A stretch of 64,000 bases of DNA from Rhodococcus sp. KRD197. GTDB taxonomy: Bacteria; Actinomycetota; Actinomycetes; Mycobacteriales; Mycobacteriaceae. Within the stretch, counting starts at the first letter, position 1. Each line of letters starts with the position of its first letter. The translations under genes and the position numbers were made by a program. A model generated the notes under the pieces. It searched no databases. It was not told the origin of the DNA and worked only from the letters and a program-made list of their open reading frames with translations. The stretch lies in contig NZ_JABFAO010000006.1 in the NCBI RefSeq assembly GCF_017168235.1, positions 124,001 to 188,000 of the forward strand, read 5' to 3'. This document shows, piece after piece, positions 1-64,000 of the stretch.

Positions 1-315
1 GATGCCGCGGCCGTCGTTGGGGCATGTATCGCGATACGCGAGCCCTTTTGCTTCCATTCGGCCCACGAGGCGAGTCGCTGAACTCTGGTTGAGATCGACT
101 CGCTCGGCGAGGTCGTTGATTCGGAGTTCCCGGTCGCGGCTCAGGATCAAGTGGCGAGAGGCCCTGTACTCGGTGATGCCGACCCCGAAAGCGCTCTGCA
201 TCCACCTGTCGAGGGCGGAATCCACTGCCTTGACTGCTGCGGCGACTTCAGACCATGCGCCACCGGCATCTCGAATGGGAGGGACGCCGCTGTTCACAGG
301 AACATCCATGTACAT
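1..315 (-). CDS. MarR-family transcriptional regulator, 3' part cut off by window edge
   Basis: The reverse strand is open from 315 to the window edge, giving about 105 residues without a stop. The later part reads as a MarR-type winged helix: a helix-turn-helix with ELRINDLAERVDLNQSSATR, followed by a recognition/wing region with RLVGRMEAKGLAYRDTCPND. MarR proteins bind palindromic operators, often at their own promoter, and respond to small ligands. Start codons at 315 (MYMDV) and 309 (MDV) are both possible. Neither has a clear Shine-Dalgarno sequence and both lie inside a CATG-rich palindrome. The C-terminal dimerisation half is outside the window, so the ligand and target genes cannot be inferred. 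Confidence 0.75.
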   Translation of the reverse strand, partial: MYMDVPVNSGVPPIRDAGGAWSEVAAAVKAVDSALDRWMQSAFGVGITEYRASRHLILSRDRELRINDLAERVDLNQSSATRLVGRMEAKGLAYRDTCPNDGRGI

Positions 316-337
316 GCATGGAGATTAGCATGACGAT

Positions 338-350
338 TTCGCGACGCGAA
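338..350. promoter_or_regulatory. Palindrome upstream of the MarR gene, likely operator
   Basis: TTCGCGACGCGAA is a perfect 6-1-6 inverted repeat 23 bp upstream of the MarR start. A second palindrome, CATGTACATG (307-316), overlaps the start codon itself. Paired palindromes at the promoter and start are typical of MarR autoregulation. The assignment is inferred from position only. Confidence 0.4.
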
Positions 351-395
351 CCGGCGGCGCGGATGGGCTCGACACCTGCTGCCTTCTGTTGCAGA

Positions 396-436
396 CGCAT
401 CGGGCCCGGACGACTGTGTCGTCCGGGCCCGATGCG
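396..436 (-). terminator. Strong hairpin downstream of the 37-aa peptide gene
   Basis: A perfect 19-bp stem (396-414 with 418-436) with a 3-nt loop starts 13 nt after the stop codon of the small peptide gene at 450-563. There is no T-run, which is common for actinobacterial terminators. It may equally stabilise the 3' end of the short mRNA. Confidence 0.65.
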
Positions 437-449
437 CATTGGGAATCGG

Positions 450-563
450 TCACATGGAAGCGGAGCCGGATCCGAGCAGTTCGAGGATCGGGATGTCGGA
501 GATCGTGCTTCCGGTGGTGGATCCGGTGGAGAGCAAGCTCGAGATGAAGGAAGCGATGTCCAT
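450..563 (-). CDS. Small peptide A, 37 aa, unknown function (porin-like peptide possible)
   Basis: A 37-residue reading frame begins MDIASFISSLLSTGSTTG and ends LLGSGSASM. An AAGGAG ribosome binding site lies 8 nt upstream (572-577) and a 19-bp hairpin follows directly, so it looks like a complete, well-expressed monocistronic gene. The peptide has no basic residue, carries three acidic ones and is rich in Ser, Thr and Gly with hydrophobic spacing, so it could form a short amphipathic helix. It resembles peptide B (758-844) in its MD start, the hydrophobic-TGS centre, a shared Gly-Ser stretch and a Ser-Ile-rich tail. Very short acidic helical peptides of this kind include the PorA/PorH outer-membrane channel peptides of corynebacteria. 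That link is only a suggestion from size and composition. Confidence 0.6.
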   Translation of the reverse strand: MDIASFISSLLSTGSTTGSTISDIPILELLGSGSASM

Positions 564-619
564 TGGGGGGACTCCTTGTTTCGTCGGTGGTGGCAAGCGA
601 TGCGACGGTATGCCGGTAC

Positions 620-639
620 GCCGTAGCTATTGTTACGGC
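620..639. promoter_or_regulatory. Inverted repeat upstream of small peptide gene A
   Basis: GCCGTA-8 nt-TACGGC forms a 6-bp inverted repeat about 57 bp upstream of the peptide A start. It lies in the only stretch that can hold a separate promoter for that gene, because the preceding gene ends in its own hairpin. It is a candidate operator or promoter element by position only. Confidence 0.3.
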
Positions 640-706
640 ATGGAACCCAACTTTTCTACCGTTTGGTTGGATTTTCTCCAATTGCTTGCCTGATGTTCGA
701 ACGAAA

Positions 707-739
707 CAGGGCCCGATCGACGGTGTCGACCGGGCCCTG
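707..739 (-). terminator. Hairpin downstream of the 28-aa peptide gene
   Basis: CAGGGCCCG (707-715) pairs with CGGGCCCTG (731-739). After a single mismatch a further TCGA/TCGA pairing extends the stem. It begins 18 nt after the stop of peptide B and separates it from peptide A, so the two tandem genes probably make separate transcripts. Confidence 0.65.
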
Positions 740-757
740 CAGACTGGGAGTCTCTTA

Positions 758-844
758 TCAGCGCGGGAAGATGCTGTCGATCAGCGAGCTGCCAGCGGAG
801 CTTCCGGTGGTGATGAGGGTTTCGATGAAGGCGTAGAAGTCCAT
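758..844 (-). CDS. Small peptide B, 28 aa, paralogue of peptide A
   Basis: The frame encodes 28 residues, starting MDFYAFIETLITTGSSAG and ending SIFPR, with a double stop (TGA TAA). AAGGAG sits 9 nt upstream (854-859). A GC-rich hairpin follows. Peptide B has net negative charge and alternates hydrophobic and small polar residues. It shares with peptide A the start MD, a hydrophobic first helix, the TTGS/STGS centre and a closing Ser-Ile motif. This supports an origin by tandem duplication and purifying selection at the peptide level. The function is unknown. Cell-envelope peptide, toxin-like peptide and porin subunit are all open. Confidence 0.6.
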   Translation of the reverse strand: MDFYAFIETLITTGSSAGSSLIDSIFPR

Positions 845-1204
845 GCGGAAAAGCTCCTTGTTGCGTGGGCGAAGTCGTGCTCGAGACAGGCCGGTGGTCC
901 GAGTGGCGCACCAGCCGTCTGTATTGATACTGCATCTAACCCGGCTTCGCCACCGCTACGTCGGCGGGGACCCGAGATGTAGCCCGTTTGTCTTGAAGAG
1001 TTCACAACCCGTTGTCGGATAACGCAAATTTTCGGGGCAACTGGTCTGCCCGTTTTGTGTGGGTGTTGGTCCCCCGCGGGGGAGCAGGCCGGTAGTCTTA
1101 CCGATCGAACGTAAATTCAGAGTTGATGGTCGACGTCTACTGGGGAGCGTCACCCCGGCCGCCTGTGAGTGAGTATCTGCGGCCCTGAGCCATGTGGAGT
1201 GTGA
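845..1204. other. Intergenic region between peptide B and the GyrI-like pair
   Basis: This 360-bp stretch has no convincing gene. It must hold the promoter of the leftward small peptide genes and that of the rightward GyrI-like genes. It contains a perfect 14-bp palindrome TCCCCCGCGGGGGA at 1070-1083. A GGAG Shine-Dalgarno lies just before the ATG at 1205. No RNA gene or mobile element was recognised. Confidence 0.4.
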
Positions 1205-1660
1205 ATGTCTTTCGAGTATGTCGACCTCGAGGAAACGTGGGTCGCTGGCCTGCCTGTCCGGAGCCCGAAGCGGGCGCTCGGGAGGCTGAACGACCCAGCG
1301 CTCGATCAGGCGTGGTCCTCCGTTCTCAAGCAGGAGATCGGAGGTCCGTTGGCGTCCATCTACACGGACTTCGCACCGGGTATCGGTTCCTATAACACGC
1401 AAATTGTCGGTTATAAATGCTCGGCTCTCAGTCAAGTGACGCGCGGCCATTTGGTTGCGAAGGTGCCGCGCGCGCGATATGCGAAGTTTTCGGCCGTCGG
1501 CTATTTCCCGGACGTGATGATGCGGCTGTGGCAGCAAATCGACTACGCCGAGGAGCATCAAGAAATTCGTCGAACATTCACTGCCGATTACGAGTGCTAC
1601 CCGCACGCCTACAAGATCGACCTGTATCTGTCCGTCGAGCGGCCAGGGCAGTCGGAGTGA
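1205..1660 (+). CDS. GyrI-like small-molecule-binding protein 1
   Basis: The 151-residue protein matches the GyrI-like/AraC effector-binding fold. It has an N-terminal LPVRSPKRALGRL strand-helix, a central variable loop with a GIGSYNTQIVGYKCSAL repeat, the core strand VPRARYAKFSAVG, the helix VMMRLWQQID and the C-terminal DYECYPHAYKIDLYLSVE strand. Proteins with only this domain bind drugs or signalling ligands, and some hydrolyse electrophilic natural products. No DNA-binding domain is present. The ATG has GGAG 5-6 nt upstream. Its stop overlaps the GTG of the next gene (GTGA), so the two are translationally coupled. Confidence 0.75.
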   Translation: MSFEYVDLEETWVAGLPVRSPKRALGRLNDPALDQAWSSVLKQEIGGPLASIYTDFAPGIGSYNTQIVGYKCSALSQVTRGHLVAKVPRARYAKFSAVGYFPDVMMRLWQQIDYAEEHQEIRRTFTADYECYPHAYKIDLYLSVERPGQSE

Positions 1661-2091
1661 CGCACCGTGTGACGGCGCGCAGTGCCGAAGTGTTCGGAGG
1701 GCTCGTGGCGCCTCGGGTCGTCCCGGGCGGCGAGACCAGCATCAGTGACCTGTTTCGGTTCCTGCGTGAGCGTGTGCGTGACCGCTACGACGATGCAGTG
1801 GACGTGAGCACGTTGTTCGTCCCTGATGCGCACGGGGACTACAACGCTGTGATCGGGATGCCACATCTCTCGCCCGCCGACGTGCCTGTCGGAGATGTTT
1901 TCGTGCATGTCCCCAGCGGCGTCTATGCCGTGTTCGAGCCCGATGGTGCATTGCAGGATCCGACCGAGGACGTGTGGGCGCAGGTGGATGAGGCCACGGC
2001 CAACGGCGAGTTGTTTCGGGCGTACAAAGAGGACATTGAAGTCGTTACAAAATCGGGCAGAGTGGAACTTTATATTTCGATTGTTATATGA
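1657..2091 (+). CDS. GyrI-like small-molecule-binding protein 2
   Basis: A 144-residue protein starts at GTG 1657 inside the stop of the upstream gene. It keeps the GyrI-like C-terminal signature: VPSGVYAVFEPDG, then VWAQVDEATANG, then AYKEDIEVVTKSGRVELYIS. The N-terminal half is shorter and more divergent than in protein 1, with only one recognisable repeat. Coupled expression of two divergent copies suggests a heterodimer or two related ligand sensors. A TetR regulator of the butyrolactone-receptor type follows 188 bp downstream on the same strand, which hints at a ligand-sensing module. The ligand is unknown. Confidence 0.7.
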   Translation: MTHRVTARSAEVFGGLVAPRVVPGGETSISDLFRFLRERVRDRYDDAVDVSTLFVPDAHGDYNAVIGMPHLSPADVPVGDVFVHVPSGVYAVFEPDGALQDPTEDVWAQVDEATANGELFRAYKEDIEVVTKSGRVELYISIVI

Positions 2092-2279
2092 ATCGATGTG
2101 ACGGTCTGCCAATTGTCACCGGCGAATCACATTTGCGCGACACCTGTGGTTACTATTAGCTTGCGCAACCGGACCGGGCAGGCGCAGCGATTCGAGAAAA
2201 CGGATTCAGCCAGACAGCACGTGGTCCAACCGAGGTGGCGTCGGGGTCATCGTAGGCAACTGGGCAGGGGTGAAAGATC

Positions 2280-2957
2280 ATGGTCAGGCAACTGAGAGCA
2301 GAAGCTACGCGAGCAGCAGCGCTCCGAGCGGCAGCGGATCTGTTTATCGACGTGGGGCACGCCAATGCGACCCTGAGTCAGGTCTCGGCTCAATCCGGCG
2401 TCACGAAGGGCGCGCTGTACTTCCACTTCGCCTCGAAAGAGGAGCTTGCCCGCGCCATCGTCGACGAGGGGCATGAGCGCGTGTCCGCTGCGTGCGCCGG
2501 TCTCGTTGACAGCAGGTCGCCCGCACTCGAATCCGTCATCGGAATCTCGTATTCGGTACTCGAACTCGCCGCGTCCGACACGCTCGTTCGCGTGATGTAT
2601 CGGTTGCAGATGGAGGTCGACGGGTCAGACACTGCCCGCGGAAGCGTGTTCGGTACCTGGGGCAACATCTTCGAGCATCTCTTCGATCGGGCCATCGAGC
2701 ACGGTGACGTCGCCGATCATCTCGACTCCGCCAACGCCTCGCTGCTCGTCTGCGAAATGCTCGCCGGTGTGTTGATGGTGTCCGAGGCGCAGTCCACGCT
2801 CGAGAGTGCGCCTTCGCGCATGGAGAAGGTGTGGAACACCGTGCTGCCCTCGCTCGTGCCGCCGAACAAGCTGGCGTACTTCCGCGAATTCGCAGCTCGC
2901 AGCCTGTCCAGCTTCGTACCCTCAGCCGACATGGTCTCAGACTCTCTGACCGTGTAG
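2280..2957 (+). CDS. TetR-family regulator, ScbR/gamma-butyrolactone-receptor-like
   Basis: The 225-residue protein has an N-terminal TetR helix-turn-helix with the diagnostic recognition segment VTKGALYFHFASKEELARA, very close to ScbR/ArpA-type receptors. The C-terminal ligand domain includes SYSVLELAASDTLVRVMYRL and ends LAYFREFAARSLSSF. ATG 2280 has AGGGG about 8 nt upstream. ScbR-type proteins repress antibiotic or development genes until bound by a butyrolactone-type autoinducer. No AfsA-type synthase is in the window. A paralogue with the same HTH and the same YFREFAAR C-terminal signature lies at 55392-56030. Confidence 0.85.
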   Translation: MVRQLRAEATRAAALRAAADLFIDVGHANATLSQVSAQSGVTKGALYFHFASKEELARAIVDEGHERVSAACAGLVDSRSPALESVIGISYSVLELAASDTLVRVMYRLQMEVDGSDTARGSVFGTWGNIFEHLFDRAIEHGDVADHLDSANASLLVCEMLAGVLMVSEAQSTLESAPSRMEKVWNTVLPSLVPPNKLAYFREFAARSLSSFVPSADMVSDSLTV

Positions 2958-2992
2958 CTGGTGCTTGCTCAGTCTCGGAACCGAGTGGACAC

Positions 2993-3012
2993 TGTGTGTT
3001 ATGGAACACACA
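2993..3012. promoter_or_regulatory. Perfect 8-4-8 palindrome upstream of small coiled-coil protein
   Basis: TGTGTGTT-ATGG-AACACACA is a perfect inverted repeat just after the TetR gene and 16 bp before the preferred ATG at 3028. It resembles a regulator binding site. An ATG at 3001 falls in its spacer, which argues that the real start of the next gene is downstream. Confidence 0.45.
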
Positions 3013-3027
3013 ATTACGCAACACAGA

Positions 3028-3171
3028 ATGTCCGACTCCGAGCTACGCAAGGCAATCAAGACGCTGCAGAGCCGTGCCGACGACGCACGTCGCCGAGGTG
3101 ACGAGGACGATGCGACCCGCATCGAACGCACCGTCGCCGACTATCGCGACGAGATGACCCGACGGCACTGA
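3028..3171 (+). CDS. Small charged helical protein, 47 aa, unknown
   Basis: From ATG 3028 the frame encodes 47 residues, MSDSELRKAIKTLQSRADD onward, very rich in Arg, Asp and Glu with a heptad-like pattern expected of one long amphipathic helix. An in-frame ATG at 3001 would add nine residues but sits inside a palindrome and has no ribosome binding site. Neither start has a clear Shine-Dalgarno, so the gene may be leaderless. It is too short for the fold to be named. It could be a small DNA-binding or stress-related helical protein. Confidence 0.5.
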   Translation: MSDSELRKAIKTLQSRADDARRRGDEDDATRIERTVADYRDEMTRRH

Positions 3172-3179
3172 ACCCCGGG

Positions 3180-3239
3180 TTCGAAGCTCTCGAGTTCGAA
3201 GCTCTCGAGTTCGAAGCTCTCGAGTTCGAAGCTCTAGGG
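3180..3239. repeat. Four tandem 15-bp repeats
   Basis: The unit TTCGAAGCTCTCGAG is repeated exactly three times from 3180, with a fourth copy ending AGGG. Each unit holds two palindromes, TTCGAA and CTCGAG. The array fills the gap between the convergent ends of the 47-aa gene and the reductase gene, and its last few bases enter the reductase reading frame. Confidence 0.9.
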
Positions 3240-3941
3240 TCCGAACCGCTCCGTCTTGATGCGGGGCGGTAGGTGCCCCGCGGAAACAAGAATGTCGGCG
3301 ACGGTTTCGACGAACCTCGTCGGTCCACACACGAAGCACTTCGGCGCGAAATCAGGTGGCCACCCGGCCTCGGCGATGTCGGTATCGGTGAGACGGCCGA
3401 GCCGTCCGCGATAGCCCTCTGGCGCCTGTCTCGTGTATCGGACGCTGACCTCGATGCCCCCGGAGAGCGCGCGCAACTCGGCGGCGTACATCAACTCGGC
3501 CTCCGAGCGCACCGAGTACACAAGTCGAAACGGCGTCTTGCGCTCGGCTTGCACGCGCGTTCGAATCATCGCCATCAACGGCACGATGCCGGACCCGCCG
3601 GCGATCAGCAGTACCGGCGCACGATCGGACGAATCCCAGACGAACCAACCCCCGACCGGCCCGCGCAACTCTATCTGCTCGCCGATTTCCAGCACGCCCG
3701 TCAGATACGGTGACACCTCGCCGTCGTCCACGGTCTGAATCGTCAGAACGACGGTGTTGCCGTGCGCCGGAGTGGCCATCGAGTAGCTGCGTTGCGCGCT
3801 GTAACCGTCCTCGGCGGTGAGACGAACGTCGACGTGTTGACCGGGTTTGTGTCCGGGCCAGCCGTCGACCTCGAAGACCAGCGTGCTCGCGCTCGCCGTC
3901 TCGATACGTTTGTCGATCAGTGTGGCCACGAGCCATTTCAT
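3234..3941 (-). CDS. FAD/NAD(P)-binding ferredoxin-reductase-like protein
   Basis: The 235-residue protein has the ferredoxin-NADP reductase fold without an iron-sulfur domain. The FAD-binding strand RSYSMATP, the NAD-binding loop LLIAGGSGIVPLMAMIR and the C-terminal CFVCGPTRFVETV are all present. ATG 3941 (MKWLVATLIDKR) has GGGAGA upstream. The gene lies 5 bp after the stop of the molybdoenzyme gene on the same strand, so it is the probable electron-transfer partner of that enzyme. The last codons run into the 15-bp repeat array. Confidence 0.85.
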   Translation of the reverse strand: MKWLVATLIDKRIETASASTLVFEVDGWPGHKPGQHVDVRLTAEDGYSAQRSYSMATPAHGNTVVLTIQTVDDGEVSPYLTGVLEIGEQIELRGPVGGWFVWDSSDRAPVLLIAGGSGIVPLMAMIRTRVQAERKTPFRLVYSVRSEAELMYAAELRALSGGIEVSVRYTRQAPEGYRGRLGRLTDTDIAEAGWPPDFAPKCFVCGPTRFVETVADILVSAGHLPPRIKTERFGP

Positions 3942-3946
3942 TCGAG

Positions 3947-4546
3947 TCAGTCTCCCTGGTACCGCTGCTCCTGCCACGGGTCTCCGTAGTCGTGGTAGCC
4001 GTTGCGCTCCCAGAATCCGGGCTCGTCCCCCAGCAGCAGCGTCAGATTCTGCACCCACTTGGCTGATTTCCAGAAGTACAGGTGCGGAACCAGTAGCCGA
4101 GCTGGGCCACCGTGCTCCGGGTGCAGCGGCTTGCCGTCGTATTCGTATGCCAGCCAGGCCTTTCCACCTCGCAACTCGTCGAGAGGCAGGTTGGTGGTGT
4201 AGCCGTCGTATGCGTGCGCCATCACATGCGTCGCAGTCGTCGAAATACCTGCGAGCAGAGTGTCCAGGGAAACGCCGCGCCACAGCGTGTCCAGTTTGGA
4301 CCACTTGGTGACGCAATGGATGTCGACGGTCGGCTTCTCGGCCGGCAGGTCGAGCATCTCGCGCCAACTCCAACGATGCTTCTCGCCCATCTCGGTGGTG
4401 ATGCCGAATTGCCAGCGGTCGGTGTCCACACGTGGCGTCGGACCAACCGACAGCACAGGGAAATCGTCGGTGAGGTACTGGCCCGGCGGGGTGCGTGTCT
4501 CGTCACCGCGACGCTTCCCGACGAAACCCCTGGAAACGATGGCCAT
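3947..4546 (-). CDS. Sulfite-oxidase-fold molybdopterin oxidoreductase
   Basis: This 199-residue protein contains only the molybdopterin-binding domain of the sulfite oxidase/MsrP family. The molybdenum-ligand cysteine is in VDIHCVTKWSKLDTLWRG, followed by the conserved GYTTNLPLDEL segment and the C-terminal GFWERNGYHDYGDPW. No Tat or Sec signal is seen, so it is probably cytoplasmic. It forms a two-gene operon with the reductase 5 bp downstream. In related actinobacteria such pairs are annotated as sulfite-oxidase-like enzymes of unknown substrate. A methionine- or N-oxide-reducing role is possible. Confidence 0.85.
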   Translation of the reverse strand: MAIVSRGFVGKRRGDETRTPPGQYLTDDFPVLSVGPTPRVDTDRWQFGITTEMGEKHRWSWREMLDLPAEKPTVDIHCVTKWSKLDTLWRGVSLDTLLAGISTTATHVMAHAYDGYTTNLPLDELRGGKAWLAYEYDGKPLHPEHGGPARLLVPHLYFWKSAKWVQNLTLLLGDEPGFWERNGYHDYGDPWQEQRYQGD

Positions 4547-4669
4547 GATCGCGTTCCTCTCGTCGCTTTACTCCCTGAGTGCCGAGTCTTCCGCCCGGAT
4601 CGAGCCGAGACAAATCGACCGACGCGTAAGGTGCGGGAAAGACGATGCAGCCGACACGGGGGATGGTCC

Positions 4670-5530
4670 ATGCAGTTGAGGAGTTCGACGGGGATCGCAA
4701 GTCTCAGAGGCAAGAAGACGTTCATCACCGGAGCAGGTAGCGGCATCGGACGTGCGACGGCACTCCTGGCGGCGCAGGCCGGCGCCGAGCTCTACCTGAC
4801 CGACATCAACGAGGTCGGGTTGGCAGAGACTGTGGCGCAGGCGGGCTCCGCGGTGGCGATGTCCTCGGCGTTCGACGTGTCCGACTACGACGCGGTCACC
4901 GCGTTCGCCGCCGAAGTGCACGAGGCCACAGGGAGCCTCGACATCGTGATGAACGTCGCGGGAATCTCCGCGTGGGGAACCGTCGAGAATCTCGAGCATC
5001 GGCACTGGAAATCGATGATCGACGTCAACCTGATGGGACCCATCCATGTGATGGAGAACTTCCTACCGCCGATGGTGCGGGCCGGGCGCGGAGGGCATCT
5101 GGTCAACGTGTCCTCGGCGGCGGGACTGATTCCATTGCCGTGGCACGCGGCATACAGCGCGAGCAAGTACGGATTGCGCGGCGCGTCCGAGGTGCTGCGG
5201 TACGACCTCAAGCGGCACGGCATCGGCGTCAGCCTCGTCGTTCCCGGTGGAGTCAGGACGGGGTTGGTCGACACCTTGGAGATCGCCGGCGTCGAGCGAG
5301 ACGACCCGCGAGTGCAGAAGCTGCAGCACCGATTCGAGAAGCGAGCTGTGGAGCCATCGACAGTGGCAAAGGCCATTCTCGAGGGCATCGAGAAGAATCG
5401 ATACCTGGTGTATTCGTCGAACGACATCCGTTTCGGCTACTGGTGGGCACGCAAGTTCGCACCGCCCTACGAGTTCGTACTGCAGAAGGCCAACGACCAG
5501 TTCAGCAAGCTCCTGAAGAAGCCCTCATAG
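4670..5530 (+). CDS. Short-chain dehydrogenase/reductase
   Basis: A 286-residue classical SDR. The Rossmann motif [10 protein letters not shown] is at residues 20-29, the NVAGIS structural motif at 95-100, and the catalytic Ser is followed by Tyr162-x3-Lys166 in AAYSASKYG. The C-terminus ends in a basic LLKKPS tail. It is probably NADP-dependent and acts on a lipid or hydrophobic carbonyl, but the substrate cannot be read from sequence. The ATG at 4670 was chosen because it immediately precedes the Rossmann strand. The 3' end overlaps the end of soxR on the opposite strand by a few bases. Confidence 0.85.
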
Positions 5531-5983
5531 ATCGACGTCGAGCCTGCGGGCCCCGGGGCCGTTCTCGGCCAACTCATCACCGGGGTTCGCCAACGCACAA
5601 CTCGACAGAGACAGGCACCCGCACCCGATGCAACCGGTCAGATCGTCACGCAACCTGATCAATTGGGCGATCCGATGGTCGAGGTCGGCATGCCAGTGCT
5701 GCGAAAGCCGGGCCCAATCACGCTTCGTCGGCGTTCGCTCCTCGGGTAGTTCGGCCAAGGCGTCGCGGATCCGTGCAAGCGGAATGCCCACCTTTTGCGA
5801 GATGCGGATGAACGCCACACGCCGCAGCGTGTCGCGGTGATAGCGGCGCTGATTGCCCGAGGTGCGCCTGCTCGTGATCAGGCCCTGCTTCTCGTAGAAG
5901 TGCAGCGCGGACACCGCGACCCCGCTGCGCTCGGCAAGCTGGCCGGGGCTCAGCTCGCGGGTTTTCCAATCCGGCATCGGCAT
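5525..5983 (-). CDS. soxR: SoxR, redox-sensitive MerR-family activator
   Basis: A 152-residue MerR-family protein. The winged HTH is followed by [11 protein letters not shown] and the dimerisation helix. The [2Fe-2S] cluster ligands are Cys118, Cys121, Cys123 and Cys129 in [12 protein letters not shown], the SoxR-specific C-x2-C-x-C-x5-C pattern. In actinobacteria SoxR is activated mainly by redox-active compounds such as pigments and quinones. The gene is divergent from the SagB dehydrogenase gene with 79 bp between starts, so that gene may be a target, although no clear 18-bp SoxR box was found there. Confidence 0.92.
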
Positions 5984-6046
5984 GCGTACACGGTAGACCG
6001 AGAGGCGTTCGCGATAGAATCGACAATGGTTTCCGTTGCCGAATGT

Positions 6047-6056
6047 GGGGGGGGGG
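6047..6056 (+). promoter_or_regulatory. Homopolymeric G10 tract serving as ribosome binding site of the SagB gene
   Basis: Ten consecutive G residues lie 6 nt before ATG 6063. No other Shine-Dalgarno sequence is present, so the tract must supply the anti-16S pairing. Two upstream ATGs (6026, 6036) reach the tract in different frames. A change in tract length would therefore alter both spacing and frame. Confidence 0.5.
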
Positions 6057-6062
6057 CGCTTC

Positions 6063-6806
6063 ATGTCGAATGATTCACCGCAAGCGCGAATCCACCGTGC
6101 GCTTACTGTGCACCGGTTGCTCGTCGATCCAGGAGGTTCCGGGGCGAGAACGCCACCGGCCGCTGCACACGGAACCGTCGCGCTCGGTGCACCGGCATCA
6201 CTGCCCTCGGTCGCATTGGGGGAAGTCCTGGGTGAACGGCGCTCGCGATACCGTTTCGGCCCGCTGGACCGGGATCGTCTCTCCACGCTGCTCGGGTGGG
6301 CCTTGGGCCCGGGGCGTACGACGGCTGCGCCGAACGGACCTCCCCGCACGCTACGGCTGAACCCCTCCGCGGGTGGACTGGATTCGCTCGACGTGCATCT
6401 TGTCGTCCTTCGCCGGATCGGTGACATTGCGGTCGGTACCTGTGTTTTCGAGCCAAGCGCACACGTGCTCCACCGAACAGGTACCGGACCCTGTGTCGAG
6501 GCGCTCGGATCCTGCCTCGTACAACCGCAATTCGCAGCGCGTGCATCGGTGTTCGTCGTTCTCGCCGGGCGCCTGGACAAGACACTCGTCAAGTACACCG
6601 AACGTCACTATCGCACCCTCCACGTCGATGCAGGGATCGCCGCGCAGAACCTGTACCTGGTCTCCACCGCTCTCGAACTGGCAGGCTGCGCGGTGTCCGG
6701 GTTCTATGACGACCACATCGCGAATCTGGTTGGTCTGCGTGATGACTCGGTCCCGCTATTGGCGTTCGCGCTCGGCGGACGCGGTGAGGTCGGCGAGCAG
6801 CGGTAG
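6063..6806 (+). CDS. SagB-type FMN-dependent azoline dehydrogenase
   Basis: The 247-residue nitroreductase-fold protein carries the SagB hallmark segment [17 protein letters not shown]. Lys177-Tyr178 correspond to the catalytic Lys-Tyr pair of azoline oxidases, and the conserved [19 protein letters not shown] helix follows. SagB enzymes oxidise thiazolines or oxazolines in modified peptides to aromatic azoles with FMN. Its end overlaps the convergent MFS gene by 51 bp, so it is in the RiPP locus but outside the main operon. SoxR lies divergently upstream. A generic nitroreductase is less likely given the KY motif and the YcaO neighbour. Confidence 0.85.
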
Positions 6807-7982
6807 CCGAGGGACCCCGAGCCGCAACGCCACTGCGCCTGCGGCAGCCAGCGCACACGCTCCCAGCACGATTGCCGCGGTGACACCGAACACTTCGGCT
6901 ACCGCTCCACCCGCTGCCGCGCCGAATGGAGTTCCGCCCATCGCGATCATTCGTGCCGTGGTGTTCACCCTGGACTGGAGACCGTCGGGAGTTACGGACT
7001 GCCGCACCACGATGCCGTTGACGACGATCATCGTGTTGGCTGCCTGATAGACGACGAGTACGACCAACGACACCGCCAGAACGCCCGTGGTGGACCATGC
7101 CAGCATCGCCGAGAATGCGACGAGCAATCCTGCGCAGGTGATGACACCGGTGCCGACCGCCCGCTGAATGCGTGCGCTGACAAGGCTGATCAGAAACGCT
7201 CCCAGCGCCGTCGCCGCATAGAGTGAGCCGAGTCGCGCGTCGCCCTCGTTCAGTCCGAGTTTCCGGACGCCGACGACCACCATCAGCCCCACCACCACGC
7301 CGTTGGCCAGGCTCACCCCGATGCCGACGGTGGTCAGCGCACGAACCACGCGATGACGCCAGATGAAGTCGAGGCCCTCGACGATCGACGTGCGAAGCGT
7401 CGAGCCGGCCATCGAAGCCGCAGCTCCAGCCGGCAGGGTGACCGTCGCAGTCACGATGGCTGCGATGAGAAAACACAACGCGTCGATTGCGATCGCACCA
7501 GGCGGACCCAACGTCGTCGCAGCGACTCCGCCGAGAAGCGGGCCGGCTATCCCGATGACAGTGCCGACACTCACCAGGGTGCCTGTCGCGTCGGCGATGG
7601 AATCTCGGCCGACAAGCGCAGGTACGACGCCGAAGGAGGCTGCGTCGAAGAACACGAACAGCGTCGAAGTGCTGAACGAGACGAGCAGGAGGTGGGCAAT
7701 CGTCACCGATCCGAACAGGTGTGCCGCCGGGATACTTGCCAGCGCGCATACGCTGGCAAGCTGAGTCGCCAACAGCACCCGTTTTCGATCGACCCTGTCG
7801 GCGAAGGCGCCGGCCAGCAGCCCGAACAGCAGATAGGGCAGGGCTTCCACCGCAAACGCGACGCCGGACAACAGCGGTGAACCGGTGAGCTGGTAGACGA
7901 GCATCGGCACCGCGACGATGGACATCGCGTTGCCGATCCAGGCGATTGCGCGTGCCAGAACGAAGCGACGAAACGGCGTCAC
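6756..7982 (-). CDS. MFS exporter of the azole-peptide cluster
   Basis: A 408-residue major facilitator protein with about 12 predicted hydrophobic helices. It starts at GTG 7982 within the stop of the YcaO gene (GTGA), giving VTPFRRFVLARAIAWIGNAM. The loop between helices 2 and 3 has the MFS motif ADRVDRKRVLL. It resembles the TetA-like drug-efflux group rather than sugar transporters. As the last gene of the coupled operon it probably exports the mature modified peptide or gives self-protection. The longer reading frame upstream of 7982 is only a shadow of the YcaO gene. Confidence 0.85.
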   Translation of the reverse strand: MTPFRRFVLARAIAWIGNAMSIVAVPMLVYQLTGSPLLSGVAFAVEALPYLLFGLLAGAFADRVDRKRVLLATQLASVCALASIPAAHLFGSVTIAHLLLVSFSTSTLFVFFDAASFGVVPALVGRDSIADATGTLVSVGTVIGIAGPLLGGVAATTLGPPGAIAIDALCFLIAAIVTATVTLPAGAAASMAGSTLRTSIVEGLDFIWRHRVVRALTTVGIGVSLANGVVVGLMVVVGVRKLGLNEGDARLGSLYAATALGAFLISLVSARIQRAVGTGVITCAGLLVAFSAMLAWSTTGVLAVSLVVLVVYQAANTMIVVNGIVVRQSVTPDGLQSRVNTTARMIAMGGTPFGAAAGGAVAEVFGVTAAIVLGACALAAAGAVALRLGVPRLPLLADLTASAERERQ

Positions 7983-9337
7983 AGGCTCGGTGGTGGTGTC
8001 AGCAACAAGGTGCTCGGATCCGCCGGGTCGCAGCTGGGCGCATACCGTCGGGCGATCTCCCGCCACCGCGGCAACCCGAAGTATGGAAAAGCTGCCGGGG
8101 CGTTGGGAATCAGACCCGAGGCGCACACACGCGCCACCCGCAGCGGCGTCAGTGCAACGTCGGGGGTGGTGATATCGCAGACGACGACCTCGTGGCCGGC
8201 AGCGAAGAGAGCAGCCCGCAGACCCTCGGAGGTGCCCTGTGGGAGAGCGTCGATCGACACCACCTCGGACGGGTCGGTGAACCGTGGCAGCAACGACGCC
8301 TGAACTCGCGGATCCAGCCACACCTGCGCCTGAGCACCCAGATCTCGGACATGTTCGCTTCGCGGACCAGCGGCGTCGAGATAGGTGCGATCGGCGCGAT
8401 GCTCGAGATACAGACCCGAGGACAGCACGCCGGCGCGCATCGACCCGAACACCCACCCGTCGGCGTCGAGCAGTCCCCGGGTGAAGACCCAGCTGTGGAT
8501 CGCTTCGAGAACCGCTTTGCGCGCAGTCGCGACGGGGTCGAGTTTCGCGGAGAACCCTCCTGCGACAATCCCGAGTTCGGGGTCGCGTATCACTGCTGCT
8601 ACCACCGGAACCCCGAAGTACGACGGGAGTTCGAGAAGGTGACACTGCAGTCGTGAATCGCCCAGATCGTCGGTGAGACCGGGGACCGACGCCGGATCGA
8701 TGCCTCGCGCGGGCAGATTGAGATGCCACCACAGCGACAGTGAATCCCGTTCGACGAGTTCGAGTAGTCCGCGCGCCGCCGCATCGCCGAGTCCCTGGCC
8801 GGTCGCGATACCCGCGTAATTGAGATGGTGAATCCACGGATCACGCTTTCGACTTCCGGTGCGCCAGTTGAGGTACACGTACGACGCCGGAATCGCCACG
8901 CGAGACCCGTCGGCGCCGACACCGTCCACCCAGGCGATCGGTGTGTCCTCGGTGAACTGTTCGAAGGGGAAGCCCTCGGACTGCAGCTGCCATGGCGCGA
9001 AGAACCCGAGATGGTCCGGACCCCAATGGCGCACGTTCGTCGCCCGGAGTTCCGCGGCCGTGGCGTACCGAAGTCCTTCTCGAACATGGTTTCCGCAGTA
9101 CCGTTCCACTGCCTCGCCTATCGCTGCGATTCGCGCACCGTCCTCGTCTGCGAAGGTGGTGCCGAGCGAGACCAGATCGCACGGCCAGTTACCGTGAGCA
9201 CGGGTGTCGGCGATTTCCGCGGTCAGGCCCACGTACCGACGCGGCATGCCGTCGACACGTTCCACCGGATGCAGAGCTCGAACAACCCCGGTCAACGGAT
9301 CGACGAGGTCCTCGGCAGTCAGAACAGGGGTGCTCAT
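7979..9337 (-). CDS. YcaO-domain cyclodehydratase
   Basis: A 452-residue YcaO protein. ATP/Mg-binding motifs are visible: AIGEAVERY (Glu75, Glu78, Arg79), LLELVERD (residues 191-198) and ARKAVLEAIHSW. The C-terminus ends in a proline-rich LLLTPPPSL tail, like the PxPxP tail of azoline-forming YcaO enzymes. These enzymes use ATP to cyclise Ser, Thr or Cys side chains onto the backbone amide. ATG 9337 overlaps the hydrolase stop (ATGA), and the YcaO stop overlaps the MFS start. It is not fused to the E1-like partner, which is encoded separately two genes upstream. This matches discrete C+D-type azole RiPP pathways. Confidence 0.92.
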   Translation of the reverse strand: MSTPVLTAEDLVDPLTGVVRALHPVERVDGMPRRYVGLTAEIADTRAHGNWPCDLVSLGTTFADEDGARIAAIGEAVERYCGNHVREGLRYATAAELRATNVRHWGPDHLGFFAPWQLQSEGFPFEQFTEDTPIAWVDGVGADGSRVAIPASYVYLNWRTGSRKRDPWIHHLNYAGIATGQGLGDAAARGLLELVERDSLSLWWHLNLPARGIDPASVPGLTDDLGDSRLQCHLLELPSYFGVPVVAAVIRDPELGIVAGGFSAKLDPVATARKAVLEAIHSWVFTRGLLDADGWVFGSMRAGVLSSGLYLEHRADRTYLDAAGPRSEHVRDLGAQAQVWLDPRVQASLLPRFTDPSEVVSIDALPQGTSEGLRAALFAAGHEVVVCDITTPDVALTPLRVARVCASGLIPNAPAAFPYFGLPRWREIARRYAPSCDPADPSTLLLTPPPSL

Positions 9338-10674
9338 GCGGGCATCTCCACGACGATGCCGCGCACCGTGCGACGGACGGCCTGCGTGCGACGGCCGTGC
9401 AGATGGTCCTCGCCGGTCTGTAGATCGCGTGCATGACGCGGGAACGAGTGGGCCGAGACGATCACCGACAGTTCCTCTCCATAGTGAATGCGTGTGGATA
9501 TCGGGCCGAGATGGACTGTGTTGTCGAGCGACATGCCCTGCGCCAGCTGTTCAGCCCGGCCGTCCCGTCGGTGGACGACGAGCATTGCCCCCCAATGCCG
9601 GTTGCTCTCGGCGGTGTCCACTCTGACCATGGGGGATCCGACAACGACGCCCGCTCGCGACGGCACCGGCCGTACCAGGCAATCCGAACGCCCCAGCAGG
9701 AAGCCGACATCGGCCCCGAGATCGCAGGAAAGGAAGGGCTGCAGCGGATCTGCGTCGAAGCTGCCGCCCGGCAGGGTTGTTTTCTCCACCGCCGTCGGCC
9801 ATGCGTCCAGGGGATGTGCGGCGCCATCGGACGCGCCGTACAACCGAGCGCCGGTCCATGGATGGCGCTCCAGTACGTCGTCGAGCCAACAGCTCATGCG
9901 CTCGCCGCGTCCGGATCCACGCATTCCGTGGTCCCATGGTCCAAGCGCCAGAGCCGACGGTCCGCCCCACCACGAGAAGAGGTCGACGGTATCTTGCGCG
10001 AACCAGTCCGCGGTCCCGCCCTGTGCCAGCAGCGGAATCGTCATTCGCGCCACTGTGCGCGATCGTTCTTCATCCGACCTGAGGGCAGACAAAACAGTGT
10101 GCCACGAGGTGATCGGCGGGTCGGATTTTGCGCCGATCTCCGAGACAGGAAGTGTCAGAAGCACATCGGACGCGCGCGACTCCTGCTGCGACACGGCACT
10201 GTCACCGTGCTGGGCCCACCAACCGTGCCGAGAAGCCAGATAGAAGGCCCCGTCCTTGTTTCTGGCAGTCTCTCCCATTCCCAGAGCCGGGACGACGACC
10301 GATACGCCGATCAGTTGCTCGAATTCGGATCGCTCTGCCGCCGCGGCAGTCTCGACGGCGCAGTGAGCACCGTACGAGGCACCGTACAGAACCAACCTCG
10401 GCGCATCCGGCCACCACGGCTGCTGCGTCATCCACTCGATCGAGGCCATGCCGTCGGCACCCTCCAGATCATATGGACGAAATGCTCCGGAGCTACCGTA
10501 TCGGCCGCGAACGTCCTGCACGACGGTGGTGAAACCGAGTTGCGCCCAGTGCGAGGCTTCGGCGAGATGCGTTTCACTGTTGTAGGGGGTGCGAATGAAC
10601 AACACCGCCCGTGGACGCCTCGATCGATGCACGAAGGTGCGGAGCCCACCGACAGTGCACTCCTGCGGCGTCAC
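9334..10674 (-). CDS. CocE/NonD-family alpha/beta hydrolase of the RiPP operon
   Basis: A 446-residue Xaa-Pro-dipeptidyl-peptidase-like serine hydrolase. Nucleophile Ser100 lies in GASYGAH, the acid is probably Asp223 in GGTADWF, and the base His249 is in GPWDHG. A C-terminal beta-sandwich domain follows from about residue 270. CocE-like enzymes cleave esters or amides, and some are prolyl peptidases. It starts with GTG overlapping the upstream stop and ends overlapping the YcaO start, so it is an integral part of the operon. Plausible jobs are leader-peptide removal or hydrolysis of a modified peptide. Neither is shown by sequence. No signal peptide is present. Confidence 0.85.
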   Translation of the reverse strand: MTPQECTVGGLRTFVHRSRRPRAVLFIRTPYNSETHLAEASHWAQLGFTTVVQDVRGRYGSSGAFRPYDLEGADGMASIEWMTQQPWWPDAPRLVLYGASYGAHCAVETAAAAERSEFEQLIGVSVVVPALGMGETARNKDGAFYLASRHGWWAQHGDSAVSQQESRASDVLLTLPVSEIGAKSDPPITSWHTVLSALRSDEERSRTVARMTIPLLAQGGTADWFAQDTVDLFSWWGGPSALALGPWDHGMRGSGRGERMSCWLDDVLERHPWTGARLYGASDGAAHPLDAWPTAVEKTTLPGGSFDADPLQPFLSCDLGADVGFLLGRSDCLVRPVPSRAGVVVGSPMVRVDTAESNRHWGAMLVVHRRDGRAEQLAQGMSLDNTVHLGPISTRIHYGEELSVIVSAHSFPRHARDLQTGEDHLHGRRTQAVRRTVRGIVVEMPA

Positions 10675-11357
10675 CGCGGCGGTTCCGGCATCGGTAGAAC
10701 GGGATGACAGGACACGCGCAGGGTGCGCAAGTCGATTGCCGTCACTCGATGCGGCGCCGCCGTCGGGAAGAACATCTCGGCCATCACCTGTGCAGCGACG
10801 AACTCAGCGGACGCAACGGACATCGGGTGGACAGGTGAGGACAACCGTCGGCCATGGGGGACCGGGGCGTAACCGTCTTCGATGCGGCGTCGATGCAGGC
10901 TCGATGCGGCGCGACGTGCTCGGACATCGGTCAACTGCACACCGTCGGGAACGATGACGGACAGGTTCCCGTCGCGGAAGCACGAGATGTGCCCGCCAGG
11001 CGTGAGTGTCTCGGCCTCGTCATCACTCACGGCTATGGATCGGGTGGACTCTCCCGGTGGCAGTAGCGAAGAGCCGGTGCGCGTCAGGAGACCGGTCAGC
11101 GCCGAGGCCAATCGGCCACTGCCTTCCACCGAGATGGCCTCCACCGAATCATCCACCGACACATGCCCCGCGGCGATCAAGGCAGACAGTGCGGCGCGAG
11201 GTCTGTCGGACTCCGGCGGCGTGTTGCTCGACAATGCCGCTGCGAGCTCGTCGAACTCGTCACAGCCGAGTGACAGTGCGAAGTGTTCGTCGTCGGCGGT
11301 ACGGAGTACGAAGCTCGAATCGGATTCGTAGAGTTCGGTTCTGGGTGCGAGATGCAT
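10671..11357 (-). CDS. RRE/E1-like partner protein (precursor-peptide-binding, TOMM type)
   Basis: A 228-residue protein with two parts. Residues 5-75 look like a PqqD-type RiPP recognition element: strands LYESDSSFVLRT and EHFALSLG, then helices with CDEFDELAAALS and a terminal LIAAGHVSVD. Residues 80-190 resemble a reduced ThiF/E1 domain with AISVEGSGRLASAL, and the C-terminus has VSCHPVLPMPEP. Such proteins present the precursor leader to a separate YcaO enzyme. ATG 11357 comes 15 nt after a strong hairpin that follows the precursor gene. The stop overlaps the hydrolase GTG. Homology is less obvious than for YcaO, so the assignment leans on context. Confidence 0.7.
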   Translation of the reverse strand: MHLAPRTELYESDSSFVLRTADDEHFALSLGCDEFDELAAALSSNTPPESDRPRAALSALIAAGHVSVDDSVEAISVEGSGRLASALTGLLTRTGSSLLPPGESTRSIAVSDDEAETLTPGGHISCFRDGNLSVIVPDGVQLTDVRARRAASSLHRRRIEDGYAPVPHGRRLSSPVHPMSVASAEFVAAQVMAEMFFPTAAPHRVTAIDLRTLRVSCHPVLPMPEPPR

Positions 11358-11371
11358 GATGTCGCCCTGGG

Positions 11372-11404
11372 CGGAGGCCTGCGCACCACGTGCGCAGGCC
11401 TCCG
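11372..11404 (-). terminator. Perfect hairpin between precursor and biosynthetic genes, likely attenuator
   Basis: CGGAGGCCTGCGCA (11372-11385) pairs fully with 11391-11404, leaving a short CCACG loop. It lies 6 nt after the precursor stop and 14 nt before the partner-gene start. Partial terminators in this position are common in RiPP clusters and keep precursor mRNA in excess over enzyme mRNA. Confidence 0.75.
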
Positions 11405-11410
11405 ACAGGA

Positions 11411-11533
11411 TCAGTCCTCGGTGCTCTCGGTGTCCTCGAAGGGGTTCTCCACCAGGGCGTTGCTGTGGCCAGCGGAGTGCGTCGCGAGTGACACGGGTGC
11501 CTGAATCGAACGGAACAGATCGTTGTCGTTCAT
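11411..11533 (-). CDS. Azole-RiPP precursor peptide, 40 aa, without cysteine
   Basis: The 40-residue frame starts MNDNDLFRSIQAPVSLA and ends FEDTESTED. The centre is THSAGHSN (residues 18-25) followed by ALVENP. AAGGAG lies 4 nt and CAGGAG 10 nt before the ATG. Its size, its position as the first gene before an RRE-type partner and YcaO operon, and the hairpin after it identify it as the precursor. It has eight Ser/Thr and no Cys, so any heterocycles would be oxazolines or oxazoles. Two His-Ser pairs (19-20, 23-24) could become His-oxazole units, which are good metal ligands. The acidic C-terminus could be a follower. The leader/core border is unknown. Confidence 0.75.
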   Translation of the reverse strand: MNDNDLFRSIQAPVSLATHSAGHSNALVENPFEDTESTED

Positions 11534-11581
11534 GGTGCTCCTTCTCCTGTTGGGAAACCGTTTGCTGCGCAACCGATTCGT

Positions 11582-11604
11582 GTTGCTCGAACGAGTCGAG
11601 CAAC
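11582..11604 (-). other. Stem-loop in the 5' leader of the precursor transcript
   Basis: GTTGCTCGA (11582-11590) and TCGAGCAAC (11596-11604) form a 9-bp stem with a 5-nt loop. It lies between the Fur/Zur-type box and the precursor start. It also follows the end of the upstream binding-protein gene on the same strand, so it could be a weak terminator of that gene or a leader-stabilising element. Confidence 0.45.
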
Positions 11605-11620
11605 GCAACCCTACGACACA

Positions 11621-11635
11621 TGACAATCATTTTCA
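11621..11635 (-). promoter_or_regulatory. Fur/Zur-type box at the precursor promoter
   Basis: Read on the minus strand this is TGAAAATGATTGTCA. It differs at one base from the 7-1-7 palindrome TGAAAATGATTTTCA that I recall for actinobacterial Zur sites. It lies 88 bp upstream of the precursor ATG and is strikingly AT-rich against the surrounding GC-rich DNA. Iron control in actinobacteria usually uses IdeR/DtxR boxes of different sequence, so zinc control by Zur is preferred. The match is by eye. Confidence 0.6.
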
Positions 11636-11644
11636 ATAAGGGAG

Positions 11645-12598
11645 TCAGTTCCTGTCGAGTTCCGCCATCACCGTCTCGAGGACCATCCGCAACGAGACCG
11701 TTCCGCGACCCGTTGCCCACACGCCCGCATCCACCTCGATCACTCGATCGTTCTGCGCCGCCGAAATGCCGGCCCAGAGCGGATTGGAGGCCAGTCGATC
11801 CGACAACGGCTCACTGTCGGATCCTGACGAAAATGCCTGCGCAAAAACTACATCCGGATCGACAGCAGCGATCTGCTCCACCGAGACCGTGGCAAATGCG
11901 TCGGTCCCGGCCTGCCACGGGTAGTTGCTGACCTCCGCGAGCAGCGATCCGACCGGAGTGGCGACGGAGTCGACCCCGAGGCTGCCCGGTTCGCCGTACA
12001 TCGACAGTGTCGTCACCTCGCTTCGTCGCTCAGCGGCTGCCTCGACCTCTGCGGTGAAGGCCTCGGCAGCGGCATTCGCCTCGGCTTGCCTGGCCGTCAA
12101 TTCGCCGACGGTACGCAAGAACTCGACCGAGTCCTGCCAGGTGGCGGGGTTGACCAGGTACATCGGGGCGACCTCCTCCACGGCACCTCGTAGGCCGTCC
12201 TGCACTCCACCGAGGCCGATGACCAGATCAGGCTCCGACAGAGCTATGTCCTCCACGTTCTCCTCCCCGAAGCTGCCGGTGATCTTGCGCATCTCTGCAT
12301 CGGGACCGGCGTAGCGGGGATCGAGGGCGAGATCCTCCCGATATGCAACCGGGGTGATGCCGACCTCTTTCAGTGCATCGACACAGATGAGTGTCAGGCA
12401 CGCAATCCTCTCCGCGGGCGCATCCAAGGTGACTACGGATCCGAGATCGTCGGTGACGGTGATCGCCGAATCGGCTGTGGTAGCGGCGGCGTCGGTGTCG
12501 GGTTCGGACCCACCACCACCGCAGGCTGTCAGGACACACGCCGCGACGGCGAGTAAGCCCAGCGCTCTGGGTCGGGGTGAAGCGAGCAACTTGCGCAT
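11645..12598 (-). CDS. Metallophore-type ABC transporter substrate-binding lipoprotein
   Basis: A 317-residue lipoprotein with a basic n-region, a hydrophobic stretch and lipobox LTAC with the lipidated Cys26, followed by a GGGGSEPDTDAAA linker. The mature part is a TroA/FecB/BtuF-like class III binding protein: ITVTDDLGSVVTLDAPAERI, then LTLICVDALKEVGITPV, then DLVIGLGG in the first lobe, and PLWAGISAAQNDRV in the second. ATG 12598 has a GGGAGA ribosome binding site. It is divergent from the permease genes with 32 bp between. It probably delivers a metal-chelate, siderophore-like compound, haem or cobalamin. The adjacent RiPP locus makes a peptide metallophore a candidate ligand. Confidence 0.88.
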   Translation of the reverse strand: MRKLLASPRPRALGLLAVAACVLTACGGGGSEPDTDAAATTADSAITVTDDLGSVVTLDAPAERIACLTLICVDALKEVGITPVAYREDLALDPRYAGPDAEMRKITGSFGEENVEDIALSEPDLVIGLGGVQDGLRGAVEEVAPMYLVNPATWQDSVEFLRTVGELTARQAEANAAAEAFTAEVEAAAERRSEVTTLSMYGEPGSLGVDSVATPVGSLLAEVSNYPWQAGTDAFATVSVEQIAAVDPDVVFAQAFSSGSDSEPLSDRLASNPLWAGISAAQNDRVIEVDAGVWATGRGTVSLRMVLETVMAELDRN

Positions 12599-12625
12599 GG
12601 AATCTCCCTTGCAGAATGATGTGAT

Positions 12626-12646
12626 GCGAAATGATAACCATTAGCG
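12626..12646. promoter_or_regulatory. Fur/Zur-type box in the divergent ABC importer promoter
   Basis: AATGATAACCATTA (12630-12643) matches the Fur-family core AATGATAATCATTA at 13 of 14 positions. It lies in the 32-bp gap between the binding protein and permease genes and covers the permease start codon at 12631. It could control both directions. A box overlapping the ATG also fits a leaderless permease transcript. Confidence 0.55.
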
Positions 12647-13620
12647 ATAGAGGCCTGCTTGCCCTGGGTATCTGCGCCGCCATTGGGCTCGTTGCGCTCG
12701 CGCTGTGCCTCGGCGACCCGACCGTCGGCCCGGCACATGCGGTGCAAGCCCTCATGGACGCGTCGAATCCCCTGCACACCCACGTCGCGGTGGTGCGGTT
12801 GCCGCGAGCCCTGCTCGGTCTTCTCGGTGGCGCCGCGCTCGGACTGGCCGGCGCGTTGATGCAGGATGTGCTGCGAAACAGAATTGCAGGACCGGAGATC
12901 CTCGGTGTTTCCGCAGGCGCAGCCGTCGCCCTGACGGCCGTGGCAGTGCTCGCCATCCCGGCGCCCCTCGCAGCCCTCCCGTACCTCGCCCTGTTCGGTG
13001 CCGCTGTCGCAGGCACCGCGGTGATCACAGCCGTCGGGCCCACCAGTGATCCCACCCGGGTGGTGCTGCTCGGTGCGGCCGTCAGCGCACTCGCCTCCGG
13101 AATGGTCATCGCTCTCGTCAGCCTCGGCACCGAAGGAAATCTCCCGCTGCTATTCCGCTACCTCCTCGGCAGCCTCAGCGAGCGAGGCTGGCCACATCTG
13201 GGCGTCGTGACGCCGTGGCTGATCGTGTTCATCCCGGTCGCATTGATCCTGCGGCATCGAGTTGCTGCACTCGCACTCGGCGACGACGTCGCTGCAGGTC
13301 TCGGCATCTCCGTGGTCCCCACCCGGGTGATGGCCCTGGTGTGCGCGGCCGTACTCACGGCAGCGGTGGCATCGGTATGCGGACCGGTCGCGTACGTTGC
13401 GCTGCTGGCCCCGCACCTCGCCCGCTGGATACTGCGCACGGCCAGTTCACGACGGGTGTTCGTGCTGACGCCGATCCTCGGCGCACTGCTCCTTGCCAGC
13501 GCGGACCTGGTGTCTCGAATCGCGCTCTACCCGATCGAGATTCCAGTGGGAATCACCACCACGTTGATCGGTGTTCCCGCTCTGCTGCTCGCGCTACGCA
13601 GGCAGGACCATGCCCGGTGA
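12631..13620 (+). CDS. FecCD-family ABC importer permease 1
   Basis: A 329-residue integral membrane protein of the FecCD/BtuC family with about nine or ten hydrophobic helices. The family signature RLPRALLGLLGGAALGLAGA, then RNRIAGPEILGVSAGAAVAL, and the coupling region GPVAYVALLAPHLARW are present. ATG 12631 lies in the Fur/Zur-type box and no Shine-Dalgarno is seen. Its stop overlaps the GTG of the second permease (GTGA), so the two subunits are coupled and form a heterodimer. The system imports chelated metals or related compounds. Confidence 0.92.
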   Translation: MITISDRGLLALGICAAIGLVALALCLGDPTVGPAHAVQALMDASNPLHTHVAVVRLPRALLGLLGGAALGLAGALMQDVLRNRIAGPEILGVSAGAAVALTAVAVLAIPAPLAALPYLALFGAAVAGTAVITAVGPTSDPTRVVLLGAAVSALASGMVIALVSLGTEGNLPLLFRYLLGSLSERGWPHLGVVTPWLIVFIPVALILRHRVAALALGDDVAAGLGISVVPTRVMALVCAAVLTAAVASVCGPVAYVALLAPHLARWILRTASSRRVFVLTPILGALLLASADLVSRIALYPIEIPVGITTTLIGVPALLLALRRQDHAR

Positions 13621-14594
13621 AGATGCGGTTCATCGTGCTGCTCGGCCTCGCGTGCATCACCGGGTTGATCGTCTCGCATGTCGTCTCGGGCCGCAGCGAG
13701 CTGGGGGCGTCGGATGCGATACGAGTACTGACCGGCACCTCCGAGATACGGGCGCACGAGATCATCGTCTGGAAGTACAGGTTGCCGCGCGTACTCGTCG
13801 GACTCGCAGCAGGCGCATTGCTGGCACTGTCCGGGGTGCTCCTGCAGGCGGTCATGCGAAACCCATTGGCCGAACCGTCCACCACGGGCGTGGGCTCCGG
13901 TGCCGCATTGGGCGTAGTGGTGTCGATCCTGCTCTTCTCCGGGCAATACGGCGCGCATATCGCGGCTCTGCTCGGTGCCGCCGCCGCCGGAATCGCGCTG
14001 TATGCACTGGGGCGTCGATCACTTGCCGTCGCGGGCATTCTCATCGGCGCCGTTCTCGCCGCGGTGACCTCACTGCTCCTCGTCGTCGATGCCCAGCCGA
14101 TGGGTGTGGTGTTGAGATGGCTGATCGGCTCGCTCAACGCCAGGACCCAAGATGACTGGAATCAATTGTGGCCCTGGGTAATTCTCCTGATTCCGGCGGG
14201 GCTATTATGCGCATCGCGCGCGAATGTGCTCGTGCTCGGCGACACCGCGGCGACCGGTCTGGGCATTCATCCCGATCGGACGCGCCTGCTGCTGCTCGGC
14301 ATTGCGGTGCTTGCGGCGGCGACGGCGATCACCGCGGCCGGTGCCGTCGCGTTCGTCGGGTTGATGGCACCTCATGCTGCGCGGGCCGTGGTCGGCGGCG
14401 ACCATCGCGACCTCATTCCCGTCAGCATGATCGGGGGCAGCGTGCTGCTGTCGGCGGCCGACCTGCTCGCGTTCAGCGTGTCCCTCGATCTCCCGGGCAG
14501 CGGTCCGAATGTGTCCGGACTTCCCGTGGGCGCGGTGACGGCTCTCCTCGGTGCGCCCTATCTCATCTGGTTGATCAGGAAGGAAGCACGATGA
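13617..14594 (+). CDS. FecCD-family ABC importer permease 2
   Basis: A 325-residue FecCD permease starting at GTG 13617 (VKMRFIVLLGLACITG). Signature stretches are YRLPRVLVGLAAGALLALSG, RNPLAEPSTTGVGSGAALG and AVAFVGLMAPHAARAV, where the last one contacts the ATPase. It pairs with permease 1 to form the transmembrane channel. The stop overlaps the ATPase start by ATGA, so all three importer genes are translationally coupled. Confidence 0.92.
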   Translation: MKMRFIVLLGLACITGLIVSHVVSGRSELGASDAIRVLTGTSEIRAHEIIVWKYRLPRVLVGLAAGALLALSGVLLQAVMRNPLAEPSTTGVGSGAALGVVVSILLFSGQYGAHIAALLGAAAAGIALYALGRRSLAVAGILIGAVLAAVTSLLLVVDAQPMGVVLRWLIGSLNARTQDDWNQLWPWVILLIPAGLLCASRANVLVLGDTAATGLGIHPDRTRLLLLGIAVLAAATAITAAGAVAFVGLMAPHAARAVVGGDHRDLIPVSMIGGSVLLSAADLLAFSVSLDLPGSGPNVSGLPVGAVTALLGAPYLIWLIRKEAR

Positions 14595-15382
14595 CCGAGG
14601 GCATTGCTGTACCTATTCTCGACACCGTCGACCTGTCGCTCGGCTACCGCAACCGGGTGATCTCCGAACACCTCGACTTCGCAGTCGAAAGAGGAACCGT
14701 CACCGCGTTGGTCGGACCCAACGGGTCCGGTAAGTCGACGCTGCTGATGGCGCTGGCCAGGGTTCTGCGGCCCCGCTGCGGGGTTGTCCGGCTCGACGGC
14801 ACCCCCCTCGGTGAGCGATCGTCGATCGACATAGCTCGCCGCCTCGCGATCCTCCCTCAGACCGCCGTCGCACCGCCGGGACTGCGGGTACGCGAACTCG
14901 TCGAGCAGGGTCGTTACCCTCGGCTCGGAGCCCTGTCGATGCTGCGGCGGTGCGACGACGAGGCGATGCAGCGGGCGATGTCGCTGACCGGAATCGAAAC
15001 CTTCGCGGAGAGAAAACTCGATTCACTCTCGGGCGGCGAGCGTCAACGCGCTTGGATTGCAATGGCATTGGCGCAGGAGACAGAGATTCTGCTGCTGGAC
15101 GAGCCGACGACTTATCTCGATGTCCGTCATCAGATCGATTTGCTGGAATTGGTCGTCGACCTGGTTCGGACGCACGGGAAGACGGTGGTGATGGTGCTCC
15201 ACGACCTCAATCAGGCTGCGCGCTACAGTGATCGGATCGTGGCTCTGCGTGATGGCGCGATCGTCGCCGACGGCCATCCAGCAGAAGTCGTCACAGCGCA
15301 CCTGCTCGAGCACGTCTTCGGGGTCCGCGCTCGGATCATCACCGACCCGGTGGCAGGCAGACCGATGTTCGTCGCCGAGTGA
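14591..15382 (+). CDS. FecE-type ABC importer ATP-binding protein
   Basis: A 263-residue ABC ATPase. Walker A GPNGSGKST is at residues 42-50, the Q-loop is in LAILPQTAVAPPG, the signature is LSGGERQRAWIAMALAQ, Walker B is ILLLDEPTTYLD, and the H-loop is VLHDLNQAARYSD. The TYLD after Walker B is typical of siderophore, haem or cobalamin importers (FepC/FecE). It completes a binding protein-two permeases-ATPase set and is followed 48 bp later by arcA. Confidence 0.93.
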   Translation: MTEGIAVPILDTVDLSLGYRNRVISEHLDFAVERGTVTALVGPNGSGKSTLLMALARVLRPRCGVVRLDGTPLGERSSIDIARRLAILPQTAVAPPGLRVRELVEQGRYPRLGALSMLRRCDDEAMQRAMSLTGIETFAERKLDSLSGGERQRAWIAMALAQETEILLLDEPTTYLDVRHQIDLLELVVDLVRTHGKTVVMVLHDLNQAARYSDRIVALRDGAIVADGHPAEVVTAHLLEHVFGVRARIITDPVAGRPMFVAE

Positions 15383-15430
15383 TCGCCCTCGACCCTGCAG
15401 AACGACCGGTCGGGGCGTTACCGTATCGGG

Positions 15431-16660
15431 ATGACTGCAGAACTCGGCGCTGACTCGGAGGTCGGCACACTTCGCACGGTGATGTTGCACCGCCCCGGCG
15501 ACGAGCTTCGGCGTCTGACGCCGCGCAACAACGACCAACTTCTCTTCGACGGTGTGCCGTGGGTGGACAGGGCGCAGGAGGAGCACGACACCTTCGCCGA
15601 GTTGCTGCGTGGCCGCGGTGTCGAGGTATTGCTGCTCGGCGATCTGCTCACCGAAGCGATGACGGTGAGCGGGGCCGCTCGCATGCAGGGGATCTCGGCG
15701 GCCGTCAACGAGCGTCGCCTGGGCCGGGCACTCGCCCGCGATCTCACCACCCACCTGCGCGGCGTGCCTGCCGACGCATTGGCCTCGATTCTGATGGCAG
15801 GAATGACGTTCGACGAGCTTCTCGCCGCCGAAAGCGGTGAACCCGAACTCAGTGGTGCGTCGCTGGTACGCCGAATGCACCACGGCGCAGACTTCGTCAT
15901 CGACCCGCTGCCGAACCTGCTCTTCACCCGCGACTCGTCGTTCTGGATCGGAAACCGTGTCGCGATCACATCGCTGGCGCTTCCCGCTCGGCTGCGGGAA
16001 ACCACGCTCACCGATCTCATCTACGCCTTTCACCCCAGGTTTCTGGGAGTGCGACGCGCATACGAGTCGAGGACGGCTCCGGTCGAAGGCGGCGACGTGT
16101 TGCTGCTTTCGCCAGGAGTCGTTGCGGTCGGGGTCGGGGAGCGGACCACACCGGCCGGCGCGGAGGCCCTGGCGCGCAGCCTGTTCGAGGACAAACTCGC
16201 CCACACCGTACTCGTGGTTCCGATCGCGCAGGAGCGAGCATCGATGCACCTCGACACAGTCTGCACGATGGTCGACGTCGACGCCGTCGTGATGTACCCG
16301 GCGATCCAACACACATTGTCCGCGTTCACGATTCGCAGCGAGGACGACGGTGTGTCCATCCGCGGAGCCGATCCGTTCCTCACCGCCGCAGCAGACGCGA
16401 TGGGTATCGGCAAACTCCGGGTCATCGACACCGGCCTCGACCATGTCACCGCCGAACGGGAGCAGTGGGACGACGGAAACAACACGCTAGCGCTGGCGCC
16501 CGGCGTCGTCGTCGCCTACGAGCGCAACGTCGAGACCAACGCCCGGCTCGAGGCGTCGGGAATCGAGGTGCTGCGGATCAGTGGTTCCGAACTCGGATCG
16601 GGCCGCGGCGGTCCGAGATGTATGTCGTGCCCGGTATCGCGAGATTCACTGGTGCCTTGA
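15431..16660 (+). CDS. arcA: Arginine deiminase
   Basis: A 409-residue arginine deiminase converting arginine to citrulline and ammonia. Guanidine-handling motifs are visible: [41 protein letters not shown] with the catalytic His, and the nucleophile Cys397 near the C-terminus in [10 protein letters not shown]. No ornithine carbamoyltransferase, carbamate kinase or arginine antiporter is nearby, so this is an isolated arcA as in mycobacteria. There it precedes pmt as it does here (Rv1001-Rv1002c from memory). It therefore belongs to the conserved backbone rather than the metallophore locus. Confidence 0.93.
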
Positions 16661-16713
16661 CGCGCCCTGGCGCGGCGAGTTTGTCGACGATGCTCGCTGG
16701 GTAGGCGATCGAC

Positions 16714-17379
16714 ATGACTGATCGTCGAGTAGTAATTGCCGGAGGACACGGAAAAATCGCGCAGCACCTCATCCAGGTGCTTACTGCGCACGGTGATCGG
16801 GCGGTGGCGCTGATACGCAATCCCGACCACATCTCTGCCGTCACCGCGTTGGGTGCTCTGCCCGAGATGATCGATATGGAAACGGCCTCGGTGGACGACG
16901 TTGCTGCGCTCATGAACGACGCCGATGCCGCCGTGTTCGCGGCTGGCGCGGGGCCGTCGGGTGGCATCGAACGCAAGGACACCGTCGACCGCGGTGCCGC
17001 GGTGCTTCTCGCGGACGCCGCCGAGAAGGCCGGAGTGAAGCGGTTCGTGCAGATCAGCTCGTTCGGTGCCGGTGAACGCGTCCCCGATGATGCCGGTGAC
17101 ACCTGGAAGGCCTACATCGAGGCGAAAACCGCAGCCGAGGAGGACCTGAAACGCCGCAGCGACCTCGAGTGGACGATCCTTCGGCCCGGCGGACTCACCG
17201 ACGAGGATCCCACGGGGCACATCGCACTGTCGGCGCCGCCGCTCGAGCGTGGCACGGTGCCGCGCGCCGACGTTGCAGCCGTCATCGCCGCTTTGCTGCA
17301 GTCTCCGTCCACGGCAGGAAAGACCTTGATGCTCACGTCCGGTGAGACGCGCATCGAGGATGCAATCGAAGCGGTCTAG
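16714..17379 (+). CDS. NAD(P)-binding NmrA-like/atypical SDR protein
   Basis: A 221-residue protein with an N-terminal Rossmann motif VVIAGGHGKIAQHLIQVL, a VKRFVQISSFGAG segment and ILRPGGLTDEDPTG, typical of the atypical SDR_a5/NmrA-like group. Many such proteins are redox sensors or reductases. No strict Tyr-x3-Lys catalytic pair is seen; KAYIEAKTAAEE may serve. A GntR regulator follows 9 bp downstream on the same strand and may be co-transcribed. Confidence 0.85.
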   Translation: MTDRRVVIAGGHGKIAQHLIQVLTAHGDRAVALIRNPDHISAVTALGALPEMIDMETASVDDVAALMNDADAAVFAAGAGPSGGIERKDTVDRGAAVLLADAAEKAGVKRFVQISSFGAGERVPDDAGDTWKAYIEAKTAAEEDLKRRSDLEWTILRPGGLTDEDPTGHIALSAPPLERGTVPRADVAAVIAALLQSPSTAGKTLMLTSGETRIEDAIEAV

Positions 17380-17388
17380 ATTCGAATC

Positions 17389-17745
17389 ATGCGAGTACAC
17401 GTCGACCCGTCGTCGAAGACACCCCTGTACGAGCAACTGCGTGCGGGCATTCTCGAGCAGGTTCGCACGGGTGCGCTCATCGCCGAGACCAAGATCCCCA
17501 CCGTTCGCGGGCTGGCCGAGGAATTGGGCATAGCGCCGCACACGGTGGCCAAGGCGTACCGGGAGTTGGAGGCGCAGGGCGTCATCGAGGCTCGTGGACG
17601 GCTCGGGACGTTCATCTCCTCGGGCGGTGATCCGACGGAGGACAGCGCGGGTCGAGCCGCGACCGCGTATGTTGCCGAACTCCGCGCGCTCGGCCTCGAC
17701 GACGACAAGATTCTCGACTTCGTGAGCAGGGCCATACGAGGGTGA
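17389..17745 (+). CDS. GntR-family regulator, YtrA-like short form
   Basis: A 118-residue protein with a GntR winged helix: PLYEQLRAGILEQVRTGAL, IPTVRGLAEELGIAPHTVAK, AYRELEAQGVIEARGRLGTF. Only about 40 residues follow, which marks the YtrA subfamily, usually linked to ABC transporter genes. No such transporter is adjacent on this strand. The gene is 9 bp after the NmrA-like gene. Confidence 0.9.
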   Translation: MRVHVDPSSKTPLYEQLRAGILEQVRTGALIAETKIPTVRGLAEELGIAPHTVAKAYRELEAQGVIEARGRLGTFISSGGDPTEDSAGRAATAYVAELRALGLDDDKILDFVSRAIRG

Positions 17746-17811
17746 GTTGACGCTTCAACTCGGGCGTGTCAGGGTTGGCGAGTTCTCATCGTCGCGCCCG
17801 AAGGATCTGAC

Positions 17812-18234
17812 ATGAACTCGTCCATTTTCCGAGACATCGCAACGCTCGTTGCCCGCATCGGCCTCGGCGTCGTATTCATCGCGCACGGTTGGCAGAAATT
17901 CGACACCAACGGCCTCGATGCCACCAAGGCCGGATTCGAGGGGATGGGGATACCGCTCCCCGAGATCTCCGCGTACTTCGCGACCTTCGTCGAACTGGTC
18001 GGCGGAGCTGCCCTCCTCCTGGGCATCTTCACCCCGATCGTGGGGATTCTGCTGTTCCTCAACATGCTCGGAGCATTCGTCTTCGTGCACTACGAAAACG
18101 GAGTCTTCGTCGGCGAAGGCGGATACGAGTTGGTAGTCGCGCTCGGCGTCGGCGCGCTCGTGCTGGCTGCCGTCGGCGCCGGACGCATCAGCCTCGACAA
18201 TGCCCTCGGCGGCAAGACCAGTTTCGGCATGTAG
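17812..18234 (+). CDS. DoxX-family membrane protein
   Basis: A 140-residue protein with four predicted membrane helices: LVARIGLGVVFIAHGWQK, ISAYFATFVELVGGAALLLG, VGILLFLNMLGAFVFVHY, and YELVVALGVGALVLAAVGAG. This matches DoxX/YphA-like proteins. In mycobacteria DoxX takes part in a membrane complex for radical detoxification, but family members vary. Its stop codon lies inside a long palindrome shared with the convergent pmt gene. Confidence 0.88.
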   Translation: MNSSIFRDIATLVARIGLGVVFIAHGWQKFDTNGLDATKAGFEGMGIPLPEISAYFATFVELVGGAALLLGIFTPIVGILLFLNMLGAFVFVHYENGVFVGEGGYELVVALGVGALVLAAVGAGRISLDNALGGKTSFGM

Positions 18235-18305
18235 GCGCCTTCGGCGCATGTGCGTGGAAATACATAGCCCTCTATGTATTTTCACTCACATGCGCGAAGC
18301 GCCTA
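18232..18305. repeat. Long palindrome between doxX and pmt, copy 1 of a repeat family
   Basis: Arms 18232-18267 and 18272-18305 are near-perfect inverted copies around a 4-nt loop, and both gene stops lie inside. The inner part GAAATACATAG/CTATGTATTTTC with CACTCACATGCGC recurs at 23700-23780 and, diverged, at 41213-41252. All three copies sit between convergent genes, which suggests a bidirectional terminator or a palindromic repeat element. Confidence 0.85.
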
Positions 18306-19838
18306 CCGCCAACTCGGGAGCCACAGCTGCTGCTGCCACAGCTCGGGCGTGATCGGCATCGCCGTCAGAATCGGCCACAGATACACGAAATTCGCGATCA
18401 CGAGTGCCAGGTAGAGACTCACCAGCATGAACCCGGTGCCGCGTCGTTCGGCGGACGCCTGCGCGCGGCCGATGGTCTGGCCGAGAACGAGCGCGAAACC
18501 CATCACCATGAACGGCGCCAACGTCACGGCGTAGAAGTAGTACATCTGCCGGTCGAGGGTGAGGAACCAGGGCAGCAAGCCGGCGCCGTAGCCGGTGAGG
18601 ACCACCGCGAATCGCCAGTCGCGGCGAACCAACACCATCCACAGCGACCACAGCAGCATCGGCACCGCGAGCCACCACATCGCGGGCGTGCCGATCAGCA
18701 TGATCGCCTTCACACACGTGTTCGCCGAGCAGCCTTCGACTGTGCCGCCATCGGCGAAGTAGTACAGCATCGGACGCAGCCCCATCGGCCACGTCCACGG
18801 CTTGGACTCCCACGGATGAACGTTGCCGGCCGAGTTGGTCAGGCTCGAGTGGAACGTCAGCACATTGCCGCTGTAGTACCACAGCGACCGCAGCGCGGCC
18901 GGCACGAAGGAGAACGGCCCACCGGTGCCGATCTCGTTGCCGACGGCGTGTCGATCCACTCCGGTCTCGCTCGCGAACCAGCCTGTGTACGTGCTCAGGT
19001 AGACGACCACCGGAATGACGACCAGCGCGTACAGCGCTGGACCGAGGTCGCGAACCGCGGTGCCGATCCACGGGCGCTCGACGCCGCTCGATCGGCGCGC
19101 CGCGACATCGAACGCCACCGACAGCAGCCCGAAGAATGCGATGAAATACAGGCCGGACCATTTGGTCCCGCACGCGAGGCCCAACAGGACACCTGCGCCG
19201 AAGCGCCACCAACGCACACCCATTCGGGGCCCGAAGCGGCTCGCCGCCATGCGGCCCTCGCTGCGCACCGTCGCATAGCGCCGACGCATCTCGTCGCGGT
19301 CGACGACCAGACAGCCCAGAGCCGCGGTGACGAAGAACGCCAGGAAGATATCGAGCATCCCGATCCGCGAGGACACGAACGTAACGCCGTCGACGATCAG
19401 CAGAATGCCCGCGATTGCCCCGACCAGGGTAGATCGTGCCAGGCGCCGGACGATGCGCACGACGATGAGCACCAGCAACGTTCCGGCCAACGCAGAGGAG
19501 AAGCGCCAACCCCAACCGTTGTAGCCGAACAGGGCCTCGCCGACGGCGATCAACTGCTTGCCGACGGGCGGATGCACCACGAGCCCGTAGCCCGGGTTGT
19601 CCTCGACGCCACCGCCGGTCAGCACCTGCCAGCCCTGCGGCGCGTAGTGCTTCTCGTCGAAGACGGGTGTACCGGCGTCCGTCGGGTATCGCAGCATCGC
19701 GAATCGAGTGACCGCAGCGATCACCGTGATGACGAGGGTGACGATCCAACCCCGGAGTCGGTCGTGGTCCCGGTAGTAATCGGCTGCAGGGGACGTGGGA
19801 CCGGGACTGACTACAAACCGCTCGGTCAACATGGCCAC
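18303..19838 (-). CDS. pmt: Dolichyl-phosphate-mannose (polyprenyl) protein O-mannosyltransferase
   Basis: A 511-residue GT39 membrane enzyme that transfers mannose from polyprenyl-phosphomannose to Ser/Thr of secreted proteins. The catalytic acidic pair lies in the first extracytoplasmic loop (TPVFDEKHYAPQGW). About ten further hydrophobic helices follow, as do the PMT_4TMC-domain motifs SAGNVHPWESKPWTWPMGLR and LPWFLTLDRQMYYFYA. It is divergent from rsmI with about 45 bp between starts, the same order as in mycobacteria (Rv1002c-Rv1003). An ATG at 19838 or 19832 may be used. Confidence 0.93.
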   Translation of the reverse strand: MAMLTERFVVSPGPTSPAADYYRDHDRLRGWIVTLVITVIAAVTRFAMLRYPTDAGTPVFDEKHYAPQGWQVLTGGGVEDNPGYGLVVHPPVGKQLIAVGEALFGYNGWGWRFSSALAGTLLVLIVVRIVRRLARSTLVGAIAGILLIVDGVTFVSSRIGMLDIFLAFFVTAALGCLVVDRDEMRRRYATVRSEGRMAASRFGPRMGVRWWRFGAGVLLGLACGTKWSGLYFIAFFGLLSVAFDVAARRSSGVERPWIGTAVRDLGPALYALVVIPVVVYLSTYTGWFASETGVDRHAVGNEIGTGGPFSFVPAALRSLWYYSGNVLTFHSSLTNSAGNVHPWESKPWTWPMGLRPMLYYFADGGTVEGCSANTCVKAIMLIGTPAMWWLAVPMLLWSLWMVLVRRDWRFAVVLTGYGAGLLPWFLTLDRQMYYFYAVTLAPFMVMGFALVLGQTIGRAQASAERRGTGFMLVSLYLALVIANFVYLWPILTAMPITPELWQQQLWLPSWR

Positions 19839-19882
19839 ATGCCGATCGTAGGCGTCGGCGCCGAGTGAGAGACGATGGGAGC

Positions 19883-20713
19883 ATGCTGATCCTTGCCGCT
19901 ACACCCATGGGCGACGTGGGTGATGCGTCCCAACGCCTGCGCGACGCACTGGCCACGGCCGACGTCGTCGCCGCCGAAGACACCCGGCGCACCAAGCATC
20001 TCGCGTCGGGACTCGGGGTGGTGATCACGGGAAAGGTCGTCAGCTTCTACGACCAGGTGGAGACTGCACGCCTACCCGGCCTGGTCGACGCCGTACGCGA
20101 GGGCAAGACCGTCCTACTCGTCACCGACGCAGGGATGCCGTCGGTGAGCGATCCCGGCTACCGGTTGGTCGCAGCCTGCGTCGAGCACGACCTCCCCGTC
20201 ACGTGCCTGCCCGGTCCATCCGCGGTGACCACTGCGCTGGCACTGTCCGGTCTGCCGGTGGAGCGGTTCTGCTTCGACGGCTTCCCGCCGCGCAAGCAGG
20301 GGCAGCGAATGACATTCTTCGAATCCTTGAAGACCGAGCCGCGTGCCTGCGTCTTCTTCGAGGCCCCGCACCGTCTCGCAGCCAGCCTCGACGACGCGGT
20401 GACGGTGCTCGGCGGCGACCGCAGGGCGGCAGTGTGCCGAGAGCTCACCAAGACCTACGAGGAGGTCAAGCGGGGAACCCTCGGCGAACTGGCCGCGTGG
20501 GCCACCGGCGGCGTCCGCGGAGAGATCACCGTCGTTCTCGCCGGGGCGCAGCCCGTCGCCTCGGAACCGGAGGATCTCGTCGACGACGTCGAGGAGCTGG
20601 TGGCGTCGGGCATGCGGTTGAAGGACGCCTGTGTCCAGCTGGCTGTCGGCGGTGTCAGCAAGCGCGAGCTCTACGAGGCCGTCCTGTTGGCCCGAGTGGA
20701 GCCTGCGGAATGA
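19883..20713 (+). CDS. rsmI: 16S rRNA (cytidine-1402-2'-O)-methyltransferase
   Basis: A 276-residue SAM-dependent tetrapyrrole-methylase-fold enzyme that 2'-O-methylates C1402 of 16S rRNA. Family motifs are LAATPMGDVGDASQRLRDAL, AAEDTRRTKHL, VTDAGMPSVSDPGYRLV and LPGPSAVTTALALSGLP. ATG 19883 with GGGAG upstream is preferred to the in-frame GTG at 19865, because family members start two residues before the first strand. It is divergent from pmt. Confidence 0.95.
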   Translation: MLILAATPMGDVGDASQRLRDALATADVVAAEDTRRTKHLASGLGVVITGKVVSFYDQVETARLPGLVDAVREGKTVLLVTDAGMPSVSDPGYRLVAACVEHDLPVTCLPGPSAVTTALALSGLPVERFCFDGFPPRKQGQRMTFFESLKTEPRACVFFEAPHRLAASLDDAVTVLGGDRRAAVCRELTKTYEEVKRGTLGELAAWATGGVRGEITVVLAGAQPVASEPEDLVDDVEELVASGMRLKDACVQLAVGGVSKRELYEAVLLARVEPAE

Positions 20714-20717
20714 CCGG

Positions 20718-21146
20718 TCAGCCGACGACCTGTTGACGTAGCCCCTCGGTGGCGGCTTCGAGGATGGTCTTGGTCCCCCTCTTGACGAGGAATCCGGGCA
20801 CCGGGATCTTCGGGTCGACGGTCAACGAGAAGTCGACGTGTGTGCCCTTGTCCGTTGCGGTCAGCGTGTACTCGCCGTGCTGGGCCTTCTGCTGCGAGCT
20901 TTCCACGAGGTCCCAGGTGACCTTGGTATCGGACCATGTGTATTCGACGACCTGATCGTCGTTGATGCCGAGGATCGACACAGCCATCTTCACCCGGTAC
21001 GGTTTTCCGTCCTCGGTTCGGTCGACGATTTCGACCTTTTTGTGAACGGGCGACCATGACGGCAGCGCTTCCACATCGGAGAGAACGTCGAGAACTGCGG
21101 CGGGGTCGGCTTCGATGACGACCTCTTTGTTTCCTGTAACAGCCAT
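20718..21146 (-). CDS. SRPBCC (polyketide cyclase-like) family protein
   Basis: A 142-residue START/Bet v1-type protein: VTGNKEVVIEADPAAVLDVL, then ALPSWSPVHKKVEIVD, a middle sheet, and a long C-terminal helix LVKRGTKTILEAATEGLRQQ. Such proteins bind hydrophobic ligands in an internal cavity. Actinobacteria carry many with unknown ligands. ATG 21146 is preferred to TTG 21155. The end is 4 bp from the convergent rsmI stop. Confidence 0.85.
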   Translation of the reverse strand: MAVTGNKEVVIEADPAAVLDVLSDVEALPSWSPVHKKVEIVDRTEDGKPYRVKMAVSILGINDDQVVEYTWSDTKVTWDLVESSQQKAQHGEYTLTATDKGTHVDFSLTVDPKIPVPGFLVKRGTKTILEAATEGLRQQVVG

Positions 21147-21161
21147 GTTCGTCAAGGTATC

Positions 21162-22184
21162 TCAGGCAGTGCCTGTTACGTTCGGTAACGCGCTGTGACT
21201 ACGCACGAAAGCACCGATTTCCCGTAGTGCGTGATGTGATTCGGGAACAAAATCCGCGGCTTGGAACACGTGGACCTGGTCTTCCCATACCTGCAATTCG
21301 CAGTGGACCCCGGCCGCTTCGAGACGTTCGATCATCAGTTCGGCGTCGGCGAGGACGATTTCGGTCGACCCGGCCTGGATGAGCACGGGCGGAAGGCCGG
21401 TGAGGTCGGCGTCGACGGGCGAAACCCGCGGTCCCCGATGGCCGTCGACGACGATTCGCGCCTCGACGCGGTCGGCGAGCACCGTCAGCGCGGGCACGGC
21501 ACCGGAAGGGAACACCGCGCACTTCGACGCGTTCGCGTGCTCGATCTTGCCTGTCGGGTCCATATCGGTCAGCGGTGACATGGTGAAGATGCCGGCCGGC
21601 GTGGGCAGGCCGAGATCTCGCAGCGTCAGCGCCACCATGAACGAGAGGTATCCGCCCGCCGAGTCACCGGCGATGAAGATCTGATCGGGGCGGTAACCCG
21701 AGTCGAGGAGGAACCGGTAGCCGTCGACACCGTCTTCCACCGCATGAGAGATGGGATTGCGTGGCATCATCCGGTAGTCGACCGAGAGGACCGGTGCGTC
21801 GACGCTCTGGGAGACCCGCGATGTCAACCGTCGGTGGGTGTTGAGGCCGCAGCAGACGAAAGCGCCGCCGTGCAGGTAGAGCACGACGCGTTCGTTGCCG
21901 ACGCCTTCCGCGCGAATCCACTCGGCCTCGCATTCCGCCAGCATCACACTGCGGGTATCGGTGCCTTTGAGCGGTGGCATGAGCATTCCGGCGTAGTCGA
22001 CGACACTCATCGGCCAGGGAAGATTGGGGGCTTTGGCCCATACCGACAGAAACGGGCGGACCGTGAACTGTAGATACGTTGCCAGCGCGCGAGACTGCAG
22101 GCTGCTTCCGGCCATGTCGAGCCTGGTCGAGACGCTTCTCGGCGCTGGCTGCGGACGCTTCAGTGCGGTAAGCACGGGATTCAT
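21162..22184 (-). CDS. Hormone-sensitive-lipase-family alpha/beta hydrolase
   Basis: A 340-residue esterase/lipase. The oxyanion-hole motif HGGAF is in VVLYLHGGAFVCCGL, the nucleophile motif GDSAGG is in IFIAGDSAGGYLS, and the C-terminal His lies in WEDQVHVFQAADFVPES. This is the HSL (LipN/LipR-like) family of mycobacteria and rhodococci, acting on short to medium acyl esters. It is 15 bp upstream of the SRPBCC gene on the same strand and divergent from the wax ester synthase gene. The pair suggests joint control of storage-lipid synthesis and turnover. Confidence 0.9.
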   Translation of the reverse strand: MNPVLTALKRPQPAPRSVSTRLDMAGSSLQSRALATYLQFTVRPFLSVWAKAPNLPWPMSVVDYAGMLMPPLKGTDTRSVMLAECEAEWIRAEGVGNERVVLYLHGGAFVCCGLNTHRRLTSRVSQSVDAPVLSVDYRMMPRNPISHAVEDGVDGYRFLLDSGYRPDQIFIAGDSAGGYLSFMVALTLRDLGLPTPAGIFTMSPLTDMDPTGKIEHANASKCAVFPSGAVPALTVLADRVEARIVVDGHRGPRVSPVDADLTGLPPVLIQAGSTEIVLADAELMIERLEAAGVHCELQVWEDQVHVFQAADFVPESHHALREIGAFVRSHSALPNVTGTA

Positions 22185-22200
22185 CGCCCTCGCCTCCAAT

Positions 22201-22298
22201 CCTGGTACTTGGAACTCCTAGTACCTGGACATTAGCCCGTGATTCGGGTTGCTTGAACGTATGGTCGTGTTCGATGTCACTTCGATGTCACACTGTGA
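22201..22298. promoter_or_regulatory. Operator-like repeats in the divergent lipase/WS-DGAT promoter
   Basis: Three elements lie in the 142-bp gap. CCTGGTACT (22201-22209) and AGTACCTGG (22220-22228) form a near-perfect inverted repeat close to the lipase start. TTCGATGTCAC is present twice in tandem (22270-22280, 22281-22291). TCACACTGTGA (22288-22298) is a perfect palindrome before the WS/DGAT start. They are candidate repressor sites. The factor is unknown. Confidence 0.4.
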
Positions 22299-22326
22299 TC
22301 AAATCCAGGCAGAAAGTTTATCGCTC

Positions 22327-23721
22327 ATGGCGCTCATGCCCGTTACCGAATCCATGTTCTTGATCGCCGAATCCAGAGAGCACCCAATGCATGTCGGCGG
22401 CCTGCAATTATTCGTGCCGCCGGGCGATCCGCACGAGTTCGCGGAGCTGATCCACAAGAAATTCACCTCGGAGAACGTGCACGAGCTGTTCCGGAAACGA
22501 CCGGGACGACCTGTCAATGTCATGGGCAGCCTCGCCTGGTCCCGTGAACCCGAGATCGACTTCGAGTACCACGTGCGCCGGGTCGTACTGCCCGCACCCG
22601 GACGCATTCGTGAACTGTTCCAGTTCATTTCGCTCAACCATGGCACCCCACTCGACCGATACCGGCCGATGTGGGAGCTGCAGATCATCGAGGGTCTCGC
22701 CGACGGGCGCATCGCCGTCTACACCAAGGTGCATCACTCGCTCGTCGACGGCGTTTCCGCGCTCAAGCTCATGCTGAACACCTTCACCACCGATCCCGAC
22801 GATCGAAACGGCGTCGCCACCTGGGATCCGTCACTTTTTCATGACAAGAAACGTCCGGAGGCATCGTCGACGCTGGCGAAGATCACCGGCGGGTTGTCGT
22901 TCGGCCGCAAACTCGCCGGTGACGTCGTGGACTTCGTGCCTGCCGTGACGCGACTGAGCGTGCGCGCGCTACGCCACGAGGGCGCGCAGTTGCCGCTGCG
23001 GGCCCCTCGGACGATGTTCAACGTGCCCATCGGGGGTGCGCGGCGGTTCGCGGCCGAAAGCTGGTCCATCAGCCGGATGTCCGCGGTAGCGAAGACATAT
23101 GACGTCAAACTGAACGACATCGTGCTCGCCATGTGCTCCGGTGCCCTCCGCAGCTACCTCATCGATCAGGAAGCGCTTCCCGACGCCCCGCTCGTCGCGA
23201 TGGTTCCGGTCTCTCTCCGCAAGCCGGGGGAGGACAAGGAGTCGGGCAACTCCGTCTCGGCGATCCTGTGCAACCTGGGCACGGACGAGGCCGACCCCCT
23301 GGCCCGGCTGCAGCGCATCACCGACTCGTCTTCGCGGGGCAAGGAGATGATGCGAGAGTTCAACACTCTCGAATCGCTGGCCTTCGGAGCTGTCGCATTG
23401 TTGCCCCTGCTCTTTGCGCCCGTGCCCGGCTTCGTGGCCAACACCCCGCCGCCGTTCAACGTCATCATCTCCAACGTCCCCGGCAGGAAGGAAGACCTGT
23501 ACTGGAACGGTGGCAAACTCGACGGAATCTATCCCGCGTCCATCGTGGCCGACGGCATGGCCCTCAACATCACCGTCGCAAGCAACGGTGACTCACTCAA
23601 TTTCGGTCTCATCGGTTGCCGCCGCAGCGTCCCGCACCTGCAGCGAATCCTGACGCACCTCGAGAACGCGCTCGAGGAGTTGGAGAAGGCGACGTCGTCG
23701 CATGTGAGTGAAAATACATAG
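22327..23721 (+). CDS. Wax ester synthase/diacylglycerol acyltransferase (WS/DGAT)
   Basis: A 464-residue bifunctional acyltransferase making triacylglycerol or wax esters from acyl-CoA. The N-terminus MALMPVTESMFLIAESREHP is diagnostic. The catalytic HHxxxDG motif is HHSLVDG from His136-His137. The conserved NVIISNVPGRKEDLYWNGG and GMALNITVASNGDSLNFG blocks are in the C-terminal half. ATG 22327 is chosen because family members start at this MxxMPxTESMF motif, and the frame upstream has weak coding character. The stop lies within a palindrome shared with the metG end. Confidence 0.93.
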   Translation: MALMPVTESMFLIAESREHPMHVGGLQLFVPPGDPHEFAELIHKKFTSENVHELFRKRPGRPVNVMGSLAWSREPEIDFEYHVRRVVLPAPGRIRELFQFISLNHGTPLDRYRPMWELQIIEGLADGRIAVYTKVHHSLVDGVSALKLMLNTFTTDPDDRNGVATWDPSLFHDKKRPEASSTLAKITGGLSFGRKLAGDVVDFVPAVTRLSVRALRHEGAQLPLRAPRTMFNVPIGGARRFAAESWSISRMSAVAKTYDVKLNDIVLAMCSGALRSYLIDQEALPDAPLVAMVPVSLRKPGEDKESGNSVSAILCNLGTDEADPLARLQRITDSSSRGKEMMREFNTLESLAFGAVALLPLLFAPVPGFVANTPPPFNVIISNVPGRKEDLYWNGGKLDGIYPASIVADGMALNITVASNGDSLNFGLIGCRRSVPHLQRILTHLENALEELEKATSSHVSENT

Positions 23722-23780
23722 CAGGCGGGAGCGCAGCCTGCGGAGTGACCCAGGTTCGCAGCGTATTTTCACTCACATGC
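23700..23780. repeat. Palindromic repeat between WS/DGAT and metG, copy 2
   Basis: GCATGTGAGTGAAAATAC (23700-23717) is exactly repeated in inverted orientation at 23763-23780. The 45-nt spacer has its own small stem (GCAGGC/GCCTGC). The arms match the inner arms of the 18232-18305 palindrome. The WS/DGAT stop is inside the element. Confidence 0.88.
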
Positions 23781-23789
23781 GCGTAGCGC

Positions 23790-25340
23790 CTACTTGGCCT
23801 CGTACTTGGGAAACACGGGCGACGGAGTGGGCAGAGCCTCGCCGGGAACGATGCGCGCCGTGATGTCTGTGAACTCACGCGCCGGATCGCCGAGCAGCTC
23901 GAGGATACGAGCGGCAGCAGTGGGCATCACCGGCTGAACCAGGATCCCGACGATGCGCAGCACCTCGAGCGTCACGTACAGCACAGTGGCCATGCGATCC
24001 GGATCGGTCTTGCGCAGCACCCACGGTTCCTGCTGCGAGAAGTAGCGGTTGGTCTCACCGAGCACCGACCAGATCGCTTCGACCGCCGAGTGCAGGGCCT
24101 GGACGTCGAACTCGCGGCGGCAGATGCCGAGCAACGCGTCGGCGCGGGCGAGTAGGGCTTCGTCTTCGGCGGTGAACGCGCCGGGCGTCGGGACCTTCCC
24201 GTCCAGGTTCTTGGCGACCATGGTCAGCGAGCGTTGCGCGAGGTTGCCGAGTTCGTTGGACAGGTCGGCGTTCATGCGGGTGACGATGGCCTCGGCGCTG
24301 TAGCTGCCGTCCTGGCCGAAGGACACCTCACGTAGCAGGAAGAATCGGAGCGAGTCGAGGCCGAACTCGTCGACGAGTGTGAACGGATCGACGACGTTGC
24401 CGACCGACTTCGACATCTTCTCGCCCTTGTTGTTCAGGAATCCGTGTACGAAAACGCGTTTGGGCAGTTCGACGCCCGCGGACATCAGGAACGACGGCCA
24501 GAACACCGTGTGGAAGCGGGTGATGTCCTTGCCGATGATGTGCAGGTCGGCGGGCCAGTACTTCTCGAACGTCTCCGACTCGGTGTTGGGGTACCCGACG
24601 CCGGTGAGGTAGTTGGTCAGCGCGTCGACCCATACGTACATCACGTGGTCGGGATCGCCCGGTACCTCGACGCCCCAGTCGAATGTGGTTCGCGAGATGG
24701 AGAGGTCCTTGAGGCCGCTCTTGACGAAGTTGACGATCTCGTTGCGGCGCGTGTTCGGTGCGATGAAATCCGGGTTGGACTCGTACAGCTCGAGCAGCTT
24801 GTCCTGGTAGGCGGAGAGGCGGAAGAAGTACGTGGACTCCTCGGTCCATTCCACCGGCGTCTGCGTCTCGGTGGCGACGCGGGTACCGTCCTCGGCCTGC
24901 GTCGTCTCGCCCTCGGTGTAGAAGGCCTCGTCGCGCACCGAGTACCAACCGGAGTACGTATCGAGGTAGATGTCGCCTCGCTCGACCATCTTGGTCCAGA
25001 TCGCCTTGCTGGATTCGAGGTGGTCGGCATCGGTGGTCCGGATGAAACGGTCGTACGAGATCCCGAGGGCCTTCTGCAGTCCCTCGAAAGCGTCTGAGTT
25101 GCGCGCAGCCAGGTCGCGGACGTCGATGCCCTCTTTGACGGCCGTCTGCTGCATCTTCAGGCCGTGCTCGTCCGTCCCGGTGAGGAACATGACGTCGAAC
25201 CCGTCGAGTCGCTTGAATCGGGCGATGACGTCCGTCGCGATGTACTCGTAGGCGTGGCCGATGTGCGGGGCACCGTTCGGGTACGCGATGGCTGTGGTGA
25301 CATAGAAGGAGGGCCGTGAGGCATCAGCTGGCGCAGTCAT
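23790..25340 (-). CDS. metG: Methionyl-tRNA synthetase
   Basis: A 516-residue class I synthetase charging tRNA-Met. The HIGH motif is in [20 protein letters not shown] near the N-terminus, KMSKS is in [18 protein letters not shown] near residue 308, and the anticodon-binding helical domain follows. It lacks the zinc knuckle insert and the C-terminal tRNA-binding domain of longer forms, as in mycobacterial MetG. It is divergent from tatD with 20 bp between starts. Confidence 0.96.
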
Positions 25341-25360
25341 GGTGCGCCTACTCTATCGGC

Positions 25361-27437
<2,077 letters not shown>

Positions 27438-27458
27438 CGGGTGCGTAGAGTTTCCACA

Positions 27459-28334
27459 GTGCAGGAAGATGTGAGGCAACCCGTGGCGCTGCTCGGGCCC
27501 GCGGAGGTGCGATCCCTCGCCGCCGAGTTGGACGTTCGCCCCACCAAACAACTCGGACAGAACTTTGTGCACGACGCCAACACCGTGCGACGCATCGTCG
27601 CGTCCGCGGGGGTCGGGGGAGCGGACACCGTCCTCGAGGTCGGCCCCGGTCTCGGATCGCTGACGCTGGCGCTTCTCGATGTCGCCGACGCCGTGATCGC
27701 CGTCGAGATCGATCCCAAGCTCGCCGGGCGGCTACCGCAGACGGCAGCCGAGCGCGCCCCGTCGCGGGCCGGACAACTCACTGTCGTCGAATTCGACGCG
27801 CTGCGCGTGAAGGCATCGGACATCCCGGGTGCGCCGTCGGCGCTGGTGGCGAACCTCCCCTACAACGTCGCCGTGCCCGTACTCATTCACCTGTTCTCCG
27901 AGCTGCCCTCGCTGCGGACAGCGCTCGTCATGGTCCAGGCCGAGGTCGCCGACCGGCTCGCAGCCGACCCGGGCAGCAAGGTCTACGGCATACCGAGCGT
28001 GAAAGCGGGATTCTTCGGGACGGTCAAGCGCGCCGGTTCCGTCGGCCGGTCGGTGTTCTGGCCGGTGCCGAAGGTCGAATCGGGTCTCGTTCGTCTCGAC
28101 CGCTATCCCGAACCCCCGTGGTCCATGGACGACAAGCATCGGCGCGCCGTCTTCGCCGTCGTCGACGCTGCTTTCGCGCAGCGCCGCAAGACACTGCGCG
28201 CCGCCTTGAGCGGCTGGGCGGGTTCGCCCGTGATCGCCGAGCGCCGCCTCCGCGAAGCCGGCATCGACCCCTCGGCGCGCGGGGAAACCCTCGATGCCGC
28301 AGCTTTCGTCAGGCTGGCCGGTACGCAGGCCTGA
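27459..28334 (+). CDS. rsmA: 16S rRNA dimethyladenosine transferase
   Basis: A 291-residue KsgA-family enzyme dimethylating A1518/A1519 of 16S rRNA. The sequence shows [21 protein letters not shown] motif [15 protein letters not shown], and the catalytic [17 protein letters not shown] 27459 is selected; GTG 27441 would add six residues. It follows rpfB closely, as in mycobacteria, but is separated from ispE by an oppositely oriented WYL regulator gene. Confidence 0.95.
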
Positions 28335-28349
28335 TTTGGCACCCCTGCT

Positions 28350-28410
28350 TTTCGGCATGAATGGGCCATCGCAACGGTTAGACAGTTGTAGTGGTCCATT
28401 CATGCCGAAA
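28350..28410. repeat. Inverted repeat between rsmA and the WYL regulator
   Basis: TTTCGGCATGAATGG (28350-28364) and CCATTCATGCCGAAA (28396-28410) are perfect complements, and similarity continues inward. GCCGAAAGGGGG is then repeated directly. A related element with GGCATGAATGG lies at 60921-60971. Both lie between convergent coding ends. Confidence 0.85.
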
Positions 28411-28431
28411 GGGGGCTGCCGAAAGGGGGGC

Positions 28432-29412
28432 TCACGAAGGCGGACGCACACTCGCGCGGTAGCGCTCGCTGAGGAAGGTGTGTCGTTCGGCCACCCGCAT
28501 GCATTCCGCTTCGAGCTCGGGCGGACCGAGGATGGTGAAGTCGGTGTCGAATGCGCCGAGCCAGTGCGCTATGGACTCCAGCGAGTCGCCGGACAGGGTG
28601 ACGGTGCACGTCTGGTCGGGTCCGGATTCGATTGTGCCCCAACGCTCGTCGATCATCGGTGCGATGGTCTCGATCGGCGCCTGCAGGGCAATGCTCGCCT
28701 GCACCTGGGTGAAGGGTCGGGCCAGCCCAGCCGCGACGAAGGCCGCTGCCCCGCCCTCGGGTAGCGCGCGCGGGGTGAAACGTGGACCGGTGGGGACCTT
28801 CGGGGTCAACCGGTCGACGCGGAAGGATCGCCAGTCCTGACGCAGCAGATCCCATCCGAGCAAGTACCACCGCGCTCCGGAGCGGACGAGGCTGTACGGC
28901 TCCACCTCGCGCCGCGTCTCGGTGCCGTCGTGGGAGCGGTAGTCGAAACGGAGCCGCTCGCGGTTGTGACAGACCCCCGCGACGACGGACAGGATGCCCG
29001 CGTCCACGGCGGAACGGGCTGGGCGGTCGACGACGTCGATTCGGAGGGCGTCGAGCCGATGCCGGATGCGTGAGGGCATCACCTGCCTGAGCTTCGTCAG
29101 CGCCCGCAACGACGCTTCGCCGATGCCTGCGACGGCCCCTCCCGCTGCGGACTGCAACCCGAACGCCACCGCGAGGGTCTCTTCGTCGTCGAGCAGCAAT
29201 GGCGGCATCTCCGCGCCGGGCCCGAGCTGGTAGCCACCGCCGACACCTGCCGTCGCGTTGACCGGGTAGCCGATCTCCCGGAGCTTGTCGACGTCGCGCC
29301 GGACTGTCCGCGGTGTGACGTTCAGGCGCTCGGCCAGGTCCGCTCCGGCCCAGTCTCGGCGTGTCTGGAGCAGGGAGAGCAGCTTGAGCAGTCGTGCCGA
29401 CGTTTCCCTCAT
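28432..29412 (-). CDS. HTH/WYL-domain transcriptional regulator
   Basis: A 326-residue YafY/PafBC-like regulator. An N-terminal winged helix (ARLLKLLSLLQTRRDWAGAD, LNVTPRTVRRDVDKLREIG) is followed by the WYL domain with RREVEPYSLVRSGARWYLLG and DWRSFRVDRLTP. The WCX C-terminal extension ends FLSERYRASVRPPS. WYL domains sense nucleic acids or nucleotides. The gene sits in reverse between rsmA and ispE, genes that are adjacent in mycobacteria. It is probably an insertion into an ancestral operon. Confidence 0.9.
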   Translation of the reverse strand: MRETSARLLKLLSLLQTRRDWAGADLAERLNVTPRTVRRDVDKLREIGYPVNATAGVGGGYQLGPGAEMPPLLLDDEETLAVAFGLQSAAGGAVAGIGEASLRALTKLRQVMPSRIRHRLDALRIDVVDRPARSAVDAGILSVVAGVCHNRERLRFDYRSHDGTETRREVEPYSLVRSGARWYLLGWDLLRQDWRSFRVDRLTPKVPTGPRFTPRALPEGGAAAFVAAGLARPFTQVQASIALQAPIETIAPMIDERWGTIESGPDQTCTVTLSGDSLESIAHWLGAFDTDFTILGPPELEAECMRVAERHTFLSERYRASVRPPS

Positions 29413-29491
29413 GGATCGATGATCGCAAGAATTGCGGACAGTTGTCGTCCGCGATCAGCGTGGTTCACCATTTCCACTACTGTTGACTCTC

Positions 29492-30426
29492 GTGCTCTCA
29501 GTCGTCCACAGCCCCGTCGTAGTCAGGGCACCGTCGAAGGTCAACCTGCACCTGTCGGTCGGTGACCTCCGCGAGGACGGCTATCACGAACTCACGACGG
29601 TCTTTCAGGCGTTGTCTTTGTCGGACCGGATATCGGTGGTGCCCTCGCAGGCCCTGCGGGTCATCGTCACGGGTGCGGACGCGAAGTCCGTTCCCACCGA
29701 CGAGCGCAATCTCGTGTGGAAGGCCGCGGTGCTTCTCGCCGAGGCAGTCGGCCGCGAACCACTCGTCGACATCACCGTCGACAAGGGCATTCCAGTGGCG
29801 GGCGGCATGGCGGGCGGCAGCTCCGATGCCGCAGCGACGCTCGTAGCCCTCGACGCGCTGTGGCATCTGGAACTATCTCGAACCGAGCTGACCGACCTGG
29901 CGGCACAACTGGGCAGCGATGTCCCGTTCGTGCTGCACGGCGGCACTGCGGTGGGCACAGGACGCGGCGAGAAGCTACTTCCGGTCCTCTCCCGCAACAG
30001 CTTTCACTGGGTCCTGGCGCTCGCGAAGGGCGGACTGCAGACACCCGCGGTGTTCGCCGAACTCGACGAACTCCGGGCCAAAGGAAATCCGCCGCGACTC
30101 GGTGACCCCGAGGCTCTCATGCATGCGCTCGTCAGCGGCGACGCGCACACGCTCGCGCCCCTGCTCGGAAACGACCTGCAAGTTGCGGCGGTATCGTTGC
30201 TACCGCAATTGCGCCGGACGCTGCGGGCCGGAGTCACGGCCGGTGCGCTCGCCGGAATCGTGTCCGGTTCCGGTCCGACCTGTGCTTTTCTCTGCGCCGA
30301 CGCCGGCACCGCGGTGGCGGTCGGTGCGGAATTGTCCGGTGCCGGCGTCTGCCGCACCGTGCGTGTTGCGAGCGGCCCCGTTCCGGGTGCTCGCGTGATC
30401 ACTAACGAATCGATTGGTTTCACCTG

Positions 30427-30427
<1 letters not shown>
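29492..30427 (+). CDS. ispE: 4-diphosphocytidyl-2-C-methyl-D-erythritol kinase
   Basis: A 311-residue GHMP kinase of the MEP isoprenoid pathway. The sequence shows [20 protein letters not shown], the ATP loop [18 protein letters not shown], the [20 protein letters not shown] motif and C-terminal [16 protein letters not shown] 29492 ([16 protein letters not shown]) gives a usual length. Its stop overlaps the ABC-F start by one base, so they are co-translated. Confidence 0.94.
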
Positions 30428-32223
<1,796 letters not shown>

Positions 32224-32325
32224 GGGAGAGCGAGCGGGGTTTGACAGGGAACGCGCCCGGGGTATTACCGGCTTCATGATTACGCCGTGTACACCCCGGA
32301 TGTATGCCGAGATGGGTTGCGCGCA

Positions 32326-33018
32326 ATGACCTCGGTGGTGCGGGCTGCGTTGGGCCCGGCGTTCGAGGATCTGCACCCGAAAGTGCAGTGGCGCTTCGGG
32401 TTGTCCTCCGCCGACAGCGCATGCCAGTTTGGTGTCGGCGTGATGGAGGAGATGACCCACTCCGCGCTGGTGCCGCCGCCCGTTCTGTGGCTCGGTGGCA
32501 GACGCGGCTTGTTCCCGGCCGGCAAAGCCACCGATGTGCCGTTCACGGTCGCCAACTACGCCTACGTCGACGACATCGGACGCGAAACTCTGTCCTTCGT
32601 TCGACGGTTTTCGTTCGTCGGTAAGGCCCAGGGTATGAACTCGGTGATGGTCACGCCTGCGCGAACATCCGGTCGCTCCGCTCCGGCGAGCGACGTGGCG
32701 CTGGATTACCTCGGGTACCACTCGGACATGGTTGTGCAGACGCGGTGCAGCGTCGAACCCGACGGGGTATTGCTACTGGAGAGTGGTGCGCCCCGAGTGC
32801 TGGGCGTGCGGATACCTCAGATTGCGTCCGCACTGACCACGGCACGCGAATGGTGGGACGAGGAACAGCAGCGCCACCGAATCCGAATCGACGTCACCAG
32901 CCCGATCCTCGGCACGCTCTTCCACTACCACGGGTGGTTCACAGCAGAAGAGCGCCCGTGTGGCCCGTCCGATATCCCCGAGGGTGCGAAACCGACGAAG
33001 CTGGTCGAACGGGAGTAA
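32326..33018 (+). CDS. DUF4166 domain-containing protein
   Basis: A 230-residue protein with LGPAFEDLHPKVQWRFGL at the N-terminus, the conserved PFTVANYAYVDDIGRETLSFVRRF middle (given in parts in the family) and FHYHGWFTAEERP near the end. DUF4166 has no assigned biochemical role. It sometimes occurs fused to saccharopine-dehydrogenase-like or thiol-disulfide proteins. ATG 32326 is preferred to 32287, because the upstream codons lie in an imperfect palindrome and look non-coding. Confidence 0.8.
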   Translation: MTSVVRAALGPAFEDLHPKVQWRFGLSSADSACQFGVGVMEEMTHSALVPPPVLWLGGRRGLFPAGKATDVPFTVANYAYVDDIGRETLSFVRRFSFVGKAQGMNSVMVTPARTSGRSAPASDVALDYLGYHSDMVVQTRCSVEPDGVLLLESGAPRVLGVRIPQIASALTTAREWWDEEQQRHRIRIDVTSPILGTLFHYHGWFTAEERPCGPSDIPEGAKPTKLVERE

Positions 33019-33026
33019 GCCTGCAG

Positions 33027-33062
33027 CCGGCCTCGCCACCCGCACATGGGTAGCGAAGCCGG
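33027..33062. terminator. Bidirectional hairpin between DUF4166 gene and hypothetical gene
   Basis: CCGGCCTCGCCACCC (33027-33041) pairs imperfectly with GGGTAGCGAAGCCGG (33048-33062) across GCACAT. It lies between the convergent ends at 33018 and 33076 and can serve both. Confidence 0.6.
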
Positions 33063-33075
33063 TGTTGGCAGAAGA

Positions 33076-33708
33076 TCAGCGGTAACCCTTGGCGGGGTTG
33101 AGCAGATCCAGGACGATGGTCTGCCCGTTGGAGCGAACGTGGATTTCGGGGTTCTGCAGTCCACCCGAGACGAGGTACTCGCCGAGGAGCTGAAGAAGCT
33201 CATCGGGGCCCACGGAGGTATCGGGGGTACGGATGTCACCGGTGCGGCTGCCGAGCTCGTTCTGCGTCAGGCGACCTGCGATGCGCACGGACGCGACACC
33301 CATGGCGGTACGACGGTCCGGTACACCGCTGCGGCCGGCGCTCGTCGAGGCCGATGAGCCGCTGGATGCGTGGGTAGAGCGGCCATTTGTCGGTAGGCCG
33401 TGTTCGGAGATCTGATCGCTAGTAGTCACTTCAACCTCGTTCGAATCCTGGGTGGGCTGCTTCGGCGTCGTGCTTTCGGGTTCGGACTTCGTTCCGGACA
33501 TCGGTGCATCCTGCTTTCGCGTGTCGGAATCCGTGTCCGACGGCTCGGTGGCCGCGTCGGCTTCCTGGTCGGATGTGGGCGGCGTGGCCGAGTTCGACTC
33601 GGGCGTTTCCTCGTCGGAGGCCAATTTCGGGGTGGGTGTACTCAGCCGGTGAGCTGGCACCTGCCCGATCTTGATCCCTGCCAGCGGATAGCTGGAACCC
33701 TTTGTCAT
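33076..33708 (-). CDS. Hypothetical protein with long disordered linker
   Basis: A 210-residue protein of unknown function. The N-terminal 30 residues (MTKGSSYPLAGIKIGQVPAH) precede about 110 residues rich in Ser, Thr, Asp, Glu and Pro that are surely disordered. The C-terminal 70 residues look folded: SVRIAGRLTQNELGSRTGD, DELLQLLGEYLVSGGLQNPE, IHVRSNGQTIVLDLLNPAKG. Codon bias weakens upstream of 33708, so the longer frame to 33828 is not accepted. No signal peptide or membrane helix is evident. Confidence 0.6.
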   Translation of the reverse strand: MTKGSSYPLAGIKIGQVPAHRLSTPTPKLASDEETPESNSATPPTSDQEADAATEPSDTDSDTRKQDAPMSGTKSEPESTTPKQPTQDSNEVEVTTSDQISEHGLPTNGRSTHASSGSSASTSAGRSGVPDRRTAMGVASVRIAGRLTQNELGSRTGDIRTPDTSVGPDELLQLLGEYLVSGGLQNPEIHVRSNGQTIVLDLLNPAKGYR

Positions 33709-33915
33709 AACCAAACCCCACGTCGGATGCGCTGAAACCTTTTCGACATCGAGAAACGTACTCGAAGTCCGTTCGGACCATCGAAGAGTAACACCATGCC
33801 TGTTTATGTGGGTATTTTGTGGTGCCATTTCGTGTTTACGGCATGAGAAACCGCCGGACGCGGGGTCCGGATCGGTTCGGAATACGAGCAGGTACCTACC
33901 TGCTCGCGGGCGCTT

Positions 33916-35616
33916 CTATTCGCCGGCGGCGACGAGAGGTTCGAGCGTCAACTCGGGCATTTCCTTCTCGATGTACTGAAGCCGCCATTTGTCGCTGACA
34001 AGGGCGAGAAGCGCCCCGTCGGTGCGGGTGAACACTTCGACTCCTCGCTGGCGCCCCAGCTCGGTAGCGGACGCGGCGTCCGTGCGGCGGGCCACCGAAT
34101 ACCCGAGCGGCTCCAACCGGGAGTCGACGCCGAACTCGGACTTCATCCGAGCGGTGACGACCTCGAACTGCATCGGTCCCACCGCGGCCAGCACCGGCGA
34201 GGCGTCGCCGCGCACGTCGTTGCGCAGCACCTGCACCACGCCCTCGGAATCCAGCTGCTCGACGGCCCGTCGGAACTTCTTGTACTTGTCCGCGCTGTCG
34301 ACTCGCAAGGCAGCGAAATGCTCGGGCGCGAACGACGGAATCGGCGGGAACTCGACCTTCTTGTCGCTGAAGAGCGTGTGACCGGGGGCGAGTGCGGTCG
34401 CGTTGACGAGACCGACGACATCGCCCGGGTAGGCGTTTTCGACGGTGGTGCGCTCGCGGCCGAACACCGTCAATGCGTACTTGGTGGTGAAGGGCTTGCC
34501 TGTTTGGGCGTGGGTGACCACCATGCCACGCTCGAAGACGCCCGATACGACGCGCATGAACGCCAACCGGTCGCGGTGGGCGGTGTCCATACCTGCCTGC
34601 ACCTTGAACACCACCGCGCTGAACGGGTCGGTGACCTCGCGGACGCCGCCGTTGATGTCCTCGCGGCCACCGGGCGCAGGCGCCAGCGCGACGAGGGTGT
34701 CGAGGATCTGGCGGACACCGAAGTTCAGCATCGCGGACCCGAAGATGACGGGTGAGGTTTGGCCGGCGAGGAACATTTCCTGATCGTGTCCCTGTCCGCT
34801 CGAGACCAGCAGTTCGCTTTCCTCGAGGGCGGTGTCCCAGTCGATCCCTTCCCGCGCCGCGGCGGCCTCGGCGTCCATCAGTTCCTCGGGGGCGATGGTT
34901 GCACCGCCCGCAGTTCGGGTGAAGCGGATGTAATTGCCCTGACGGACATCGAGCAAACCGCGGAAATCGCCCGCGATGCCGACGGGCCAGTACAGCGGCG
35001 TCGGCGTCAGACCGATCCGCTTCTCGATCTCGTCCAGCAACTCCAGCGGGTACTGGCCGGGACGGTCCCACTTGTTGATGACGGTGATCACCGGGATACC
35101 GAACTGGCGGCACACCTGGAACAGCTTCAACGTCTGCGGTTCGAGGCCCTTGGCAGCGTCGATGAGCATGACCGCAGCGTCGACGGCGGTCAGTACCCGG
35201 TAGGTGTCCTCCGAGAAGTCGGCGTGACCGGGAGTGTCGACGAGGTTGATGACGTTTATCTCGTCTACGGCCGGGTCGACCTGGTAGTTGAACTGCAGCG
35301 CGGTAGAGCTCACCGAGATGCCGCGAGCCTTCTCCATTTCCATCCAGTCCGACACCGTCGAGCGGCGGCCCGCTTTGCCGTGGATGGCACCGGCTTCGGA
35401 GATGACGCGAGCGTGCAGCGCCAGTGCTTCGGTCAGCGTGGACTTACCGGCGTCGGGATGGGAGATGACGGCGAACGTGCGGCGCCGCGCGACCTCGCCA
35501 GCGAGCTCTCGATGCGCGTTCTTCGGCTGACCGGGCGCTGCATCGACAGGGACGGCCGACTCGGCAAGGGCAGAGCTCGTGTCGGACGGAGCGTCTACCG
35601 AATCGGGCGTACTCAA
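33916..35616 (-). CDS. prfC: Peptide chain release factor 3
   Basis: A 566-residue translational GTPase that recycles RF1/RF2. G-motifs are SHPDAGKSTLTEALAL (G1), DTPGHADFSEDTYRVLTAVD (G3) and NKWDRPGQ (G4). The segment after G1 (GKAGRRSTVSDWMEMEKARG) is RF3-specific. The C-terminal domain contains GPMQFEVVTARMKSEFGVD. An extra N-terminal tail of about 40 residues rich in Ser, Ala and Asp precedes the G domain. The 207-bp gap downstream to 33709 shows no gene. Confidence 0.95.
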   Translation of the reverse strand: MSTPDSVDAPSDTSSALAESAVPVDAAPGQPKNAHRELAGEVARRRTFAVISHPDAGKSTLTEALALHARVISEAGAIHGKAGRRSTVSDWMEMEKARGISVSSTALQFNYQVDPAVDEINVINLVDTPGHADFSEDTYRVLTAVDAAVMLIDAAKGLEPQTLKLFQVCRQFGIPVITVINKWDRPGQYPLELLDEIEKRIGLTPTPLYWPVGIAGDFRGLLDVRQGNYIRFTRTAGGATIAPEELMDAEAAAAREGIDWDTALEESELLVSSGQGHDQEMFLAGQTSPVIFGSAMLNFGVRQILDTLVALAPAPGGREDINGGVREVTDPFSAVVFKVQAGMDTAHRDRLAFMRVVSGVFERGMVVTHAQTGKPFTTKYALTVFGRERTTVENAYPGDVVGLVNATALAPGHTLFSDKKVEFPPIPSFAPEHFAALRVDSADKYKKFRRAVEQLDSEGVVQVLRNDVRGDASPVLAAVGPMQFEVVTARMKSEFGVDSRLEPLGYSVARRTDAASATELGRQRGVEVFTRTDGALLALVSDKWRLQYIEKEMPELTLEPLVAAGE

Positions 35617-35811
35617 GCGAACCTCTTCTGTGAACGTATGGAGCTGTGAACGTATGGATCAGGGGCATTGCTGCTCGTGCCAGGGTACTCGGCGCGTCCG
35701 ACGGGTAACGGTTCCCATCCGGTGCAGGATTGAATAGCTTGAAGGCAGTGTTGTGCACCACGGTGTCTTCAGGTGCAGTGCCGACGATGTCCGCTCGACG
35801 AGGAGACGGCT

Positions 35812-37446
35812 TTGAGCAAGTTCACCGAGGAAATGTTCGCCACGGCCGAAAGCAGTGAACGCGGCCTCGTCACCGGGGAGCCCGACCAACCGCTGCGCCA
35901 GTCCTGGGGGGAGATTCATCGCGTCGCCAGGGCCATGGCCGGAACGCTCGCCGACGCCGGGATCGGACGCGGCGACGCCATCGGGATCCTCGCCGGCCAG
36001 CCCGTCGATATCGCCCCGGCCTGTCAGGCCACGTGGATGCGGGGTGGGTCCGTCACCATGCTGCATCAGCCGACACCGCGCACCGATCTCGCCGTGTGGG
36101 GAGCCGACACCGAGACCGTCGTGCGGATGATCGAGGCGAAGGCCGTCATCCTCGGTGCGCCGTTCGACGTCGCCGCACCGATTCTCGAAGAGCGCGGTAT
36201 CACCGTGCTGAAGATCGAGGACATGCGGTCCGGCACCGAGATCGACCCGATCGAGACCGCCGAGAGCGACATCGCGCTGCAACAGCTGACGTCCGGCTCC
36301 ACGGGATCGCCCAAGGCCGTGCGCATCACGCACGAGAACTTCTACGTCAATGCCTACGCGATGATCGACCGCATCAAGTTCGACGTCGACTCCGACGTCA
36401 TGGTCAGCTGGTTGCCCCTCTTTCACGACATGGGCATGGTCGGGTTCCTGACGGTGCCCATGCAGGTCGGCGCGGAGGTCGTCAGCATCACCCCGCTCGA
36501 CTTCCTGCGGTCACCGCTGCTGTGGGCCAAACTGATCGACAAGTATCGCGGGACTGTCACGGCCGCACCCAATTTCGCGTATTCGCTGCTCGCTCGCCGG
36601 CTCTCGCAGGCCGACGACGATCTCGATCTCGACCTGAGCACACTGCGCTACGCCTGGAACGGCGCCGAGCCGGTGGACCCCGAGACGATGGCGACACTGG
36701 CCGAGGCGGGGGCGCCGTACAAGCTGGATCCGCTCGCGCTCGCACCCGTGTACGGCATGGCCGAAACGACTCTGGCGGTGTCCATTCCGGACCCTGGACA
36801 GGGGCAGGTCATCGACATCGTCGACGCGGACCTCCTCGAGGCGATGGCCCGTGCAGTCCCCGCCACCAAGGGCAACGTCCGCCGGCTCGCGACGCTCGGC
36901 AAGATGGTGCCCAATCTCGAGGGCCGCGTCGTCGACAAGGAAGGGCAGGTCCTCACCCCGCGCGGGGTCGGTATCATCGAAGTGCGCGGCAAAGCCGTCA
37001 CTCCGGGTTACATCACCGTCGACGGACCGGTCGAGACGCAGGACGCCGACGGTTGGCTCGACACCGGGGACATCGGGTACTTCACCGAAGAAGGCCTGGT
37101 CGTGGTCTGTGGACGTATCAAGGACGTCATCATCATGGGCGGGCGCAACATCTATCCGACGGACATCGAACGGGCTGCGGCCTCGGTCGCGGGCGTGCGC
37201 CCCGGCAACGCCGTCGCCATCCGTCTCGACGCCGGCGACAAGCGTGAGAGTTTCGCGGTTGCGGTCGAGACCAACGACTTTCAGGACCCGGAGGAGGTCA
37301 AGCGGATCGAGCGTGATGTGGTGCATGCGGTGCACTCCGAGGTGGGTGTCCGTCCGCGCACGGTTGCTGTGCTCGGACCGGGCTCGATCCCGAAGACGTC
37401 CTCGGGAAAGCTGCGCCGCGCCACTTCGGCTGCGCTGCTGGGGTAG
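35812..37446 (+). CDS. Fatty acyl-CoA/AMP synthetase (FadD-like)
   Basis: A 544-residue ANL-superfamily adenylating enzyme. The P-loop is [21 protein letters not shown]4-A5 motifs are [14 protein letters not shown] and [12 protein letters not shown], the A7 Asp is in [16 protein letters not shown], the hinge is [17 protein letters not shown], and the catalytic Lys lies in [11 protein letters not shown]. The hinge lacks the long insertion expected of some FAAL enzymes, so either acyl-CoA or acyl-AMP could be made. The TTG at 35812 has GAGGAGA upstream. It occupies the position of mycobacterial Rv1013 before pth. Confidence 0.9.
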
Positions 37447-37559
37447 GCCCTCTGTTTGGAGAGCTCGCACCCTTTGTACGAAGCTCGCACCCCCGCTCGC
37501 GTCCGAGAACGGTGCGCAGGTCGGCAAAAGGGGTGTCAGCTCCACTTCGGTGCCGAGGT

Positions 37560-38147
37560 TCAGCGTGGGTGGACCTGGTTCTGCGCGGCTTCCAAGCCGG
37601 CGCGCAAGACCAGTTCCGCCGCGTCGGCACCCTCTTCGACGATGACGCCGAGGTCCTTGCGCTCGGCGGCGGAAAACGGTTTGAGGACATACGACGCGGG
37701 ATCCATTCGGCCGGGTGGCCGTCCGACGCCGACGCGTACCCGCAGGTAGTCCTTGGTGCCGAGGTGCTGCGAGATGGACCGCAACCCGTTGTGTCCACCT
37801 TCGCCACCGCCGAGTTTGAGGCGCAGCGTGCCGAAATCGAGGTCCAGTTCGTCGTGCACCACCACGATGTTGGACGGTTCGACCGAGAAGAACCGGGCGA
37901 GCGCCGCGACCGGCTGACCTGACAGGTTCATGAATGTCCGCGGTTTGGCGATCACCACCGGGCGCTCGTGCAACCTGGCCTGCACCACGTCGGAGTTCGA
38001 CTTCTTGTGTGAGGAGAAGCTCGCGCCGATTCGCGCGGCCAGGGCGTCGGCGATCATGAAACCGACGTTGTGACGGGTGCTCTCGTACTGCGGGCCGGGG
38101 TTACCGAGGCCGACTATCAGGGCCGCGTCTGTGTTCACGGTGTTCAT
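37560..38147 (-). CDS. pth: Peptidyl-tRNA hydrolase
   Basis: A 195-residue Pth releasing peptides from dropped-off peptidyl-tRNA. Signature regions are [20 protein letters not shown] with catalytic His, [16 protein letters not shown], and [20 protein letters not shown] with the active-site Asp. ATG 38147 ([13 protein letters not shown]) is chosen over a possible upstream start at 38171. It follows rplY by about 80 bp on the same strand and converges with the acyl-CoA synthetase gene across 113 bp that holds only an imperfect palindrome. Confidence 0.95.
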
Positions 38148-38228
38148 GTTCCCATCGCCGGTAGCAGACACCGACGCGCCGCCCCCGAAAAAGCGGGAGC
38201 GGCGCGTCGGCGAAAGGCAGGGGTGAGA

Positions 38229-38876
38229 TCAGCTCTCGGAGTCCGAGCCGGCCTCTTCCTTCGTCTCGGCCTCTCCGGTGTCGGCGACAGGCTCGGTGCC
38301 TTCGCCCTCGGCCTCGAGATCGTCCTCGGACGGTGTCTCGACGACGTTGACCAGCAGGCTCTCCGCGTCGGAGATAAGGATGACACCGGCGGGGAGCGTC
38401 AGGTCGCCTGCGGTGATCTGGGTGCCGATTTCCGCGCCCTCGACCGAAACCTCGAGCTGCTCCGGGATGGACAAGGCGTCGGCCTCGATCTCGACGTAGG
38501 TTGCGTCGGTGTAGACGAGGGTGCCGGGTGCGGCTTCGCCCTCGACGATGACGTTGACCTCGACGGTGACGCGCTCGCCCTTCTTCAGCACGAGCAGGTC
38601 GGCGTGCTCGATGCTGCGAGTGATGGGGTGAACGACGACCGACTTGGTCAGCGCGACCTGCTCGCTGCCGTCGATGTCGAGGTAGAGGACGGCGTTGGTG
38701 CCGTGGTTGCGCAGCACGGACGCGAAGGCGCGAGCGTCGAGTGCGAGGTGGCGGGGATCGGTTCCGTGTCCGTACAGGACGGCCGGGACCTGGCCATCGC
38801 GACGGGCACGGCGGGCTGCGCCCTTGCCGAACTCGGTGCGGACGATCGCCTTGAGATTGTTGACTTCGTTCGACAT
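38229..38876 (-). CDS. rplY: 50S ribosomal protein L25/general stress protein Ctc
   Basis: A 215-residue CTC-type L25 binding 5S rRNA. The N-terminal L25 domain ([38 protein letters not shown]) is followed by the beta-barrel TL5 domain ([20 protein letters not shown]) and a very acidic C-terminal tail ending [12 protein letters not shown] 38876 ([12 protein letters not shown]) is taken as the start because L25 homologues begin just before this strand. It lies upstream of pth, as in mycobacteria. Confidence 0.94.
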
Positions 38877-39115
38877 GAAAAGACAGCTCCTGGATCTTCG
38901 GTGGACAAGGCTCGTCGGGGCGGACACGTACGAGCAGGGCCAGGGGCCGAGCCGCGTCGATCACGGTGAATCCTGTGCAGGACCCACCCTCGCCGAGACA
39001 ACCTGCAAGATCTTACCGGATGATTCTGGGTGAGGGAAATGAGCTTCCCCGATCCTACGAACGCAGGGCCGAAAGACTCTACGCACCGAGTAGGCATCGG
39101 AGCACAGTTTCCATC

Positions 39116-41170
39116 ATGGGACGACGTACTGCGGGCAGTGACGCGTCGGGAGCGGCCCCGGCGTTTCGGGACCGGCGAGAGGCCGGTCGTGTGCTGGCAG
39201 GGCTGCTCGAGACCTATCGTGGCGATCCCGATGTGATCGTGCTGGGACTCGCCCGAGGTGGGATTCCGGTGGCATGGGAGGTCGCATCGGCGCTCGGGGC
39301 GCCGCTGGATGCCTTCGTGGTTCGCAAGATAGGTGCTCCTGGTCGCGAGGAGTTCGCGGTGGGCGCGCTCGCGAGCGGGGGACGCCTGGTGGTGAACGAC
39401 GACATGGTGCGCGATCTGCGGATATCGGCAGAGCAACTACGTGAGGTGGTCGACCGCGAAGGGCGTGAGCTCATTCGGCGCGAGGCCGTGTATCGCCGGG
39501 GAAGACCCCCTGCGGATGTGAGCGGACGCACGGTCATCGTCGTCGACGACGGTCTCGCCACGGGTGCGAGTATGTTCGCCGTCGTCGATACGCTGCGGTC
39601 GGCGGATCCCGCGAAAATCGTGGTTGCGGTGCCGGCAGCACCGGAGTCGACTTACCGCGAGTTGTCCGCGATGGTGGACGAGATGGTGTGTGCCACGATG
39701 CCGTCGCCGTTTCTCGCTGTCGGAAAGTCGTTCTGGGATTTTTCCCAGGTCTCGGACGACGAGGTACGAGATCTGCTGTCGACACCCACCACTGCCACGA
39801 AGGGAACCGGGAACGCGGCAGGGGGCAGTGGATCTGCGGTTGACGCGATACGAGCCGTCGCGCTCGATGCACCCAGCGGGGTGCCCTCGACCGAAGCAAT
39901 ACTCGATCTGGTCGGCGACGCGAATGTTGTTCTGATCGGCGAGAGCTCCCACGGAACTCATGAATTCTATTCTGCCAGAGCAGAAATAACCAAGAGGCTG
40001 ATCGAGGAAGCCGGTTTCGAGGCAGTCGCTGCCGAAGCCGACTGGCCCGATGCCTACCGCGTCGACAGATATGTGCGCGGCGGCGGGACGGATACCTCGG
40101 CGGAGATGTCTCTGCGCGGATTCGAGCGGTTTCCGGGTTGGATGTGGCGCAACACCGTGATGGTGGAATTCACGCAGTGGCTGCGCGATCGGAACGACAG
40201 AATCGACGATCCGCGGGCGCGAACCGGATTCTACGGACTCGACCTGTACAGCTTGCACCGCTCGATGAACCAGGTGGTCGAGTATCTGGATACGGTGGAT
40301 CGAGCAGCGGCCGACCGAGCCCGAGAGCGCTATGGATGCTTCGATCTCGTCTCGGGTGAGGACGGCCAATCATACGGCTATGCAGCGGCATTCGGTGCGG
40401 GCGAGTCGTGCGAGACCCAGGCTGTCGATCAACTCGTCGATCTTCGGGCCAGCGCGGCTGCGTATGCTCACCGCGACGGGCAGATTGCCGAGGACGAACA
40501 GTTCCATGCCGAGCGCAACGCCTCGAGCGTGCGTGATGCCGAGGCTTACTATCGAACGATGTTCGGTGGGCGGGTGTCGTCGTGGAATCTGCGTGACCGG
40601 CACATGGTCGATACGCTCGATGCGTTGATAACGCATCTCGGTCGCCGAAAGAACGCTCCCGCAAAGGTTGTCGTATGGGCGCACAACTCACACGTCGGAG
40701 ACGCACGTGCCACCGAGATGGGTGCCCACGGCGAACTGACGGTCGGCCAACTGGTGCGAGAACTGTGCGGAAACCGTTGCAGGCTCATCGGTCTGACGAC
40801 GCACGACGGGACGGTCACGGCGTCGAGCACATGGGGCGGTCCGGCGGAATGCAAAGTGGTGCGTCCATCCCTGAGCACCAGCATCGAGTCGCTGCTGCAC
40901 GAAGCCGTCGGCGAAAGAGGTGCGTTCATGATTCCTACAACGGTCGACGGACGAGTCGTCGACGTAGTGAAACCGACCCGTCTCGAGCGAGCTATCGGAG
41001 TGATCTACCGTCCCGAAACCGAAAGACAGAGCCACTACTTTCACGCCCGCGTAGCCGAACAGTTCGATGCGATCATCCATATCGACAAGACCACTGCCCT
41101 CGAGCCGCTGAATCGGACGAGCCTGTGGGTCGAGGGGCAGGTTCCGGAGACGTATCCGAGCGCTCTGTAG
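39116..41170 (+). CDS. Phosphoribosyltransferase/erythromycin-esterase-family fusion protein
   Basis: A 684-residue two-domain protein. Residues 15-215 are a type I phosphoribosyltransferase-like domain with the PRPP loop [14 protein letters not shown] (Asp144-Asp145) and the N-terminal [18 protein letters not shown]. After a Gly/Ser-rich linker (about 225-242), residues 250-684 match the erythromycin-esterase family: [13 protein letters not shown] with Glu276, His279 and His282, then [18 protein letters not shown], and [18 protein letters not shown]. EreA-type enzymes open macrolide lactones, but most family members have unknown substrates. The fusion could couple nucleotide-sugar or phosphoribosyl chemistry to ester hydrolysis. 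Resistance should not be assumed. Confidence 0.85.
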
Positions 41171-41212
41171 GCATCTTGACGCTCTCGGGGTTCTCGAAGC
41201 TCGCCTCCCTAG

Positions 41213-41252
41213 GTGAGTGGAAATCCATAGCCCGTCCTGTATTTCCACTCAC
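41213..41252. repeat. Palindromic repeat between fusion gene and egtE, copy 3
   Basis: GTGAGTGGAAATCC (41213-41226) and GTATTTCCACTCAC (41239-41252) are inverted copies with one mismatch. They correspond to the inner arms of the repeats at 18232 and 23700. Flanking GC-rich sequence extends the stem outward. It again lies between convergent gene ends. Confidence 0.75.
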
Positions 41253-42418
41253 AGGGCGGGGAGCGCATGGATCATCTCGTCCAGTTGCGCGAACGTGACG
41301 AAGTAGTGCGGCGACGCGCGTACGACGGCACCGAGTCCACGTTGGGTCATGTCGACGAGCGTGGACCGACGGTGGCTGACTGTCACGGTCACGTTCTTCT
41401 CGGCGAGCGCGTCGCGCACATCGGTGGGAGTTGTGCCGTCGACTGTGAACGAGACGATCCCGCTCTTTCGTTCGCCGAGGTCGTGCACAGTGACTCCGTT
41501 CACGCCGCGTAGGGCCGCCCGCAGGTACTCCGCGCGTTCGGCCACCGCGTCCTGGACGTTGTCGATCCCGATGTCGAGCAGATAGTCGACGGCGGTCCCC
41601 AGAGCCAGACGTGCCGCGACGTCGCATTCCCAGAATTCGAATCGTGTCGCGTCGGGCGCGAGGCGGTACTCACGCTCGCCGGTCCACTGCGCGCTGTGCA
41701 GGTCCAGCGTCGGCGGTTCGAGCGAGGTGGCCAACTCGGGACGCAGGTAGAGAAATCCGGTACCGCGGGGTCCGCGCAGCCATTTCCGACCGGTCGCGCT
41801 GAGCGCGTCGACGCCGAGTTCGGCAACGTCGACGCGGATCTGACCGATGGACTGGCAGGCGTCGAGCAGCACCAGTGCGTCGTGACGGTGGGCGAGCTCG
41901 GCGACCTCACGCGCCGGGTTGACCAGCCCCCCGTTGGTCGGTGCGTGCACGAGCGAGACAATTCGCACCCGGTCGTCGAGCATGTTCTCGAGCGCCTGCA
42001 GGTCGATCTGACCGGTGGGGTCGCTCGGCACGAACTCGACGACAGCGCCGACCGCTGCGGCACGTTGCAGCGCAGCAAGTGCATTGGACGCGTACTCGAC
42101 CTCGCACAGCAGGATGCGATCACCCTCGGCCAGTGGGATCGAGTAGAAGAAGTCACTCCACGAGCGGGTTGCGCTGTCGCTCAGAGCGATATCCGAGGCC
42201 TGTGCACCGATCAAGGTCGCGACGGAGGTTTTGACGGCCGCCAGATCGGACATTCGCTCGTTGGCAGCGCGATAGCCGCCGACGACGGCCTCCCGGCGAA
42301 GATGTGCGACGGCGGCGTCGACGACGGGTGTCGGTGGCAGCGACGACCCGGCGCTGTCGAGGAACACCGAGGTTTCGGCCGCTGGTGTGTCGTGGCGTAT
42401 TCGGTCGAGATCGAACAT
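41249..42418 (-). CDS. egtE: Hercynylcysteine sulfoxide lyase (PLP-dependent)
   Basis: A 389-residue class V aminotransferase-fold enzyme. The PLP-binding regions are SDSATRSWSDFFYSIPL, the Asp site LLDACQSIGQIRVDVAEL, and the Schiff-base Lys in DALSATGRKWLRGPRGTGF. Next to egtABCD it is assigned as EgtE, which cleaves hercynylcysteine sulfoxide to ergothioneine. It is divergent from egtA with 114 bp between starts, so one control region may serve the whole pathway. By sequence alone it could be a cysteine-desulfurase-like protein. Confidence 0.88.
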   Translation of the reverse strand: MFDLDRIRHDTPAAETSVFLDSAGSSLPPTPVVDAAVAHLRREAVVGGYRAANERMSDLAAVKTSVATLIGAQASDIALSDSATRSWSDFFYSIPLAEGDRILLCEVEYASNALAALQRAAAVGAVVEFVPSDPTGQIDLQALENMLDDRVRIVSLVHAPTNGGLVNPAREVAELAHRHDALVLLDACQSIGQIRVDVAELGVDALSATGRKWLRGPRGTGFLYLRPELATSLEPPTLDLHSAQWTGEREYRLAPDATRFEFWECDVAARLALGTAVDYLLDIGIDNVQDAVAERAEYLRAALRGVNGVTVHDLGERKSGIVSFTVDGTTPTDVRDALAEKNVTVTVSHRRSTLVDMTQRGLGAVVRASPHYFVTFAQLDEMIHALPAL

Positions 42419-42532
42419 GTCGGCGCCTTCCTGGAGCGGAGAAAGATGTCGGTGCGCTGTGCTGAACTCTTGGCTACTGTCGAAAACAGGCTGTCACAAC
42501 CCGAGCGGTTCGGGCACGATCAGGAGGCGAAC

Positions 42533-43789
42533 ATGTCGTCGAACGAGAAGTCCCTGGAACTGAGCTCGCGGCCGGCCGCGGAGGCCTACGTGTCCAGGGT
42601 GTGTTTCAAGCTCGGCCCGCCGCAGTTGATCGGTGCCGAACTCGAATGGTTGACCTGCACCATCGACGGCCACCGGCCCTCGCTCCATCAGATCTCCGCT
42701 GCGTTGGGGGAGTACACCCCGCGCACCATTGCACCCGATTCACCCGCCCTGACGTTGCCGGGCGGAAGCGCCGTCACAATCGAACCCGGCGGTCAACTAG
42801 AACTCTCCAGCTCACCCCACGCATCGGTGACCGAATTGCAGCGCGCGTTGGATGCGGACGTCCGCGTCGTCAGGGCTCTGATGAGCTCCGCGCAGCTGGG
42901 TATGGCGTCCGTACCTGCGGACAGTCGCCGCAACGCCCACCGAATCCTGGCTCTGCCGCGCTATTGCGCGATGGAGAACCACTTCACCACCATCGGGCCG
43001 TTCGGGAAGCTGATGATGTGCAACACCGCAGCCGTGCAGGTCAGCGTCGACGCCGGTGCGGACCGAGCGGAAGTCGGCCGCCGATGGAGAATGCTCGACG
43101 CAATCGGCCCGGCGTTCGTCGCCGCGTTCGCGTGCTCGCCCGAGCTACGCGGCGCCCCCGCGGGGAAGTGGGCATCACAACGCATGCGCACCTGGCTCGA
43201 GTTGGACGCCGGCAGAACACAGGTACCCCATACCGGTGATCCGATTTCGGACTACGCACGCTGGGTGCTCGATGTTCCGCTGCTGTGCATCCGCAGTGAC
43301 GACGAAAACTGGGCGGCACCTGCCCACGCGAGCTTTGCCGACTGGCTCGACGACGCATCGCTCATCGGACGGCCCGCCACCGTCGCCGATCTCGACTACC
43401 ACCTGACCACGCTGTTCCCGCACGTCCGAGCGTGCGGTCACCTCGAGATCCGCTACCTGGATGCGCAACCGGAGGGCGGGTGGGTGGTGCCGTCGGCTGC
43501 ATTCGAAGCGTTGTTGGAGGATTCCGCCGTCACCGACCGGGCGACGGCTCTCGCGCGCGAGACCGAGAATCGATGGGTCGACGCTGCACGCGAGGGCTTG
43601 TCCGACGCGTCGTTGCGCGAGGACGCCGAGGCATTGTTACGTCTGGCTGCCGAGAACAGCGCGGAGCACAGCGACATGCTGCACGCCGCGGCCGATCGAT
43701 GCCGCCGCGGCGACCCACCGACGGCCGATACTGCCCATGGATATGCAACGGACAGTCGAAGCCCGTCGACGTACAAGGAGTCGGTGTGA
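42533..43789 (+). CDS. egtA: Glutamate-cysteine ligase of ergothioneine synthesis
   Basis: A 418-residue GCS2-family ligase forming gamma-glutamylcysteine. The substrate-binding block is LIGAELEWLTCTIDG, then TIEPGGQLELSSSPHASVTE, MENHFTTIGPFGKLMMCNTA and the C-terminal HLEIRYLDAQPEGGWVVP. ATG 42533 has CAGGAGG upstream. The stop overlaps the egtB GTG, so the genes are coupled. Confidence 0.93.
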   Translation: MSSNEKSLELSSRPAAEAYVSRVCFKLGPPQLIGAELEWLTCTIDGHRPSLHQISAALGEYTPRTIAPDSPALTLPGGSAVTIEPGGQLELSSSPHASVTELQRALDADVRVVRALMSSAQLGMASVPADSRRNAHRILALPRYCAMENHFTTIGPFGKLMMCNTAAVQVSVDAGADRAEVGRRWRMLDAIGPAFVAAFACSPELRGAPAGKWASQRMRTWLELDAGRTQVPHTGDPISDYARWVLDVPLLCIRSDDENWAAPAHASFADWLDDASLIGRPATVADLDYHLTTLFPHVRACGHLEIRYLDAQPEGGWVVPSAAFEALLEDSAVTDRATALARETENRWVDAAREGLSDASLREDAEALLRLAAENSAEHSDMLHAAADRCRRGDPPTADTAHGYATDSRSPSTYKESV

Positions 43790-45123
43790 CGAGCACGCAA
43801 CAGTCGAGTTCACAGCAGGCGAGTACCGAAGAACTGAGGAGCACAGTCGAGAACGTCCTCACCCGCAGCCGAGCCCGCAGTGCCGCGCTGACCGAGTGTG
43901 TCGACGAAAACGACCTCCTCGCACAGCATTCGCCGTTGATGAGCCCGCTGATCTGGGATCTCGCGCACATCGGCAACCAGGAAGAGCTGTGGTTGGTGCG
44001 TGATGTCGGCGGTCGCGAGGCGGTACGCCAGGACATCGACGAGCTGTACGACGCGTTCAAACATTCCCGTTCCAGCCGGCCCTCGTTGCCGCTGCTCTCG
44101 CCGGAGGAGGCCCGCAGTTACGTCGCGACCGTCCGTGAGAAGGTGTGGGACGTGCTCAGTGCGAGTCCGTTGGACGGCCGCAGGCTCGAGCGTGACGGGT
44201 TCGCTTTCGGCATGGTTGCCCAGCACGAGCAGCAGCACGACGAGACCATGTTGGCAACACACCAACTGCGTCGCGGCCCGGCTGTGTTGCACGCTCCGGC
44301 CGCGCCGCGTGCCCAGATCCGCGCCCAGGGCGAAGTGATCATCGGCGGCGGGGAGTTCTCGATGGGCACCTCCCTGGATCCGTGGGCGCTGGACAACGAG
44401 CGGCCCGCGCACAGCCGATACGTCTCCGCGTTCGCGATCGACATCGCTCCGGTTACCAACGCCCAGTACGTCGAATTCATCGCCGACGGCGGATACGAGC
44501 GGCCCGAGCTGTGGAGCGAGCGTGGATGGGGCCATCGGAACGACGAGGGACTGCGTGCCCCACAGTTCTGGGATCGCGACGCCGACGGCACCTGGTGGCG
44601 TCGGGCATTCGGTGTCATGGCACCCGTTCGCCCGGATCAACCCGTAGTGCACGTGTGCTTCTACGAGGCCGAGGCCTATGCGCGCTGGGCGGGCAAGCGT
44701 CTGCCCACCGAGGCGGAGTGGGAGAAAGCAGCGCGATTCGACCCGTCGACGCGAACCGTTCGCAAGTATCCGTGGGGAGAGTCCGAACCCACCGAGGCGC
44801 ACGCCAATCTCGGCCAGCGTCATCTCGAACCCGCAGATGTCGGTGCATACCCGATCGGTGCGTCCGCGCTCGGCGTCCAGCAGCTGATCGGTGACGTCTG
44901 GGAGTGGACGTCCTCGGACTTCGAGCCATACCCGGGCTTCGAGCCGTTTCCGTACGCGGAGTACTCCGAGGTTTTTCTACGCGGTGACTACAAGGTGCTT
45001 CGCGGTGGATCCTTCGGAACGGACGAGGTCGCGTGCCGGGGCACCTTTCGCAACTGGGATCACCCCATTCGTCGGCAGATATTTTCGGGCTTTCGGTGCG
45101 CACGGGACGTGCCGGGTGTGTAG
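43786..45123 (+). CDS. egtB: Hercynine oxygenase EgtB (C-S bond-forming sulfoxide synthase)
   Basis: A 445-residue non-haem iron enzyme joining gamma-glutamylcysteine and hercynine. The N-terminal DinB-like domain supplies the three-His iron site: His61 in IWDLAHIGNQEE and His147/His151 in AQHEQQHDET. The C-terminal FGE-sulfatase domain has GEFSMGTSLDPWALDNERPA, WAGKRLPTEAEWEKAARF and VWEWTSSDFEPYPGF. It starts at GTG 43786 inside the egtA stop and ends inside the egtC start. Confidence 0.95.
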   Translation: MTSTQQSSSQQASTEELRSTVENVLTRSRARSAALTECVDENDLLAQHSPLMSPLIWDLAHIGNQEELWLVRDVGGREAVRQDIDELYDAFKHSRSSRPSLPLLSPEEARSYVATVREKVWDVLSASPLDGRRLERDGFAFGMVAQHEQQHDETMLATHQLRRGPAVLHAPAAPRAQIRAQGEVIIGGGEFSMGTSLDPWALDNERPAHSRYVSAFAIDIAPVTNAQYVEFIADGGYERPELWSERGWGHRNDEGLRAPQFWDRDADGTWWRRAFGVMAPVRPDQPVVHVCFYEAEAYARWAGKRLPTEAEWEKAARFDPSTRTVRKYPWGESEPTEAHANLGQRHLEPADVGAYPIGASALGVQQLIGDVWEWTSSDFEPYPGFEPFPYAEYSEVFLRGDYKVLRGGSFGTDEVACRGTFRNWDHPIRRQIFSGFRCARDVPGV

Positions 45124-45850
45124 GCATCTCGGCTATCTGGGCCCGGTCCGCAGTGTCGGCGGTGTCCTGACCGAGGGCGTCAACTCGTTGCGGGCGCAGT
45201 CCTGGGCGCCCAAGGACATGCGCGGCGGCGGCACCATCAACGCCGACGGCTTCGGTGCAGCGTGGTGGACGCCCGCTGGCGTCACCGCCTACCGCAACGC
45301 GATGCCGATCTGGTCGGACCCGGCGGTCGACGACGTACTCACCGGCATCGAATCGACGGCCGTGCTCGCTGCTGTCCGGTCCGCCACCGTCGGCATGCCA
45401 GTCGAGCGCAGCGCCTGCGCCCCGTTCACCGACGAAACCTGGGCCTTCAGCCACAACGGCGTCGTCTTCGGCTGGCCGCATGCGATGGCCGAGATCATGT
45501 CCGAGGTGCCGACGTCGGAGATGCTCACCCTTGCCGCACCGACGGATTCGGCAGCGCTGTGGCTGCTGCTGCGAACCCTACTTCGCCGGCACGACCCGGA
45601 GAAGGCGCTGCGCATGCTGACGGCGCAGGTTCTGTCGGTCTGCGAGAGGCCGCGTCTGAACTTGCTGCTCAGCGACGGCAATGCCCTTTACGCGACCACC
45701 CTGCATCATTCGTTGTCCGTGCTGCGCGCCGACGACTCGGTGACTGTTGCCTCGGAGCCCCTCGACGATCGCAGAGGCTGGGTCGGCGTGGACGATCGCA
45801 AGTTCGTTCTCGCCCGGCCCGGCCACTTCGACATCTCAGACCTCGACTGA
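45116..45850 (+). CDS. egtC: Gamma-glutamyl hercynylcysteine sulfoxide amidohydrolase
   Basis: A 244-residue class II glutamine-amidotransferase-fold hydrolase. The GTG at 45116 is followed directly by Cys2 (V-C-R-H-L-G-Y-L), which becomes the N-terminal nucleophile. Other motifs are INADGFGAAWW and WAFSHNGVVFGWP. It removes the glutamyl group from the EgtB product. It overlaps egtB by 8 bp and is followed 9 bp later by egtD. Confidence 0.94.
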   Translation: MCRHLGYLGPVRSVGGVLTEGVNSLRAQSWAPKDMRGGGTINADGFGAAWWTPAGVTAYRNAMPIWSDPAVDDVLTGIESTAVLAAVRSATVGMPVERSACAPFTDETWAFSHNGVVFGWPHAMAEIMSEVPTSEMLTLAAPTDSAALWLLLRTLLRRHDPEKALRMLTAQVLSVCERPRLNLLLSDGNALYATTLHHSLSVLRADDSVTVASEPLDDRRGWVGVDDRKFVLARPGHFDISDLD

Positions 45851-45859
45851 AGGAGAGCA

Positions 45860-46834
45860 GTGAGCGATATTGCGTTGGATGTCCACATTTCGCCGGAGAG
45901 ATTGCTGGAGGACCTGCGTGCCGACGTTCGCCAGGGGCTCAAGGCAACTCCGAAGTGGCTGTCACCGAAGTGGTTCTACGACGCCACCGGCAGCGCTCTG
46001 TTCGAGAACATCACCGAACTGCCCGAGTACTACCCAACTCGAACCGAACGCGCCCTCATCGAGGCGCACGCCTTCGATATCGCGGAGAAAACGGATGCGC
46101 CGATCCTCGTCGAGCTCGGCTCCGGATCCTCGGACAAGACGAGGCTGCTGCTCACCGCAGGGCTGAAACACGGATCGTTGGAACGGTACGTGCCGCAGGA
46201 TGTGTCGCCGTCGGCGCTCGAAGGCGCGATCGATCAGCTCTCGCGTGAATTCCCGTCGCTCGGGGTGCAGGGAATTGTCAGCGATTTCACCGACACGCTG
46301 CAGAATTTGCCCGCGGACGGTCGTCGTACCATCGCGTTCCTCGGCGGCACTCTCGGCAATCTGATTCCGGACGAGCGCGCGACGTTCCTCGCGGACATCG
46401 CTCGGGCTCTGGTGGGCGGGGAGTTCCTGCTGCTGGGGGTCGGATTGGTCATCGAGGAGAGCGTGCTTGTCCCCGCGTACGACGACGCAGCGGGAGTGAC
46501 GGCGCAGTTCAACAGCAACGTTCTCTCGGTGCTCAACACGAGGTTGGGAGCAGATTTCGATCCTCAGCAGTTCGAGCACGTCGCGCTGTGGAACGCTGAG
46601 GAGGAGTGGATCGAGATGCGTCTTCGGGCTAGAACCGCCCAGCATGTGCACATTGCGGACCTCGAACTCGATGTCTCCTTCGACGAGGGCGAGGAACTGC
46701 GCACCGAGATTTCGGCGAAGTTCCGCCGGGAGGGCATCGACCGAGAACTCGTCGACGCGGGCTTCCGCATCGACGAGTTCTGGACCGATCCGCAGGAGAG
46801 ATTCGCACTCATCCTGGCGTGCCGGGAGAAGTAG
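45860..46834 (+). CDS. egtD: Histidine N-alpha-methyltransferase
   Basis: A 324-residue SAM-dependent enzyme that trimethylates histidine to hercynine, the first ergothioneine step. Family features are LSPKWFYDATGSALFENITE, ELPEYYPTRTERALI, the SAM site LVELGSGSSDKTRLLL, and IAFLGGTLGNLIPDERATFL. The GTG at 45860 has AGGAGA upstream. It is last in egtABCD and converges with the FtsX-type permease gene across a 32-bp gap. Confidence 0.95.
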   Translation: MSDIALDVHISPERLLEDLRADVRQGLKATPKWLSPKWFYDATGSALFENITELPEYYPTRTERALIEAHAFDIAEKTDAPILVELGSGSSDKTRLLLTAGLKHGSLERYVPQDVSPSALEGAIDQLSREFPSLGVQGIVSDFTDTLQNLPADGRRTIAFLGGTLGNLIPDERATFLADIARALVGGEFLLLGVGLVIEESVLVPAYDDAAGVTAQFNSNVLSVLNTRLGADFDPQQFEHVALWNAEEEWIEMRLRARTAQHVHIADLELDVSFDEGEELRTEISAKFRREGIDRELVDAGFRIDEFWTDPQERFALILACREK

Positions 46835-46866
46835 CCCGGGACCAAGCGGGGTGCGCGACCGGTGGC

Positions 46867-48255
46867 CTAGGCCTCGGAAAGCGCGGCGATCGGGGAGATG
46901 GCGTTGGCTCGTCGCGACGGCACCAGCGATGCGCCGAGTGCGAGTAGGCCTGCGCACAGGATCGTTCCCGCTATGACGGCCCAAGGGAGCGTCGGCAGTT
47001 GCACGCCCGATTGCGCGATCGAACCGAGTAGTGACTGTGCTGCGGCCCAGCCGTAGACGATGCCGAGCAGCAGACCGAAACCCATGGACGCGATCACCAT
47101 CTGGGCACTTTCCGCGAGAATCATTCCGCGAATCTGTTTGCGCGTGAATCCGAGTGCGCGCAATAGGCCCAGTTCGCGGGTCCGTTGCATGATACTCAGG
47201 AGCAGGTTGTTGACCATGCCGACCGCAGCGATGACGCCCGCGAATCCGATGAGACCGGACATGATTCCCACGGTCACTGCCATCACCTGGTCGAGCGATT
47301 CGTCGTCGAACTCGCTCTGCAGCATGGCACGGTAGCTGTACGTCGCGACTGCGAACGTGACCACGAGTGTGACTCCGATCAGCAGTCCCAATGCGGTTCG
47401 GGTGCTGCGCTCGGGGTATCGGGTGGCGTTCGCCGCGGCCAACCGTGCAGCCGGAGTGTTTCCGAAAGCGCGTCCGACGAGTCGAAGCACCCACGGCACG
47501 ATGTGGTGCGCTCCGACCATGATGCCGGTGAACGAGGCGGCGCCGCCGAAGAATGCCACGAGAACGCCTGCGGGCGTGAGGGAGCCGATGAGGACCCCGA
47601 GGCCCAGAAGCACTGTGCCACCGGCGATGAAAACGATCGAGAACGTGGCCCGGGCGCGTCGTCGTTCACCGGAGCCGACGGGAGCGTCGACAACGGCGCC
47701 CGTGGCTTGAATGGGTGTCACTTCCAGGACCCGTTTCGCCCCGACGTGCGAGGCCATCCAGGTGGTGCCCACGACGATGACGACCGGCAGGGCCACCAGC
47801 GGTTGGACGACGGTGTACGTGAGGTCGGGGAGTGTGCCGGCGGCGACGGCCACAGAGCGGGCGAGGTGGCTCGTCGCGATGCCGAGGATCGCTCCGACGG
47901 CGGCTCCGAACAATCCCACCGAGAGCCCTTCACGCGAGACCGAGCGGCGGAGTTCGCGACCGGAGGCTCCCAGCAGTCGCAGTAGCGCAATGGTCTTCGT
48001 CCGCCCGGCGACGATGGTCGCGAAGGTGTTGGCCGTGACCACGGACGCGACGTACAGCGACAACAGAATGAACACCATCGCCACGCAGTACAGCGCCACG
48101 GCGACCGCTCCCTCTCCGTCGTCACCGAAGATGTCGAGAAGGAACGCTGTCGCCTGAATCAGCACGACGCCGAAGAAGGACGCCAGGGCCGTCACCAGGA
48201 TGCTGGCCCCGTGATCGCCCTGACCTGTCGATCGTGTCTTCGCTGCCATCCTCAT
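46867..48255 (-). CDS. FtsX/MacB-type ABC transporter permease
   Basis: A 462-residue protein with eight or more hydrophobic helices in two FtsX-like domains. The first has VVTANTFATIVAGRTKTIAL followed by LRLLGASGRELRRSVSREG. The second has VVAFAV-like helices followed by QRTRELGLLRALGFTRKQIR. The LxLLGxS/LRALGFT motifs after a helix are typical of MacB/LolC-like permeases that act as mechanotransmitters or peptide exporters. It overlaps the ATPase stop (ATGA) and is downstream of a two-component system. The pair probably exports or resists an envelope-active compound. Confidence 0.9.
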   Translation of the reverse strand: MRMAAKTRSTGQGDHGASILVTALASFFGVVLIQATAFLLDIFGDDGEGAVAVALYCVAMVFILLSLYVASVVTANTFATIVAGRTKTIALLRLLGASGRELRRSVSREGLSVGLFGAAVGAILGIATSHLARSVAVAAGTLPDLTYTVVQPLVALPVVIVVGTTWMASHVGAKRVLEVTPIQATGAVVDAPVGSGERRRARATFSIVFIAGGTVLLGLGVLIGSLTPAGVLVAFFGGAASFTGIMVGAHHIVPWVLRLVGRAFGNTPAARLAAANATRYPERSTRTALGLLIGVTLVVTFAVATYSYRAMLQSEFDDESLDQVMAVTVGIMSGLIGFAGVIAAVGMVNNLLLSIMQRTRELGLLRALGFTRKQIRGMILAESAQMVIASMGFGLLLGIVYGWAAAQSLLGSIAQSGVQLPTLPWAVIAGTILCAGLLALGASLVPSRRANAISPIAALSEA

Positions 48256-49031
48256 GCCGCACTCTCCATCGCCAACATGTAGCCCGAGATCTCCTGGGCG
48301 GTGGAGCGTCCACGCTCGTCGACGATGCGTCCGTCGGCGAGGAAGACGATGCGGTCGGCGTAGCTGGCGGCGACAGGATCGTGGGTGACCATGACGATCG
48401 ACTGCCCGTATTCGCGGACTGCGGCTGCGAGTAGGCCCAGTACCTCCCGGCCGGTGCGGGAGTCGAGGTTGCCGGTGGGTTCGTCGGCGAAGATCAGGTG
48501 TGGACGCGATCCGAGCGCGCGTGCAATGGCTACGCGCTGCTGCTGCCCGCCCGACAATTGATGCGGCAGATGGGCAGTACGTTCGCCGAGGCCGAGTGTG
48601 GTGATCAGCTGCTCCACCCAGGCGGCCTCGGTTGGGGTGGGCTCGCGGCCACCGAGCTCGAAGGGAAGCATGATGTTGGCCCGAATGTCGAGTGTCGGAA
48701 CGAGATTGAACGACTGGAAGACAAACCCGATCTGACGGCGTCGCAGTGCGGTGAGCGCGTCGTCGTCGAGTTCGGTGATGTCGGTGTCGGCCAATATCAC
48801 CTGCCCGGAGGTCACGGAGTCGAGTCCTGCCATCACGTGCATGAGCGTGGACTTGCCGGATCCCGAAGGTCCCATGATCGCGGTGAATTCCCCCCGGTGG
48901 ACGTCGAGAGATACGTCGTCGAGTGCATGGACGGTGTTGTTCGTGTCGTCGAATCGGTCGGTGCCGTCTGCTCTGCCGTAGCTCTTGCGTACGCGGTGCA
49001 CGCGGGCGACCGGTGAAAGTGTGTTCGTCAT
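48252..49031 (-). CDS. MacB/LolD-type ABC transporter ATP-binding protein
   Basis: A 259-residue ATPase. Walker A is [20 protein letters not shown], the Q-loop is in [20 protein letters not shown], the signature is [15 protein letters not shown], and Walker B is [16 protein letters not shown]. The DEPTGNLD form is typical of the MacB/LolD/FtsE group. ATG 49031 is chosen, and the response-regulator gene ends 99 bp upstream. It forms a coupled pair with the permease. Confidence 0.93.
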
Positions 49032-49130
49032 GTCATCGACGCTATGGGCCTGAGGCGGCGAAAGAATCAGGCTGCAGTAGTGCACTCGTACATCTCGAGG
49101 ATGACTTTTCCGGCGCGGAAGTCGTCGGTG

Positions 49131-49799
49131 TCAGGTGAGTCCGTGCTCGAACGCGTACACCACGAGCTGAACTCGATCGCGTAGACCGAGTTTGGTGAAG
49201 ATGCGACTGATGTGCGTCTTGACCGTTGCCTCGCTGAGGTATTCGTGCGCTGCGATCTCCGCATTGCTCAGACCACGCGCCACCAATCGAAAGACCTCTT
49301 CCTCGCGAGCGGTGAGGGAAGCGAACGCCTTCGGCCTCAGCGGTGCGGGCGGTATGTCGGTGAAATGCTGCAGTAGAGCTGTCGTCGCCGAGGCCGCGAT
49401 GACCGAGTTTCCCGCGTGTACCGTCCGGATCGCCGCGAGCAGAAATTCTGGATCTGCGTCCTTGAGGACGAAACCGCTGGCGCCGGCCTTGATGGCTCGT
49501 GCAGCACTCTCGTCGAGGTCGAACGTGGTCAGTACCAGGATGCGAGGCGGCTCGATGTTGCGGTGGCGGGCATTGTCGAGTATCTGAGCCGTGGCGGTGA
49601 TTCCATCGACGTTGGGCATGCGGATATCCATGAGCATCACGTCCGGCCGGGCGGTTGCCGCCAACGCGATCCCGTCTGCGCCGTCGCCTGCTTCGCCGAC
49701 GAACTCGAGGTCGCGCTGAGATGAGATGAGCATCCGTATGCCTGCGCGAAAGAGCTGCTGATCATCGACGAGTGCCACCGTGATCGGTTGGTCGTTCAC
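49131..49799 (-). CDS. NarL/LuxR-family response regulator
   Basis: A 222-residue regulator. The receiver domain has the acidic pocket VDDQQLFRAG, the phospho-acceptor Asp58 in VMLMDIRMPNVDG and the Lys in GFVLKDADPE. The C-terminal LuxR HTH is SLTAREEEVFRLVARGLSNA then EATVKTHISRIFTKLGL. GTG 49799 overlaps the kinase stop by GTGA. It probably controls the ABC transporter genes 99 bp downstream, as in antimicrobial-peptide-sensing modules. Confidence 0.94.
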   Translation of the reverse strand: MNDQPITVALVDDQQLFRAGIRMLISSQRDLEFVGEAGDGADGIALAATARPDVMLMDIRMPNVDGITATAQILDNARHRNIEPPRILVLTTFDLDESAARAIKAGASGFVLKDADPEFLLAAIRTVHAGNSVIAASATTALLQHFTDIPPAPLRPKAFASLTAREEEVFRLVARGLSNAEIAAHEYLSEATVKTHISRIFTKLGLRDRVQLVVYAFEHGLT

Positions 49800-50995
49800 T
49801 GCAAATTCCCCTTCGTGGTGGATGCAGGGATCCACACGCGGACCACCCACGAGTCGCCGTCCATGCCGCAGGTGCAGACTCCACCGGACAGCGTTGCACG
49901 CTCGCGCATGCCGACGACCCCGTGCCCGAGATGCGGATGGTCGCCGTGTGAGTGGGATTCGGTGGTTGTTCCGGGTGTGTTCTTCACGATCAGTTCGAGG
50001 CCGTCCTGTTCGCTTTGCAGCGTGACCGTCACCGGACGGGTGGAGTCGCCGTGTCGTAGCGCGTTGGTCAACGACTCCTGGGCGATGCGGAAGAGTGCCA
50101 ATTGCGCAGCCGCACCGACCTGTACCGGATCGTCGCACAGGGTGGCGTCGATCTGCAGCCCGGCGGCGCGCATTCTGTCGATCAACGCACCGAGGTCGGC
50201 GAGAGCAGGCGTCGCGAGGTCGTCCTCGCTGTGGCGTAGTTGGCCGAGTAGCACTCGGACGTCACCGAGTGCATCGCGTGCGGTGGCCGAGATCGTGGTG
50301 AGGGCGTTGTCGACTGCTTCGGGATCGACGGTGCGCACGTACCGCGCCCCGTCGGCCTGCGCGATCACCACAGCCAACGAGTGCGCGACGATGTCGTGCA
50401 TATCGCGTGCGATTCGGTTGCGTTCCTGCTCGACGACGATGTCGTTCTGCGCGCGGGCCTGCTCGAGCTCGGCGAGTTCACGCGCGTGCCTCGATTCGAT
50501 CGCAGTCCGTCTGGCGAAGGACAGTCGGCCGAGTGCCCAGGACAGGCCGAGTGCGGCCCACAGTCCGAACAGGGTGATCGCGAACTGCTCGATGCTGCCC
50601 CCGGGCTCGCCTCCTGTGGAGATGAACGGATCAACACTCCACCACGTGAGATAGGCGGCTGCGATCGCGCCACCGAGGATGGCGGAGGCCAATCCGAGGC
50701 GTCGTAGAACCCGGTCACCGTAGGCGGCCGTGGCGTACAGGATGCCGAAGACGGCGACATTGCTGGACAGGTTGACGATGGAACCGGCCATCTGAACAAC
50801 GGCCAGTAGCCACGCCAGACCCAACGACACCGCCGGTGAGCGGCGGCGAAGGGCCAGAGCGACACCGAAACCGATCAGTACCACCAAGCCGGGCGCGCCG
50901 ACCATGCCGGTGGCGGAGGCGGAGAAGATCAGAACGAAGACGACCGCATAGGCGATGTCGATCGCCTGCGGTGAGGTCAGTCGCTTTCTCAGCAC
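49796..50995 (-). CDS. Sensor histidine kinase, HisKA_3 type
   Basis: A 399-residue kinase. About five membrane helices in the first 160 residues are joined by short loops, so it has no large extracytoplasmic sensor. A coiled region follows. The phospho-acceptor His200 is in RIARDMHDIVAHSLAVVIAQ, and the GHKL ATPase motifs are LFRIAQESLTNALRHG and HLGHGVVGMRERATLSGG. It is the NarX/DesK-like partner of the coupled response regulator. The mostly intramembrane architecture resembles kinases that detect cell-envelope stress or peptide antibiotics. Confidence 0.94.
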   Translation of the reverse strand: MLRKRLTSPQAIDIAYAVVFVLIFSASATGMVGAPGLVVLIGFGVALALRRRSPAVSLGLAWLLAVVQMAGSIVNLSSNVAVFGILYATAAYGDRVLRRLGLASAILGGAIAAAYLTWWSVDPFISTGGEPGGSIEQFAITLFGLWAALGLSWALGRLSFARRTAIESRHARELAELEQARAQNDIVVEQERNRIARDMHDIVAHSLAVVIAQADGARYVRTVDPEAVDNALTTISATARDALGDVRVLLGQLRHSEDDLATPALADLGALIDRMRAAGLQIDATLCDDPVQVGAAAQLALFRIAQESLTNALRHGDSTRPVTVTLQSEQDGLELIVKNTPGTTTESHSHGDHPHLGHGVVGMRERATLSGGVCTCGMDGDSWVVRVWIPASTTKGNLQ

Positions 50996-51020
50996 CGGTT
51001 CAGCTTAGAAGCGAGGGCGA

Positions 51021-51647
51021 CTAGCTGGTGCGTCGCCGCGCCTTCTCGAGGGCGCCGAGCGTACCCATGATCGAAGCGCGCTGGCGGTCGAGATCCTTCA
51101 TCCGAGCGCGAGCCGGTAGTCCGGCCGAGCCGTCGAGTGCAGCGATCTGCTCGTCGATGACGGTGAGCTGTTCGAGGAGTTTCTGTCCGCGCGACTGGAG
51201 TTCGATCAAATCGACGCCGCTGACGCCTTCCTGCGACTTCTTCGTCGGTGCCTTCGCCGATGCGGCGGTCGATGCCGGTGCTGCAGCTATCGATGCAGCC
51301 GCTCTGGGACGCAACGCTTTGCGCACCGCAGCGGGGTCGGGCAGCTTCTCGAGGCGGATGCGGTTGAGTACCTCGCGGGCGTCGCGTGCGGTGACGCGGT
51401 ACTCGCGTTCTTCCTCGTCGTCGGAGGCGAGGGTGCCGCCGAGGGGACGCAGACCGTACATCCCGATGAAGTGCTTGGCCTCGTCGATGACGGCTTCTTT
51501 TTCGCGGCAGAGGCCGCAGCGGGGTTCGTTGCGATACATCTCGATCGCGTCGGTGCTTCCGCACCAGACGCACCCACCTGGGGTCCAACGAGCGATTCTG
51601 GCGGTGGTAGTTGCAGCTGGACTGGAGATGGTGTGCGCGTCGATCAC
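51021..51647 (-). CDS. Hypothetical protein with zinc-ribbon-like N-terminus and coiled coil
   Basis: A 208-residue protein not recognised as a known family. The N-terminal part has two Cys pairs, CVWC and CGLC, about 19 residues apart, which could bind zinc. A conserved-looking stretch AKHFIGMYGLRPLGGTLASD and a helical EVLNRIRLEKLPDPAAVRK follow. An Ala-rich linker leads to a C-terminal predicted coiled coil (LIELQSRGQKLLEQLTVIDE). It may be a regulatory or nucleic-acid-binding adaptor. The start at 51647 is uncertain. Confidence 0.65.
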   Translation of the reverse strand: MIDAHTISSPAATTTARIARWTPGGCVWCGSTDAIEMYRNEPRCGLCREKEAVIDEAKHFIGMYGLRPLGGTLASDDEEEREYRVTARDAREVLNRIRLEKLPDPAAVRKALRPRAAASIAAAPASTAASAKAPTKKSQEGVSGVDLIELQSRGQKLLEQLTVIDEQIAALDGSAGLPARARMKDLDRQRASIMGTLGALEKARRRTS

Positions 51648-51677
51648 GACGAGTCATCTTAGGCTACAACGAAACCC

Positions 51678-51762
51678 GCTCCGCACACCCCTCCCCGTCG
51701 AGCAGTGCTTTTCGATCACCGGAGTGACCAAGCTCATTTCGAGGGGTAGGTATGTGCGGAGC
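51678..51762 (-). terminator. Terminator-like inverted repeat downstream of prs
   Basis: GCTCCGCACA (51678-51687) and TGTGCGGAGC (51753-51762) are perfect complements. Imperfect CCCCTC/GAGGGG pairing continues inside, and a 20-nt internal stem lies in the loop. It starts 34 bp after the prs stop. Confidence 0.55.
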
Positions 51763-51795
51763 GAGTCAAGAAACCGAACGTAAGGTATTGCGGGG

Positions 51796-52779
51796 CTACG
51801 CGGAGCCGTTGAACAGGCTTGTCACCGAGCCGTTTTCGAAGACCTCGCGGATGGTGCGGGCCAGCAGGGGCGCAATCGACAGCTCGGTGAGCGTCTCGAA
51901 GCGCTTTTCGTCGGTGATCGGCAGGGTGTTGGTAACCACTACTTCCTTGGCGCCGCAATTCGCGAGACGCTCGGCTGCGGGATCGCTCAGCACGCCGTGG
52001 GTGGCGGCGATGACGACGTCGCCGGCTCCGGCTTCCTTGAGCACCTTGACCGCGCCTGCGATGGTGCCACCGGTATCGATCATGTCGTCGATGAGGATGC
52101 AGGTGCGTCCTTCGACGTCGCCGACGACGCGATTGGATTTGACCTGGTTCGGTACGAGGGGATCACGCGTCTTGTGAATGAAGGCGAGGGGAGCGCCGTC
52201 GAAGCTGTCGGCCCATTTCTCGGCGACGCGGACTCGACCGGAGTCGGGGGAGACGACGGTGATGTGCTGCAGGCTGTACTTGCTGCGGATGTGATCGGCG
52301 AGCTGACTGTGGGCGTGCATGTGATCGACGGGGCCGTCGAAGAAGCCCTGGATCTGGTCGGTGTGGAGGTCGACGGTGATGATGCGGTCGGCCCCGGCAG
52401 TCTTGAGGAGGTCGGCGACGAGACGGGCCGAGATGGGCTCGCGTCCGCGGTGCTTCTTGTCCTGACGGGCGTACGGGTAGAACGGCAGAATCGCGGTGAT
52501 GCGCTTGGCCGATCCGCGCTTGAGCGCGTCGATCATGATCAGCTGTTCCATGAGCCAGGTGTTGAGCGGGAACGGGTGGCTTTGCAGAACGAATGCATCG
52601 GAGCCGCGAACCGACTCTTCGAAGCGCACGAAGATCTCGCCATTGGCGAAGTCACGCGCGGTCTGAGGGGTGACCTCGACTCCCAGTTCTTTCGCCACCT
52701 GCTTGGCGAGCTCGGGATGTGCTCGACCCGAGAAAAGCATGAGGTTCTTCTGGTTGTCCATCCAGTTCGGGGTGGTCAC
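51796..52779 (-). CDS. prs: Ribose-phosphate pyrophosphokinase
   Basis: A 327-residue PRPP synthetase. Signature regions are [40 protein letters not shown] in the catalytic loop, [20 protein letters not shown] and the PRPP loop [22 protein letters not shown] 52779 overlaps the glmU stop (GTGA), the same coupled order glmU-prs as in mycobacteria. It supplies PRPP for nucleotides, histidine and arabinan precursors of the cell wall. Confidence 0.96.
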
Positions 52780-54260
52780 TTCTGTTCGCCGTCCTTTGAT
52801 TCGTGCGCCTGTGCCGACGCGGCTGCCTGAGCTCGTGCGGCAGCATGTGCTGCCGCTGTGCCCGGACGCTTCTTTTCCACCCAGCCTTCGATGTTGCGCT
52901 GGGAACCAGCGGAGACGGCGAGCGCCCCCGGTGGTACATCGTTGCGGAGCACGGTTCCGGCCCCGGTGTACGCGCCGTCGCCCACGTGGACCGGGGCGAC
53001 GAACATGTTGTCCGATCCGGTTCTGACGTGGGAGCCGACGACGGTGCGGCTCTTGTTGACGCCGTCGTAGTTGACGAAGACGCTGGACGCCCCGATGTTC
53101 GAGTGCTCGCCCACTGTCGCATCCCCGACGTAGGTGAGGTGCGGGACCTTCGAGTGGTCGCCGATGGTGGAGTTCTTGGTCTCGACGAAGGTTCCGACTT
53201 TGGCGCTGCTGCCGATGTCGGAACCCGGTCGAAGATATGCAAATGGCCCGACGGTGGCGCCGGGCCCGATGGTGGACTTGTCTGCCTGAGTGCGCACGAC
53301 GGATGCGCGCGCACCGACGACGACGTCGCGCAGGGTGGTTTCCGGTCCGACGACCGCATCCTCGCCGATGTGAGTGTTGCCGAGCAGCTGCACGCCCGGT
53401 TCGATGCGGACGTCGGCGCCGATGACGACGTCGATGTCGATCCACGTGGTGGCCGGATCGACGACGGTGACGCCGGCGCGCATGTGCTTTTCCACGATGT
53501 GGCGGTTGAGAACGCCCGTCACGTGGGACAACTGAACCCGGTCGTTGACGCCCATCACCAGGTCGGGATCGGCGAGCTGGGTGCCGTAGACGGGCAGGCC
53601 GCTGCTCTTGCTGATCTTGACGACGTCGGTGAGGTAGAGCTCGTGCTGCGCGTTGGCGGTGCTGAGTTTGCCGAGGGCCGAACGCAGTGCCACCGCATCG
53701 AAGGCGTAGACACCGGAGTTGACCTCGTCGATCAGTATCTGGGCCGGGCTGGCGTCGGCGTGCTCGACGATCTCGGCGACTTCACCGTCACCGGTACGGA
53801 CGATGCGGCCGTATCCGTTGGCATCGGCGGGCACGAAGGTGAGCACTGTGGCGGCGGCGGCCTTGGGCGCGCTGAGATGCTCGTCGAGCAGGGCCTTGAG
53901 GGTGTGACCGTCGAGCAGGGGGACGTCGGCGGCGGTCACCAGAACGGTGCCGACGAAGTCGTCGGGCAGCGCGCGTAAGCCGCATTGCACTGCGTGGCCC
54001 GTGCCGAGCTGCTCCTCCTGTACCGATGTCGTGATGGTTCGGCCCAGCTCGGAGCCGATTTCGGCGACGGATTCGCTCACGCGTTCGCGATCGTGCCCGA
54101 CGACGGTGACGAGGTGGTCCGGAGCGAGGTCAGCGGCGGCGTAGAGCGCGTGCGCGAGCATTGTGCGGCCGGCCAGAGGGTGCAGTACCTTCGGGGTCTT
54201 CGATCGCATCCGGGTGCCTGCACCCGCAGCGAGAACGACCACGGCGGTGTGCAACGGCAA
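52776..54260 (-). CDS. glmU: Bifunctional GlmU: glucosamine-1-P acetyltransferase/GlcNAc-1-P uridylyltransferase
   Basis: A 494-residue bifunctional enzyme producing UDP-GlcNAc. The N-terminal nucleotidyltransferase has [20 protein letters not shown], and the C-terminal left-handed beta-helix has hexapeptide repeats ([40 protein letters not shown]). An Ala-rich tail of about 35 residues ends KDGEQK, as in mycobacterial GlmU. The TTG start at 54260 has AGGAG 5 nt upstream. It is followed directly by prs. Confidence 0.96.
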
Positions 54261-54313
54261 CGGATCTCCTTGGCGACATTCGCGAACTAGTTGTGAAAGG
54301 CAGATACTTCTCG

Positions 54314-54384
54314 CTCCGCCGCCAGGACTCGAACCTGAACTATCTGAACCAAAATCAGAGGTGCTGCCATTACACCACGGCGGA
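54314..54384 (-). tRNA. tRNA-Gln (anticodon TTG)
   Basis: The reverse strand folds into a cloverleaf. Acceptor arms TCCGCCG and CGGCGGA pair fully and the discriminator is G. The anticodon stem TCTGA/TCAGA encloses the loop TTTTGGT with anticodon TTG reading CAA. The T-arm holds GGTTCGAGTCC. CCA is not encoded. It lies between glmU and a TetR gene. Confidence 0.95.
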
Positions 54385-54573
54385 TCGTGGACCAGCGGTT
54401 TCTCCGGCTACCGGTGGCCTGTATCCAACAGACTACGGCGCGGCTCTCCCGCCGAGCGCAACGAGTCTCGCATGAGATGTGGCCGTAGGTCGAACCACTC
54501 CCGGTGTTTCGTGCCCTCGTGTCGCACTACCCTCGATGCGGTGGGGGACGAGCGCAATCCATCGGAGGGCCTG

Positions 54574-55200
54574 TTGACCGAACCCGAGAAGGTGCCACGC
54601 GTCCGAATGACAGGGACGCAGCGGCGTGAGCAGTTGATCGAGATCGGCCGATCGCTGTTCGCCGAGCGTGGCTACGAAGCGACTTCCGTGGAAGAGATCG
54701 CGGTCCGAGCGAGCGTGTCCAAGCCGGTGGTCTACGAGCACTTCGGCGGCAAGGAGGGTCTGTACGCGGTCATCGTCGACCGGGAGATGTCGACGCTGCT
54801 GCAGATGATCACGTCCTCTTTGTCGCAGAATCGTTCCCGCGTTCGCGTCGAACGTGTCGCGCTTGCGCTGCTCACGTATGTGGAGGACCGCACCGACGGA
54901 TTCCGCATCCTCGTTCGCGATTCACCGGTCGCGGCGCCCGACGGTAAGTACTCGTCGTTGCTCAATGATGCGGTGAGTCAGGTCGGGCACATCCTGGCCA
55001 GCGATTTCACGCGTCGCGGGTTCGATGCCGGTTTCGCGCCGCTGTACGCGCAGGCGCTCGTGGGGATGGTGTCGATGACGGCGCAGTGGTGGCTCGACGT
55101 TCGAGAGCCGTCCAAGGAAGTGGTTGCCGCTCACGTCGTCAATTTGTGTTGGAACGGACTCACCAATCTGGAGGCCGTCCCGCAATTGGGGGGCGAATGA
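54574..55200 (+). CDS. TetR-family regulator
   Basis: A 208-residue TetR protein. The HTH includes REQLIEIGRSLFAERGYEAT and VRASVSKPVVYEHFGGKEGL. The C-terminal domain has DRTDGFRILVRDSPVAAPDG. TTG 54574 with GGAGG upstream is preferred, but GTG 54541 is possible. It occupies the place of Rv1019 next to mfd in mycobacteria. Its targets are not known from the sequence. Confidence 0.87.
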   Translation: MTEPEKVPRVRMTGTQRREQLIEIGRSLFAERGYEATSVEEIAVRASVSKPVVYEHFGGKEGLYAVIVDREMSTLLQMITSSLSQNRSRVRVERVALALLTYVEDRTDGFRILVRDSPVAAPDGKYSSLLNDAVSQVGHILASDFTRRGFDAGFAPLYAQALVGMVSMTAQWWLDVREPSKEVVAAHVVNLCWNGLTNLEAVPQLGGE

Positions 55201-55323
55201 GCGGTCGATTTTTCCGCGGACACGTTAAAGAGCGGGTAGCGTGTGATTTGCAGTACATTGAGACCTGTATCACACAGTCTCTGGCTACTTGTCCAGACCG
55301 GAGCTAGTAGATCAAGGCGAGAA

Positions 55324-55366
55324 TGTCACTGGGTGGTACCGTTCGATCGTAATTTGCGCAGTGACA
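55324..55366. promoter_or_regulatory. Inverted repeat upstream of the second ScbR-like TetR gene
   Basis: TGTCACTG (55324-55331) and CAGTGACA (55359-55366) are perfect complements separated by 27 bp, ending 25 bp before the start codon. It may be an autoregulatory operator pair. The motif is not repeated in front of the paralogue at 2280. Confidence 0.35.
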
Positions 55367-55391
55367 GTCCAGTATTGCGAAGGCGGATCCA

Positions 55392-56030
55392 ATGGTCAGA
55401 CAGGCCCGCGCGGAGATAACTCGCGACACCGTGCTGTCGGGAGCCGCAAATGTGTTCCTGCGCCTCGGCTACGCGAATGCGAGCCTCAGCGAAATCATCT
55501 CTCAGTCCCAGGTGACCAAGGGCGCTCTCTACTTCCATTTCGGCTCGAAGGAAGAACTGGCGCGTGCCGTCATCGACGAGGGCAACTCTCGGCTCGTGAC
55601 GGCGTGCAAGCAGTTCAACGACGGCCGCATCCCGGCCCTCGAGGCGGCAATCGGCATTTCCTACATCGTGGTGGATATGTCGGTCAGCGACCCGATGGTG
55701 TCGGCGATGTTGCGCCTCAGTCATCAGATCGGTGACTACCGCGGCACGCAGGGCAATGTGATGGCTGGGTGGAGCGAGGCCTTCGACCACCTCGCAGCCA
55801 AGGCCATCAAGCAGGGCGACCTCGACGCCGACGCCGACTCCAAGACCATCGGTGCACTCGTTCTCGAGATCTTGACCGGTGCGCACATGGTTGCCGTCGC
55901 CACCTCGACGACCGATGAACTGCCTGCTCGCATGGAGCGCCTATGGTACTACCTGCTCCCGTCCCTCGTGACGCCGGGCAAGGTCGAGTACTTCCGCGAG
56001 TTCGCTGCCCGCCGGGTCATCCGCCACTAG
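55392..56030 (+). CDS. TetR-family regulator, ScbR/gamma-butyrolactone-receptor-like (second copy)
   Basis: A 212-residue protein. The HTH VTKGALYFHFGSKEELARAV and C-terminal VEYFREFAARR closely match the regulator at 2280-2957, so the two are paralogues. The N-terminus MVRQARAEITRDTVLSGAAN is followed by the HTH, then a ligand domain with ISYIVVDMSVSDPMVSAMLR. It is inserted between the conserved TetR gene and mfd. No butyrolactone synthase is nearby, so it may respond to a signal made elsewhere or by other bacteria. Confidence 0.85.
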   Translation: MVRQARAEITRDTVLSGAANVFLRLGYANASLSEIISQSQVTKGALYFHFGSKEELARAVIDEGNSRLVTACKQFNDGRIPALEAAIGISYIVVDMSVSDPMVSAMLRLSHQIGDYRGTQGNVMAGWSEAFDHLAAKAIKQGDLDADADSKTIGALVLEILTGAHMVAVATSTTDELPARMERLWYYLLPSLVTPGKVEYFREFAARRVIRH

Positions 56031-56281
56031 CGTCCGGCTCCTCGAGGAAGCTCGAGGCAGCAGTTCGATCGGGCGGGTGTCGATCGGCGTGGTGTCGTCT
56101 CGAGCCGGCCTCGTCCTGGTGCATTCGGCCTGAGCTTCTGTTCGGTCCCGGCTGCCGCGAGGTCGTGCTGCTCCCATAGACTCGACTTCGACTTGCCGCA
56201 CGCCTCGTCGGCGTCGGCGTCGTATCAGCGTCACTGCATCATTCGCAGCCGTCGTGTCTACTCGCTTCAGGAGCATCGCTG

Positions 56282-59200
56282 TTGTCTTCCGATTCCTTGC
56301 CGGATACCGCTGCTACCTCCTCGGCTGCCGCATCGACGATCCTTCCCGATCCGCACCTGGCGTTGTCAGGGCTGGTCGGTCTCGCATTGAGGGACACCTC
56401 GCTCTCGTCCGTCACCGAGGCGGTCGGCGCCGCCGAGCGCACCTTTGTCGGCCCCAACGCGTCCCGGCCATTCGTGACCGCGGCCATCGCCGCCCGCGCG
56501 CAAGTTCTCGTCGTCACAGCAACAGGGCGTGAGGCCGACGACCTCACCGCCGAATTGCGCCAGGTGCTGGGCGACGGCGTTGCGCAGTTCCCGTCCTGGG
56601 AGACACTGCCGCACGAGCGGCTCTCGCCGAGCGCGGACACCGTCGGGCGACGGCTCGAGGTGCTGCGTCGACTGGCTCGCCCCGAGGACAAGGACTACGG
56701 CCTGCCGTTGCAGGTCATCGTCACCACCGTCCGGTCGCTGGTGCAGCCGATGGCCCCCGGACTCGGTGAGATCGAGCCCATCGGATTGAAGGTGGGCGTC
56801 GAGATCGACTTCGACGGACTCATCCACCGGCTCGTGGAACTGGCGTACACCCGCGTCGACATGGTCGGAAAACGCGGGGAGTTCGCCGTCCGAGGTGGCA
56901 TCCTCGACATCTTCTCGCCGACGGCCGATCATCCCGTGCGTGTGGAATTCTGGGGTGACGAAGTCACCGAACTTCGTGCTTTTTCCGTGGCGGATCAGCG
57001 ATCGCTGGCCGACGTCGAGATCGAATCGGTCATTGCTCCGCCGTGCCGCGAGCTGATCCTCACATCGGAAATCCGTGATCGGGCAGCGGCTCTTGCAGTG
57101 GACAATCAGGCCGACGCCGCTCTTGTCGAGATGCTCGACAAACTCTCTGCGGGCATCCCCGTGGAAGGGATGGAGGCGCTGCTGCCGCTGCTGCAACCGG
57201 GTGAGCTCGAATTGCTCGCCGACGTTCTCCCCGCGGGCGCGCATGTTCTGCTGTGCGATCCCGAGCGGATTCGCACGCGGGCGACCGATCTCGTTCGTAC
57301 GGGCCAGGAATTCCTCGAAGCCTCCTGGACGGCGGCGTCCGTCGGCGGCGCGGCACCGCTCGACGCGGCGGCGATCAACACCGAGAGCCTCGGCGGGCTG
57401 AGCCTCGATCTCGGGGCATCGGCGTATCGGTCGCTACGTCAGATTCGTGAGTCCGCGCAGGCCCACGGGCGGCCGTGGTGGACCATCAGCCCACTCGCCT
57501 CCGGCAGCGGCGACGAGGTCGAGTTGGTCGTCGAGTCGATTCCCGAGGTTCGCGGTTCCGAGGAACTGCTGACGGGCGTGTTCGCGATGTTGCGTGCGCA
57601 TGTGTCCACGGGCGGTCGGGCTGTCATCGCCGTGGCAGGTGCAGGCACGGCTACCCGCATCATGGAACGTCTCGGTGAAGCCGAAGTGCCTGCGGTGCAT
57701 ATCGAATCGGGCGCCGAACCTCTACCCGACGTCGTCAGTGTGCTGTGCGCGACCCTGCACGAGGGCCTGATTCTGCGTGACGCAGGACTCGTGCTCGTCA
57801 CCGAGAGCGACCTCACCGGTAACCGTGTCGCGGCCGCCGAAGGCCGAAAGATGCCCGCCAAGAGACGAAATCAGGTCGATCCGCTTGCGCTGGTCGCGGG
57901 CGACAGCGTCGTGCACGATCAGCACGGTATCGGCCGGTTCGTCGAAATGATCGAGCGCACCATCGGCGGTGCGCGGCGCGAGTACCTCGTCATCGAGTAC
58001 GCGCCCAGCAAGCGCGGGCACCCCGGTGACCGTCTGTTCGTGCCGATGGATTCGCTCGACCAACTCTCGCGCTACGTGGGCGGCGAGCTTCCGTCACTGA
58101 GCAAGCTCGGTGGATCGGACTGGGCCAACACCAAACGCAAAGCCCGCAAGGCTGTTCGAGAGATCGCCGGAGAACTGGTCCAACTGTATGCCGCGCGGCA
58201 GGCCGCCCCCGGTCACGCTTACGGCCCGGACACACCCTGGCAGCGGGAGATGGAAGACGCGTTCGGCTTCACCGAGACGATGGATCAGATGACGGCCATC
58301 ACCGAGGTCAAGGCCGATATGGAGAAGCCCGTTCCGATGGACCGCGTCATTCTCGGTGACGTCGGCTACGGCAAGACCGAGATCGCGGTGCGAGCTGCGT
58401 TCAAGGCCGTGCAGGACGGTAAGCAGGTCGCCGTGCTGGTGCCGACAACGCTACTGGCGCAACAGCATCTGCAGACGTTCACCGCGCGCATGGCGGCGTT
58501 CCCCGTGACAGTGAAGGGTCTGTCCCGCTTCACGCACGGTGCGGAGTCGAAGCAGGTCATGGCAGGTCTCGCCGACGGCACAGTCGACATCGTGATCGGA
58601 ACGCACCGGCTACTGCAGACCGGTGTGGCATGGAAGGACCTCGGGCTCGTCATCGTCGACGAGGAGCAGCGTTTCGGCGTCGAGCACAAGGAGCACATCA
58701 AATCGCTCCGCACTCACGTGGACGTACTGACCATGTCCGCCACACCGATTCCCCGTACGCTCGAGATGAGCTTGGCCGGTATTCGTGAACTCTCGACCAT
58801 CCTCACTCCGCCGGAGGAACGTCATCCTGTCCTGACATACGTGGGTGCGTACAACGACAAGCAGGTCGCTGCGGCCATTCGTCGTGAGCTGCTGCGCGAT
58901 GGACAGGTCTTTTTCGTGCACAACCGGGTCAGCTCGATCGACAAGGCTGCCAAGAAGATTCGTGATCTCGTGCCCGAGGCCCGCGTTGCCACCGCACACG
59001 GGCAGATGAACGAGGAAACGCTCGAGCGTACGGTGCAGGGATTCTGGCAGCGCGAGACCGATGTGCTGGTGTGTACCACCATTATCGAGACCGGACTCGA
59101 CATCTCCAACGCCAACACCCTCATCGTCGAACGCAGTGATTCGCTCGGGCTCTCGCAGCTGCATCAGTTGCGTGGGCGCGTCGGACGTAGCCGTGAACGT

Positions 59201-59977
59201 GGATACGCGTACTTCCTGTATCCGCCCGAGAAGCCGCTCACCGAGACTGCATACGACCGACTCGCCACCATCTCGCAGAACTCCGATCTCGGAGCCGGAA
59301 TGGCCGTGGCGATGAAGGACCTCGAAATCCGTGGCGCCGGTAACGTTCTCGGCGCAGAGCAGTCCGGTCACGTCGCAGGCGTCGGGTTCGATCTGTACGT
59401 GCGACTCGTCGGCGAAGCTGTCGAGGCATACCGTGCGGCCGCCGACGGTAGACCGATCACCACCGATGACGCCCCCAAGGAGGTGCGCATCGACCTACCC
59501 GTCGACGCTCACATTCCGCCGGATTACGTCACCAGCGACCGGTTGCGACTCGAGGCGTACCGCAAGCTAGCGGCCGCCGCCGATTCGGAAGGAATCACCG
59601 CCGTCATCGACGAAATGGTCGACCGGTACGGCCCACTTCCAGAGGAGGTCGGCCGGCTCGTCTCCGTCGCGAAGTTGCGCCTGATAGCCAAGGAATACGG
59701 TCTCACCGACGTCAATGTCAGTGGCACACAGGTCAAGATCGCACCGTTGGACCTGCCCGACTCCAAGCAACTCCGTCTCAAGCGGCTCTACCCCAGCGCG
59801 GCCTACCGCGCGACCACCGGAGTGGTGCAGTTGCCACTGCCCCGAGTGGAGGGCGGCGGCGTCGGTGCCGCGCGGGTGCGCGATGTCGAATTGGTCCAGT
59901 TCATTGCCGACCTCATACTGTCCCTCGACAGCAAACCGTCCAGGTCGGTGTTGCTGGAGCAAACTGTGGGGGTGTGA
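56282..59977 (+). CDS. mfd: Transcription-repair coupling factor Mfd
   Basis: A 1231-residue SF2 translocase that removes stalled RNA polymerase and recruits UvrA. The N-terminal UvrB-like module includes [20 protein letters not shown] and [20 protein letters not shown]. The polymerase-interaction domain is near residues 535-600 ([20 protein letters not shown]). Walker [20 protein letters not shown] is near residue 695 and the DEEQ box is [15 protein letters not shown]. The TRG motif and C-terminal domain complete the usual length. The start is TTG 56282. mazG follows with a 1-4 bp overlap. Confidence 0.96.
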
Positions 59978-60888
59978 TGACAGTAGTGCTGCTCGATCCT
60001 CTCCGGCCGACGATGGTGCCCGCCGAGGCCATCGAGTTTCTCAGTGGAATAGTCGAATTCACCGAGGAAGTGCCCGTTCGGACGCGCTGGTTGTTCTCCG
60101 GGGCAGCGCATGCCTTCGGCTCTGCGGAGGTACTCGTCAGCACTGATCCTGGCAATCGAGACGTGCAGGCGCGCATCTCCCGGGGTGAGCAGGTCATTGC
60201 GTCGCCGAACCTCCCCGGAGACGATCTGATCGCGGCCGTGATGCTGATGGATCGACTGCGAACCATCGGCGGATGGGAGGCGCAGCAGACGCACGCATCG
60301 TTGAGCGGCTACCTCCTCGAGGAAACCTACGAACTACTCGATGCCATCCACAGCGGCAATCTGCTCGATCTCAAAGAAGAACTAGGGGACATCCTCCTGC
60401 AGGTGCTCTTCCACTCCCGCATCGCGCAGGACGCGTCGGAGAATGCCTTCGATGTCGACGATGTCGCAGCCGGCTTGGTGGCCAAGCTGACGCACCGAAC
60501 CCCACATCTCACCGACGGTTCGACCGGTCCCATCGATGTTGCGGCGCAAGAGAAAGCATGGGAAGAGCGGAAGGCCTCGGAGAAGGCGCGAGAATCCTGC
60601 CTCGACGGCATCGCGATGGCTCAGCCCGCTCTGGCTCTCGCGCAGAAGGTGATCGCCCGGGCGAGCAAAGCCGGCCTACCCGAGGACCTCGTACCGGACG
60701 AGCTGCGGACCGTGCACATCGGCCTCGACCACAGCCACGGCGGCGAAAGTGCAGAAGACCTGCTGCGCAGAAACGTACTGACCTTCGCCAGCCGTATCCG
60801 TGAGGCCGAGCAGTCGGCGAAGAATCACGGCGCCGAACCCGGGCATTTGTCTGCCATCGAATGGATCGAGAACTGGGGTCGGCGGTAG
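59977..60888 (+). CDS. mazG: Nucleoside triphosphate pyrophosphohydrolase MazG
   Basis: A 303-residue MazG-family protein. The catalytic acidic motif is in SGYLLEETYELLDAIHSGNL and LKEELGDILLQVLFHSRIAQ. An N-terminal extension of about 100 residues (VVLLDPLRPTMVPAEAIEFL) precedes the core, as in mycobacterial MazG. It hydrolyses non-canonical or oxidised dNTPs. ATG 59977 overlaps the mfd stop, and GTG 59974 would add one residue. Confidence 0.92.
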   Translation: MTVVLLDPLRPTMVPAEAIEFLSGIVEFTEEVPVRTRWLFSGAAHAFGSAEVLVSTDPGNRDVQARISRGEQVIASPNLPGDDLIAAVMLMDRLRTIGGWEAQQTHASLSGYLLEETYELLDAIHSGNLLDLKEELGDILLQVLFHSRIAQDASENAFDVDDVAAGLVAKLTHRTPHLTDGSTGPIDVAAQEKAWEERKASEKARESCLDGIAMAQPALALAQKVIARASKAGLPEDLVPDELRTVHIGLDHSHGGESAEDLLRRNVLTFASRIREAEQSAKNHGAEPGHLSAIEWIENWGRR

Positions 60889-60920
60889 TTCGGTTGTTGG
60901 TCGCCCGCCCTCCCTTTTTG

Positions 60921-60971
60921 GCATGAATGGCACATTCAAGCTGTCTAGGCGTATGAATGTGCCATTGATGC
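60921..60971. repeat. Inverted repeat after mazG
   Basis: GCATGAATGGCACATTCA (60921-60938) and TGAATGTGCCATTGATGC (60954-60971) pair with one mismatch. The outer GGCATGAATGG matches the repeat at 28350-28410. It lies between mazG and the convergent lipoprotein pseudogene. Confidence 0.85.
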
Positions 60972-60990
60972 GGTGGGTTGCGGTTTGTTG

Positions 60991-61108
60991 GTGAGCGAAT
61001 GTCACCTTTGCTCACCTCGAGTGACCGAATGGGGCATTCGTACACTCTGAGTGACTCGGTGTGACATTCGCTGGGTTCGGAGTGACCGACTGTGACATTC
61101 GCTCACCG
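60991..61108. repeat. Four-unit array of about 30-bp imperfect repeats
   Basis: Units begin at 60991, 61021, 61051 and 61082, each starting GTGA(C/G) and holding variants of GAATG-TGA-CATTCGCT. That core is a short inverted repeat (GAATG/CATTC). Units are diverged and directly adjacent with no spacers. A second array of the same unit lies at 62621-62746, on the other side of the two intervening genes. Confidence 0.8.
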
Positions 61109-61243
61109 TTGTAGGCCTACTTTGGCCCAGCCTGGCCAATCGCGATCGAATTATCTTGCTCGGTGTCGTCGTACACTGTGAAGAACTTCTGGAAGACCGC
61201 CTGCATGTCCTGGGGCCATTGCATGTCCTCGGGGTGAGTCGAC

Positions 61244-61770
61244 TCAAGAGGGCGGCAGGGAAGACGAGATCGCTTCGGTGTGCTCTCGGACAATCGCGCA
61301 TAGATCACCCGGGTCCGTCCGCGTGCGCTTCCGCGACGCATTGAAAGTTGCTACCCCTGATTGGGTGGCAAACGCGATGTCGCATGAGTCCGAGGACTCT
61401 GCAACTTCGAGCTTGTATTGGTACGCGTCGCGGCCATCGATCGTTGTAGGGTTCAACTCTGTAATTCGTTCATCTTTGACTACGTCCTGAACCGTGTGCT
61501 CGGGGAAAAGAAAATCGAGTAGAAGTACCACGCTGGTTGTGACGAACTCTGCCAAGTGCAAATGTCCCAACCTGGAGTTATGTACCCCTTCTCTGCCATA
61601 GAGTCCTTCGACGCAGGGTCGAGTCCGGCAGCGGCGATGGCGTCGTCTGGGATGGTGCAGGGGTCGAAGGGGTCAGTCTGGCCTGCGGTGGCGGTACCGG
61701 TGACGTCTGCGGAGCACCCTGCGACCAGCGTCAGCGCCGTGACCGCTGTCAGCAGCAACCGCAGTTTCAC
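61244..61770 (-). pseudogene. DUF3558-type lipoprotein gene with frameshift
   Basis: From GTG 61770 the frame encodes a lipoprotein signal peptide (VKLRLLLTAVTALTLVAGCS) and a DUF3558-like start (DPFDPCTIPDDAIAAAGLDP, GWDICTWQSSSQ), then stops at 61480. The rest of the domain (EHTVQDVVKDERITELNPTT, DSCDIAFATQSG, LCAIVREHTEA) continues in another frame to 61244. One missing base in the G4/C4 run at 61502-61505 would restore a single frame. It may be a true recent pseudogene or a sequencing error. DUF3558 lipoproteins are common in Nocardiaceae and have unknown function. GC content is lower than that of the neighbours. Confidence 0.75.
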
Positions 61771-61896
61771 TCGTCCCCCTCGTCGCCCAAGAATCTCCTC
61801 GACAGGTTGGGCGCAAGCCCCCACAGTTCGGTTCCATTCGCGCCGCTGGATCGGGCTGCTTGCGCCAGCGGCGCGAACTCTCCCCTGAACCCCGAG

Positions 61897-62538
61897 CTAC
61901 TTCCTCCAGAACAGGTGGTGTTCGACTCCGCTTCGGCTGGGAACGACTTCGTGCTCGAATCGGTCGTCGAGCTCGTCGGGTGATTCCCAGAGCTTGAGCC
62001 CCGTCCCGAATTCGATGGGGGAGACAGTGACGTGCATGGTGTCGACAAGATCCGCGTCGAGAAATTCTCGGATGGTGGTGACGCCGCCGCCGAGCCGCAC
62101 ATCGCGGCCGAGTGCTGCTTCCTTCGCCTGTTGGAGCACACTTGCTGGTTCGCCGCTCACGAAGTGGAACGTAGTGTCGGATAGCGTGATCGATGGCCGA
62201 GTGTGATGGGTCATGACGAACACTGGCGTATGGAAGGGTGGCTCGTCGCCCCACCAGCCCTGCCATTCGAGATCTGCCCAGGGGCCGCGCTGCGGTCCGA
62301 ACTTGTTTCGGCCCATGATTTCGGCGCCGATGTTGTGGGAGAAATCGCGAGTGAAGTAGTCGTCGAGGCCGCGGCTGCCGCCAGGATCCGTACGGTTCGG
62401 CCAGCTCGCGGTGGCTCCGGCCCACGCAAACATCCCCTGATGGTCGAGCCCGAACGGGCTGTCGAAGCTCTGGTCGACGCCCGCGGCGATTCCGTCACGG
62501 GAGACCCCGAAATTCTGAACCCGAACTAACTGCTGCAT
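61897..62538 (-). CDS. Dihydrofolate-reductase-like (RibD C-terminal) family protein
   Basis: A 213-residue RibD_C-domain protein. The N-terminus VRVQNFGVSRDGIAAGVDQS is followed by GAEIMGRNKFGPQRGPWADL, then HTPVFVMTHHTRPSITLSDT, DVRLGGGVTTIREFLDADLV and the C-terminal EHHLFWRK. These proteins bind NADPH and reduce unknown small substrates, and many copies occur in actinobacteria. It is flanked on both sides by repeat arrays of the same 30-bp unit. ATG 62538 is the likely start. Confidence 0.88.
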   Translation of the reverse strand: MQQLVRVQNFGVSRDGIAAGVDQSFDSPFGLDHQGMFAWAGATASWPNRTDPGGSRGLDDYFTRDFSHNIGAEIMGRNKFGPQRGPWADLEWQGWWGDEPPFHTPVFVMTHHTRPSITLSDTTFHFVSGEPASVLQQAKEAALGRDVRLGGGVTTIREFLDADLVDTMHVTVSPIEFGTGLKLWESPDELDDRFEHEVVPSRSGVEHHLFWRK

Positions 62539-62620
62539 TGCCTACTCCCGCCGTCGATGGTGTCCTACGAGATGCAGACTCGACAACACCTGCAAACTCA
62601 TCGCTGCGTTGGGCTCGGCG

Positions 62621-62746
62621 AGACCGAATGTGACATTCGCTATCGCCGAGGTGAGCGAATGCGCCATTCGCACACTCTGAGTGACCGAATGTGACATTCG
62701 CTCCGGCCCGGCCAAATTGACCGAATGTGACATTCGCTCCGGCCCG
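62621..62746. repeat. Second array of about 30-bp imperfect repeats
   Basis: Units start near 62621, 62651, 62681 and 62717. Three contain the exact core ACCGAATGTGACATTCGCT. The second has GCGCCATTCGCACACTCTGA, almost the same as the second unit of the 60991 array. The last two units also share CTCCGGCCCG after the core. The array lies between the RibD-like gene start and the DyP peroxidase end. Confidence 0.85.
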
Positions 62747-62759
62747 CCCGCAGCAAACC

Positions 62760-64000
62760 TCAACCGAACAAGGTCGATCCCCAGTAGTCTGACTCGCCCA
62801 ACCCCGGGGGACACGCGAATACGGCCGATCCGACGTGTTGGATGTATTCGTTCATCGCATCGTTGCGGGCCAGTGCACGCTGCATGGGCACGAACTGGGT
62901 CAGGGGATCGCGGCAGTAGGCGATGAAGAACAATCCGGCATCGAGGTGCCCGAAGCCGTCGGACCCGTCGGTGAAGTTGTAGCCGCGCCGCAGAATCTGC
63001 ACTCCGCCGAGCTCCTCCTTCGAGGCCAATCGCACGTGTGCGGCGGTGTCGATCAACGGCCCGTCGGGGCCCTTCGAGTCCAGGTCCAGCGGATCGAATT
63101 CGTCGGAGTAACCGAGCGGTGCGCCAACCCCCTTGCTGCGCCCGATCACCCTTTCCTGTTCCTTCAAGGTGGTCCTGTCCCAGGACTCGATGAGCATGCG
63201 GATGCGTCGCGCAACGAGGTACGAGCCGCCGGCCATCCATGGCTGATCGTCGGCATCGGAAACCCACACGAAGTCCTCGAGCAGCGACGGGTCCTCGGCT
63301 TTGAGATTCGCAGTCCCGTCCTTGAACCCGAACAGATTCCGCGGTGTGGCCTGTGAGGTCGACGTCGACGAGGTGCGTCCGAACCCCAGCTGTGACCATT
63401 TGACCGACACTGTGCCGAAGCCGACACGAGCCAGGTTTCGGATCGCGTGGACGGCGACCTGCGGGTCGTTGGCGCATGCCTGGATGCACAGGTCACCGCC
63501 GGAGCGTCGGGCATCGAGGTTGTCGCCGGGGAAGTGCTGCAGGTCGGCCAAGGAGGCGGGCCGAAACTCGGAGAGGCCGAACCTGTCGAACAGACCGGGC
63601 CCGAACCCGATCGTCAGCGTCAACGACGAGGCCGCGAGCCCCAGGGCCTCACCGGTATCGGTCGGGACCTTGTATTCCCCATCGCCGACGGCACCGTCGG
63701 GGAACGTTTCTTCGCCCCGGACCAGCCGCTCGGCCATGTCGGTCCACTCCCGCAGCAGAGCGACGAACTCCTCCCGCGAATCGGTCGTGATATCGAACGC
63801 GACGAAGTGCATGCGGTCCTGAGCTGGCGTGACGATGCCGGCTTGGTGGTCACCGCGGAAGGCCACGACGTCCGATGCCGCATCGGGGGACGAGTTACCA
63901 GCCGCGTAACCCCCGACCGCTCCCGCGCCTACCAGCGCGGCGCCGGCCCCGACGGCACCGAAGAGGCGCCGTCGGGAAAAAGCGCCAGACTTACTGTCCT
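62760..64000 (-). CDS. Tat-exported DyP-type (EfeB-like) haem peroxidase, 5' end outside window
   Basis: At least 413 residues are present. The visible N-terminal part has a twin-arginine signal (AFSRRRLFGAVGAGAALVG), a Gly/Ala-rich h-region and a short linker. The mature enzyme starts near VVAFRGDHQAGIVTPAQDRM. The DyP GxxDG motif is in NLFGFKDGTANLKAEDPSL. The probable proximal His is in LIDTAAHVRLASKEELGG. The C-terminal LDAGLFFIAYCRDPLTQFVP is typical. Family members oxidise dyes or strip iron from haem. Whether an EfeUO iron transporter lies upstream cannot be seen. Confidence 0.92.
   Translation of the reverse strand, partial: DSKSGAFSRRRLFGAVGAGAALVGAGAVGGYAAGNSSPDAASDVVAFRGDHQAGIVTPAQDRMHFVAFDITTDSREEFVALLREWTDMAERLVRGEETFPDGAVGDGEYKVPTDTGEALGLAASSLTLTIGFGPGLFDRFGLSEFRPASLADLQHFPGDNLDARRSGGDLCIQACANDPQVAVHAIRNLARVGFGTVSVKWSQLGFGRTSSTSTSQATPRNLFGFKDGTANLKAEDPSLLEDFVWVSDADDQPWMAGGSYLVARRIRMLIESWDRTTLKEQERVIGRSKGVGAPLGYSDEFDPLDLDSKGPDGPLIDTAAHVRLASKEELGGVQILRRGYNFTDGSDGFGHLDAGLFFIAYCRDPLTQFVPMQRALARNDAMNEYIQHVGSAVFACPPGLGESDYWGSTLFG

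Follow-up and report, generated by a model that had tools for sequence, protein, structure and literature searches.

The locus at positions 6063 to 15382 of the window (the 64,000-nucleotide stretch of Rhodococcus sp. KRD197 DNA that was analyzed) almost certainly belongs, judging from its sequence, to the streptamidine (ami) family of YcaO RiPP loci, as a variant whose exporter is an MFS protein and whose SagB is canonical. What appears to be new is the regulation: conserved Zur-type sites at ami loci. Control of the locus by zinc is likely, and we favor, with moderate confidence, the reading that it encodes a Zur-repressed peptide that would be exported and re-imported for zinc scavenging.

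Composition of the locus

The first-pass annotation named a precursor, an E1-like protein, a hydrolase, a YcaO, an MFS protein, a SagB and FecBCD-type genes, and all of them lie where it had placed them. They form a ten-gene cassette: SagB, MFS exporter, YcaO, S15/CocE hydrolase, RRE/E1-like protein, 40-aa precursor, FecB-type lipoprotein, two FecCD permeases and an ATPase. The complete set recurs in 9 of the 13 family loci that were fetched (nine other genomes). Because all ten genes are complete there while the flanking genes differ, we take the cassette to be more than a chance assembly. A chain of 4-bp overlaps had been claimed for the E1-like, hydrolase, YcaO and MFS genes and can be read from the sequence: the overlaps are at 10671-10674 (E1-like/hydrolase), 9334-9337 (hydrolase/YcaO) and 7979-7982 (YcaO/MFS), the last provided that the MFS gene starts at GTG 7982. 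Overlaps of 4 nt also join permease 1 to permease 2 (13617-13620) and permease 2 to the ATPase gene (14591-14594).

Precursor peptide and expected product

The 40-aa precursor (AmiA type; 11411..11533, minus strand) scored 52.2 bits against NCBIfam NF040714 (streptamidine family RiPP; cut-off 40). By alignment it is laid out as leader MNDNDLFRSIQAPVSLA, core THSAGH and follower SNALVENPFEDTESTED, the core limits being set by reference to streptamidine HLSATH (PMC8442711). Precursor matches occurred in 13 of 401 family genomes, with the own genome counted and a chance match inside a 428-aa open frame of L027 excluded. On a Rhodococcus plasmid, a relative carries the annotation amiA, streptamidine family RiPP; the YcaO linked to it is 50% identical to the window YcaO.

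Among 24 aligned motif-A precursors, one core His and the SN after the core are invariant, and a second His occupies core position 1 or 2. The pattern S/T/C-N-(H)-A-(L/T)-V is common to motif A (HSNALV), motif B (GTNALV) and two further precursor types (TCNHALV and SSNHATV); one sequence of each of these further types was tested, and no NCBIfam model matched. In the gap between the precursor and the E1-like gene, a stem-loop (11373..11403, minus strand; z -6.3) may act as an attenuator or a 3' end stabilizer. A hairpin also folds there in all seven relatives given (z -2.4 to -7.2).

An oxazole product had been proposed initially. Streptamidine, the studied family member, holds instead a six-membered amidine made from the peptide HLSATH without oxidation (PMC8442711), and an oxazole is not supported. 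The window core (THSAGH-S) has three cyclizable residues and is not a Ser/Thr/Cys-rich, heterocyclized (LAP-type) core; such a core is also denied for the streptamidine family as a whole (PMC8442711). By homology, an amidine may form at THSAGH. Since the streptamidine ring forms without oxidation, the first mass expectation is -18 Da rather than -20.

Modification enzymes and exporter

The AmiB-type RRE/E1-like partner (10671..11357, minus strand, 228 aa) is weakly assigned by sequence: it matches TIGR03882 below the cut-off (E 1e-4) and is otherwise placed by position and alignment. It is 28% identical to the L123 protein that occupies the AmiB position. On our reading, its AlphaFold model suggests an N-terminal three-strand/helix unit followed by a Rossmann-like part; searching the PDB with a profile of the AmiB-like alignment returned nothing meaningful. 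The AmiC-type S15/CocE hydrolase (9334..10674, minus strand; PF02129, 8.5e-21) is probably the leader protease, and amiC is essential in the model cluster (PMC8442711). The AmiD-type YcaO cyclodehydratase (7979..9337, minus strand) matches PF02624 (1.9e-46) and, slightly under the cut-off, TIGR03604 (1.5e-62). With YcaO profile A1, window-type and published-order loci scored above 600 bits before a gap down to 369; by these scores and by identity, the window YcaO falls in a single ami clade.

The MFS exporter (TIGR00900 type; 6756..7982, minus strand) is related to the enterobactin exporter EntS, with 169 bits to TIGR00900 and 115 bits to the EntS model, both below cut-off. It occupies the place that the amiT1/T2 ABC exporters hold in other members, a pair not present at the window locus. 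As AmiT1/T2 are important yet not essential and the architectures of the family vary (PMC8442711), their absence is no bar to membership. Convergent with the MFS gene is that of a SagB-family dehydrogenase (6063..6806, plus strand; TIGR03605, 109.5 bits, cut-off 78.4), a putative AmiE counterpart. Two AmiE-position proteins matched TIGR03605 weakly (41 and 22 bits), and amiE is missing from many family BGCs (PMC8442711).

The importer and its coupling to the RiPP genes

Genes for AmiC, AmiB (by the weak HMM match, position and alignment) and FecBCDE all stand beside the window precursor. The importer comprises a FecB-type substrate-binding lipoprotein (AmiF; 11645..12598, minus strand; PF01497, 2.2e-21; model pLDDT 85.7) and, on the plus strand, FecCD permease 1 (12631..13620; PF01032, 9e-73), FecCD permease 2 (13617..14594; PF01032, 1.2e-73) and a FecE-type ATPase (14591..15382; PF00005, 5e-32) that does not reach the FecE model cut-off (307 bits vs. 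375). The nearest solved structure to the FecB-type protein is YfiY (1.9e-29), and the protein is closer to siderophore binders, YfiY being the best, than to haem IsdE or a B12 binder. A haem or B12 importer is disfavored.

The initially proposed link between the RiPP genes and the importer is borne out by their co-occurrence. FecCD lay in the fetched stretch beside ami-clade YcaO in 17/17 other close-group genomes and 15/16 of the wider group, compared with 0/14 unrelated YcaO loci; the situation that would have told against the proposal, RiPP operons mostly without the importer, is thus not what these genomes hold. FecCD, ATPase and substrate-binding protein (SBP) were present together at every one of the 16 named loci, which span Williamsia to Actinomadura; six of these loci are contigs shared with the earlier fetched set. 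At four loci of published gene order (L123, L125, L128 and L131), the importer genes lie immediately upstream of the precursor, on its strand.

Zur-type boxes and zinc context

Fur-family palindromes had been claimed before the precursor and in the divergent importer promoter, and both were found, the latter the poorer. The first, TGACAATCATTTTCA (11621..11635, 87 nt from the precursor start codon), has 0 mismatches to tGaNNatSatNNtCa, the ChIP-derived Zur motif of S. coelicolor (PMC5472717), and is the only exact TGANAATNATTNTCA match in the 5.56-Mb draft genome. The second, TGATAACCATTAGCG (12632..12646), has 3 mismatches to the published motif; because it overlaps the ATG at 12631, permease 1 may start further downstream. 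The importer-promoter region held a site with 1-3 mismatches in 15/15 relatives scanned, 12 of which share nearly the window's left flank. Before SagB, the window has no good box, the best being a weak, degenerate one with 4 mismatches (CGACAATGGTTTCCG, 6021..6035); six Williamsia-type relatives have a box there with 0-2 mismatches.

The Zur motif stood, with at most 2 mismatches, before the precursor or the first operon gene at 40 of 45 loci, and the reversed motif at none of the 45. At any of the 40, no more than 3% of 200 dinucleotide shuffles were as good; this control covered the precursor/first-gene boxes, and the importer and SagB box counts are of mismatches alone. Box spacing was similar (64-91 nt) in 23/23 loci. 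The motif was missing at the four motif-B loci tested (3-4 mismatches) and at L133. Ten of the 16 wider-group loci (L142-L144, L146-L148, L150, L152-L154) are outside the 45-locus count because their precursors were not identified; the count also omits L162, L166, the further copies L137 and L138, and L120 and L122, which share their genomes with L041 and L037. Simple promoter and terminator scans performed no better than shuffles.

Similar boxes precede usual Zur targets of the host, rpmB2/cobW and one COG0523 gene, so that a ChIP-type motif is common to the locus and to such targets in the same genome. Genome-wide, five sites had at most 1 mismatch; three of them are regarded as chance because they fall inside unrelated genes: one for a SulP/carbonic anhydrase, one for a permease, and one for a glycosyltransferase, where the site lies shortly before the next gene. 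No such box, allowing up to 3 mismatches, precedes the host's two ZnuA-family genes. The genome yielded two Fur-family proteins, whose genes neighbor an SmtB-like gene and a catalase-like gene, respectively (neighbors named from their sequence). Zinc genes (COG0523-like or zur) occur inside 5/38 close and 3/16 wider-group ami loci, and in 1/2 ami-clade members found among the controls, vs. 1/14 controls; one control locus, L167, carries a Zur-like gene. The regulators inside ami loci are Zur-like (e.g., 154 bits vs. 33 for FurA), and 3/8 COG0523-like proteins are without the CxCC and GxxxxGKT patterns. Because the control sites are of the Zur type, zinc is the likely metal.

Proposed mechanism and alternatives

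In zinc-replete cells, Zur would occupy the two boxes, thereby repressing precursor and importer alike; zinc starvation would lift the repression. The 40-aa precursor would then be bound by the AmiB-like partner, cyclized by YcaO near THSAGH-SN and cut by the S15 hydrolase. The MFS protein would export the peptide, and the FecBCD-type importer would take it back, alone or with zinc.

The first-pass annotation had the cell make, export and re-import a metal-binding peptide. Of this, the coupling to the importer stands, and the Zur-type sites add zinc as the likely metal; the oxazole is not supported, and the published binding tests speak against metal binding. By LC-MS, streptamidine bound none of Fe, Co, Cu, Mg, Mn, Ni or Zn, its CAS assay was negative, and a YcaO mutant equaled the wild type under metal starvation (PMC8442711). 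Zinc binding by the window's peptide is unproven and is contradicted by this one published test on a relative. Deletion of the importer genes abolished the streptamidine product (PMC8442711), an outcome not expected from a simple siderophore scheme.

A bolder and distinctly tentative extension is that the whole streptamidine family serves Zur-repressed zinc acquisition, the first via YcaO chemistry. The isolated streptamidine would be a fragment left after re-import and cutting of the ligand, and the working ligand would keep the follower, with a heterocycle at the residue that precedes the invariant Asn of the shared S/T/C-N-(H)-A-(L/T)-V pattern. Such a larger ligand would account for three findings: the dehydrogenase is essential despite an unoxidized streptamidine, streptamidine and shorter forms are lost on importer deletion, and the isolated fragment fails to bind zinc.

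The strongest competitor, though we give it a clearly lesser chance than zinc scavenging, is a Zur-controlled peptide that is no zinc chelator: a zinc-starvation signal or a recycled peptide, carried free by the importer. It sits poorly with an SBP nearest to siderophore binders, with FecBCD-type importers being classically metal-chelate transporters, and with the conserved His residues and SN of the motif-A precursors. The negative binding tests and the missing phenotype do favor it, and the streptamidine authors suggested signaling or development (PMC8442711).

It is rather improbable that the peptide chelates some metal other than zinc (iron, copper, nickel or cobalt) and is controlled by a non-Zur Fur-family repressor. 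FecBCD homologues are mostly iron-chelate importers and Fur-family boxes are alike, the enterobacterial-type Fur box being close to the locus box; however, actinobacterial iron control mostly uses IdeR/DtxR and a different box. Moreover, the genome's two Fur-family proteins stand beside SmtB-like and catalase-like genes, the sites fit the Zur ChIP motif and also precede rpmB2/cobW, and the CAS assay of streptamidine argues the same way (PMC8442711). An antibacterial azole peptide similar to plantazolicin or goadsporin, against which the ABC system would protect the producer, is very unlikely: the locus does have the usual set of YcaO, SagB-like dehydrogenase, E1-like partner and exporter, but the core is not Ser/Thr/Cys-rich, core and follower are strongly conserved across several families, the ABC system is of the importer type, and streptamidine is inactive on bacteria (PMC8442711). 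Adjacency by chance, which the opposite direction of the permease-ATPase genes in the window variant might suggest, is practically eliminated by the coupling across many genera and the same-strand arrangement at L123, L125, L128 and L131.

Among the peptide families near stand-alone actinobacterial YcaO proteins, that of streptamidine is the most abundant; it occurs in more than 230 species when Firmicutes are included (PMC8442711). Should the zinc-scavenging reading hold, zincophores would gain a ribosomal route, and the cargo of this importer class would be explained.

Comparison with known systems

Known systems against which the locus can be set include bottromycin, an antibacterial peptide; methanobactin, a RiPP that binds metal; and the coelibactin locus of S. 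coelicolor, which is not known to contain a YcaO.

The system had at first been thought to lack precedent. In fact, the streptamidine family (NCBIfam NF040714, NF040715), with the ami BGC of Streptomyces albidoflavus J1074 (gene order amiF-A-B-C-D-E-T), was published in 2021 together with its FecBCDE importers; its authors proposed metal import and left the role open after negative metal tests (PMC8442711). The main text of that paper does not mention Zur (word search). The window locus shares with streptamidine the precursor family (HMM score above the cut-off), the AmiB/C/D order, a SagB-like dehydrogenase, a FecBCDE importer, the follower SNALVENPF, and core Ser3, Ala4 and His6. It differs in its core (THSAGH vs. 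HLSATH), in having an MFS protein where streptamidine has the AmiT1/T2 ABC exporters, in a SagB that is canonical and convergent, and in an SBP gene divergent from the permeases (PMC8442711).

Klebsazolicin and bottromycin also carry YcaO-made amidine rings; klebsazolicin, unlike the window's expected product, is antibacterial, and the available text of PMC8442711 mentions no importer link for either. Coelibactin is encoded by a Zur-controlled zincophore cluster with the same 15-bp operator motif (PMC5472717, PMC6103462), but it is non-ribosomal (PMC3430247). Bufferins and MNIO-made RiPP metallophores are metal-binding RiPPs (PMC12452194, PMC13174530, PMC12710340); in contrast to the window's system, their makers are MNIO enzymes, and bufferins chelate excess copper (PMC12452194).

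Conservation of the RiPP and importer genes

The locus occupies positions 6063–15382 of the window. A SagB gene, assigned by family match, lies on the plus strand; the genes for an MFS protein, a YcaO protein, an S15/CocE hydrolase, an RRE/E1-like protein, the 40-aa precursor and a FecB-type lipoprotein occupy the opposite strand, and those for two FecCD permeases and a FecE-type ATPase are divergent from the lipoprotein gene. The 4-nt overlaps that the first-pass annotation had reported along the E1-like, hydrolase, YcaO and MFS genes were confirmed.

Do homologues of the precursor co-occur with the importer, as that annotation had proposed to check? A precursor search among 401 genomes of the bacterial family returned matches in 14, the strain's own included; one of these, a chance match inside a long open frame, was rejected. 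In 20-kb stretches from 13 other loci, the co-occurrence was borne out: all ten genes were present in identical arrangement in nine, with identities to the window of about 39–89% for the RiPP genes and 70–81% for the importer genes. The ATPase match of locus L017 came in two pieces (55 and 70%). Three of the 13 (L024–L026) represent a second locus type having precursor, hydrolase, YcaO and FecCD genes. The flanking arginine-deiminase-like gene had no match in the 13 loci, and the flanking SDR and SoxR genes had distant matches only. We consider the observation of a RiPP–importer locus to be sound.

In all 16 loci from named species genomes (six of these contigs were already in the earlier locus set), genes for FecCD, the ATPase and the binding protein adjoin those for the YcaO and the hydrolase. 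Their genera are Williamsia, Rhodococcus, Nocardioides, Pimelobacter, Modestobacter, Planobispora, Thermoactinospora and Actinomadura; one contig (L029, NZ_JNYV01000011.1), titled Kitasatospora arboriphila, is probably mislabeled, its length being equal to that of the contig from G106, a genome classed in one genus with those of Williamsia. A profile built from 16 of these YcaOs matched 34 of 394 genomes of the class, which fell into two groups by best score: 18 exceeded 600 bits, and the other 16 reached 234–369 bits. FecCD genes were found within the stretch in 17/17 other genomes of the higher-scoring group and in 15/16 of the lower-scoring one (the exception being L154). The 3.5-Mb genome G477, of the higher-scoring group, has three precursor–YcaO clusters (L136, L137, L138) with identical precursors, and FecCD was seen near one of the three, the importer being in one stretch.

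As controls, we used 16 of 24 matches to a general SagD-type YcaO model, in stretches of 10–20 kb; five matches of the clade under test and three adjoining fetched ones had been dropped. Control L162 had FecCD and L166 a binding protein only. Because their YcaOs scored 228 and 270 bits, respectively, with the profile, we regard both as members of the wider clade. FecCD was present in none of the remaining 14 controls.

Zur-type boxes

The first-pass annotation had noted Fur/Zur-type boxes before the precursor and in the importer promoter; in the window they lie at 11621–11635 and 12632–12646, respectively. In the 23 loci examined first, the best palindrome always lay 64–91 nt upstream of the precursor start adopted for that comparison, with no more than one mismatch to TGANAATNATTNTCA in 22 and three in L025. 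As an independent test, we employed the ChIP-derived Zur motif of S. coelicolor, tGaNNatSatNNtCa, as given in passages of PMC5472717, on 45 loci in which the precursor or the start of the operon had been identified (the first 23 included). Mismatches numbered zero in 19 loci, one in 14, two in 7, three in 2 and four in 3, such that 40/45 had two or fewer; the reversed motif reached this level in 0/45. Of 200 dinucleotide shuffles made for each of these 40, no more than 3% equalled the real site. Two or fewer mismatches were also reached in 95 of 2050 random 200-bp windows drawn from the same loci, some of them covering the boxes. The five loci lacking a good site were L133 and four with motif-B (GTNALV) precursors. 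A site was also found in the importer promoter region of 16/16 window-type loci (1–3 mismatches; three in the window) and before SagB in six Williamsia-type members (0–2 mismatches).

Five sites in the host genome match TGANAATNATTNTCA with at most one mismatch; the perfect match belongs to this locus, and another site lies 7 nt upstream of a COG0523 GTPase gene. The divergent promoter of the L28 (rpmB) and cobW-like genes, a pair of the classical kind of Zur target according to passages of PMC6103462 and PMC7174638, contains TGACAATCGTTTTCG and TGACAATCGTTGTCG, with two mismatches each. Two Fur-family proteins are encoded, one beside an SmtB-like gene and the other beside a catalase-like gene, these neighbors being named by reading the sequence. 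However, neither of the two host ZnuA-family genes has a box, which counts against the Zur reading. Another of the five host sites (L049:5785–5799, one mismatch) lies just within the start of a SulP–carbonic-anhydrase-like gene; it is perhaps there by chance, but carbonic anhydrases depend on zinc.

Genes resembling COG0523 and/or Zur were present within 5 of 38 close loci (window and duplicate contigs excluded), in 3 of the 16 loci of the wider group and in 1 of the 2 clade members that had turned up among the controls, compared with 1 of the 14 true controls; seven cobW-family genes and one Zur gene in the 5.56-Mb host genome give an expectation of about 0.03 per 20 kb. Regulators in the loci scored 91–154 bits for Zur vs. 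32–48 bits for FurA, and that of control L167 was likewise nearer Zur (111 vs. 53 bits). CxCC and GxxxxGKT patterns occur in five of eight COG0523-like proteins. At L141:12733–17842, a motif-B precursor gene clusters with COG0523-like, zur-like and znuA-like genes.

Among the listings of the open-access literature searched, no paper connected Zur with the streptamidine family and none described a YcaO zincophore. Predicted Zur control of the locus, well supported and new as far as the literature search shows, makes the question of the family's role testable.

Precursors, hairpin and transport proteins

Among 24 aligned motif-A (HSNALV) precursors, near-duplicates excluded, the core does not vary at S3, A4 and H6, nor the follower at S, N, A, L, V, N, P and F; the first core residue is T in 12 and H in 12, and the second is variable. 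Four precursors (L124, L127, L129, L134) have a tandem double unit of recognition part, core and follower (e.g., AEIEEPEQ-LA-HLSATH-SNALVENPFD), reminiscent of cyanobactins. A precursor type with AHPTCNHALVADLFD occurs in Planobispora, Thermoactinospora and Actinomadura (L037:7294–7410, L038, L040, L043); its Zur box has no mismatches, and the L037 precursor, the one of this type tested, matched no NCBIfam model. A tiny candidate, MTVKKLKAKARNASVHSSNHATVALAKVAWR, lies upstream of wider-clade YcaO genes (L149:13456–13548, L151) with a Zur-like box of one mismatch; the L149 candidate matched no NCBIfam model.

Ser, Thr or Cys precedes Asn-(His)-Ala in the candidates accepted as ami precursors, pattern matches elsewhere having been rejected as chance by their position; the L166 candidate has Asn instead. 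Because this feature is common to the precursors, a bolder reading from sequence would have the active ligand include the S/T/C-Asn-(His)-Ala part. The role of ALV was left open in the main text of PMC8442711.

A hairpin in the gap between the precursor and the next gene was found in 8/8 loci folded (z −2.4 to −7.2; for the weakest, L033, 6/200 shuffles fold equally well) and would suit expression of the precursor above that of the enzymes. The window's, at 11373–11403, is near-perfect; those of relatives occupy the same gap with other sequence.

With a profile of the binding protein, siderophore-binding proteins ranked first (YfiY, 106 bits), far above a haem binder (IsdE, 38 bits) and a protein that binds B12 (22 bits). 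In the window's protein (11648–12598), C67 and C72 (RIACLTLICVDAL) are, besides the lipobox, invariant in 15 aligned sequences. The MFS protein is of the TIGR00900 type and EntS-like, both matches being below cut-off.

Comparison with the streptamidine family

The window precursor scored 52.2 bits with the streptamidine-family model NF040714 (cut-off 40), and a plasmid of Rhodococcus rhodochrous encodes a relative of it under the annotation amiA, streptamidine family RiPP. More than 230 such clusters, with FecBCDE genes, have been described, and the product is lost when amiB, amiC, amiD, amiE or the importer genes are deleted (PMC8442711). The authors proposed a role in metal import and called the family's role unknown. 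Metal binding of streptamidine was not detected by CAS or, with seven metal ions including zinc, by LC-MS; a YcaO mutant starved of metals showed no phenotype; and neither antibacterial nor antifungal activity was detected (PMC8442711). A putative metallophore function is plausible, with one published negative standing against it.

The locus is a divergent variant of this known family. Streptamidine has its six-membered amidine on the core HLSATH, the rest of AmiA being leader and follower (PMC8442711), whereas the corresponding core in the window, by alignment, is THSAGH.
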